Positions 1 through 64,000 of a DNA stretch of 64,000 nucleotides are shown here, piece after piece; position 1 is the stretch's first letter; every line of letters starts with the position of its first letter. The stretch is taken from the NCBI GenBank assembly GCA_018292915.2, contig JACVVK020000001.1, forward strand, positions 2,878,501-2,942,500. Direction: 5' to 3'. The notes under the pieces were generated by a model. It did no database searches, had not been told where the DNA came from, and saw nothing but the letters and a program-made list of their open reading frames with translations. The stretch comes from Batillaria attramentaria. Its lineage: Eukaryota > Mollusca > Gastropoda > Batillariidae. Position numbers and translations under genes: made by a program.

Positions 1-94
1 CACGGTAGCGCAGTGAGCGCCATTTCCCCACTGTGCACAGAGGTACTTTCCACTGAAAGACTCTGTGCCCCAGAGAGTGGGATGCTTGTTCATG

Positions 95-368
95 TCTTGT
101 GATTTCCCTTTTGGCTTTGTGACTTCTCCGACTGAATTATTTTTCACATGAAATCTGGAAGATCTAGAGGGCTGATGAAATGTCGGAAGCAGTGGCGATA
201 CTTGCAGATTTTGTCTGTGAACCAAAGATTTGACGTCAGCCTCACGCTGCTCGTCTGACAGATGATACTTCTACATATATTATCTTGTGATTTCCTTGTT
301 GCTTTTGTGACTTCCATGACTGAATTAATTTTGACATAAAATCTGGAAGATCTAGAGAGCTGATGAAA
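95..368. repeat. Direct repeat, about 86 bp, two copies
   Basis: Copies at 95-180 and 283-368 both begin TCTTGTGATTTCC and end GCTGATGAAA, with a similar interior and 188 bp periodicity. No coding potential is seen. The rest of 1-900 holds nothing I recognise. Confidence 0.7.
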
Positions 369-910
369 CGTGGGCTTAAGTGCCTTGGTTTGTACTTACG
401 AAATTGCAGTATTGGAACTTTTTTGACTGGCGCTTCTCGCAGAAACGTGAAAAATGTGTTTATCTAAAAGCTCTGTTATTCTTAATACTAAAGCTATAAT
501 AGTGCAGCAGTTCATGTCATATGTGCAGTTGGTACAAGTGACAAAAATACCGGAATGATGAGTAATTTAAAGGAGTCTTTTCACAGATATTTGGCCTTAT
601 ATGCAAACCACCCCTACCTCGGAAATATTTTTCTTACACAAAACCTGTCAGAGCTACATAGCTGTGCTACGAAAACAGGCAGTATAATTGGATGATCTTC
701 CCAATTTCAGAAAATGAAGCCATTTGAACATTTTTTTCGAAAAAAAATCGTAACATGACCGATTTTGAAAAATCGGCGATAACTCTTTTGAAAATGCAGT
801 AGGCTAAAAATCGTGAAAAATAGGTCTGGAGAAGGTGAATTCCCATTTTATCTCAAAGTAAAAAAGGCCTCCAACGAGGTGGTTTAGGAGATAGCCATCA
901 TTACATCCGT

Positions 911-911
<1 letters not shown>

Positions 912-943
<32 letters not shown>
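912..943. repeat. (CA)n microsatellite
   Basis: Uninterrupted CA repeat. The flanks show no gene. Confidence 0.9.
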
Positions 944-948
<5 letters not shown>

Positions 949-1119
949 TTCGCGCCAAAAAGAACGCAGCAGCAAAGTGTGCACGTAAGGTGTCTATGAC
1001 GCAGATTTCGTTACGTCACTGTGTGCGTGAAAGTAAGTATTGTGTGGAGAAACGTCACAGTCTTGTTTTGTATCACTGAAACTTGCTGCTGCGCGTAGCA
1101 AAATCTGCCCCGTCTCATA

Positions 1120-1147
1120 AAGTTGTTTCTCTATAGAGAAACAACTT
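1120..1147. repeat. 28-bp perfect palindrome
   Basis: AAGTTGTTTCTCTA is followed directly by its exact reverse complement. It lies in gene-free DNA; a second imperfect hairpin (CGAGGTTAG / CTAACCTCG) lies at about 1284-1326. Confidence 0.8.
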
Positions 1148-1567
1148 AAAAAGGAAGCGAAGAAAGGAAGAAAAAATCCTTCTATAACGGCTTAGGCACC
1201 TTGCTGGAATGGGCCCGCTTCTTGATTTGAAACAAAAAAAAAAAAAAAAAAAACAGAAAATTTAACCCTAGAGCTAGTTTAGTTCGAGGTTAGACTCTAA
1301 CCAAGGGCTAAAAGCCCTAACCTCGACTATTGCATACGGGCCCTGGAAAATTGTAAACTGTGGGTCTTTAAATACTCGTACCAAATATTGACTATGATTT
1401 CGGGGGGGGGGGGGGGGCACATCTCACACACACACACAGACTACCTCACTGTCACATTATCTGCAGTATTTGTCTCTGTTATCACCACTCATTGCTTCTC
1501 AACCCACAACACGCCTTCTCAACGTAACTACAGGCATGCAAGCCGTTTCGTACCGTAAACGTTAGTG

Positions 1568-2985
1568 CTTTGGCCCAAGCGGGTGGGTGGATGTTTGGGA
1601 GTTTACTTTGGCTCAAGCGGGTGGGTGGATGTTTGGGAGTTTACTTTGGCTCAAGCGGGTGGGTGGATGTTTGGGAGCTTACTTTGGCTCAAGCGGGTGG
1701 GTGGATGTTTGGGAGTTTACTTTGGCTCAAGCGGGTGGGTGGATGTTTGGGAGTTTACTTTGGCTCAAGCGGGTGGGTGGATGTTTGGGAGCTTACTTTG
1801 GCTCAAGCGGGTGGGTGGATGTTTGGGAGTTTACTTTGGCTCAAGCGGGTGGGTGGATGTTTGGGAGTTTACTTTGGCTCAAGCGGGTGGGTGGATGCTT
1901 GGGAGTTTACTTTGGCTCAAGCGGGTGGGTGGATGTTTGGGAGTTTACTTTGGCTCAAGCGGGTGGGTGGATGTTTGGGAGCTTACTTTGGCTCAAGCGG
2001 GTGGGTGGATGTTTGGGAGTTTACTTTGGCTCAAGCGGGTGGGTGGATGTTTGGGAGTTTACTTTGGCTCAAGCGGGTGGGTGGATGTTTGGGAGTTTAC
2101 TTTGGCTCAAGCGGGTGGGTGGATGTTTGGGAGTTTACTTTGGCTCAAGCGGGTGGGTGGATGTTTGGGAGTTTACTTTGGCTCAAGCGGGTGGGTGGAT
2201 GTTTGGGAGTTTACTTTGGCTCAAGCGGGTGGGTGGATGTTTGGGAGTTTACTTTGGCTCAAGCGGGTGGGTGGATGTTTGGGAGCTTACTTTGGCTCAA
2301 GCGGGTGGGTGGATGTTTGGGAGCTTACTTTGGCTCAAGCGGGTGGGTGGATGTTTGGGAGCTTACTTTGGCTCAAGCGGGTGGGTGGATGTTTGGGAGT
2401 TTACTTTGGCTCAAGCGGGTGGGTGGATGTTTGGGAGTTTACTTTGGCTCAAGCGGGTGGGTGGATGTTTGGGAGTTTACTTTGGCTCAAGCGGGTGGGT
2501 GGATGTTTGGGAGTTTACTTTGGCTCAAGCGGGTGGGTGGATGTTTGGGAGTTTACTTTGGCCCAAGCGGGTGGGTGGATGTTTGGGAGTTTACTTTGGC
2601 CCAAGCGGGTGGGTGGATGTTTGGGAGTTTACTTTGGCTCAAGCGGGTGGGTGGATGTTTGGGAGTTTACTTTGGCTCAAGCGGGTGGGTGGATGTTTGG
2701 GAGTTTACTTTGGCTCAAGCGGGTGGGTGGATGTTTGGGAGCTTACTTTGGCTCAAGCGGGTGGGTGGATGTTTGGGAGCTTACTTTGGCTCAAGCGGGT
2801 GGGTGGATGTTTGGGAGCTTACTTTGGCTCAAGCGGGTGGGTGGATGTTTGGGAGCTTACTTTGGCTCAAGCGGGTGGGTGGATGTTTGGGAGCTTACTT
2901 TGGCTCAAGCGGGTGGGTGGATGTTTGGGAGTTTACTTTGGCTCAAGCGGGTGGGTGGATGCTTGGGAGTTTACTTTGGCTCAAG
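1568..2985. repeat. 38-bp tandem array (minisatellite), about 37 copies
   Basis: The unit reads CTTTGGCTCAAGCGGG then TGGGTGGATGTTTGGGAGTTTA and repeats about 37 times with very few variants: GAGTTT/GAGCTT, GGCTCAA/GGCCCAA and ATGTTT/ATGCTT. Because 38 is not a multiple of three, all three plus-strand frames stay open for about 500 codons; this is a property of the array and not a gene. The segment GGGTGGGTGGATGTTTGGG resembles the reverse complement of the 3' end of the tRNA-derived SINE found throughout the window. Confidence 0.95.
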
Positions 2986-3229
2986 GAATTAAACACATTG
3001 CTTTTGCATGCAAGAGAAAGGTTGTACTCTTCCCTCGTAGCATGTGGTGTTTCACTTCAACGGTCACTCTTCGTATGAAAATCAGTCTGGGTTGAGTGAA
3101 TGTTTGTTTGTTTGCTTGCTTGCTTGCTTGCTTGCCATATACGTGTAATTGTTTCTATCCTTTCTTTATGATGATAATGATGACGACGACGATGACGACG
3201 ACGATGATGATGATGATGATGATGATGGT

Positions 3230-3452
3230 AAGCGCATTAATATAGGCGTTTTATCCCAAATATTTCGCTCAAAGCGCCGCGAGCAAAACCCAACACGTAC
3301 GCTCACGTGATCGAATCACACGCATTCTCTAACACACTGGACATGTACACATCACAATCACGTGGTGCGAAGGGCCAGCTCAGCAGTTTAAGCTTCGGTA
3401 TTTTAGGATTGCATTTATTTTTTCATTGTGTGGGCTGAACATTTCCAAAGCA
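3230..3452 (-). mobile_element. SINE family B, 3' fragment
   Basis: This segment matches the 3' body of the second tRNA-derived SINE family, including the CGCTCACGTGA and AATCACGTGGTGCGAAGGG blocks and the GGGCTGAACATTTCCAAAGC block. The tRNA-like head is missing. A GAT/GAC trinucleotide run precedes it. Confidence 0.7.
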
Positions 3453-3848
3453 TCTTTCTCCTCTTTTCTTTCTTTCTTTCTTTCTTTCTGATTTTGTTTG
3501 GTTTTCTTTCTGACTCTCTTTTGTCTTCTGTTCCATTGCTTGCGTTTGGCGCAGCCGATTTATGGCAGATTCCAACCATTTTTTCCTCCAGTCGTGGTCA
3601 TCTATACCCGTATGCAAGTGCTGTATGATTTTCATTGAACGCCCAACTCATACACGCCCATACACTATCTCCACAACACTCTGACAAACATACACCTTCA
3701 CGGTAATAGGCGTCTATGTACGCAAGAAAACTGCACTATTTTAGTAAAGTTCAGGATTTCATAACTCGTGCAGCACTTCTTTGGCCACGTAATACTCCCT
3801 GAACAGCGTCTAGCGCAGCCCAGCGGAGATTTTTTTTTTTCACACTGA

Positions 3849-3849
<1 letters not shown>

Positions 3850-3914
<65 letters not shown>
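3850..3914. repeat. (CT)n microsatellite
   Basis: Long CT run with no recognisable gene around it. Confidence 0.9.
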
Positions 3915-3916
<2 letters not shown>

Positions 3917-4098
3917 TTATTAACACCCAACATGTACATATTTACATAATCATGTTAGTTTGCATTTAATCAATTCTGTTCCTTGGTTATCTTTGTCATC
4001 TGTTTTAGCTATTATGCTTATTCGCCGCCTTCTTGTATTTCAGTTTTAATGTCGATGATATGTATAATTCTTAGCTTACTTTTACTCTCGTACTGTAG

Positions 4099-4199
4099 TC
4101 TAGCAACGGCAAGGTTGCAAACTGGCCTTTTGACCAAACTCTTCTACCGTTGGAAAATAAAGGATTGTGATTGTGATTGTGATTGTGATTGTCTCTCTC
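4099..4199 (+). mobile_element. Retroelement 3' tail ending in (GATTGT)n
   Basis: The segment contains AGCAACGGCAAGGTTGCAAA, then CTTCTACCGTTGGAAAATAA and a GATTGT repeat. A closely similar tail occurs at 17360-17440 (ending in CAT repeats) and a related one near 60540-60630 (ending in AAAGTC repeats). A conserved tail followed by a variable simple repeat is typical of non-LTR retrotransposons or their SINEs. Confidence 0.5.
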
Positions 4200-4832
4200 T
4201 CTCTCTCTCACTCTCTCCCCCCCCCCCCCCCTTTAGTGTTAATGTATCAGATTTTAGGATTAATTTAGTCTACCATTGCAATACCGCTACATTGTGTTTG
4301 TTTCGCTCTGAGCATTAATGTAATGTTTGCTTGTTCATACTCATTAATTGTTCAGTTATATCAAGTTCCGTATCGCAATAAACTTGTTTAAATCAAACGT
4401 CCAATACAGACTTTTTTTTGTAAAAGATGGGGAATCTCAAAAATTTATACAAAGTTAATTATATCACTTATCTGCGTTTATGAACTTCAAAACTTTGAAA
4501 CTTTACGGTACGACATTTATGGGGTCATGTGGTCAAACACGTGAGACAACGTAGGCATTTGGACTCCCTCATAATCAACAGCCTGCATTTTAGACAGATA
4601 CCTGAACAGCATCCAGGTCTAATTCTCTAAGTGTGTCACTACACAATATCGAATAATTTACAACTTGGATTAAAAAAAAAAATGTGTTCGAAAAAGGAGG
4701 TAAGTTATATTTTCTCTTCGGTTACTAATTTCATGTATGTATATTTCGTTCAGTACTGAACGACCGTGTGAGCTTGTTCGATGTCTTCTGTGCGCCATTT
4801 TTTAAAATTTCATTTATTTATTTTTATCAATT

Positions 4833-4871
<39 letters not shown>

Positions 4872-5056
4872 GGGTGTGTGTGTGTGTGTGGGGGGGGGGG
4901 GGGTCGTGACATTCTTCCTTCTCATCCCCTTCTCATTTCTTTGCATCAAGGACGCCTAGACTGGTTGGAGGTGGAGGGGAAGGGGAGGGGGTGAGGGCGG
5001 GAGGGGGTGAGTGTGTGTGTGTGTGGGGGGGGGGGAGGAGGTTGGAGGGTTCTAGC

Positions 5057-5165
5057 CTCGAAGTGTATATGGAACTCGCTGCCAGTCTTACTCGTACTCC
5101 GTTCTCTTTCCACAATGTCTCAGTTTAAATCAAACATGAAAACTTACCTTTTCCCGCCAAGCCTT
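5057..5165 (+). mobile_element. Non-LTR retrotransposon ORF2 C-terminal remnant
   Basis: The plus frame reads IWNSLPVLLVLRSLSTM then SQFKSNMKTYLF. The pattern WNSLP, a spacer, then FK..LKTYLF is the usual C-terminal end of the reverse-transcriptase ORF of many animal LINEs. Only this end remains. Confidence 0.55.
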
Positions 5166-5506
5166 TTGACAGTTAAGTGTTTTAATGTTCATTACTTCAG
5201 CGCTGACAACCATAATCATAACTAACAGAATTTCCGTGCACAAGCGCACTGTGTGCACAGAACACATTCGTTTCAGGAATGTCGTGAAATCGTGCAGACT
5301 TTTATGCACACGTCTGAGTGCCGTAAGGAACCAAAAATTACTTATAATCAAAGTGCATTCTATCACATGTCTGTGAAATCTGCGTGCGTCCGCCCGCAAA
5401 AGAGATATGCATTAATTTAAAGCGCAGATGAGAACAAACATTCACTGCATAGTTTAGCAGAGCACGTAGTGTTCAGGCAGCCTATGCAATCAATGTAATT
5501 ATGTGA

Positions 5507-5893
5507 ACATAATAATAATAACAATGATATTAAGTATCATAGAGGCGCTTTACCCAATTTCATGAATCATCCAAAAGCGCCGCGAACTGAACCCAACACG
5601 CACGCTCACGTGAATCACACGCATTCTCACATTGGACATGAACACATTACAACCACTTCGTGCAAAGGGTCATCTCAGCTATTTAAGTTTCGGAATTTAG
5701 AATTGCATTTATTTTCAAATTTTGTGGGATGAACATGCCAAAAGCGGAGGGGGAGGAAGCCGGAGTACCCGCAGAGAACCCACGACGAACGGCCCGAATG
5801 AACGGAGCCGCATACGAGAAGGAAAATTTTCTTTGTCCCGAGTGGGACTCGAACCTCAAATCTTGCATCAGAGACGAAGTTTGTGTTGCTGTT
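5507..5893 (-). mobile_element. SINE family B, near full length
   Basis: In minus orientation this carries a tRNA-like head with a degenerate B box (GAGGTTCGAGTCCC), a shared body and a 3' end of the GCGCC-TAT type followed by an AT-rich (TAA)n tail. It matches the copies at 8826-9110, 19655-20035, 20040-20445 and 40291-40620. Confidence 0.75.
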
Positions 5894-5982
5894 ATGAGGG
5901 TGATGTTTATGACGTATGTGTGAGAAATGTATAGTGAGGGCGATGTTGATACTAATATACTTACACATTGACACAGGCGCAC

Positions 5983-6100
<118 letters not shown>

Positions 6101-6257
6101 GGGGGGTGTGGGGGGGTGTATCATGGCTTTAAAAGCCCCTTGGGCTCAAAGCCGGAAATAAAATCTTTCTTGGCAAATCTTTCTTTCTTGGCTTAACTAC
6201 TAGACCACCGACCGCCCCACAGCTGATATTCTGTTGCTGTTGTTTATTTCCTAGGCC

Positions 6258-16547
<10,290 letters not shown>

Positions 16548-17054
16548 CAACGAATTTGACCGGTGGATGTGGACAAAGAACGGCGGAAAAGAACTGCTGA
16601 TTTGACTGACGGATAAAGACAAACAATGTGTGAAAAGAACTTGGACCTGATTGACGGATAAAAATAAACAATGGCGGAAAAGAACAGTGGAACTGATTGT
16701 GGATATGGACGAAAGAGTGGGAATTATGGCGAAAAGGAACAGTGGATCTGACCAACGGATAAGGATAATTGATTGCGGAAAAGAACAGGGATACAGAAAA
16801 ATAATGGCGGAAAAGATCTGATTGGGGGTATCAAATTTCAGGGTGCATGTACAGTTCGGATTGAGACGGAACACCGCTTGCCTTGACTCTGTGAGATCAG
16901 TTGTGAAAGAAGGGATAAAATGTTTTGGTTGCACATCGTGGAAAACAATCAGTCCAGCTAACCAGTCATTATGTTTATCATTTCCAAACGGCTGCACACG
17001 AGTATGATGTGGTATCTAATCGTTAAATTACGCTATATAACTTGATATCCAACG

Positions 17055-17060
17055 AATAAA
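17055..17060 (+). terminator. Candidate polyadenylation signal of the SLC23 gene
   Basis: AATAAA about 510 bp after the stop codon, followed by a C/CT-rich tract. Position and strand suit the transporter; no transcript evidence is available. Confidence 0.4.
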
Positions 17061-17069
17061 CTATTCCAG

Positions 17070-17107
<38 letters not shown>

Positions 17108-17359
17108 TGTCATCGTGATGGATGGCACGTAACGTACGTTACGCGGCAACCTGTTATTTTAATCTTCTATTTTACATCATTTCAGTATTATATCAGTGAT
17201 TTGTGTTTACAAAGGTCGCACGTGTTTGTGTGTGAATGCGTTTGACCTGATGGACGATTTTCTCTATGGTTTTGTTTCTTGTAGTTTAGTGCATAATTTT
17301 CTGTGTTTATTTTTTTCTTTTATATTTTGCTCCATTTTTGCTTAGTAGATAGTCTCTGT

Positions 17360-17467
17360 AGTATTAGCAACGGCAAGTTTGCAAACTGGCGAATTTCTGT
17401 CAAAACTTTTACCGTTGATGAATAAAGTTTCATCATCATCATCATCATCTTCATCATCATCATCATC

Positions 17468-17533
<66 letters not shown>
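17360..17533 (+). mobile_element. Retroelement 3' tail with (CAT)n and (CT)n
   Basis: AGCAACGGCAAGTTTGCAAA, then TTTTACCGTTGATGAATAAA and CAT repeats running into a CT run. Same tail family as 4099-4199. Confidence 0.5.
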
Positions 17534-17535
<2 letters not shown>

Positions 17536-17973
17536 CACACCTACTTATTGATGTTAATAAGTTTATAAGAGGTATGCATTGACCCGGTTTCGAGCCGGCA
17601 TATCGGATATAAAAATACATTCCAAGAGGTATGAGGATCACATCGATGAATCATGACTGCTGTCCGTTCGAAGTGACCTCATACCTAGCAAATATTACAA
17701 CCGAGATTGTTTAGATTATCAAGCCTCTTTATGACTAGAAATACCGACGTGCTGTACAGTCTTGCACAGTTTGTGTATAGAGCCTTAAAGCGACGGGCGT
17801 GTGCATTCAACTAACATGCACATGTAAACGACCGCTATTTACTTTGAATCCACGGTGAAGTTTAATTTGAATTTTGATAGAGATTCGTATCTGTCACTGG
17901 TATACACCATGCAATACTTGTTGTAAACTCACCAATTTTAATGGGCCTGTGGCCTCTCAAATAAACTCATCAA

Positions 17974-17980
<7 letters not shown>

Positions 17981-18036
<56 letters not shown>
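17981..18036. repeat. (CT)n microsatellite
   Basis: CT run preceded by CAAATAAACTCATCAAACAA, possibly another retroelement end. Confidence 0.9.
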
Positions 18037-18040
<4 letters not shown>

Positions 18041-18173
18041 GTCTCAGTGTTAGCTCTACCAATGCTTTGATCATACATGTACTTGCATACTTCACAACTG
18101 TGAAGCCTAATCCCGCTAAAGTCCCGTTTAATGCCTTATCTTGACGTGAAAAAGCTTAGGTCAGTGCACTTTT

Positions 18174-18282
18174 CCGGCTGGGAACCAAGATTTATTTTAG
18201 CTACTTCCTCGCTGGCCAAGTCTTTGTTATCACCCGTACGTGGTGGAAACAACTTTAAACCCCGAACACCCACCCAACTTTC
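18174..18282 (+). mobile_element. SINE family A, diverged 3' fragment
   Basis: A diverged match to the SINE A body: CCGGCTGGGAACCAAGAT, CTTTGTTATCACCCGTACG and AACACCCACCCAAC. The head is missing. Confidence 0.5.
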
Positions 18283-18424
18283 AAGAGCCTCGTCTCGTAA
18301 TAAGTGCGTACGACAAACATTAGATCGTGCACAGCACTGTCCAACTGTGTGTCCGTTCTTCTCACTCGAAATATTGGTTAGTGCAATGACGCACCGCCCT
18401 CCTGCCCACGCTCACCTTGGCTTG

Positions 18425-18657
18425 TATTAGAATTTCCCCCAACAAGAACCCGAGGCACTATATAGTGTTTGCTAACTACAAGCAGAAAGAGAAAATTTGA
18501 GGGAAGCTTGCATCCACGGCCACACACGCTCAGATCAAAGCGTTAACGGTATGTCAAAAACAAAAACAACAAAACAATGTGCAATACACGTACATTTAAA
18601 GAAAAACCCCCAAAACACTTACAAAACTTTATCATCTGTGAAAGGATATTATATGCA

Positions 18658-18723
<66 letters not shown>

Positions 18724-18900
18724 TAATATGGATAGATACAAATTTTCACCGATTTTTATGCAGTTAAAAAGTAGTATTGATTCCAAGAATGCATACACTG
18801 AAAAAGGGCTGGGTTGTTGTCTACTTATTTATTTATTTATTCACATTTATTATTATTATTATTTTTTATCTTAGTTGTTCTCCAGGCAACGTTCAACGTT
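18425..18900 (+). pseudogene. Decayed duplicate of the SLC23 penultimate intron and start of the following exon
   Basis: This block parallels 14965-15350 in order. Shared landmarks: ATTAGAATTTCC; TTGAGGGAAG then a GCCACACACGC block; a TG-rich stretch; TTTTCACCGATTTTTATGCAG; TTGATTCCAAGA; and finally CCAGGCAAC-TTCA, the acceptor and first bases of the exon at 15337. The copy then diverges, so no exon is intact. It suggests a partial 3' tandem duplication of the transporter gene. The flanks hold SINE A debris. Confidence 0.75.
18659..18722. repeat. (TG)n microsatellite
   Basis: TG run inside the SLC23-derived duplicate; the source intron has only a short TG stretch here (about 15170-15183). 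Confidence 0.95.
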
Positions 18901-19164
18901 CGTTCACCGCGTCCTTGTTAACACCCACCCACCCTTGAATAGTCTCGACTCGTACTGGGCATGAATGGCAAGACTCGATTGTGTTCAGCACTTCTCTAAC
19001 TTCAGCATAAATTGTGTGTCCGTTCTTCTCACTCGAGATTTCTTTTATATTAGAAGTCTCCCAAAACTAGCAAACACCAAGATTAACGGTTACTTGGCGG
19101 CTTTTATTGCAGCAAATATGATTATAATCAAAGTGCAACACTCCCATTTAGCCAAATTTAAATA

Positions 19165-19277
19165 ATAATAATAATGAATTGTACCTTATATAGCGCAACA
19201 TTCTCACAAAGTGACTCAGTGCGCGTACTCCCGCACTCATACCAACAAATGCGCGCACGCACGCACGCGCGCACGCA

Positions 19278-19309
<32 letters not shown>

Positions 19310-19550
19310 CAGAGCGGCTGAATCAAGAGGAGGTATGCGGACCTAGTCGAAAGCCAGCCGGAACAGATGCGGTTTTCAAGTCAGACGTGAAACGATCTAT
19401 GCCCGACTTAGGCCGGGCTTCCCCTCTCAGTAATCGATGTGGCGTCCCCGATCACTCATGGGTTGCCCGGACTATGCCCGACTGGTCTCTCAGGCCGGCA
19501 GGTAGTGTGTTCCAGACTGACGGAAATGAATTATGTTTTTGTTTTGTTCA
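19165..19550 (-). mobile_element. Non-LTR retrotransposon 3' fragment with (TAA)n tail
   Basis: On the minus strand it ends GCGCTATATAAGGTACAATTC followed by ATT/TAA repeats, with internal CA and CG-rich repeats. A similar TTATATAGCGCC end is at about 43500. The arms at 18938-18998 and 19552-19612 around it are inverted repeats that share ACTCGATTGTGTTCA. Confidence 0.5.
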
Positions 19551-19630
19551 GAGCTAGAGATTGCTTGAACACAATCGAGTCCTGCCATTCATGCCAATTA
19601 CGAGCCAAGGGTGAGTGGGTGTTTGGGTAT

Positions 19631-20460
19631 TTTATTCCACCGCGTGTGGGTGATAACAAAGGAGTGGTCGGTGGTCTAGTGGTTCAGAGACTTGTCACCA
19701 ATGCCAGAGGTCAGGGGTTCGAGTCCCACTCGGGGCAAAGAATTCTTCCTTCTCGTATGTGGCACCGTTCATGCGGGCCGATCGTCGGGGGTTCTCTCCG
19801 GGTACTCCGGCTTCCTCCTCCTCTGCTTTGGAAATGTTCAGCCCACCAAATTTGAAAAATAAATGCAGTTCTAAATTCCGAAATTTAAACAGCTAAGCTG
19901 ACCCTTTGCACTGCGTGACTGTAATGTGTTTATGTCAAGTGTGTGACAGAATGCGTGTGATTCACGTGAGCGTGCGTGTTGGGTTCATGAAATTGGGTAA
20001 AGCGCCTATATAATAATAATAATTATTATTATTATCATAATAGTAATGAGGATTGTGTAGGCGCTTTACCAGTTTCATGAATCAGCTCAAAGCTCCGCGA
20101 GCTGAACCCAACACGCACGCTCACATGAAGCACACGCATTCTCTCACACACTGGACATAAACACATTACAATCACGTGGTGCGAAGGGTCAGCTCAGCTA
20201 TTTAAATTTCGGAATTTAGAATTGCATTTATTTTTCAAATTTTGATGGGCTGAACATTTCCAAAGCAGAGGGGGTGGAAGCCGGAATACCCGGAGAGAAC
20301 CCCCGACGATCGGCCCGAATGAACGGTGCCACATACGAGAGGGAAAAATTCTTTGCCCCGAGTGGGACTCGAACCCCTGACCTCTCGCATTGGTGACAAG
20401 TCTCTGAACCACTAGATCACCGACCGCCCCTTTGTTACCACCCACACGTGGTGGAATAAA
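19631..20460. mobile_element. Head-out inverted pair of SINE family B copies (about 415-bp arms)
   Basis: A plus-oriented SINE B (about 19655-20015) is followed by a minus-oriented copy (about 20040-20445), tails meeting in a TAA/ATT tract near 20022. The head has TGGTCTAGTGG (matches the A-box consensus) and GGGTTCGAGTCCC (B box). The symmetry continues beyond the heads into SINE A-like sequence (TTATTCCACC and GTGTGGGTG on both sides), so the arms duplicate a composite unit. Confidence 0.85.
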
Positions 20461-20549
20461 CTTCTTTCTTTAATAGGACATGAGTATAGTTTATATCAAA
20501 CGTAATCATGAACTTTGAACTGTTTGCAGCTGCATTAAGCACCAACTCT

Positions 20550-20944
20550 TTAACCTTCCGGCTACGTCGCTAAAAAACTTCTTAGTCCTACATCGTGTGA
20601 AACAACTTACCCATGGTTTTTAAATAGGTAATTTTCGACTTATTCCTAGTCCTACGTCGTGGGATACAAATTTACCAATGGTTTTTATATAGGCAGATTG
20701 CAGCTTATTCCTAGTCCTACATCGTGGGAAACAAATTACCCATGGTTTTTATATAGGCAATTCACAACTTATTCTTTAATTACTCTGCTAATTACTCTGT
20801 TAAACAACACAATTTTTGGCATGAACATAGTCAAACCATTTATTGACAAAGTCATGAAATTTCAAAGGTAAATATTGACCAAGATACGTTCATCTAAAGC
20901 AATGTGTGTGCAACTTTTTACCCACGACGTCGTCCGAAGGTTAA
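20550..20944. mobile_element. piggyBac-like MITE with TTAA target duplications and internal 65-bp repeats
   Basis: TTAA at 20550-20553 and 20941-20944 flanks inverted ends CCTTCCGGCTACGTCG and CGACGTCGTCCGAAGG. TTAA duplication is characteristic of the piggyBac superfamily. Inside are three tandem units of about 65 bp containing TAGTCCTACATCGTG and ACCCATGGTTTTTATATAGG. There is no transposase, so the element is non-autonomous. Confidence 0.8.
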
Positions 20945-21509
20945 AATGTGTAAAAGAGAAAACTTTGCTGAAAATTAACGAAGCATATAAAAAAAAGATC
21001 TTCATCCCAATTTCCCAACACTGACGAAAACAGGACAAACTGGAGCCGTAATACATCCTTGTCTCTTCCGGTAGCCGGAAAAGGCTAGAGTTATCACTTG
21101 TCCATTTTCCGTGTTGACGAATCGCTGCACAAGGTCGCATTCACATCTGGGGCACTGTCAAAATAACTTCACACAAGAGTAAACTACAGATAAGAGTTAC
21201 CCACGAGCTGATGTAGATCGGTGTGCGTCTTGGTGACGAGCTTTCCCGTGTCTGTCAAGTATCGTCCCCTTATCGTCTGCACTACCAGTGGTTAGGAATA
21301 GGTGATGTTGGGCATATGCTGGGAACTGGTTTATTTGCGCCTAGAAGATAATAAATTGCAATATTTGCTGTATATGCGCTTAGTATCTATGTTTGTTTTA
21401 CCTAGTTGTAATTGCTATTTGTTTTCTTTTTTGTAATCGGGAGTTCGATAAATTAGCATGAAGGTGCAGCGTCTCCTGCATGTCCTAGGTTTATACTGCC
21501 CCGTCGACA

Positions 21510-21703
21510 GGGGAGCCGGGGTGGCCGAATGGTAGAGCGTTGGACTTCCAATGCTCGGGTCGTGAGTTCGAATCCCGGCTGGGGCCAAATATTTGTGCTG
21601 ACCTTTTCATCGTGGCCCCGTCTTTGATATCACCCGTATGTGGTGTAAAAGGACGTTAAACTCCCAAACACCCACCCACCCCCACCCCACCCACCCACCC
21701 CGT
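21510..21703 (+). mobile_element. SINE family A, full length
   Basis: tRNA-like head GGGGAGCCGGGGTGGCCGAA, A box TGGCCGAATGG, B-box region GAGTTCGAATCCC, and 3' end ACTCCCAAACACCCACCC. Imperfect flanking repeats CCGTCGACAG and CCGTAGACGAG may be the target duplication. Confidence 0.85.
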
Positions 21704-22267
21704 AGACGAGTTTCCATCAGTTGTTCAACGTTACTTTTTCTTTCTTTTTTTCACGTAGTGCAGACACACCTAGCCGCGAATTAGTCTTTGGTGCTTGCGC
21801 GGTTTAAAGCCCGAAAAACTCACTCACTCACTCCAAGTACCGTTCCAGTTACCGCGGCCTCGAGAAAGCCCAAGGAGAGGAGTGAATCAGTTAAGCGTGA
21901 CTTTGCGAACCGGAGACTGACTAGACCAGTTAGTTAGTTAGTTAGTTAGGGCTTAACGCCGCGCAAGCAACAAAGGCTAATTCGCGGCTCATGAAAGTCC
22001 CTTCCTGCCAGGTCCTATAAAACATAAAAATTCCCGCATTAAAACAAGATGTAAATAAATATTAAAAATCTATCGGGTCTAAATGAGACTTCTTTGAGGA
22101 CTTAAAAATTTAACATAGGTGGTCAGTGAAAGACTGAATATTTGAGGTCTATAATTTATAGACCAGGTTGACTTCTTTCAGGAAACTGAAGATGCTGTCG
22201 GGCCTGACTAGACCAACCACCAATGGCAATAACAGTGATCACCACCAGTCACAACCGACGTCCTGTT

Positions 22268-22355
22268 TCGCCTCATATGGGTGATATCAAAGACGAGGCA
22301 CGGAGAAAAAAGGTTTGCTCGAAATATTTGGCCCCAGCCGGGTATTACCTGTGCG
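22268..22355 (-). mobile_element. SINE family A fragment
   Basis: Internal part only: CATATGGGTGATATCAAAGAC to GGCCCCAGCCGGGTATT. Confidence 0.65.
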
Positions 22356-22549
22356 CACTCGACCCTGTCGTAGGTGGGTGTTATCTAGTTGAAGTCTGGG
22401 GGTTGTTCTAAGGTAGTGTAACAGTGGGTAACTCTTATCTTTAGTTCACTCTTGATCCATATATATATATATATGCTGACGTGCATTAAGATGTGGTGAT
22501 TTTTTTGTTTGTTTGTTGGCGTTTTTCCCCATGATGATTAACCCGTTAT

Positions 22550-22553
<4 letters not shown>

Positions 22554-22605
<52 letters not shown>

Positions 22606-22737
22606 AAATCTTTGCTTTCCTCGATCACATTCTTGCTTATAGTCACGTAATTGTGCATGTGTGTTGGTGGTAGAGGGTTGGACTCTCAGCGAGTCGCCTC
22701 GAATCTACGCTGGGAACCAGACATTTAAGATGGCTGG

Positions 22738-22800
<63 letters not shown>
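22554..22800. repeat. (GA)n and (CT)n microsatellites
   Basis: A GA run at 22554-22600 and a CT run at about 22741-22800 flank a segment whose first part is homologous to the 5' flank of the second TLR gene. Confidence 0.9.
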
Positions 22801-22802
<2 letters not shown>

Positions 22803-23302
22803 GTTGCTCCGTCAGTCATATCACCCTCATGTGAAGGAAAAGGACGTGAACCTCCTTAACAACCAACCAACCAACTAACCAACTAACCAACCAACCAACC
22901 AACCAAAACAAAAACCAACCAACTGTGTTATTCCTATCGAGTTACTTCCTGTTTGTGCGTGACAGTTTGTCAGTTTCCTGCTTGTCGTTTAATGTCACGC
23001 ACAATTACTCAGTGCTGACTATATTCGAACAATCGCGGCATTGTTGTAGCAAATGACAATAGATGGATACGAGAGCAGTTGTGAGGATGGGGGTTAAACC
23101 TGACCAGCAGTAAACCACACAACTATTAGAACCACGGGACGCTGGAACACCCGTTAAAATAACAGTATGCCCGTTGAATAGAGGAAGGGAAATGCCATTA
23201 TTTTTTTTACAAAGCTGTAATAATAATAATAATAATGAGGATTTGTCTGGCGCCCAACTTCCTGCTGGAGCTCTGGGCGCCTCACAATAGTGGAGTGGCA
23301 AT

Positions 23303-23465
23303 ACATACACATGAGATACATGTCACATTACATACACATGAAATACATGTCACATTACATACACATGAAATACATGTCACATTACATACACATGAAATAC
23401 ATGTCACATTACATACACATGAAATACATGTCACATTACATACACATGAAATACACGTCACATAC
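23303..23465. repeat. 27-bp tandem repeat, six copies
   Basis: Unit CATACACATGAAATACATGT plus CACATTA. With 27 bp the frame is kept (9-residue period), but nothing suggests it is translated. Confidence 0.9.
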
Positions 23466-23539
23466 ACGTTGCATACACACAGCTATGATACATCCTAACA
23501 CGACATCGTAAAATGACAATGATGGTGACAGTGATGATA

Positions 23540-23970
23540 GAGAAGTCAGTCTGTATAATACAGCCGGAAGAAATGAGATTTCACAGCGGTTTTAAAAGAG
23601 TCCGTTGACTCTGCATGGCGAACATGGGGAGGCAGGCTGTTCCAAATGACTGAACCGTGGTAGAGCAATGCTGTAAGGCTGTCTGCCGAAAGAGATGCTG
23701 CTGCTTTGGGATATGGAGGTCGCTTTCTCAAATTTGCGGCTTCTGGCGCTAGAGACATACGGCTTTCTTTGAATGCTTTTCCTCTACGACTATTACAAAA
23801 AGCATTCAGAAGTGCACCGTGTCCACTTCTCGACAAATTCAGCTCCGGATATTGAGTCCTTGATAAAAACTTTCTGCACATTTTTTTTAATGGGTTGGTG
23901 TCATTTGTTCTAATAGAAACAATGACGTCATTTGTCGTGTTCGCGGCCTGCAGGCATTTACCGGACAAAC
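23540..23970 (-). mobile_element. Non-LTR retrotransposon ORF2 C-terminal fragment
   Basis: The minus-strand frame of about 140 codons ends with SVIWNSLPPHVRHAES and SFKTAVKSHFFRLYY, the standard C-terminal pattern of LINE reverse-transcriptase ORFs. The polymerase domain itself is absent (5' truncation). Confidence 0.7.
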
Positions 23971-24014
23971 TAGCAATGGATGCGCCAAAGCCTGCTCTTC
24001 CATTTAGCTACAGG

Positions 24015-24195
24015 GTGGGTGGGTGTTTGGAAGTTTAAAGTCCTTTTCCACCACATACGGGTGATATCAAAGACGGGGCAACGATGAAAAAGCCAGCACA
24101 AATATTTGGCACAAGCCGCCGGGATACGAACTCAAGACCCGAGCATTAGAAGTCCAGCGCTCTACCATTCGGGGCCCCCCCCCCCCCCCCCCCCC
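24015..24195 (-). mobile_element. SINE family A, full length, 15-bp target duplication
   Basis: CCATTTAGCTACAGG occurs immediately before (24000-24014) and after (24195-24209) the element. The head end is replaced by a long poly-C tract (about 24174-24195), probably expansion of the GGGG start of the SINE. Confidence 0.9.
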
Positions 24196-26954
24196 CCATT
24201 TAGCTACAGGATTTGTATGCTCGCCTATACGTTGCGCGTGTCTAAAAATATACGAACCCAGTCAGCGGCTTCGATTCAAAAGTCTTTTGGCAATAATTTA
24301 TTACTGAGACGCTCTGGTCTCAGTGCCTCCAGCCACTCAACACGGGGGTTAAACAAAATGGCCGCGGTCAAACGAGGTGCCACTCTCGCCTCAAAGGTTC
24401 GACAACAATTCATTCTAAAATAACTTTATATTTCTGTGTGCTGTTGTGATGTGTTCGCAAAGATACGTGTCCACTCGATAAACGGTCCCTGTGTACCGAA
24501 ACGATTACCGAAATCATCTGGTCAAACGAAGTGCCACCAGATTTGAAATTAGTCAAACGAACAGGTGAGAGCGCCACAGTCTGGCCAAACGACGCCAAAA
24601 CTTTTGAACCAAGAGCAGCACTGTTTGACCTCGGCCAGTTTGTTTAACCCTCGTGCTCAGTGAGCGTCGAAGGACCGAACGTAAGAGGCCACGGCAGACA
24701 GTGGCCGCAGAACTTACTGAGTCTCGCAGTTCGAAACACTTCCTTTACACAGTGAGAGCTCATGCTAAACGGAAGTGCCCGAAGCTTCAAATTTACATTG
24801 CATAATGTTTTTTCCTCATTTACGACCACCGTCTTACACTTTTCACGTCCGCTGCCTACGAAGTGGTGCATGTAGCTGTGTGGTTGTTTGCGGCTAGGGA
24901 GGTCGCAAAGCCCTTATCAGTGAGTGAGCCAAGGAGGGGGGGTTTTCTCCAGTGTACGTTTAAGGCATGCATTTTGAATCTTATCTGCGTGTCGAGGGCT
25001 CGCGTGAGTGTCCGCCTCACAACTCATTCATTCGCACGGAAGGAGGACAACCTTAAAAAATAAATTTCCTGGGAAGCTGATCAGCTAAAAAAAAAAAGAA
25101 AATTAAAATGGCTGAATGTCTTGTGTGTAAAGTGTTACTAACTTGCTTAGTGTACGTATTCATTTCGGTGTTGCATATTCCGCTGACAGAGTGTCTGCGT
25201 TATTACTGCTATTGTCGGCATCATGATCCTGATACACGTTTCAAGAATTTCAGCGGCGTTTTTCAAGAGAGTTTGCGTAACGATTCAAGGAGCATTAACG
25301 AAGTGCTGAAAATCTGTGAAACCTCGCACTTCCGTCGGGTGAGCATTGATCTTTCCAGAAACAAGCTGGTGATTCTGCCCAACATAACTTGTGTTTGCGG
25401 GTCTGATCGGATCTACCTCCTGGACCTGTCTCACAACAAAATACGCGCGTTAAGGACAGGGGTATTTAACCCTGGAACTAGCGTGTTGAACTTGGATTTG
25501 TCCTACAACAGGGTGGTATCTATTGAAACAAAAGCATTTCCGTCGGAACTTGTAAATTTGAACCTGTCATACAATGAATTGCAAGTTCTTAAAGCCGGCA
25601 TCTTTGATCACCTAACTTGTATGAAAAGAATAGATGTCTCACACAATCATATTTACAAAATTGACACCGGAGCTTTTCACGGCAAAATGTGGTGCGTCGA
25701 ATATGCCGACTTCTCTTTAACCAGCTCAAAGTATTTGAACCGTGGCCGTATCTCTTTGCGGACAGAGTGTTTGTCAATTTGAGCTACAACTCTATCTCGC
25801 GTTTTACAAACGAAATGAACATGACATTTGACCGTGAGCTGTTAGTTCCTTCAGAAATTAACTTAATGTACAACAACCTCACGCGTTTTAACCCGGCCTC
25901 GCTGAGCATATACCACCAGGGAAGACCGCCTACCGCAACTGAAATCCGAAACTACTGGTTCAAGTTGTCAGGAAACCCCTGGATCTGCGACTGCCAGCTC
26001 TTCCCTTTGGTTCAAGTCATGCGGGAAAGTTTCTTCGGGTCGAATGTTGCCCGGGACTTGGTGTGTGAGACTCCGTGGCAGCTGCATAACCGTACACTGC
26101 GTGATCTGTACGAAAGGCCTGACCTGCTTGTGTGCGAGGTGGACGATGCGAGTTGCCCCGCGGGCTGCACGTGCCAGGACCGACCATACAGCAGATACAT
26201 CCTGGTGGACTGCGACCCCTCGCGACGTGTGTATACCCAACTTCCGGCACGACTCCCGCCCGACAAGCTGCTCTACCTCAACCTCTCGCGTCACCAGCTG
26301 CACGAGCTTCACCAGACGCCCAGCTACGTGTCCAGACTGTACGGCCTGGACGTCAGCCGGAACACGCTGACACACCTGTCTTCCAGCTTCCTCCAAGTCG
26401 CTACCAGCCTCGTCCACCTCAACATCAGCCAGAACCGACTCACCACTCTGCCGGCAGATATTCGCGGTCTGTCGCTGGAACATATCAAGATTACCGGAAA
26501 CCCTTTTTTGTGCTCTTGTGACTTCCTCTGGCTTGGCGAATGGATCAATGCCACTGCTGGTAAACTTGTACCCATCTCCTACAACCAAACGACAAACAAG
26601 CCAAGCAGTAAGCACGTGGACGACTCAGCCAATGAGACGGTTTCGGGGATGTCCGTGTCTGCGGAAGACCCTCAGATTGTTTTCAGACCGGCCTTACCTC
26701 CATCCCGACTGTCCCGCATTGTGTGCACCATGGAGAGCGGAGAGCTTCTTCCAGTGGTCGACATGTCGGCGAGTCGACTGGACTGTGGTCATCGTCTGAA
26801 GTTCGGCCTGTTGATCGGAGGAAGCTGTGCACTGTTTGTGGTTGTCTGTGGGGTCATCGTGTGCTGGCGATGGAGGTATGAGCTCAAGGTCGTCATGTTC
26901 TGGAAGTGTCCGCGTCTCACGACCTGCGTTCGAGGTAATAGTAGAGTTTGCACT

Positions 26955-26956
<2 letters not shown>

Positions 26957-27002
<46 letters not shown>
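26957..27002. repeat. (CT)n microsatellite, TLR A intron 1
   Basis: CT run 22 bp after the exon 1 donor; the same run occurs in B at 33472-33516, so it predates the duplication. Confidence 0.95.
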
Positions 27003-27005
<3 letters not shown>

Positions 27006-27936
27006 CCCAATAACAGTTTTCTTAGATAAGTACGATTGTAGACCTGTACGTGACAATCACAGTAAATTGATAAACATCTTACCCACCAACACATCCACCC
27101 GCCCCCACCCCCTATCCCCCCCCCCCTCAAAAACAACAACAAAACAAAACAAACCCCTGAGTTAGGGTTTGGTGCCAAAGTATAACGGGGGACTGAAATT
27201 CATTGCTGTCAAAGTGTCATTCGTTCATTCAGGGCTGTCATCATTATGTGATACTGACTTTTCCGGGTTGCTCATCGTGGATTTCTCTCCGGGTTCTGTG
27301 GCTTTCTTTACCCCCAGGGAAATTCTGCATTGCTCCGGGACAGCTTTGTCTCTAGCGGAAGCAATCCGAATTTCAGTTAAAAAAAATCGTGAAGTGGATT
27401 TTCTGTCTGTGTTTTTAATCGGCGTTCTTACCATTATTTAAACAATGCTCTCCCCTTCTCATACCAGGATGTTGTAAACGGACACCCTCTCAGAACAAGG
27501 CTCCAACTGGTGATGAAGAGAAAGGAGCCGACCATGAGTTCGATGCAGGAGCTGACCGTTATGACGTGTACGTGTCTATGGACGAGGATGACGTGGCGAC
27601 TCAAGACTGGGCGATCGAGGTTCTCCTCCCTCTACTCCAGGGGCGACAACTGCGAGTATACCTTCCCCTGAGACACGAGTTACCTGGGAAAGTCAGGGCG
27701 GAGGTGAATACTGTTGTTAGAGTTTATAACCACCCCATCCCACTACAACCACCACCACCATAACCCTGTGAAAAATGTAAATAATTGAAAAAAAGAACAA
27801 GGAAATAGATACTAAGAAAATATGTATACGTTTTAAGACTGTCAGTCTTAACTGACTATGCCGGTATCACAGTTACACAGATTGAGTTACCCAGTTACTA
27901 AACCTGTTATTTATATACTCTCTCTCTCTCTCTCTG

Positions 27937-28110
27937 GGAGCCGGGATAGTCGAATGCGGTAGAGCGTTGGACTTTCAATGCTCGAGTCGTGAGTTCGAAT
28001 CCTGGCTGGGGCCAAATATTTGTGCTGGCCTTTTTTTTTTTTTTTTTTTGTTGCCCCGTCTTTGATATCACCCTTACCTGATGGAAAAGGACGTGAAGCT
28101 CAAAACCACC
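27937..28110 (+). mobile_element. SINE family A in TLR A intron 2
   Basis: Full-length SINE embedded in a CT microsatellite and absent from the matching position of gene B (about 34415-34437). It therefore inserted after the A/B duplication. The head reads GGGAGCCGGGATAGTCGAA and the B box GAGTTCGAATCC. An expanded T-run lies in the body. Confidence 0.85.
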
Positions 28111-30206
28111 TCTCTCTCTCTCTCCCTTGCTCTGTACGTGTGTGTGTGTGTGTGGGGGGGGGGGATGCTGGTGTAACAGGATGTTGGTGAGAGAGATGCG
28201 CAAGTGTGACATCGTTTATCAATGCAATTGACTGATGTTTTTTTTCAACAAACGTGACGTAGCAACCATGCCGTTTCCTCCTTGGCTTTACTCTGTCGAC
28301 TGCGTTTGTTTGTGCTCTACAAATACCTCATACAACCACACACAGATTGCATTTGCGCTGAAAGCAAAAATCACGTCGCTTCAGCACTTGACAGGTGCAG
28401 AGACTGTAGTCTCTCTGACAGGAGTCAAGAGGTCTAAATGCTGACAACGTGCATGATCCCTCGGTGAGGGGACACAACTGTGAATCTTTGCGAATCGCTG
28501 GGTGCACTATTGCCTCCCTTACATACACTCGGCCCCCCCCCCCCCTCCACCCCCAAACAGACCAGGAAGCTGTAAAATATCAAGTATTGGGGCGAGCACA
28601 TCCTTGAGTGGCGGTAAACTCATAACGATCTACAAAGGTCCATAAACGTCACAAGTGTTGTTGCTGGTTTACTTGGTGAACGGTACAATTCATGTGACTG
28701 CAGCTTTACTAGTGCCTCAGGTTTTCAGCATCTGGTTGTGGGCACAAACTACGCAATCACTACGTCAGCTGCAGTGTCATTTTGTATTTCTCAGTCGTCA
28801 ACGTACTGAGGCAGATATGTCAGAGAACTTAGTATATGTCATGGCTACTTAATAAAACTAAGGATATGAAAACAAGGACAACGACGACGACGATGATGGT
28901 GATGATGACGACGAGAATGACGATGATGGTGATGATGACGAGGAGAATGACGATGATGATGATGATGATGATGTATTCACGTTTCTTTTATATTCAGGCT
29001 CGAGTGGAGTGCATCATGAGCAGCCGCAACACTCTGGTGGTACTGAGTGAAGGCTACTCCCAGAACAAGTGGTGCCGCATGGAGTTCGACCACGCCTGTC
29101 GTCATCTGCAGGGCGACAACTCCGGCAACCTCGTCCTGCTCGTCACAGCCGACCTTGAAAACGTCGTCAACGACCCCGCCCCTGACCGTGTGGGCCGAAG
29201 ATGTCGCCGGACGAATTCCAAAAGATGCCATGGCGATCTTCAGATGAGAAAGCAAAGACGCTGCAATCGTACTTGTGACAGGAAAGTCTGCAGGAAGGTT
29301 CATCACGATATAGAGGTTTGCACGGAATGCGGACCGGCTCGTTACGAAGGCCGCCGTGACTTAAAGAATTGCACAAAATGCAATGAAACTCACCATATGG
29401 GCCGACTACAAATTGGTGTGATGCGAAAGAAGGCTGTGGGTGAAGACTTTGACCGCACAGACTGTGAGGAAAACGAAATCTTTCATTGCAGGAACTGTTG
29501 TTTGAATTGTACATGTGCCTCTAGGCGCGACAAACGGGATTCAGATCGTGAAAACGAGAAACACAGAGGTAGAAGAAAGCAATGCCCTTCTCTACAGCAA
29601 AATAATCAACGCTTTGTGACAGAAAATGCAAAAGCCGACACCATTGTGATTAAACCTCAAGGCTCTGCCACTGCTAAAACAGTTTTAGGTTGCTCCAACA
29701 TAAAGCAAGCGACGGTCATGAACGTTTGCATAGAGATGCCCACCGCACATAGTCTGCAGCATGGCGCATATGCGAAACAATGTGAAAGGCAATGCCAATG
29801 CTTTTGTGATAGAAACAAGCGCATTTTCATCACACAAAGGCCCGGCTTCATGCACAAAGCACGCACGGAGGCAGTCACTTACCTGAGCCGCTACCGTGAG
29901 TCCAACGGGCAGACTGAGACAGTGGAACCGCTGAATACTTACCTAGCGGAGGGACGTTACCTGAGTGTCAAGGACCGCTTCCTGAAACAGAAACTTCTCT
30001 ATGAACTTGTGCACTAACTAGTGCAGGCAGCCAAAGTGATCGGTGTAGACTAAAGCGTAGTACTTGTCTCTAAATGTAAACAAACAAAACTTTTTAGTTA
30101 GTTATTTAACGCCACGCAAGCAGCAAAGACTATTTCGCAGCAAATCAAGGTCCTTCTTCGCCAGACTAAAATAAAAACACGCATCTTCTGTTAATAAAGT
30201 ATTGAA

Positions 30207-30281
30207 CAGGCGCGTAGGAAGATGCTAAGAGGAAGGGGGGCCCACTAAGTCGGGTGAGCCATACGGCCGGGGTGCAGAAGG

Positions 30282-30356
<75 letters not shown>

Positions 30357-30521
30357 GACTGCCAAGGATTGTGTCCTGCGACAGCTGGTGGGCCGTGGGA
30401 CACTGGTGGGCCGCGTCTCCTCTTATCAAAAGCAAGGGGGGCCCAAAGATATTCGGGCCCCCCTTCCAAAAATCGAAAGGGGGCCCGGGCCCCCAGGGCC
30501 CCCGTGGTTCCTACGCCCCTG
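30207..30521. mobile_element. 315-bp inverted-repeat element (hAT-like ends)
   Basis: The left end CAGGCGCGTAGGAA and the right end TTCCTACGCCCCTG are inverted repeats. The interior has a TG microsatellite (30281-30355) and G/C-rich GGGGCCC blocks. ATTGAA occurs next to both ends but is not perfectly flush. CAGGGGCG-type ends are common in hAT-like MITEs, but the assignment is tentative. Confidence 0.5.
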
Positions 30522-31611
30522 AATTGAAGTTTGTATCCTGTTGTATACTGTGTCTTCTCTGCGAGTGCACCAAGAGAGCGGCATAGCAGGAGTAAAATAC
30601 AACAACATCGAACATGTAGAGGTCGAGGATAGTTCGTATTACTTGAGGTGTTCAAATTTTATCGAACAGATTTGACTCTTTCAAGACGCTAAAGAAAACA
30701 AACAAAAAGGTTCTCCGTGGAAATGACAGTGTCATTACTCTTGCAACGTATTTCATTCATAAAACGGTGCGAGCGAGGAAGACGTTGCAGAATTTACCAA
30801 GAATATAAAAATAAATTCTTCCTTCTCACTTCCCACTTCGAAAACAAAATACTATAGGAGTATTTCTTCCGGTCGTTGGCAAGTAAGCTGGTTTTTCCGT
30901 TTTCCGCGTCGATGATTCACCGCTCAGACGGGAGCACTGTCAGAATGAATCCACACTAGACAGAAATAAAGAGTCAACTAAATGAAAGAGTAACCCAACC
31001 GCTGCTGTTCGTCTGGGTGACGAGCTGTCCCGTGTTTGCCAAATACCGTTTCATTTATCCCGGCTTCGGGATATTCCGAGAGTGACTTTGCGACTGGAGA
31101 CTAAACCGCAATGGTGTGGTCAGTCACCACCGGATTTCATCTACACGCACCAGATGCTGCTGTACGCTGGTGAAACAAAATCGAAATCTGAGGGGGGGGG
31201 GGGGGGGGGTTCTGTTGCAGTGTAACAGTGGGTGACTCTAATGTTTAATTCACTCTTGCACCATATGGTAATTACTGACATGCATCCAGATGGGTTTTTG
31301 TTGTTTTTACCCCCTCCTGCTCGTTGTTGCAAAGAAATAAAAATCACCCTTCCTCAATCAGATTTGCCTTTATAGTCAGATTATTGTGCATTGTCCCTTT
31401 TCGGGGAGTCGGGCAAGCTGAGCAATAAAACAAAGCCCTGAGCTAGTCGTTGCCGTGTGTCTGTAATAACACCTAGACTGGCAAGGGAACAACGCAGCAC
31501 GATTAACGGTGACCTGGTGGGTTGGTTGGTCCACTGCTCTCATTTTGAAGTAGTGTGGTTCCATACGGCTTTGAGAACAAACAAAAAACCCAAAAAACAA
31601 AAACAAAAAAA

Positions 31612-33467
31612 ATGGCCGAGTTTCCTACGTTGGAAGTGCTGATAACGTACTTTGTGTACGTATTTATTTTGGTGTTGCGTGTTTCGTTGACAGAGTGTTT
31701 ACGTAGTCTCGACTATTGCCGGCATTATTACCCTGACGAAGCACATTTCAAAAACTTAAGTGGCCTTTACCCAGAAGGTTTGCAGAACGATTCGAAGAGC
31801 ATGAACGAAGTGCTGGAAATCTGTGACACCTCGCACTTCGGTCAGGTGAGCGTTGATCTATCCAGAAACAAGCTGGTGATTCTGCCCACGATAACTTCTG
31901 TTTGCGGGTCTTATCGGATCTACCTCCTGGACCTGTCTCACAACAAAATACGCGCGTTAAGGACAGGGGTATTTAACCCTGGAACTAGCGTGTTGAACTT
32001 GGATTTGTCCTACAACAGGGTGGTATCTATTGAAACAAAGGCCTTTCCGTCGGAACTTGTGAATTTAGACCTGTCTCATAATGAACTTCAAATTCTCGAA
32101 GCCGGCATCTTTGATCACATGACTCGTTTGAAAAGAATAGATGTCTCACACAATCGTATTTACAAAATTGACACCGGAGTTTTTCACAGCAAGATGTTGT
32201 GCGTCGAATATGCCGACTTCTCTTTTAACCAGCTCAAAGTATTTGAACTGTGGCCGTATCTCTTTGCGGACAGAGTGTTTGTCAATTTGAGCTACAACTG
32301 TATCTCGCGTTTTACAAACGAAATGAACATGACATTTGACCGTGAGCTGTTAGTTCCTTCAGAAATTAACTTAATGTACAACAACCTCACGCGTTTTAAC
32401 CCGGCGACGTTGAGCATATACCACCAGGGAAGACCGCCTTACGCGTTCGAAATCCAGTATTACTGGTTCAAGTTGTCGGGAAACCCCTGGATCTGCGACT
32501 GCCAGCTTTTCCCTTTGGTTCAAGTGATTCGGGAAAGTTTTCTCAGGTCAAATCTTGCTCAGGAGATCGACATTGTGTGTGAGACTCCGTGGCAGCTGCA
32601 TAACCGTACACTGCGTGATCTGTACGAAAGGCCTGACCTGCTTGTGTGCGAGGTGGACGATGCGAGTTGCCCCGCGGGCTGCACGTGCCAGGACCGACCG
32701 TATAGCGGCTACATCCTGGTGGACTGCGACCCCTCGCAACGTGTGTACACCCAGCTTCCGGCACGACTCCCGCCCGACAAGCTGCTCTACCTCAACCTCT
32801 CGCGTCACCAGCTGCACGAGCTTCACCAGGCGCCCAGCTACGTGTCCAGACTGTACGGCCTGGACGTCAGCCGGAACACGCTGACACACCTGTCTTCCAG
32901 CTTCCTCCAAGTCGCTACCAGCCTCGTCCACCTCAACATCAGCCAGAACCGACTCACCACTCTGCCGGCAGATATTCGAGGTCTGTCGCTGGAACATATC
33001 AAGATTACCGGAAACCCTTTTCTGTGCTCTTGTGACTTCCTCTGGCTTGGCGAATGGATCAATGCCACTGCTGGTAAACTTGTACCCATCTCCTACAACC
33101 AAACGACAAACATGCCAAGCAGTAAGCACGTGGACGACTCAACCAATGAGACGGTTTCGGGGATGTCGGTGTCTGCAGAAGACCCTCAGATTGTTTTCAG
33201 ACCGGCCTTACCTCCATCCAGACTGTCCCGCATTGTGTGCACCATGGAGAGCGGAGAGCTTCTTCCAGTGGTCGACATGTCGGCGAGTCGACTGGACTGT
33301 GGTCATCGTCTGAAGTTCGGCCTGTTGATCGGAGGAAGCTGTGCACTGTTTGTGGTTGTCTGTGGGGTCATCGTGTGCTGGCGATGGAGGTATGAGCTCA
33401 AGGTCGTCATGTTCTGGAAGTGTCCGCGTCTCACGAACTGCGTTCGAGGTAATAGTAAAGTTTGCAT

Positions 33468-33519
<52 letters not shown>

Positions 33520-34595
33520 CCCAATAACAGTTTTCTTAGATAAGTACGATTGTAGTTACATGACAATCACAGTAAATTGATAAACATCTTACCCACCAAC
33601 ACATCCAACCGCCCCCACCCCCTACCCCCCCCCCCCCCCCTCAAAAACAACAACAACAAAATAAAACAAAACAAACCTGAGTTAGGGTTTGGTGCCAAAG
33701 TAAAACGGGGGACTGAAAATTCATTGCTGTCAAAGTGTCATTCGTTCATTCAGGGCTGTCATCATTATGTGATACTGACTTTTCCGGGTTGCTCATCGTG
33801 GATTTCTCTCCAGGTTCTGTGGCTTTCTTTACCCCCAGGGAAATTCTGCATTGCTCCGAGCAGCGTTTTCACTAGTGCAAGCAATCCGAATTTCAGTTTA
33901 AAAGAAAAACAAAAAACCTTGAAGTGGATTTTCTGTGTGTGTTTTTAATCGGCGTTCTTACCATTACTTTAATAATGTTTTCCCCTTCTCATACGAGGAT
34001 GTTGTAAACGAACACCCTCTCACAACAAGGCTCCAACTGGCGATGAAGACAAAGGAGCCGACCATGAGTTCGATGGAGGAGCTGACCGTTTTGACGTGTA
34101 CGTGTCTCTGGACGAGGATGACGTGGCGACTCAAGACTGGGCGATCGAGGTTCTCCTCCCTCTACTCCAAGGGCGACAAATGCGAGTCTACCTTCCCCTG
34201 AGACACGAGTTACCTGGGAAAGTCAGGGCGGAGGTGATTACTGTTGTTAGATTACAACCACCACCACCATAACCATGTGAAAAAATGTAAATAATTGAAA
34301 CAAAATGACCAAGGAAATAAATATGTGTACGTTTTAAGACTGTCAGTATTAACCGACTATGGTATCATAGTCACAGTTACACAAACTGAGTTACCCAGTT
34401 ACTAAACCTGTTATACTCTCTCTCTCTCTCTCTCTCTACGTGTGTGTGTGTGGGGGGGGGGGATGCTGGTGTCACGGTAACAGGATGTTGGTGAGAGAGA
34501 TGCGCAAGCGTGACATCATTTATCAATGCAGCTGACTGTGAATCTTTGCTAATCGCTGGGTGCACTATTGCCTCCCTTACATACACTCGCGGTTC

Positions 34596-34628
<33 letters not shown>

Positions 34629-36108
34629 ACCCCCGTTAAAGAGACCAGGAAGTTGTGAATATCAAGTGTTGGGGCGGGCACATCCTTGAGTGGCCGTAAC
34701 CAGTTGGTGGTTTCGTCGGTTAACAGTCCACTTCATTTGACAGCGGCTTTTACTATTGCCTGAAGTTTTCAGCATGGCAGTGGTTGTGTGCACGAACTAC
34801 GCAATCACTACGTCAGCTGCAGTGTCATTTTGTATTTCTCAGTCGTCAACGTATTGAAGCAGATATGTCAGAGAACTTAGTATCTGTCATGGCTACTTAA
34901 TAAAACTAAGGATATGAAGACAAGGACAACGATGATGATGATGATGATGATTTTATGCCTTCTAGGCCCGGGTGGAATGCATCAAGAGCATTGCGTTCAC
35001 AATGATGATGATGAAGACGACGACGACGACGATGATGAAGACGACGATGACGATGATGACGATGATGATGATGTATTTACGTTTCTGTTATATTCAGGCT
35101 CGAGTGGAGTGCATCATGAGCAGCCGCAACACTCTGGTGGTACTGAGTGAAGGCTACTCCCGGAACAAGTGGTGCCGCATGGAGTTCGACCACGCCTGTC
35201 GTCATCTGCAGGGCGACAACTCCGGCAACCTCGTCCTGCTCGTCACAGCCGACCTTGAAAACGTCGTCAACGACCCCGACCCTGACCGTGTGGGCCAAAG
35301 ATATCGCCGGACGAATTCCAAAAGATGCCATGGCGATCTTCAGATGAGAAAGCAAAGACGCTGCAATCGTACTTGTGACAGGAAAGTCTGCAGGAAGGTT
35401 CATCACGATATAGAGGTTTGTACGGCTCATCACAAAGGCCGCCGTGACTCAAAGAACTACACAAAATGCGATGAAACTCACCATATGGGCCGACTACAAA
35501 TTGGTGTGGCGCGAAAGAAGGCTGTGGGTGAAGACTTTGACCGCACAGACTGTGAGGAAAACGAAATCTTTCATTGCAGGAACTGTTGTTTGAATTGTAC
35601 ATGCACCTCTAGGCGCGACAAACAGGATTCAAATCGTGAAAACGAGAAACACAGAGGTAGAAGAAAGCAATGCCCTTCTCTACAGAAAAATAATCAACGC
35701 TTTGTGACAGAAAATGCAAAAGCCGACACCATTGTGATTAAACCTCAAGGCTCTGCCACTGCTAAAACAGTTTTAGGTTGCTCCAGCTTAAAGAAAGCCA
35801 CGTTCATGGACGTTTGCATAGAGATGCATACCGCACATGTTAGCCTGCAGCATGGCGCACATGCGAATCAATGTGAAAGGCAATGCCAATGCTTTTGTGA
35901 TAGAAACAAGCGTACTTCCAGCACACAAAGGCCCGGCATTATGCACAAAGCACGCACGGAGGCAGTCACTTACCTGAGCCGTTACCGTGAGTCCAACGGG
36001 CAGACTGAGACAGTGGAACCGCTGAATACTTACCTGGCGGAGGGACGTTACCTGAGTGTCAAGGACCGCTTCCTGAAACAGAAACTTCTCTATGAACTTG
36101 TGCACTAA
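31612..36108 (+). CDS. Toll-like receptor B (LRR-TM-TIR) with Cys-rich TIR insertion
   Basis: Intact 1027-aa receptor. Exons: 31612-33448, 33998-34233, 35098-36108; phases 1 and 0. The ATG at 31612 aligns with that of gene A. Approximate layout: hydrophobic leader 8-28, LRRs 75-285, LRR-CT at 291 (NPWICDC), LRR-NT at 352 (CPAGCTC), LRRs to 465, second LRR-CT at 467 (NPFLCSCDF), membrane span 567-590, TIR from 644 (FDVYVSLDEDD). The BB loop keeps LPG (HELPGK, about 684). Helix C has NKWCRMEFDHACR and strand D NLVLLVTADL (about 735). Residues about 752-976 form a Cys/Arg/Lys-rich insertion, after which the TIR resumes (VEPLNTYLAEGRYLSVKDRF). Two LRR-CT clusters mark the Toll/mccTLR class. It probably signals at the membrane through TIR adaptors, unless the insertion changes this. 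The exon 2 acceptor is GAG rather than the CAG of gene A. Confidence 0.93.
33472..33516. repeat. (CT)n microsatellite, TLR B intron 1
   Basis: Orthologous in position to the run in gene A. Confidence 0.95.
34966..35001 (+). pseudogene. Relic of a TIR exon start inside TLR B intron 2
   Basis: After TTCTAG the sequence reads A-R-V-E-C-I-K-S-I-A-F-T in frame, matching the first residues of the real exon 3 (ARVECIMSSRNT) that begins 132 bp downstream. It breaks off in GAT/GAC repeats, so only the acceptor and about 12 codons remain. Confidence 0.65.
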
Positions 36109-36145
36109 CTAGCGCAAGCAGTCTCCTTCTTCTTCTTCTGCGTTC

Positions 36146-36262
36146 GATAATCCCGGCTGGGGACAAATACTTGTTCTTTTGGCCTTTTTCTCGTTGCCAC
36201 GTCTTTGATATCACCCATACGTGGTGGAAAAGGACGTTAAACTCCCCCCTCCCCCCCCCCCC
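36146..36262 (+). mobile_element. SINE family A, 3' half
   Basis: Begins within the B-box region (ATCCCGGCTGGGG) and runs to AGGACGTTAAACTCC, 37 bp after the stop codon of TLR B. Confidence 0.7.
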
Positions 36263-36539
36263 CCAACACACACACACACCCTTCGCGACTCTGCGTTCGA
36301 TGTCTGACCGCGCTATAATTATCCCGAGCTCGGTGGCTGCCAGAAAGTCCGCCGTCCGTTGCATTTCGTAGACGGGTCGTCAGAGTTTGGTACTCATCTC
36401 GGTGTCGGATGGCCAAAAGAATTGGCAAAGCATTATTATCTGTATGTGGGCAGTGTTTGGTGAATGTGAGCTGGACTGGGGTTTGTTCCTCTGATCAACA
36501 TTCACGGGTGTTGGCAGAATCCCAGTCTGTTGAGCGGGA

Positions 36540-36615
36540 ATGGGTGGCTGTTCAGTGGCAGTTTAACGTCCTTTTCCAACGCGTATGGGTGATATCAAAG
36601 ACGGGGCAACAATAA
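36540..36615 (-). mobile_element. SINE family A, 3' fragment
   Basis: GTTTAACGTCCTTTTCCAAC and GGGTGATATCAAAGACGGGG identify the family; the head is missing. Confidence 0.65.
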
Positions 36616-36919
36616 AACCAGTCTCTTGAGGAACGCAGGCAACCTGAATGAAGTTGAATGACGTAAAATGGAGTGTAGTACTCCTTCCCCCCCCCCCTCC
36701 CCTACCCCCTTCTTCGTTAGAGAGGGCTGTTACTGTACTTTATCACTGTGAAATAGTTGTGCTGTTTGCAAAGAGCGTCATGGTCATTCCTCAAACGAAT
36801 ACAGGTTTAAATACTGAAATGGGTGTTTGTTTTGTTTTCTTTATCTACAATTGTTTTTGTTTTGAGAGTTGCCATACGTGTATGTTCATTATGGCATTTG
36901 CATAGTTGCATTGCCAGTA

Positions 36920-36920
<1 letters not shown>

Positions 36921-37009
<89 letters not shown>
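36921..37009. repeat. (TG)n microsatellite within a dispersed repeat
   Basis: The TG run is followed by CCCCTATAAATACTGAGCAA and AATGGCAAGAC. The same flank in inverse orientation accompanies the CA run at 50289-50366. Confidence 0.9.
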
Positions 37010-37012
<3 letters not shown>

Positions 37013-37115
37013 CTATAAATACTGAGCAACACAAATGGCAAGACTTTTTATAAGTATCTTCTATCTAATAGAGGATGAAACGTCAAATTTTTGCGGCATT
37101 TCTGTTTTTCCATTC

Positions 37116-37118
<3 letters not shown>

Positions 37119-37189
<71 letters not shown>

Positions 37190-37247
37190 GTGTTGTTGTT
37201 GTTGTGGTGGTGGTGGTGGCGGCGGCGGCGGTGGTGGTGGTGGTGGT

Positions 37248-37290
<43 letters not shown>
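37119..37290. repeat. (TG)n / (GTT)n / (GGT)n compound microsatellite
   Basis: A TG run, GTT and GGT/GGC triplets, then a second TG run. Adjacent open frames are artefacts of the repeats. Confidence 0.95.
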
Positions 37291-37847
37291 CACCATAAAT
37301 TCAAACCACGACCATCTTCCTTTCGTACATCCACTGAAAATAACTATATACATATGCAAATTCAAAAGGCTGAGAGACTGTGGACATGACACATTTGACG
37401 CGCCTAGGACATTTCATCCGACTGGCTCTGCGCATATGCAGACTGGGTGCAGTGGGATGGGGGAAAGCTCAGACAATCACAACACGGAAAACAAACAATT
37501 GCAAAGCGAAACATAAAAATAGGCAGGGACGAGGAAAACAGCACTTGAGAAGGTCGCTGCGAGAGGAAGTGTGTCTCTGATATCATGATCGTACAGCAGC
37601 TCTGCATTTTCTCTCCTTCCCTGTATCTATTTCAAAACGAAAATGGAGTCAGATTTCGTTTCTGTCCTTCGCTCGATGATTACGGATTAGCGTGTGTTGA
37701 CTCAGTGAGCCGTCAGAGTTGAAATCAGTGCAGCACTGGGGCGGTCCGACCCAGGGTTTCGTATCCATGAGAACTATAACTTTGTGGGTGAAAGGCAAGC
37801 AAGTTTGAGTGTGTTGTATGAGAATAGAATGGTGAGGAAGGGTTTTT

Positions 37848-37892
37848 GGCTCCCTTGTGTAACAATGGGAGTCTATGTTATAACCCTCCGTC

Positions 37893-37924
<32 letters not shown>

Positions 37925-39239
37925 CTGTGGGTGTGTCCGCAGTAAACCTTAACATTGGCATTTTCTCAGAATCTACAAAGAGCAGAGTCACCAAACTTGG
38001 CATGCCAATAGACAGCCATAAGACCTTTCAAAATATATAATTTTGAATGACCTTGACTCAAGGTCAAGGTCACTAAAGCTGTCTGTTTGAAAATTTTACA
38101 TTGGCATTTTCTCGGAGTCTACAAATACCAGAGGTTTTCAACTTTGCATGATGATAGACATTGATAAGAACTTTACAGATATACATGTATTCAATGGCCT
38201 TGTATGAAGGTCAAGGTCAGACAAGCTATTTTCCGCATTTCCGTAGAAAACCTTAACATTGGCATTTTCTCAGAATCTACAAACAGCACAGGCACCAGAT
38301 TTGGCATGGTGATAGACAGCCATAAGACCTTTCAAAATATATCATTCTGAGTGACCTTGACTCAAGGTCAAGGTCACTAAAGCTGTTTGTTTGAAATATT
38401 TACATTGGCATTTTCTTGGAATCTACAAAAACCGGAGGTTTTAAACTTTGCATGATGATAGACATTGATAAGAACTTTACAGATGTACATGTATTCAATG
38501 GCCTTGTGTCAAGGTCAAGGCTGTACAAGCTATTTTCCGCATTTCCGCAGTAAACCTTAACATGGGCATTTTCTCAAAATCTACAAAAAGCAGAGGCACC
38601 AAACTTGGCATGCCTATAGACAGCCATAAGACCTTTCAAAACATATCATGTTGAATGACCTTGACTCAAGGTCAAGGTCACTAAAGCTGTCTGTTTTAAA
38701 ATTTTGCGTTGGCATTTTCTTGGAATCTACAAAAACCAGAGGTTTTAAACTTTATATGGTGATAGACATTGATAAGAACTTAACAGATGTACATGTATTC
38801 AATAGCCTTGTGTCAAGGTCAAGGCCCTACAAGCTATTATTGTGAAACCGTAACATTGGCATTTTCTCAGAAACAACAAACAGCAGAGGCGCCAAACTTG
38901 CCATGCTAATAGACATTGATAAGAACTATATACCCATACCATTTTAAATGACCTTGACCTTGAGTCATTAAAGCTGTCTGTTGTGAATTTCAATATTACC
39001 GTTTTTGGAGAAACTACAAATACTAGAGGCATCCAACTTGGTGTAATGATAGACATTGATATCTTGTTTGAATGACCTTGGCCCAAGGTCAAGGCCATAT
39101 AGTCAGTTTTGGGAAAAAGTGTAATATTGCCAGGAACTAAGAACACCAGAGACACCTTACTTGGCTTGATGATAGATAGTGATAAGATTTTTACAAACAT
39201 ACTCTTTTGAATGACCTTAACCCATGTCACAAGGGAGCC
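37848..39239. mobile_element. 1.4-kb inverted-repeat element made of about 305-bp tandem units rich in AGGTCA motifs
   Basis: The ends GGCTCCCTTGTG (37848-37859) and CACAAGGGAGCC (39228-39239) are inverted repeats whose similarity extends to about 20 bp (CAATGGG / CCCATG). Inside are a short TG microsatellite and about 4.5 units of about 305 bp starting CCTTAACATTGGCATTTTCTC. Each unit is two similar halves that end in TCAAGGTCAAGGTCA or variants. No ORF is credible. The plan (short ends, microsatellite, core tandem repeats) resembles non-autonomous pearl/Helitron-like elements of bivalves, but the family is not identified. Confidence 0.75.
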
Positions 39240-39245
39240 ATGGAG

Positions 39246-39705
39246 GCTTTTGCCTCTCTAGTAGAATTATGAATGATTCTGGCCACATATTATCTCAGTA
39301 TTCTCAGAAATTACCATCAGGCCGACGGCTTAGAGCCTTTACTGCCAAGAAACTCAAAACAATGAATAGCTTTGTACCAATGTCTATTAGGCTGATGAAT
39401 AAGCAGATGTAGGGTTGTGTGTGTGGTTCCTTGACGGGTGTCAGCTGGCGTTGACTGTGATAGAGTTATGTTCACCACTGCTGTTGTAATTTATTTATGT
39501 AGTAGTGTTGTAAGTTATTTATAGTGCTGCAACATTGTGATAGATTTTTAGGTATGAGTGTAGGAGCATGTAAATAGGTGGAATGGGTGTGCATGGTCGT
39601 ATGAGTGAGTGTTTGGCATGCTTTATGTTTTTATGAGAGACCACAAAGCAATGTTCCTCTTTTGGAAATTTAATAAATGTCTTATGTCTTATGTCTTATA
39701 ACTGG
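39246..39705 (+). mobile_element. Non-LTR retrotransposon 3' end with (CTTATGT)n tail
   Basis: The plus frame reads PSGRRLRAFTAKKLKTM then NSFVPMSIRLMNKQ and a stop at 39410-39412, the C-terminal pattern of several LINE clades. About 250 bp of 3' UTR follow and end AATTTAATAAATGTCTTATG with short repeats of TCTTATG. Confidence 0.7.
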
Positions 39706-39789
39706 ACAAAGCTGAACGTTATAAAGTGTACGAATAGGGCAGTCACGTCTCATGAATGCTGTCCGTTGTGGCCGGGTTCGATGTACAAA

Positions 39790-39970
39790 TGGGGGAGCCG
39801 GGGTGGTCGAATGGTAGAGCGTTGGACTTCTAATGCTCGGGTCGTGAGTTCGTATCCCGGCTGGGGCCAAGTATTTGTGCTGGCTTTTTCATCGTTGCCC
39901 CGTCTTTGATATCACCCGTATGTGGTGGAAAAGGACGTTAACCCCCCCCCCCCCAAACACCCACCCACCC
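39790..39970 (+). mobile_element. SINE family A, full length, 12-bp target duplication
   Basis: TCGATGTACAAA at 39778-39789 and 39971-39982 flanks the copy. A box TGGTCGAATGG; B-box region GAGTTCGTATCCC. Confidence 0.93.
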
Positions 39971-40143
39971 TCGATGTACAAAGAAGTGGAACGTGTTTAT
40001 TATTTAAACCGGATAGATTTTTTAAAATAAATTATATATATTTACACCTTGTTTTATTGTCTTCCTTTTTATTTTAGTCTAGCGAAGAAGGACCTTGATT
40101 AGCCGCGAAATAGTCTTTGTTGCTTGCGCGGCGTCATTAAGCC

Positions 40144-40180
<37 letters not shown>

Positions 40181-40290
40181 CGCTGTGGCGCAAAATGATA
40201 GGACACATGTCCGCCTTGGTATGAAAGTAATGGGACATTTCGAAATGAATCGGTCTATGACCAGATGTGCGACGCGGATGTGAAGCCCTG

Positions 40291-40620
40291 CGGTCGGTGG
40301 TGTAGTGGTCGTGACTCCTGCAACCAATGCGAGAGTGAGGGTTCGAGTCCCGGCCACCACTTGGGGCATCGGATGTTTTATCTGTAGTATGTGGCACTGT
40401 TCATTCGGGCCGACATTCGGGGGTTTTCTCCGGGTACTCCGGCTTCCTCCTCCTTCTCTTTTAGAAATGTTCAGACCATTTAAAAAATCAAAATAAATGC
40501 AATTCTAGTTTGCAAAATCTAAATACCTCAACTAACCACTCGCACCAAGTGATTTTTTTAATGTCCGTTGAGTGAGAGAGTGCGTGTGATAAACGTGAGC
40601 GTGCGTGCGGTGTTTCTTCA
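40291..40620 (+). mobile_element. SINE family B, diverged copy
   Basis: Head with GGTGGTGTAGTGGTCGTGAC and GGGTTCGAGTCCCGG, body with TTTTCTCCGGGTACTCCGGC, and 3' region with GATAAACGTGAGCGTGCG. Confidence 0.8.
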
Positions 40621-41978
40621 ACACTGGATCCCAGACGAGCATACAGAACTGTTAGAAGCTTTCAAAAACCGGGTGTGGGTCAAGGTGGTCCTAACACGCA
40701 AAGGACACACCAACCAGGAAGTTTTGAGTTTTTAGCTGTCACAGAGACTCCCGACCTTTCCAGAACCTTTGGCGTAAACAGCGTTGTTTGGGAGTATCCT
40801 ACCGCACATAAACATGGTGCCAATGGCACTTGGGATTGAGGACTGTGTACGAACAATACGCTACATTTTTCATTTAGCGAAAGGCCTTCCGGCCGTGTGA
40901 AATGGGCCTGTTTGTATAACTTGTCCGCCACAGTCGAGCATACGTCAGGTATGGCCAATATGGCAGTCTGACTGGATTAATTAACTAGTGTTCAGCTGGA
41001 CTGTTCAGATAGGGTAGCTGTCCCCTTCCCCCATAACCTGCCCATTACAGCCGTCTCCGGTCACATCTTGCGGGGCGTTAAACGGGTTAGTTCCATCTTT
41101 TCTAAGCCGACATCTGTTTTTTGCAACCGTTTCCGACGCTCGTGAGTGTGTCTGTACGCTCGAAATACTCTCCCTTGATGATCAGTACAGCTCTTAATGC
41201 GATACATGTACAATGTTTGCGCAAGCGGTCCGACATTCAAATTCTACGATTGTTGTTTCACTACTGGAGCGCTCCGTGTGGTCGCCGCGTTTTCGAGTAC
41301 GCTTGTACTGCCGTGGCTCAGTGCCAGCAGAACAGACGCTGTCACTGGTCCAGGTGTCTAAGTGGTGTGATGATAGATACCACGACAACAGCTCAGAACG
41401 ATCTGTGAGCATAAGAAATGGTGGTATTGGTGCCTTTAACCTTGAGGCGGGCTATTATTGCGAGCGTACAAACGCATACGCAAGAACACCTCCCCTCCAC
41501 CCTCTTTAAAAAAAAATAAAATAAATAAATCCATAAATAAATGAATGAAAAGATTTAGATCAGTTCTATGGAGCCTAAAATCGGCCGATGAGTCAGATTA
41601 TCGAATACCCACAGCTTGCGATAATAGACGCATTATGCACGCGTCACACAATCACACAATCAAAGCTGCATGTCATATCTGTTTATGTATTCAACTGAAG
41701 GCACACGTTTCACGCTTGACTGACAAAGCGGACCTAGACCCCCTTTACCAGCTTGCTATGTTGGGATAGGAACCCTGAGGATAAAAACTGATAAGCATTT
41801 TCCGAAGAAAAAAAAAATCGATTCCCCAAAACCCCGCACAAACAAACGTGATTGGCTAGAACACACGCGGAAACAAAATTAATTTCACGTGAAGAGGAGT
41901 GTGACCTGTATGTTATTTATCAAAATATATGCAGCCAACAAGCACATCGGTATTAGTTCTGTTTTCTTTTGGAAGAAA

Positions 41979-42045
41979 GGTGTTTGAGGGTTTAACGTCC
42001 TTTCCCACCACTTTATAACAAGTGGGTGATATCAAAGACGTGATT
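41979..42045 (-). mobile_element. SINE family A, 3' fragment
   Basis: GTTTGAGGGTTTAACGTCC and GTGGGTGATATCAAAGACG. Confidence 0.6.
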
Positions 42046-43001
42046 TGGAAGAAGGGCCTAAGGGGAATGGATACGATGAGCGCTCATGCCCTTTTTTCCC
42101 CAGATGACGATAAAGCTTGGGAAGGGCGTGTGTGTGTTTGTAGTGGTGGTGGTGGTGGGGATGGGGGGGGGGGGAAGAAGGTGAAGAAGCTGTCTCACTC
42201 AGAAACAAAAACAAACACAAAAAAGTATCCATGCGCGTAGAAACGATTGCATCAGTGTTGAACGAGTGACTTTGCGCCCTCAAAGAGGAAGTTCCTGGGC
42301 GAGACGAGCGTGCTAGAACTCTGATCGTGACTCGATTACGCACTATCAATCTCAGTCCCCCTGGTCTTTCCTGAAAACAAAAACCCTCCTCCCCCCCCCC
42401 TTCCCCTCCCCTTCCCCTCCCATACTCTCTCGGCCTTGACGCCGGCTCACTCACCTCGTACTCAGTTTCCTTTTGCAGGAAGTTCTGCTTGCACATAAAT
42501 GGCTGTACGAGTGACAGATTTGCAAGGGTGAAGTGATTGGGGTCGCTGCTATCTGTTAGGCTCAGGTGTTTGATAAAAACAACATTTAAACGGGCTAATT
42601 CCAGCTTTGCGGCTGAGCCACTTTATGTTTTGCGACAGTATCGCTACTGTGACAGTGCGCCTGTACGCTCGAAATACTCTATCTTGATGATTAGTACAGC
42701 TCTGAATGTGATACAATGTTGTGGGCGAAGGAAACAAATACACAGGGCCTCAAAATGCCTATATATTCCCTATTAGCCTCAGGTATCATAGTCACCCCCA
42801 AAATAGCTTCAATCTAGAAACAATTACTACCACGAACAGTCCATTCAAAGGCACGCACCTGACTGGGGTTAAAAAAATGGAACGTCTCCTTTCCGATCAG
42901 ACCTCACTGCAGTAAAGCACATCTACTTTCTCTTTAGGCCAGAGAGGCAGTTCACACAAATCCGCTTGCCTCACTTGTGTCCCACCTCTGTGCAAAAAGT
43001 C

Positions 43002-43171
43002 GGGGAGCCGGGGTGGTCGAATGGTAGAGCGTTGGACTTCTAATGCTCGGGTCGTGAGTTCGATCCCGGCTGCGGCCAAATATTTGTGCTGGCTTTTTTA
43101 TCGTTGCCCCGTCTTTGATATCACCCTATGTGGTGGAAAAGGACGTTAAACCCCCAAACACCCACCCACCC
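43002..43171 (+). mobile_element. SINE family A, full length, 14-bp target duplication
   Basis: CTGTGCAAAAAGTC occurs at 42988-43001 and 43172-43185. This is one of the cleanest insertions in the window. Confidence 0.95.
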
Positions 43172-43470
43172 CTGTGCAAAAAGTCCCAGCTTCACTGGCA
43201 GCTTGTCTCTTTTTGTGACCGCCTGCCATGCACCTTGACCTACATAACACAAAAATCACGAAAATCACGCTTTTTTTCATGACAACAAAAATCACTACAG
43301 ACTAGCACACTTGCCAAACAGGGTACCTCAAACAAACACCAAACTGAAATGACCCAACGGTCAGTTTGTGTTCTTACGCCTGTTCAGACTGCGCGAGCGG
43401 TCCAACCCGCGGCGACTGTTGTTACACTACCGTGACCGGAGCGCTGAGTGCGGTCGCCGCGTCACCCAGT

Positions 43471-43540
43471 AATAAATAAATAATAATAATGAATACAGTT
43501 TATATAGCGCCTATCTGTTTTCTACGAAACACTCTTTGCG

Positions 43541-43583
<43 letters not shown>

Positions 43584-43965
43584 ACACACTGAGTGCCGAT
43601 GAAACAGTGGTCGGTCTACAGCTCGAAAGCTTGCCTAAAGAGGTAGGTCTTCAAATGGGCCTTAAATTGAGTCAGCGTGGGAAGGTCCCTAATGGTGACA
43701 GGTAAAGCGTTCCAGACAGTGGGGGCGGCGTAAGAAAATGAACGTTCGCCAGCTGACTTCAGAGTTGTTCTTGGAACCTTTAACAGTTTTTCTGATGATG
43801 AACGGAGAGTACGGGAGGGTTGGTAGGTTGTAAGCATTTCAGACAGGTACAGAGGGAGAGAGCCATCGAAATGGCGGTACGCCAGTGTTGCAATCTTGAA
43901 CTGGATGTGGAAAGGGATTGGAAGCCAGTGCAGCTGTTTCAGAAGGGGAGTGGCATGGTCTCTTC
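43471..43965 (-). mobile_element. Non-LTR retrotransposon 3' fragment
   Basis: The minus frame has GERSFSYAAPTVWNALP and LTQFKAHLKTYLF, a LINE ORF2 C-terminus, followed by a CA microsatellite (43547-43580) and an end TTATATAGCGCC / (TAA)n read on the plus strand. Confidence 0.7.
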
Positions 43966-44106
43966 AGTACGCTTCCGTTGGATCAGTGCCAGCAGTATGG
44001 ACGCTGTCACTGTCCAGGTGTCTAAGTGGAGCGATGATAAATACCACGTAAACAGCTCACAACGATCTGTCAGCATAACAATCGTAGCGTTAGCTTCTTT
44101 AAATCC

Positions 44107-44138
<32 letters not shown>

Positions 44139-44475
44139 AGTTGTTCCCGGCTGCGGGATTACGGGAACAAACCACCAAAGCCGGAAAGAAAGAGGACATT
44201 AAATGCAGTGCAGTTGGGAAGACCGGGACTGAGCAGGTAGGGGTGAGGGGGTTAGTGTGTGTGTGTGTGTGTGTGTGGGGGGGGGGGGTAGATGGTGGGT
44301 GGGGGTGGAGGGTAGGGTTTCAGTGTTAGGGGGTCACTGTGTTTTCATACTGGTTCTCGAAGCACGATTGTTGCTGGTGTAAACTTGTCGTACCTTGCTT
44401 TGCACTGACGTTCAATTTCGAAACTGGAGCAGGCATCGCTAATTTGACGTGATGCTCAAGCTGTCAACAAGTCAC

Positions 44476-44476
<1 letters not shown>

Positions 44477-44553
<77 letters not shown>
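44477..44553. repeat. (TA)n microsatellite
   Basis: Uninterrupted TA run of about 75 bp. Confidence 0.95.
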
Positions 44554-44555
<2 letters not shown>

Positions 44556-44633
44556 GTGACTGACTACCGGGGAGATGCGTACTGGCAGAATTGATGACGA
44601 CGGAGAAGGAATGGTTTGTTAGTAGACAGCTGG

Positions 44634-44811
44634 TTGGTTGGGTGGGTGTTTGGGAGTTTAACGTCCTTTTCCACCACGTAAGGGTGATATCAAAGACGGG
44701 TCAACGAGAAAAAGGCCAGCACAAATAACTGGCCCCGGTCGGGATTCGACTGAACTCACGACCCGAGCATTGGGAGTCCAACGCTCTACCATTCGGCTAT
44801 CCCGGCTCCCC
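44634..44811 (-). mobile_element. SINE family A, full length, with target duplication
   Basis: TAGTAGACAGCTGG (44620-44633) and TAGTAGAGAGCTGG (44812-44825) flank the copy with one mismatch. Confidence 0.92.
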
Positions 44812-46003
44812 TAGTAGAGAGCTGGACTTTACACAATAAAGGACTGGCTTGAAATGACACTGCAAGATTTTGTTTGATTTTGTTGTTGTTGTTGTTGTCT
44901 GGTTGAATAGTTGGTTGATAAGTTGCTGTTGCTGTTGTTGTTGTTGTTGTCCAAATTTGGAACCTTATATATTTAAATCATTGATGAAAATCCATATCTC
45001 AGTGATTTTTAAAAATCTTCACAGTACTACAATGTGCCGGCAACTGCCGACACCAGGCTGAACTTCCTGTAGATAGTGGCGAAGTTACAGTTAGCTCATT
45101 CTGCTGACACCGCACACTTACCAAACTTAACACAGTTATGTAGCTGAACACAACAGCTGGCTAAACCACAACTTTACATACAGCAGTAATAGCACTGCAC
45201 GCCGGCCTCAGTGCAGCGCCGATTTGCGCACACACGGCAGTGCCAACGCCCCCCCCCCACTCACCCCACTGCCTCCTCCTCAGCCCCCCCCCCCACGCCC
45301 CCCACCTCTCCTCCCCAGCCGCCAACCAGGAAGCTACTCCAAGTGCACTCGGGCATGAAGAATATAACGAGGAGCCAGCCCGCGCATATATTATGCACTC
45401 ACATTCATGAGTCGGATGTGGTCGAAGTTCAGTAGGCCACAGACTGCTAAACCTGCCGTGTTTTCAAAGCTGCAGCGTTTGCTTGTTGTCGCGTGCACCT
45501 CCGATGGTGACACGACTACGTAAACAACGGCAACACGGCCGTAATTCGTGCTGACTGGAGTGGCTTGTGTTGATTTTGCTTGGGATACTTCAGTCTGGGA
45601 GTTCCGCGTGAAAGTTTGCAGGTCGTGACGACTGTTTTCTAAAAGAGAGGAATATTTATTGAAAAAGAAAGAGGAAAACGTCGACCAGCCGTAGGAAATC
45701 ACTGATGCAGACTTTTGACAAGTTTGGTTGATTCAACGGGGTTTCGTTTCCAAAACCGGCGCATCAAGTGTCTGCACAAACTCTCTACAGGATGAGAGCG
45801 GATTAAGTATGTCAAGTGACAACATGGTTCGGTCAATTTTATGTCGACCTGTTTAGCATAATTACTGACAGCACGGCATTAACCTTCTAGTACTTGTGCG
45901 CGGCCGGCGTAAAGCCCAAAATAACTAACTAACATCTAGTACGTGGCTCTGTGCGTCATGTGTACTAAGCGACATTAACGCAGCTGCCGCCCGTCCGCAT
46001 AAT

Positions 46004-46012
46004 TATATAAAG
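46004..46012 (+). promoter_or_regulatory. TATA box of TLR C
   Basis: TTATATAAAG-type motif 62-70 bp upstream of the ATG at 46074, a spacing that would place transcription start near 46035 and give a short leader. No equivalent was found at A or B. Confidence 0.5.
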
Positions 46013-46073
46013 CGGCACGAACACGATAGCTATCGGGGAATTGGGACATTCCGACGTCAGTAAATCTAAGAGA

Positions 46074-48572
46074 ATGGCACAGGTCTGGAAGGTTCAGGAT
46101 TTATTCCATATCATCCTACTGTTATCGGGCTGTCGGAGCGCTTTGTCATGCTACTCGTGGCCGACTGAGTTACTGGACTACAGTGGTGACATAAGGAGTG
46201 GCAAGTTCCAGACACTGGATCACATGAAGGACAACATAACAACACATACCTGTGCCCTCCACGCATCGGCCGGTGTCAGGCTGGATCTTTCACAGAACGA
46301 TATCGACACAATCCCGTCGTCATTTTTCAACAGCATCCCAAGCACATGCCTGGCGAAGATAAAACATCTGGATCTTTCGCACAACATGCTGCAGGCTCTC
46401 CCGGTAGGTGTTTTTGAGGAGTTGCGCTGCTTGACAACCCTGAATGTCTCGTTCAATAACATCTCTCTTCTCAATGTTGGAATTCTTCCGAGCAGTGTAG
46501 AGGTTCTCGACATCTCGCACAACGGACTGGAACGTATAGATCGAAGCACATTCGCTGGTTTGAATTCTCTCAGCCAAGTGAATGCTTCACACAATCTGCT
46601 GTCTGCTGTGGAAACCAGGGTGTTTAACGAGAGCAACAGGTATGTTTCGTCCGTGGACTTCTCTTTTAATCGGATCTCAGCGTTTGAACCTTGGCCTTAC
46701 TTCTTCGATCCTACCGTGGTTGTGAATCTGAGTTACAACAAAATCTCGCGATTCACGAACTCGGCAAATTTGACAATGACTAGTCGTGAAATGCTACCGG
46801 CAAAAGTGGACTTGCAGCACAACAATCTAAGCAGATTCCGTTTGGACGAAATCAGCGCCTATTTCAACGGAAGAAGGCCGAACGCCTTGGAGCTGGGGAA
46901 CCTGGCGTTTCAACTCACTAACAACCCTTGGATTTGTGACTGTCAGTTCTTCTGGCTGGTCAACATGCTGAGGACTAGCTTGGTGAAGGAGTACGAGGGT
47001 GTTCACAACTTATTATCTTGCGACACACCTCGACATCTCCACGGCAAGATGCTGGGCTACCTCATCGAGAGACCTGACCTCCTGGTGTGCAACGTCAGCC
47101 AGGACTGTCCCGCGGGCTGCACGTGCCAGGACCGGCCGTCCAGCGGCTACATCCTGGTGGACTGCGACCCCTCGCGACGTGTGTACACCCAACTGCCGGC
47201 ACGACTCCCGCCAGACAAGCTGCTCTACCTCAACCTCTCGCGTCACCAGCTGCACGAGCTTCACCAGGCGCCCAACTACGTATCCAGATTGTACGGCCTG
47301 GACGTCAGCCGGAACACGCTGACCGACTTGTCGTCCTCGTTCCTTGAAGCGGCCACCAGCCTGGTCCAGCTGAACGTAAGCGACAACAAACTGACCACGT
47401 TTCCTGGTAACATACGTCGGCTGTCTCTGGAGAACATTCAGCTTCGTGGAAACCCGCTGGTGTGCTCGTGTGGCTTCCTCTGGTTCGGGGAATGGTTCAG
47501 CGCGACGCATTCCGCAGCTAACGTGTCTTCCCCAGCTGAAACCTCTTCTACAACACCGCCACAGAGAGATGAGCTAAACTCGGGAAAGGACCTTGACCTT
47601 GGATCGTCTCAGAAAATCGACCCACTTCTCTGCAAGACAGAGGACGGGGAGGAACTCCTGGTCGTGGACATGTCAGTATCGAGGTTAGGCTGCAGGCGTC
47701 TGACGATCGGGCTGCTGGTAGGGGGCGGCTGTGTCTTGCTCGTCACTGTCTTCGTGATGGTCGTTTCGTGGAGATGGCGGTATCAGGTGACGGTCATCGT
47801 CCACTACTGGTTTTGCGGCCGGGCTGGACGGTGTGTTGGTAAGTATGCTCAGTTCCAAGAGGTCTTCCTCGGTCTACTTGCGTGTGTGCGTGTTGTTTTG
47901 TTTTGTTTTATTTTTTGTTTTTTATTTATTTATTAATAGTTTTTGTTTGTTTGTTTTGTTTTGTTGTTTTGTTGGTTTTTTGTTTTTTTGTTTTTTTTGT
48001 TGTTGTTGTTGTTTGTTTTTTTGTTTTTGTTTTTTTTTGGGGGGGGTGCAAATGTGTGGAGATGAAGTTGATACTGGTAATGGTAATGATTTATTCTTTG
48101 AACGTTTCAAGAAAATGCAGAAATGCATACGTGTGCATATACTACACGTACACTAATCTGCAGACCAACCTTCATTTGCATCTCCACTGCATAAGTTTAC
48201 CAGCTCGGCCAACGCACAGTCACCATCGCAAGTTAAATACTACACCACAGCGTAGCCCATACACAATTTCTTTTTCCACCTTCCACTGTTTCAGGTCCTC
48301 ACAAGGATCAAGACCCAAACGCAGCCAATGCTGACGGACGTATGGTTGGAATCGCCCATCAGAACGCCGCGGTCAACGGAGCAGCGGCCAACGGCTATAA
48401 CATGTACTCTGCTCACCGTTACGACGTGTATGTGTCTATGGACGAAGAGGACGAACAAGTGTTTGATATTGTCAAGAAGGTCCTGCTCCCTCTTTTGGAG
48501 GGACGGCAAAAACTTCGCGTCTACCTTCCACTCAGACAGGAGCTGCCCGGGGCTTGCAAGGCAGAGGTAAGG

Positions 48573-48624
<52 letters not shown>

Positions 48625-49768
48625 GTGGGTGTGTGGGAGTGAGTGGGAAGGGTGGGGGCTAACCTTCGCCGTACGTCTAAAAACTTGCGCGCCATACATC
48701 GTGGGTGCACACACCTATGCCTTTAGAGAAGGTAAAAACGTATGTTACAACGTTTTCGGTGTTTATTTACTCGTTTATCTACTAATATTAAAAAATCACA
48801 AGTTATGGTGAGCACTTCACTAGTACCCTTTTGCAGAAAACCATGAATTTCGTGGATCTAAGCGTGAAATTTGACTCAGCTACGGGCGTTTGATTGAAAG
48901 TGTGGGTGCAATTGTACCCACGACGTACGGCGAAGGTAAGGCCCATTTTCTGACATCACTATGCTCACAAATCATTTTGAGCTGTTTTGGTTGTGTCTAA
49001 CATCGTACCTTTTAGCCACAAGCACACTTACATCCTTACACAGGCTGGCACTGATCCAACAGAAGCCGAAACGAGAAACACAGCGTCTGCCACACGACTG
49101 ACTAGGACAGTTTCGGGCTGTTGCAGCTCTTATTCGCACGGCTAGCAGACGCCAGCGTATTGCATTTAGAGCTCTACTTATAGGATGGACTATTTCAAGA
49201 GCACTGTTCCAAACACAAAAGATGCCCTTTTAGAAGCACAGTAATCTTAAAATTGGCGCCTTTAACTCATCCGTCACGGCGGGAGACTTCGATCAAAGAT
49301 TGAATTTACAGCAGAGTTAATGGAGCGTTTACCAGTTCTGTTTTCTTGTCACAGTCTCGTGTGGACGCGCTCCTCAGCAGCCACAGCGCTTTGATTCTTA
49401 TCAGCCACAACTACGCGCAGAACGGCTGGTGTCGCTTCGAGTTCGATCATGCGTGTCGGCATCTGGAGCAAAACATGGCCGCCGGCAACCTGGTCCTCCT
49501 CGTCATCGCCGCCACCGGCGACAACAACGACGACGACGACCATCACCACCACCACCACCACGACAACGACGACAGGAATCCCGTGGCCGAGCTCAGCAAG
49601 TTCCGAGAATGTGACGGACATGTGGAAACCCTTGAGCCACTGAGGACGTTCCTGGTGGACCGCCGCTACCTAGGGCTAAGGGACCGCTTCATGAAGCAGA
49701 AACTTGTGTACGAACTCTCCCGGAAACGCAAGAAAGAGGAAGGAAAAGACGATACCGCAGAAGTTTGA
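46074..49768 (+). CDS. Toll-like receptor C (LRR-TM-TIR)
   Basis: Intact 816-aa receptor. Exons: 46074-47838, 48295-48566, 49355-49768, same phases as A and B. I chose ATG 46074 (AGAATGG context, followed by a hydrophobic leader DLFHIILLLSG); upstream in-frame codons lack an ATG. Layout: LRRs, LRR-CT near 284 (NPWICDCQF), LRR-NT near 344 (CPAGCTC), LRRs, second LRR-CT (NPLVCSCGF), membrane span about 543-565, TIR from about 630 (YDVYVSMDEED). BB loop QELPGA; helix C NGWCRFEFDHACR; strand D NLVLLVIAA. Residues 738-752 are a DDDD-HHHHHHH-DNDD tract at the position of the Cys-rich insertion in A/B. Box 3 is weak (RDRFMKQKLVYEL). It is clearly more diverged from A/B than these are from each other, except in one tract (see findings). 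Confidence 0.93.
48578..48622. repeat. (TG)n microsatellite, TLR C intron 2
   Basis: TG run 11 bp after the donor at 48567. Confidence 0.95.
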
Positions 49769-50288
49769 AGTTTCGGCTACGTAACAGAGATGTAAATTTG
49801 GAGGAAAACGCTATATATATATATATAACGTTGCAGATGACACCCTAGAAATGCTTTAAAATTCACAAAAAAAAATTAAAAAAATCAGGCAGCCATAGAC
49901 TCATGTGTAGAGTAAATTTCAACAAATTCCAATATTCCGGGTTTTTTGGCAATGTTGGCAGCGACCACATACCCCCTCATTCCACGGTCGTCTGCTGGCT
50001 CCTGTGCCAGCCGCGCATTAATACAAATAGTCAACAAGCCACCCTCATTTTTCCCTAATTTTACTATTACCTGGCATGAAACTTGTTTCCAAAGCCAACA
50101 AAAAGCACCAGATTGCCATTTTTTTTTAAACTCTGCACACAAATTTTAAAAGGGGCAAAGATTTTCTACCATATTGACCCGGAAGCTAATACCGGTCTGT
50201 AACCTGTTCATTCCGGCACCCGGCTCTGTTAGATAGCAAGATCATGATAAAAGGTCTTGCCATTTCTGTTGCTCAGTATTATCAGGGG

Positions 50289-50366
<78 letters not shown>
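50289..50366. repeat. (CA)n microsatellite
   Basis: CA run preceded by GCCATTTCTGTTGCTCAGTA, a dispersed flank shared with 37010-37045. Confidence 0.95.
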
Positions 50367-50368
<2 letters not shown>

Positions 50369-50777
50369 GGGATACCTAAACGGGCGGGAACTCTTCTGCT
50401 CACCCGGCTTGTAGCCCCGATAGCCTCGTCGTTTAAAGTCAGTACTTGGTACCAGAGTAAGACTGAAAAAAAAAAAAAAAAAAAAAGTCCACCCAAAGTA
50501 GCTACAAATGGAGAGTAAAATTTTCCTCCTAATGAGAATAACATTTTCCTCCCAATGTGAATGGAATCGTCCTCCAAGTGCGAAGTGGCTGTAATGCTAG
50601 CGTGATCGTGATCAATGGGGAAAAGAAATTCCCATTATTTTGTACCGATTTTGAATGATTTTTCGTTTCTTTCTTTGCCCAGTAAAGAGTTTCCTTGACA
50701 CTTTCACGGCCTTTGAGCAATTCAAATGTGACTGTGATACGCCAGTGTACTTCCATTCCAGCGCTGCTACCCACATA

Positions 50778-50961
50778 CGGGGAGCCGGGGTGGCGGCCGA
50801 ATGGTAGAGCGTTGGACTTTCAAGTAATGCTCGGGTCGTGAGTTTGTATCCCGGCTTGGGCCAAATATTTGTGCTGGTTTTCTCATCGTTGTCCCGTCTT
50901 TGATGTCACCCGTATTTGGTGGAAAAGGACGTTAAACTCTCAAACACCCACCCACCCACTT
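50778..50961 (+). mobile_element. SINE family A, full length, with target duplication
   Basis: GCTACCCACATAC (50765-50777) and GCTACCCACATGC (50962-50974) flank the copy, which is nested in the 2.9-kb inverted-repeat structure. Confidence 0.92.
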
Positions 50962-52971
50962 GCTACCCACATGCCGCTCAACAAGCCAAGCCGGCGGCGG
51001 ACTCTAAAACCACACCATGTGTCTTTGCATTTAAACTGTGGGTAAACCGAGAATATTCAGGTGTGGTTTTGTTGTTGTTGTTGTTGTTTGTTTCTTGGCA
51101 ATATGTTTAGAATGAAATGCACTTCATTTTTGCTTCAGAAAGTAGTTTCCACACCATGTGTCTTTGCACGTACACTGTGGGTAAACCAAGAAACCGAGAA
51201 TATTCAGAGCGCTTTGTTGTTGTTGTTGTTTTTGTTTTTGCAATATGTTTAGAATGAAATGCACTTCAAAAAGTATTTTTGCTTCAAACAGTAGTTTTCT
51301 AACTGTTAACGATTTCGAGATATTTTGCATTAAATGACGGTAGATTATAGTATTCTGTGTGTATATAATCAGCTAGACATGCTGCGGCTTCCTTGTTATC
51401 AGTAATAAAAATTGTGCTTGTCATATGAATCGTTTCCGCGTTTTTGAAGCCTGCTTTAATGTTTCCCATTATAGAACCCGGGATTTTCCTGGAGGGAAAA
51501 AGGACCCGGAGGGAAATGGGGCCAGGAATTCCTGAAGTTCCTGTCGGCGCGGGGGTTGTCGTCGTGTTACAGAGAACACTGTCTCTTTGTTCATATTACT
51601 GCGAGTGGCCTAGGGGTCTAAGTCGTTAAACAGGCGTAAGGACACGTCCTGATGGGGGACCACGGGGGTAATTCCCCACTAAATAAAACACATTTTAGCA
51701 TTTTTAAAGGCATTCAGCAGCCTCTCTTGGCACAAAAAGTAAAATACTGACATTCAAGCCTTCAAAAATGAAGCTAGACTGTCCCATAGAGCATTTTGTA
51801 TCCATACATGACTGTGTGCAGTCTCTTTTCCCCTTCGTTTCCTTTGGCTAAAACTGAGATTTTTTTTATTTATTTATTTATTTTATTTATTTATTTATTT
51901 ATTTTTTTTTTTTATTTTATTTTTTTTGGGGGGGGGGGGGGGCTGAAAGAATAGTAAATTTGGCTGAGAATTGCCAAATGAGTGAAAATTCCCTAACCTA
52001 GGCTTATAACGGTGACAAGAACATGATACCATGTAGATGTGTGCAAAATATGAACCATTTGGGGACTGTCGTTGCTAAGATATGACAATGACTACGAGCC
52101 GAAACATACGCCTGCAGCCCACTTCACATGCAAGTGAAGTGACACGTTTGTATGAAAACGAAGATGCCTGCGGCTGTGCGTTTAGGCTACGTGATAGTAT
52201 TAGCTTCCGGGGCATGTAGTAAACAAACCTCGGCTAAATATAGTATAAACTCTTTGCCCCTTTTAAAATGTGTGTGCATAGTAAAATATGGCAATCTGGT
52301 GCTTTTTGTTGGCTTTGTAAACAAGTTTCATGCCAGGTAATAGTAAAATTTAGGGAAAAATGAGGCTGGCTTGTGGACTATTTGTATTCATGCGCGGCTG
52401 GCACAGGAGCCAGCAGACGACCGTGGAATGAGGGGGTATGTGGTCGCTGCCAACATTGCCAAAAAACGGAATATTGGAATTTGTTTAAATTTCCTCTACG
52501 CATGAGTCTATGGCAGCCTGATTTTTGTGAATTTTTTGGTGAATTTTAAAGCATTTCTAGGGTGTCATCTGCAGCGTCATGTGTAAGAGGAATATATAGC
52601 GTTTTTCTCCAGATTTGCATCTGTATCACGTAGCCTGTATACGAGTAAAGAGGGGGAAAGAGGTGTGGGAACGTGTGTGTGTGTGTGTGAGGGGAGGGGG
52701 AAAGAGGTATACAGATCCGGCAAAGGCAATTCTTTTGTTTCGTTGTCCCATCAGCCAGCCAAGCTACTTGAGTCCCCAACACAGGAGCGTCACTAACTTC
52801 CTGAATCGTACAGCCCCCCCCCCCCCCCCCCCCCCCCACACACACACCGCTCACTGTGACCTGGCAGACCAGACACGGCTTGAAATATACAGCACACAAC
52901 ACGACAAGCAATCACTCTGTTCATTCAAACGCACGCAAACTCTTTTTTTATCTTTTTTTTTAATATTTCAC

Positions 52972-52977
52972 TTTATT
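52972..52977 (-). terminator. Candidate polyadenylation signal on the minus strand
   Basis: AATAAA on the minus strand (TTTATT on plus). The nearest minus-strand gene upstream is the tetraspanin, whose stop is at 57085; this would imply a 3' UTR of about 4.1 kb. A nearer, weaker signal cannot be excluded. Confidence 0.25.
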
Positions 52978-54261
52978 TACAAAAAGCAGTGATGCTGGTT
53001 AGTAAGTCCACATTAAGACAATGTAAGAGTTTTGATATGTTGGGAGGTTTGTTAATCACAAACACATTGCATACGTTGAAGTGCTCTGGTGGGTTTCCCC
53101 CTCCGTTCCACACCGTATTTGAACACCACCAAAATACGAATACGACAGAAATGAAGTTGCTGCTGTTGTTGTTGTTGTTAATTAATAATAATATTAACAA
53201 TAATAACCATGACAGTAATAATAATAACAATACTAATACCATAGAAATTAAGTGAAATTTATCACAATTAACTGTTTTTGTTAACAAATAGTACAGTTAA
53301 AGACAATGCACGCAAGTGACGGGATAATCATTTTGTCCACAGAAGTCTATGTACACACAATATCATCACAACTTTGAGCTGGTGCTTTCCAAGAGAGGAC
53401 AATCAACGCGGTTGAGTACAGAGTAGGTTTTTCTTCATCCCTGGAATATCTGAGCGTCGCTTTGAACCCATAACTATCCTGAAATGCGTTATCGCTTTGA
53501 ACCCATACCTACCCTGAAATGCGTTATCTTGGACACATAAGTATCACAAGTAAACGATCGATAGGCCCCATCCCCACCCGCACCCCCTCCCCCCTGCAAA
53601 GCTGAGGTTATTTTAAAGCCGTTGTTGCTTCTTCTTTTTTTTTTTGTCTTCTTCCTTTTCTTCTTTTCAACAGCAATGATAAAAGCGTAGTATAGTAATT
53701 GGATAATTTTGTCCAAAAACTGCGAATCCAAGGTGTACATTAAATTTCATGTCGAACGTCTAAATCAACTAAGTCCATGACAGCCGATCAATTAACAGAT
53801 CTTCAAAACGAGATTCTTTTGCTACCTCAGCGAAAGTCCATATCAGTTACATCCATATCCATAATAATCACGACTATAATCACGGTGTAAACGAGTGCAA
53901 AAAAAAAAGGAAAAAAAAAAAAGGTCTGACAAGCAGAAAAATTCCCCCATTCTTTCAGTCCAAAACATGGAAACAGCGCGCTGTACAAAGAATCCATGTG
54001 TAAGCAATAATCATACGCATAAAGCACTTTCATTGTAACAACCCATTATGCCATCACGTCAGTTATGATCACGCCAGTCTCAAAAACCAATCCTGGAATA
54101 TTGAAACATTCTTCGACTGAACAAAACAAGCCAAACATTTTTTTTTTTTTTATGTTGAACTTCTAGTTGTCAGTGTCGTCAAGTCGTCTTCCCTCCACCC
54201 CCCCCCCCCCCCACCACACACACACCCCCCTTCCTCCAACACACCTTCTTCTTACATATCA

Positions 54262-54395
54262 GGTTGGTTGCTTGGTTGCGGGTTAAACGTCCCTTCCCAC
54301 CACATAAGACTGACACAAATTAGACGGGGCAACGCCGATAAGGGCCAGCAGGGACTTGAACTCGCTACCGGAGCACTGAAAGTCCAACGCTACAC
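54262..54395 (-). mobile_element. SINE family A, degenerate copy
   Basis: GGGTTAAACGTCCCTTCCCACC, then GACGGGGCAACG and AAAGTCCAACGC retain the family order but with many changes. The rest of 52.65-55.3 kb has only simple repeats. Confidence 0.55.
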
Positions 54396-55309
54396 CCCCC
54401 CCCCCCTCCCCTCGTCTAATCCGGTTGCCCGTCTAACAAATCTGGTACGGGGTAACATCGTGCTAGCCTCTCTAACAGAGGTTGTGAGCAGTTTTTAGTA
54501 ACCAGACGTGTACAACAAAACTTACTGGGATAATAATCATTGGAATGTCAGTGTTACTCATGAAAACAAAATCAGTGTACTCGTGAATGTGCACATTAGA
54601 CGTGCCGACGTGGAGGTGGACTCAAAATACGACAGCCAAATACATACGTGCAAAGACCCACTTGAGACGAGACTGAACAGCAACAGAAACAATTACTAGA
54701 CACTGTAGGCGGCAGCCCTGTTGTGACACTGCCTCGTCCGTTAATATACCTAGAATTTATGGAATCAATAACAGTGTATCTGTAAAGGAGAAAATTGGAA
54801 CGACTTTTTTACTCATCCTATCATGAACATTTCAAGAGCCATGTTGAGCTAGAGCCCCCCCCCCCCCCTAAAATAATAAATAAGTAAATAAAAATTAAAA
54901 AAATAAACCCTTCTCGGGCCTTCCTGATGACGGCACCATTCGTTCAGGCAGATCATAGCTTCAGTTTAAATGTCAGATCTTCAGGTTTAACGCTTGCCTC
55001 TAGTAGTCTTTTGAAATGGATTAAAAAAAAAAATCCACGTTGTTGCGTTGTTAAAAGAAGACAACGTTTTAGACAAGGCAACTAGGAAAACGAAGAAACT
55101 AACAGTTACAAATGAACAGCAAACCCCCTTCCCCCCCCCCCCTCTCCCATACCCTGCCTTAACTCTCCCAGTCCCTGTAACACGCTTTACATCTTGGTGC
55201 GTAGAAAACAGTAACTGCTGGACTCACAAGACAGTCAGTCGTAGCATATCGTCACATGCAAAACATATTCAAAACACAAAAGAAAAAAAAAATGCACGCT
55301 AAACATGTC

Positions 55310-55640
55310 AAGAGCGTGAAAGCGTTTTCCCCTCAAACAGGCCTTGCCACAGGACAGAGAAATGGTTTACACTGACCATGTCAGGAAATGTAACCGTTCT
55401 GCCGTCAAACAGGCCTCTCAATAGGACACAGTTTACGCTGAACATGTCAGGAAATGTGACCATTCTGCCTTCAAACAGGCCTCTCAATAGGACACAGTTT
55501 GCGCTGACCATGTCAGGAAATGTAACCGTTCTGCCGTCAAACAGGCCTCTCAATAGGACACAGTTTACGCTGTCCATGTAAGGAAATGTAACCTTTCTGC
55601 CTTCAGACAGGCCTCTCAATAAGACACAGGAACGGCAACA
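55310..55640. repeat. 66-bp tandem repeat, about five copies
   Basis: Units contain AAACAGGCCTCTCAATAGGAC and CATGTCAGGAAATGTAACC. The 66-bp period keeps one minus-strand frame open for 114 codons with a 22-residue repeat (CVLLRGLFDGRTVTFPDM). A smaller repeat with GATGAGCACAA-like units follows at 55655-55725. It lies 1.4-1.8 kb beyond the tetraspanin stop and may be 3' UTR. Confidence 0.85.
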
Positions 55641-56700
55641 ATGGAACCACATTCAACAGATGAGCACAACAGTCACATTCAACGGATGAGCACAATAAAG
55701 CCACATTAAATAGATGAGCAAGGCAACATCACGGTCAGGTAGGTACCGGTAATTGAAAGGAATGCTTGCACTTGTAGAGGAGTATTGTATCTCACACATC
55801 GCTTCTCGCACAATATTATAATGCACGCGATACTTGGGCCTGAACACCGAGGCGCACACTGTCAAGCATCTTGTGAAAAGAGACAAATCGTCACAAAATA
55901 AGAAGGGTTATTTTCGATCGGCTGCCCAACAGATTACACTACGTAAAGCTCTATGTAGCAGGCGCTCTTTCGTCTCTCATAAAATTAAATAATGTTTAAG
56001 CGCTGAAAGATAACAGAGTATGAAGTCCTTCTAAACACAACTGAATTATATATGTGTATAACTTCATCTACGTTGCTTGAAACTAATTAATATGCTATGC
56101 AACTGTGCGCTAAGTTACTCAGTCTACTATAATTATCTTGCTTTTTTAAAAGCAGCGAATACTGTTGTCTAAAATAGAATGCTTTTTAACACAAGCATTC
56201 ATTTCGTTGTTAGTTGTATGTACTTTTAGATTCGAACACACTAAAAGTGTTTCAGAAACGACAAGTTGTGAAACTCGTCATTGCGTTTCTTGATTTCCCC
56301 CAGCGCCACTGCTAGAGTTATTTCCCATGTGTTAAACACCCACAGAGCCAGTATCTTATGAAGAGCTACATGTATCAACATTTCCAATGTTTGCTACCTT
56401 CTTAAAATCTGTAGAAATATTTAGTGACTAGCAGGGTGGAGGACGACACACGACAAAGGAGTACGAAGCAGCTGTAGGCTTTCACTGCTTCGTCCTCCAG
56501 CCCAGCGGCGCCTTCCGCGTCTCGTAAAGACAGACGGATATGTGCGCCGAGGAGTCGCATACCGTATCACACAATGCTATCCCAGACCGTCGAACGTAAT
56601 AATAGTAACTCGATAGTTTGTGAAGTTCAGACAAGTTTCTCAGCAAGTACAGTTAAGAGGAAAAAGACAAACGAACGGAACTGCACCTGAGTGGCGAGAG

Positions 56701-56703
<3 letters not shown>

Positions 56704-56785
<82 letters not shown>
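56704..56785. repeat. (CT)n(CA)n compound microsatellite
   Basis: CT run passing directly into a CA run. Confidence 0.95.
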
Positions 56786-56787
<2 letters not shown>

Positions 56788-57084
56788 TTATCTGGAGGTT
56801 CAGGCACAAAACAATGACATTATAAAGCTACATACATCCCAAAACATCACCAAAACACTCCGAAAAAAAAGAAGAAGAAAAAAGCAAGATTCAGAAAGAA
56901 CAGTTCCAGCTGAACTACTGCCTCAATTTTGATAGTATCCATGTCTGTTACAAAAAAAAAAAAAATCATTTCACGTATCCCAACCCCTGCTCAAGTTCTC
57001 CCCCATCCCCTATACGCCGCCCTCTCCGTCAAGTGGTGTCATTAGGAAAGACTCTGTCTCCTCCGCAGTGGCTGGGGATGTCTG

Positions 57085-59451
57085 TCACCATTTGGAATAC
57101 TGCATCTGGATCTGGTCGTACAACGTCTTCGCCATACAGATCAGCAAGGCCTGCGATTGGAAGGAAAGAACAGTTTAAGCGCACGGTTACACGACTGCCA
57201 GTCTGCATGTTGCCGTACTCAGCTGCCTGCTAGCGGGCAGCGGTTTTGGCGCACACGCAGCCTGCGGCGTTGCAAGGTTTGGGCAGTGAATGGTCAGTTG
57301 GCTGTACGGGCTGCATGTGGCTAGCTGGCTGCAAGGAAAAATAGAACGGCTTTCTATTCCCGCGCCGGCACCGGCAAGGGGGATTTGCCAGCTGGCAGCC
57401 AGCGATTTAATCAGGGTTTCCTGAGTTTCCAGCCCTGCAAGTACCAATCCTGGTAACTTGTAGCAGCGGCCCTTAGTATGCATAAGGGAGCCTCACTTTC
57501 TCCCAACAGCGGACATTCCTTAACTCAATGCGTACCAAGTAAGTTTGGGCCGCGGAGGTTTTGCGTCAGTGGCCTCATCAGTAATTTAGAATGTCTGAAT
57601 GGATTTAAATTTGGCTTAGTGGGAGTGTTGCAATCTCATTTTACTCATGTTTGCTTCAGTAAAAGCCGTCAAGGAACCTTCAATCTTGCCTGATTTTCGC
57701 ATGCAGGACCTAAACCGAAAAAGAATCAAAAGCGTGGAATACTCGAGCGCGGTACGAAATTGTGTTAAGACTAAGCGACACTGATACTACCCACAACTGA
57801 CCTGTGGAATGAGGATACCAATGACTATGCCGCCGATGATCCAGGCGTTGTCAGTGATGAGCTGTTTGATGGCGAACAAACAGCCTTGAGTGTAAATCCG
57901 GTCTGACACCTCAGACGGCTGAAACAGCAAACACAGCAATGCAACATCAATATTGCATCATCAACACAGGGTAGCCTTGCCTACAAGACGTATGCATTTA
58001 TAAATACTATTCATACTAATACTAATACTACTAAACTCAACTCAAACATGAGTTAGCCTGCGTGCTGTCGCCCGCGCTGTGCACCAGACAGCACACAATT
58101 TCTCGGGCTAAACTGTAGACTGGATACATGTATACATGTCACTATCACCATCAAATAAATTGACCCGAGCATTTCCAGGATGGAGGGGAAAAAAGGGAAA
58201 GATTCAGACAATAAAACAGGATTTGATCAAGACAAAACTGACACACATTTCAGGAAAAAACCCGATTTTTTCATACATTGTACAGGGTTGAAAATGGTCC
58301 TTGATCCAAAAGAAGGAAAAGCTCGCAGCATTTAGCGACAAAATGGCAAAACCACACGTGCGTCTGCAAAGCTGATGCGCTACACTAGGGGGTGTCCAGG
58401 GGCATGCTCCCTCAGAATTTCTTTTTTAATTATTATTATTATTCTTAAACAGACTAAAATCAGTGCAGTTTGGTGCATTTTGGCATGAGAGTGTGTTTTT
58501 TGTTGTTGTTGTTGTTGTTTTTTTTTTAATTTTCAGCAATCATTGTTTTTATGTTTCGTGTGTCTGTGCCTCACAATGCCAACAGTAACCACGGGGAGCC
58601 GGGGTGGTCGAATGGTAGAGCGTTGGACTTCTAATGCTCGGGTCGTGAGTTCGTATCCCGGCTGGGGCCAAATATTTGTGCTGGCTTTTTCATCGTTGCC
58701 CCGTCTTTGATATCACCCTATGTGGTGGAAAAGGACGTTAATCCCCCAAACACCCACCCACCCAACAGTAACCACTGCAATGAACGACTGCACTCATGTA
58801 ACAATCAAAAGGGTTTTTGCCAGACACTACCAGAGGGAAGCACAATCATGTAGTCTGACATGACTGAAACATGGACAGAAAGCAGTAAGTCCATTGACGT
58901 CATTTTAGGAAAAAGACCATTACGTCCATCTGGTTCATTTTTGAAATCACATGGCATGATTTTAAGAGATTCAAAGGAGAGAACACTTTTTCTTAGGAGA
59001 AAAAGTTTTAGAATTAGACAAAAATCTGTACAACTTGAGTTCATGCGTTTTAGCATGAGTTTAGTGCATAAGAGGAGGATTTTTTTTTTTTTTTTTTTTT
59101 TGGGGGGGGGGATGATTTGCCAAAGGTGGAACCCACCAAGAGGTGGACGATTGTAAAGCCCTGATTGTATTTTTTTTTTAATGATAAAAAGAATAAGAAG
59201 AACGTCGTGTAACTTACGTCCTCTTTCAAAAGTACGCCATAGCCACACTGGTAGTTGATGTTTTCTCCCTGCCGACAGAAAACACAATGAGTCAAATTAA
59301 ATCATCCTCTTGTTGTTGGTGTTGCTGTTGTTGTTATGTATGCCTATTTTTTAATGTTTAGTGCAACTGTTTCATGAGTCATCAACGGATGATAGAAAAA
59401 AAAAGACCCCCCCCCCCCCCCAATAATTATGGTCTTATTACACACCGTTGG

Positions 59452-59493
<42 letters not shown>

Positions 59494-59794
59494 GACTACT
59501 TACTTCTAAAGTTTATCATTACTTTTCTAAGAACTAAGTATTAACCACTTCTTTGTTAGTTTTCTACAGATTTTTCATGCTTTTGATATTAGTATATTCC
59601 ATAGTCCCATTACATATGTTAACGTTTTACTGCTTAGTGTATTGCCCCTGCGCTGTATAGTGTCAAGTGCTGTAGCTACATGCTGTGTGTGAGATACTGT
59701 GGGTAATCATGTATGTCTTATGCTATGTGTGTAATGTTCTGTATGCTCTGTGTGTGTGTGTGTGTGTGTGTGTGGGGAGAGGGGGGGTGTGTGA

Positions 59795-59850
<56 letters not shown>

Positions 59851-61303
59851 CAAGGACAGACAGACAGAGAGACCTGTGCCTCTATGATCTCATCCTTGGA
59901 AAATAAAGTTTCAGTCTCTCTCTCTCTCTCTCTCTCTCTGGATTTATACAAATCCAGCCTGTCTTTCTCGGGGGCAACATTGTGGAATTCATTGCCACGT
60001 AATATCACAGCAAGGGCGACGCTCGCAGGTTTGAAAGAGGAGCTCTTCAAGTATCTATTATCTCCATTGCAATCATTCTTCAACTCACCTAATGAAAATG
60101 TTGACATGTCCACGCGCATGAGCCAAACGACCCTTTGGTTGACTTCGTTGTGGTTTTAGTGTCATTGCTACGTAAGTTTTTGCTGTTGCTGTTGTCTGTT
60201 GTTGTTTTCAATTAATCGTGTATCTCATAGCTTGACTGCTTTGCTCAGTTCTTCTTATCTTTTTTATGTTTGTTTGTTTGGGTTTTTTTCCTTTTAATTC
60301 TCTTGTGCTTTTATAATACCATTCTGCTTTGGAAATGTACAGCCCATGTAAATGCAATTCTAAATTCCGAAATTTAAATAGCTGAGCTGACCCTTCGCAT
60401 CACGTGATTGTAATGTGTTTGTCAAGTGTGTGAGAGAAAGCGTGTGATTCACGTGAGCGTGCGTGTTGGGTTCAGTTCGCGGCGCTTTCAGCCGATTCAT
60501 GAAATTGGGTAAAACACTCAACTCGTAGTTTAGTGTTCAACGGCAAGTGTGAAAAATGTTTACTGTAACCAACATCTTATACCGTTGTTTAACAAAGCAT
60601 CAAAGTCAAAGTCAAAGTCAAAGTCAAAGTCTCTCTCTCACCGCTTCCTTCTTGCAGCAGGAGTGAGGTACCGAACACTGCGCCCCTACGGTCTCCCCTT
60701 CTTTCGCGCTAGTACAGTTAAAATACTCATTGTCGTTCCAGTTCTTGTAACCTTCATTATCATTGCTGACACCACAGCAACCCAGCTGGAACAGATAATT
60801 ATACATGAAAATCAGTACACACCACGCATGCAGGCAACAGAAAACAAATATGGGTGGCATATTTTTTTTTTTTTAACGATGACTAAGTTAGTTTCAATTC
60901 AAACAAAGTGAAAATAAAAGTAACATGCCTGTAGAAAAGCCACACCAGATACGATGTATAAAAAGTAATTCACGAGAATCCAAAGCGAAGGGAAAAGTTC
61001 ATGTGGTTGCTAGCAAGAACTTATGGTATGGTATGGTATGGTATGGTATGGTATGGTATGGTATGGTAGACTTCTCCTCGGCGCACATGTCCATCTCTGC
61101 TGAAATGCTCATGGCGCCGCAGGGCTGGAGGACGAAGCAGTGATAGCCTGCTTCCGCTACGCGCTACTTCCTGTGCAAACCTCCACCCTGCTATTCACTC
61201 TGGTACGTGCGATAGTATATATCTGTTTACCACGACACCGGCCACAGCCTACTCTTCTTCGAAAAAAATGAACGTGGGATTTTTAGCGTGCACACTTATG
61301 CCT

Positions 61304-61341
<38 letters not shown>

Positions 61342-62801
61342 GAATTAGCGACAGCCAGCCGACCAGCCTGACAGCCAGTTAAGAAAGAGAGAGACAGACG
61401 GACAGACAGACAGCTGTTACTGTACAAGCTTTACGTACAAACTCCTGCATGTTGTCAATAACGTTGCGCATGTCAACGTCCGAGCGGTATCTCCTGACAG
61501 CGTCGTTGAGCACGTCTTCAGGGTACAGGTTCATCTTCTGGGCCACGTCCTCCATGAAGTAGAAGATGAAGACGAAGATGATGACGATCACTTGGAGCAG
61601 GAGCAGTATGCTCAGCACCCAATAATACTGCACACGACAAGAGAAAAAGAAAGCTAGAACGGCAAAAGCCTTTCTGACCTTGACTCACGTACGACCTTGA
61701 CTTTTAGAAGAGGTCACTTAAACAAACCACTACTGCGAAAAGGGCAAATATTCTGCCAAAATCATGTTTGTGTATTTTGTTGTTGTTGTTGTTGTTGTTT
61801 TGAGTGGATGGGGAGGGCCCGGGAAAGCCAACTCTATGTGACCTTGACCTCTTGGCACTTTATAACAGAGCATCTGTGCACAGGTGTTTTTGAAACCTAC
61901 TCATTTTGATGGCTGAAAAATATTGCGAAGTGCCTTTTTGGTTCACAAAAACGTGTGTGTTTCATTGCAAGTTTTTTTTGGGTTTTTTGTTTGTTTTTGT
62001 TTTTGTTTTTTTGTTGTTGTTTTTCTCGGTAGAAACGCAAAGCCAGTAATCCTTCTGACAACCCCCCCCCCCCCCCCAACAAACAAACAAAAAAAAACCC
62101 AACCAAACAAACAAAAAACAAAAAACAAAAAAAAACCCAAATAAACAACAACAACAACAATAAGTGGGTCAAACTGCTCTAGTTTCAAAGAGTTCCATTC
62201 CACTTCGGAACTGTTTCAAGCAGTTCCACTGCACCAAGGGAACTGTTTCTTTTGATCGTATGTTTCCTTTGGCCGGATCTCTTTACGTCCATCACAGCCA
62301 AGGACACTATACATCAATTCAGAGGATCCCCAGTGTAGCTGGACTGAACTGTGTTCAGCTGGACTGGTCGCCTGTTCCCATAGGATAGCTGTCCATCCCA
62401 CCCCCCAACCCCACCCCCCAGTCTCCAATCAATCACGTGCCAGGGACGTTACACCCTACTTACCTACCAACCTATGCTTTAAAACACCCCCCCCCCCCCC
62501 CCAAAAAAAAAAAAAAAAAAAAACATAAAAAAATAATAATAAAAAAAATAAAAATAAAAAATAAATAAATAAATAAAAATATAAAAAAAAATCATGAAAA
62601 AGCCAGACTTACGATTCTGAGAAATAATGTGTTTTCTCTGAGAGCCCCTCCACACCCAAAGAAGGCGGCAAAAACCGTGACGGCCCCGGCCAGACACATA
62701 AGGCAGCTGGGATCAAACAGAAACTCCACAAAATACGTGATCTTCTTGTCCTTCAGAACCAGGATGTAGGTGCCCACCGTCGTCAGGGCAATGCCAGCCA
62801 G
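57085..62801 (-). CDS. Tetraspanin with 8-cysteine large loop (TspanC8 type), 5' partial
   Basis: Four-span membrane scaffold protein. Minus-strand exons in transcript order: 62801-62613, 61627-61439, 60785-60642, 59268-59218, 57918-57802, 57150-57085 (stop TGA 57087-57085); all phase 0 with AG/GT borders. The 251 residues seen comprise the end of TM1, small loop, TM2 with the GCGGALREN motif, TM3 (YYWVLSILLLLQVIV), large loop and TM4 (NAWIIGGIVIGILIP). The large loop has CCG, FNC, AQC, SCC, QCG and QGC: eight cysteines, as in the TspanC8 group whose vertebrate members escort ADAM10. It most resembles TSPAN33-like proteins (NEYFNC, CSVPHSCC), but I do not claim orthology. About 25-30 N-terminal residues, including the start, are upstream, probably beyond 64000. 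Confidence 0.92.
58593..58763 (+). mobile_element. SINE family A, full length, in tetraspanin intron
   Basis: AACAGTAACCAC at 58581-58592 and 58764-58775 is the target duplication. The orientation is opposite to the host gene. Confidence 0.94.
59751..59848. repeat. (TG)n microsatellite
   Basis: Two TG runs separated by a G-rich stretch, in the tetraspanin intron between the exons at 59268 and 60642. Confidence 0.9.
59885..60165 (+). mobile_element. Non-LTR retrotransposon ORF2 C-terminal fragment
   Basis: The plus frame reads SLSFSGATLWNSLPRNIT and ATLAGLKEELFKYL, a LINE ORF2 C-terminus. It is preceded by another retroelement tail (CCTTGGAAAATAAAGTTTC with CT repeats), so two elements abut. 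Confidence 0.6.
60320..60515 (+). mobile_element. SINE family B, 3' half
   Basis: CTGCTTTGGAAATGTACAGCC to CATGAAATTGGGTAAAA, matching the 3' half of family B; the head is missing. Confidence 0.75.
60600..60630. repeat. (AAAGTC)n short tandem repeat
   Basis: AAAGTC units adjoining the tetraspanin exon at 60642-60785; only about 10 bp separate the repeat from the donor. Confidence 0.85.
61024..61067. repeat. (TATGG)n pentanucleotide repeat
   Basis: Eight copies in a tetraspanin intron. Confidence 0.95.
61070..61198. repeat. About 125-bp dispersed repeat, second inverted copy at 56428-56555
   Basis: CTCGGCGCACATGTCC, GGGCTGGAGGACGAAGCAG and CCTCCACCCTGCTA here match the reverse complement of the copy at 56428-56555. 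It is a short dispersed family without coding sequence. Confidence 0.65.
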
Positions 62802-63964
62802 CTGTAACGAGAAGTCGAAATCAAACCATGTTAAAATTCTAATCTGAGTCTAGTCAGTAGTCAGCTTCAAAAATGAGTTCAAAGCTAGGAGCTTGTTCAG
62901 CTACAAACAGATACATATATCTGCACGTTGCACTAAGAAATCAAGAGTTTGCAGTTAAATGTTCATGGACTTCTCACTGGCACAACACTTTAACACATAA
63001 TGTACCGAGCACGGGAACGCTCCGTTCTTACTGCTCTCTCGTCATCACAGTAAGTTTGTCTTTCCATTATGTGTATGGCAGTGAGATATTTGTCGCTCTA
63101 ATGCAAGCTTGCTTTCTTTACTCATAAGTGAGTCTGTCAACAGACACTGCATTTAGTGATTTACTGAGCTTCCAGTCTTCCATATTAAATTTTGGGCTTG
63201 CTTGGGCCAGTGAATATATAACATACTCGGTATGAACTGAGTTTAAAAAATTCGAGTTGTTGCACATTTATACAAAACCTTAACCACAAAACAAAGAAAA
63301 ACAAAACAAACCAAATAAAACCACAACAACAACAACAACAAGGAATCTGTTTTGCACAGTAATGCGCTGCACTATTTCGTTCAAAGGCGGACTAAAAGAT
63401 GTATCCAGCGGCATCAAGATTTTGCTTACAATTGTTAAAAGGGCCTAAGCGCCCTGGACCTGAGAAACACCTAGCCTCTCTTACCATTTGAAAGTAGAAT
63501 GTTAAACGACCCGCGGCGTAGGCTAGCAACTCTAACCCGCAGCGTAAGATCGATACAGCAACAGAATCCCGCCCCGTACGTGTTTCCCTGCACCAACTAT
63601 CACATCGGCACATCTTTCCTTTCATACCTCTGCCTTCCGGTCATACACGCAAGTAACAGTTCTCTATTACATACAAGTTTAAGAGTTGTCTGAAAAAGCG
63701 CATACTAACAGTTACGCAGAAGTTGATACTGCAGCTTCTCATAAATATTATATATGAACACACACTGCCTGCACGCCCGTTTGTCATGGTATTTTGTCCT
63801 GTAATTCTATCACGGTTGTAGGTAAACTGGCTACATTGATTGACTTTCTGTTCCACATCGTCAGCGTTGAAAAAAAAAACCTGGCATTTTCTGTTTAAAA
63901 TATTTACACAGACAGAAAGGCAAAAAGTAATTCTGTACTGAAGTTTATTATGAACACTACTAGT

Positions 63965-63969
63965 GTTTG

Positions 63970-64000
<31 letters not shown>
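63965..64000. repeat. (GCGT)n microsatellite at the window end
   Basis: GTGCGTGCGT repeat running off the window. From 62802 to here I see no exon; the sequence would be the first intron and upstream part of the tetraspanin gene. Confidence 0.9.

Follow-up and report, generated by a model that had tools for sequence, protein, structure and literature searches.

Two of the three tandem Toll-like receptor genes (A, B and C, all on the + strand) situated within the window (i.e., the whole stretch of DNA analysed, 64,000 nt) have their TIR domain interrupted by about 230 residues in frame, which raises the question of what this block is, whether it belongs to the protein, and from where it derives. 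The reading preferred here, with a probability of roughly 0.45, is that the Toll-like receptor genes A and B, a tandem pair, carry in the DD loop a translated, lineage-restricted block of ~230 residues, likely a non-coding sequence, perhaps an intron, that was exonised.

The three receptor genes and the position of the insert

The gene models and the limits of the insert are as follows:

Gene A, exon 1: 25108..26934, + strand; LRR ectodomain and probable TM; frame shifted by 1 nt against B near 25716
Gene A, exon 2: 27468..27703, + strand; first half of the TIR, placed from its splice signals and its homology with B and C
Gene A, exon 3: 28998..30017, + strand; second half of the TIR with the insert, stop codon included; clear acceptor
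Gene A, insert: 29169..29867, + strand; outer limits given, 233 codons; a putative former intron would span 29190-29870
Gene B, exon 1: 31612..33448, + strand; open
Gene B, exon 2: 33998..34233, + strand; first half of the TIR
Gene B, exon 3: 35098..36108, + strand; second half of the TIR with the insert, stop codon included; clear acceptor
Gene B, insert: 35269..35958, + strand; outer limits given, 230 codons; a putative former intron would span 35290-35961
Gene C, exon 1: 46074..47838, + strand; paralog without the insert
Gene C, exon 2: 48295..48566, + strand
Gene C, exon 3: 49355..49768, + strand; near-empty site; the DD loop bears a short Asp/His repeat at about 49520-49575

Gene B comprises three exons with 1027 codons and is open throughout. 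Gene A follows the same three-exon plan, but its exon 1 frame is broken near 25716 by a 1-nt deletion relative to B, a feature absent from the original prediction; since the deletion sits in a run of T, the frameshift may be either true or an assembly error. Concerning the identity of the genes, exon 1 of B matches LRR_8 (E 2.4e-23, in three stretches), a candidate TM helix (LLIGGSCALFVVVCGVIVCW) was spotted by eye in exon 1, and the TIR exceeds the Pfam cut-off for PF01582 (21.3 bits) in A (25.2 bits) as well as in B (22.7 bits), over profile positions 51-94 only. With the insert removed, the joined flanks match the TIR of TLR6 among the PDB chains (E 3.8e-9, query 20-119), and the half of the TIR with the BB loop is intact by motif in both genes. 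A tblastn search with B through 100 kb on each side of the window (200 kb, L016-L035) revealed no further family member at E <= 1e-3.

Some irregularities are found outside the insert. B and C exhibit ~49% protein identity over the ectodomain match; despite this, 32625-33061 of B and 47066-47499 of C, both in exon 1, are 81% identical over 437 nt at the DNA level, possibly as a result of gene conversion. Along exon 1 of A and B (25108-26934 vs 31612-33448), dS is 0.27 at the 5' end but drops to 0.04 by the 3' end, a pattern that homogenisation of the 3' part might explain. In gene B, 34962-34995 (ttctag followed by gcccgggtggaatgcatcaagagc) looks like a decayed second start of exon 3 upstream of the one used.

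In exon 3 of A and B, the TIR runs up to strand D (NLVLLVTADLENVV), continues with 233 or 230 residues, respectively, and then passes into TEAVTYLSRYRES...LLYELVH, whereas gene C is uninterrupted at this place (NLVLLVIAATGDNNDDDDHHHHHHHDNDDRNPVAELSKFRECDG). The interval from strand D to the TYL/TFL motif comprises 263 residues in A, 260 in B and 46 in C. Since ordinary TIR genes of the same genome have about 19-20 residues there, the site in C, which had also escaped the original prediction, is near-empty rather than ordinary: its loop contains, at the place of the insert, a short Asp/His run from a GAC/CAC repeat. The DD loop seems prone to growth in the A/B/C family. No Pfam or PDB chain match covers the part of A and B that follows the insert, and its assignment as the end of the TIR rests on gene C and on a likeness, judged by eye, to a distant TIR paralog described below (L041).

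The insert contains 22 Cys, 32 Arg and 18 Lys in A and 19 Cys in B. Its GC content is 0.476 (0.591 and 0.533 in the flanks), and its GC3 0.466 (0.789 and 0.640 in the flanks). The net charge amounts to +23 in A and +22 in B, and, as its mean hydropathy is 0.377 and 0.363 where the charge-hydropathy relation sets the disorder boundary at 0.449 and 0.448, the insert falls on the disordered side and is probably a long, basic, disordered loop; AlphaFold models, with a mean pLDDT of 38.4 and 31.8 (<40), are uninformative on its structure. The original prediction had described an insertion of about 220 codons after strand D in both genes, rich in Cys, Arg and Lys, more A/T-rich than its flanks and situated in the DD-loop region; all of this is real, with gene C supporting the position.

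Reading frame and divergence of the insert

The insert measures 699 nt in A and 690 nt in B, both multiples of three without an in-frame stop. In frame 0, zero stops compare with 10.2 expected, and the probability of an open frame is 5e-5 (20,000 Markov-1 simulations). Among local 699-nt windows matched in GC and poor in simple repeats, 3 of 971 are open in the tested frame; by eye, two of these resemble real exons and one a minisatellite. The inserts of A and B differ by two indels (one of 12 nt, one of 3 nt; end-gap indels are left out of the counts), both of them in frame; of the 20 indels in introns 1 and 2, five are. Because the frame is open at odds of ~5e-5 and both indels are in frame, the insert is most likely translated. 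Openness partly reflects survival, however, because a non-open insert could not persist in a working exon, and the probability that no stop arises in the 35 changes between A and B is 0.31 under neutrality. The idea that the insert was originally coding in a different frame was rejected, as the other five frames hold 5 to 17 stops.

In comparison to stop-free random sequences, the insert shows a higher codon-position periodicity (p 0.005), an excess of Cys (22 vs 10.0 +/- 3.0, p 0.0005; 16 residue types were tested and p is uncorrected) and a depletion of Leu, Ser and Trp. These properties favour coding; all three are also unlike plain intron DNA and count against a plain intron origin. The codon-usage score of the insert is -0.113, compared with -0.08 to -0.12 in intron 1 and with 0.47, 0.23 and 0.10 in the coding neighbours.

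The flanks within exon 3 are constrained, whereas the insert is not: nonsynonymous changes between A and B number 1 at 245 sites in the flanks versus 27 at 544 sites in the insert (p 0.0006), with synonymous changes at 2 of 75 versus 8 of 139 sites (p 0.50). In the insert, 8 of 35 substitutions are synonymous (10.0 +/- 2.7 expected without selection) and dN/dS is 0.86, consistent with neutrality; the corresponding ratio is 0.42 in exon 1 and 0.44 in exon 2. The synonymous share is lower than that of exon 1 (51/127), at p 0.07 only. Concerning overall divergence, the insert (35/687, 5.1%) equals intron 1 (29/528, 5.5%; p 0.80), but this intron-like rate depends on the yardstick, because intron 2 (96/776, 12.4%, in an alignment with many gaps) and the entire exon 1 (127/1826, 7.0%) both differ more. 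Between B and C, the segment following the insert has a dN of 0.33 and a dS of 2.4 (near saturation).

The original prediction had called the insertion conserved and regarded it as sequence kept as coding. The divergence contradicts conservation, and dN/dS, proposed there as a check with values near 1 counting against the idea, came out at 0.86. As regards coding, the open frame of both copies and the 12-nt and 3-nt in-frame indels were borne out, so that read-through is likely. Since its divergence is about that of the neighbouring intron, the insert is most probably a loop that was taken up recently and is under loose constraint, rather than a conserved metal module.

Origin of the insert and alternative explanations

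The genome (715 Mb, 863 contigs) was searched for further copies. The protein search with the insert gave two strong matches, i.e., A and B, and three weak ones (E 0.014 to 0.52); the DNA search, in which very common words are skipped, gave A and B only; and a 24-mer pattern with up to 3 mismatches gave two exact matches and one with 3 mismatches, the reversed control pattern giving two. The weak protein matches (L011-L013) were judged to be chance, as their best DNA likeness is 76% over 38 nt (E 0.82); the frames of L011 and L012 contain stops. A transposon origin was rejected because there are just two copies, and no terminal repeats stood out; the transposon fragment that the original prediction had named as a counter-explanation is thus not indicated, as far as the protein, DNA and pattern searches show. 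A known domain was likewise rejected: the Pfam search of the insert returned only CdhD (E 0.087, below its cut-off), and the PDB search a single match with E 0.88; neither search found a relative.

Beyond A, B and C, the nearest TIR gene and sole match at E <= 0.001 is the distant TIR paralog of the same genome mentioned above (L041, C22:2154489). At the place of the A/B insert it carries an apparent phase-0 intron (DPDLK/gtcaca...ttcag/IAMK), which ends before IAMKTRTYL and looks normal, containing CA repeats and stops in frame; in sequence, the insert shows no similarity to it. At the matching place, gene A reads DPAPDR/GTGGGC, the GT being in phase 0 at 29190, and has an AG, likewise in phase, whose last base is 29870; without 29190-29870, gene A would read DPAPDR/AVTYLSRYRE, close to C. 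An ancestral intron is not established by this, because no intron interrupts this place in gene C or in 12 of the 14 other TIR genes inspected. These 14 genes (the best-scoring eight, L001-L008, and a chosen six, L045-L050) are not a random sample of the TIR survey of the genome, which comprised at least 150 scored matches from 261 candidates. Of the remaining two, L050 has a stop near strand D, and L045 has a short loop and breaks off later. In the latter (C151:596540-597540), the TIR frame leaves after TTTYR into sequence that by eye resembles the region following the stop codon of C (49770 onward), perhaps a repeat shared by both.

According to the preferred reading, a non-coding block, perhaps an intron like the apparent one in L041, would have been situated at this place in the DD loop; its working splice signals would then have disappeared at a time when it had an open frame, turning it into exon. 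The insert would now constitute a long, basic and probably disordered DD loop, which may leave the BB-loop half intact and project from the DD-loop side. TLR10 is described in PMC4425437 as assembling its TIR via the BB loop, alpha-C and the DD loop; by analogy, a long block in the DD loop should alter TIR-TIR contacts, most simply weaken them, and the assembly might be weakened or redirected in such a way that signalling is damped or retuned. A more far-reaching version, in which a whole DD-loop intron was exonised in frame and gave rise to a receptor class whose translated, Cys/Arg-rich loop of 230 residues retunes TIR assembly, appears unlikely.

Alternatively, the block might still be an intron or exitron that, with its poor signals, is nevertheless spliced out of most mRNA, the mature TIR being near normal like that of C. 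The neutral-like divergence and the non-coding codon usage of the insert would fit such splicing, as would the apparent intron of L041 at the matching place and the phase-0 GT and AG of gene A, which would restore a sequence in line with C. Splice sites were scored with generic weight matrices. On this scale, phase-0 acceptor-like sites within the insert reach 3.3 (A, 29598) and 4.4 (B, 35686), inside the range of real ones (2.8 to 7.5), but the acceptor scores have a high background, because AGs within the exon at 29112 and 29149 score 3.3 and 3.0. No donor above 3 exists within 29101-29960 or 35201-36050, the donor at 29190/35290 scores -1.8 (real donors 2.8 to 3.7), and the outer in-phase acceptor falls below the listing limit of -6. 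Moreover, the open frame and the in-frame indels would have to be coincidences, and continued splicing is considered rather doubtful.

It is improbable that the genes are decaying and that the block is tolerated as A, and perhaps B, no longer signals. The 1-nt frameshift in exon 1 of A and the dN/dS of 0.86 in the insert point in this direction, but the former lies in a T run and is possibly an assembly error, B is open over its 1027 codons, the ratios of 0.42 and 0.44 in exons 1 and 2 are lower, and the flanks within exon 3 show the single nonsynonymous change in 245 sites. Least probable is the reading suggested by the original prediction, a Cys-rich module folded within the TIR that binds metal or senses redox state: the 22 Cys (10.0 +/- 3.0 expected) and clusters such as CRNCCLNCTC and CERQCQCFC, which are the same in A and B, would agree with it, but Cys is kept between A and B no better than other residues (19/22 columns, with His 10/14, versus 203/229 overall), two CxxC pairs, CTEC and CTKC, are disrupted in B, the insert evolves in a neutral-like manner, and there is no relative in Pfam, PDB or the genome.

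Comparison with known receptors

A receptor that keeps the BB-loop half but has a DD loop enlarged by 230 residues would indicate how much alteration that surface allows, and A, B and C provide a natural comparison, with and without the block, at one locus. An exonised-intron origin, if true, would be a large and datable case of non-coding sequence turned into protein within an immune signalling domain.

A and B resemble the molluscan Toll-like receptors of the multiple-cysteine-cluster type (P-type), which have a single TIR at the C terminus. They have in common with these an LRR ectodomain, an internal Cys-cluster junction, a probable TM helix, and a TIR with the BB loop R..LPGK and box-2 WC..E, whereas the splitting of the TIR by an intron after KVRAE and the ~230 residues added after strand D are differences.

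A TIR with such an insert was not found in the open-access literature searched, including excerpts of PMC12521104, PMC4425437, PMC4929906 and PMC9334734. Like the tandem-TIR Toll-2 of molluscs, A and B have gained sequence in their cytoplasmic part, which is termed domain insertion in the account of Toll-2 in PMC4929906; the addition there is a second TIR, whereas that of A and B has no recognisable domain and lies inside one TIR. Within the same genome, L041 has an apparent interruption at this place as well, but in the form of a normal-looking intron that contains CA repeats and in-frame stops and is not similar in sequence to the insert. An isoform of teleost TLR9B, reported for the grouper in PMC4425437, retains an intron of 107 nt, such that the protein ends after about 15 residues, and suppresses TLR9 signalling. 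In contrast to this isoform, the block of A and B is genomic, in frame and 699 or 690 nt long, and the TIR resumes after it; a whole intron exonised in this way, if true, would be the fixed, full-length counterpart of the intron-retention isoform of fish TLR9B.
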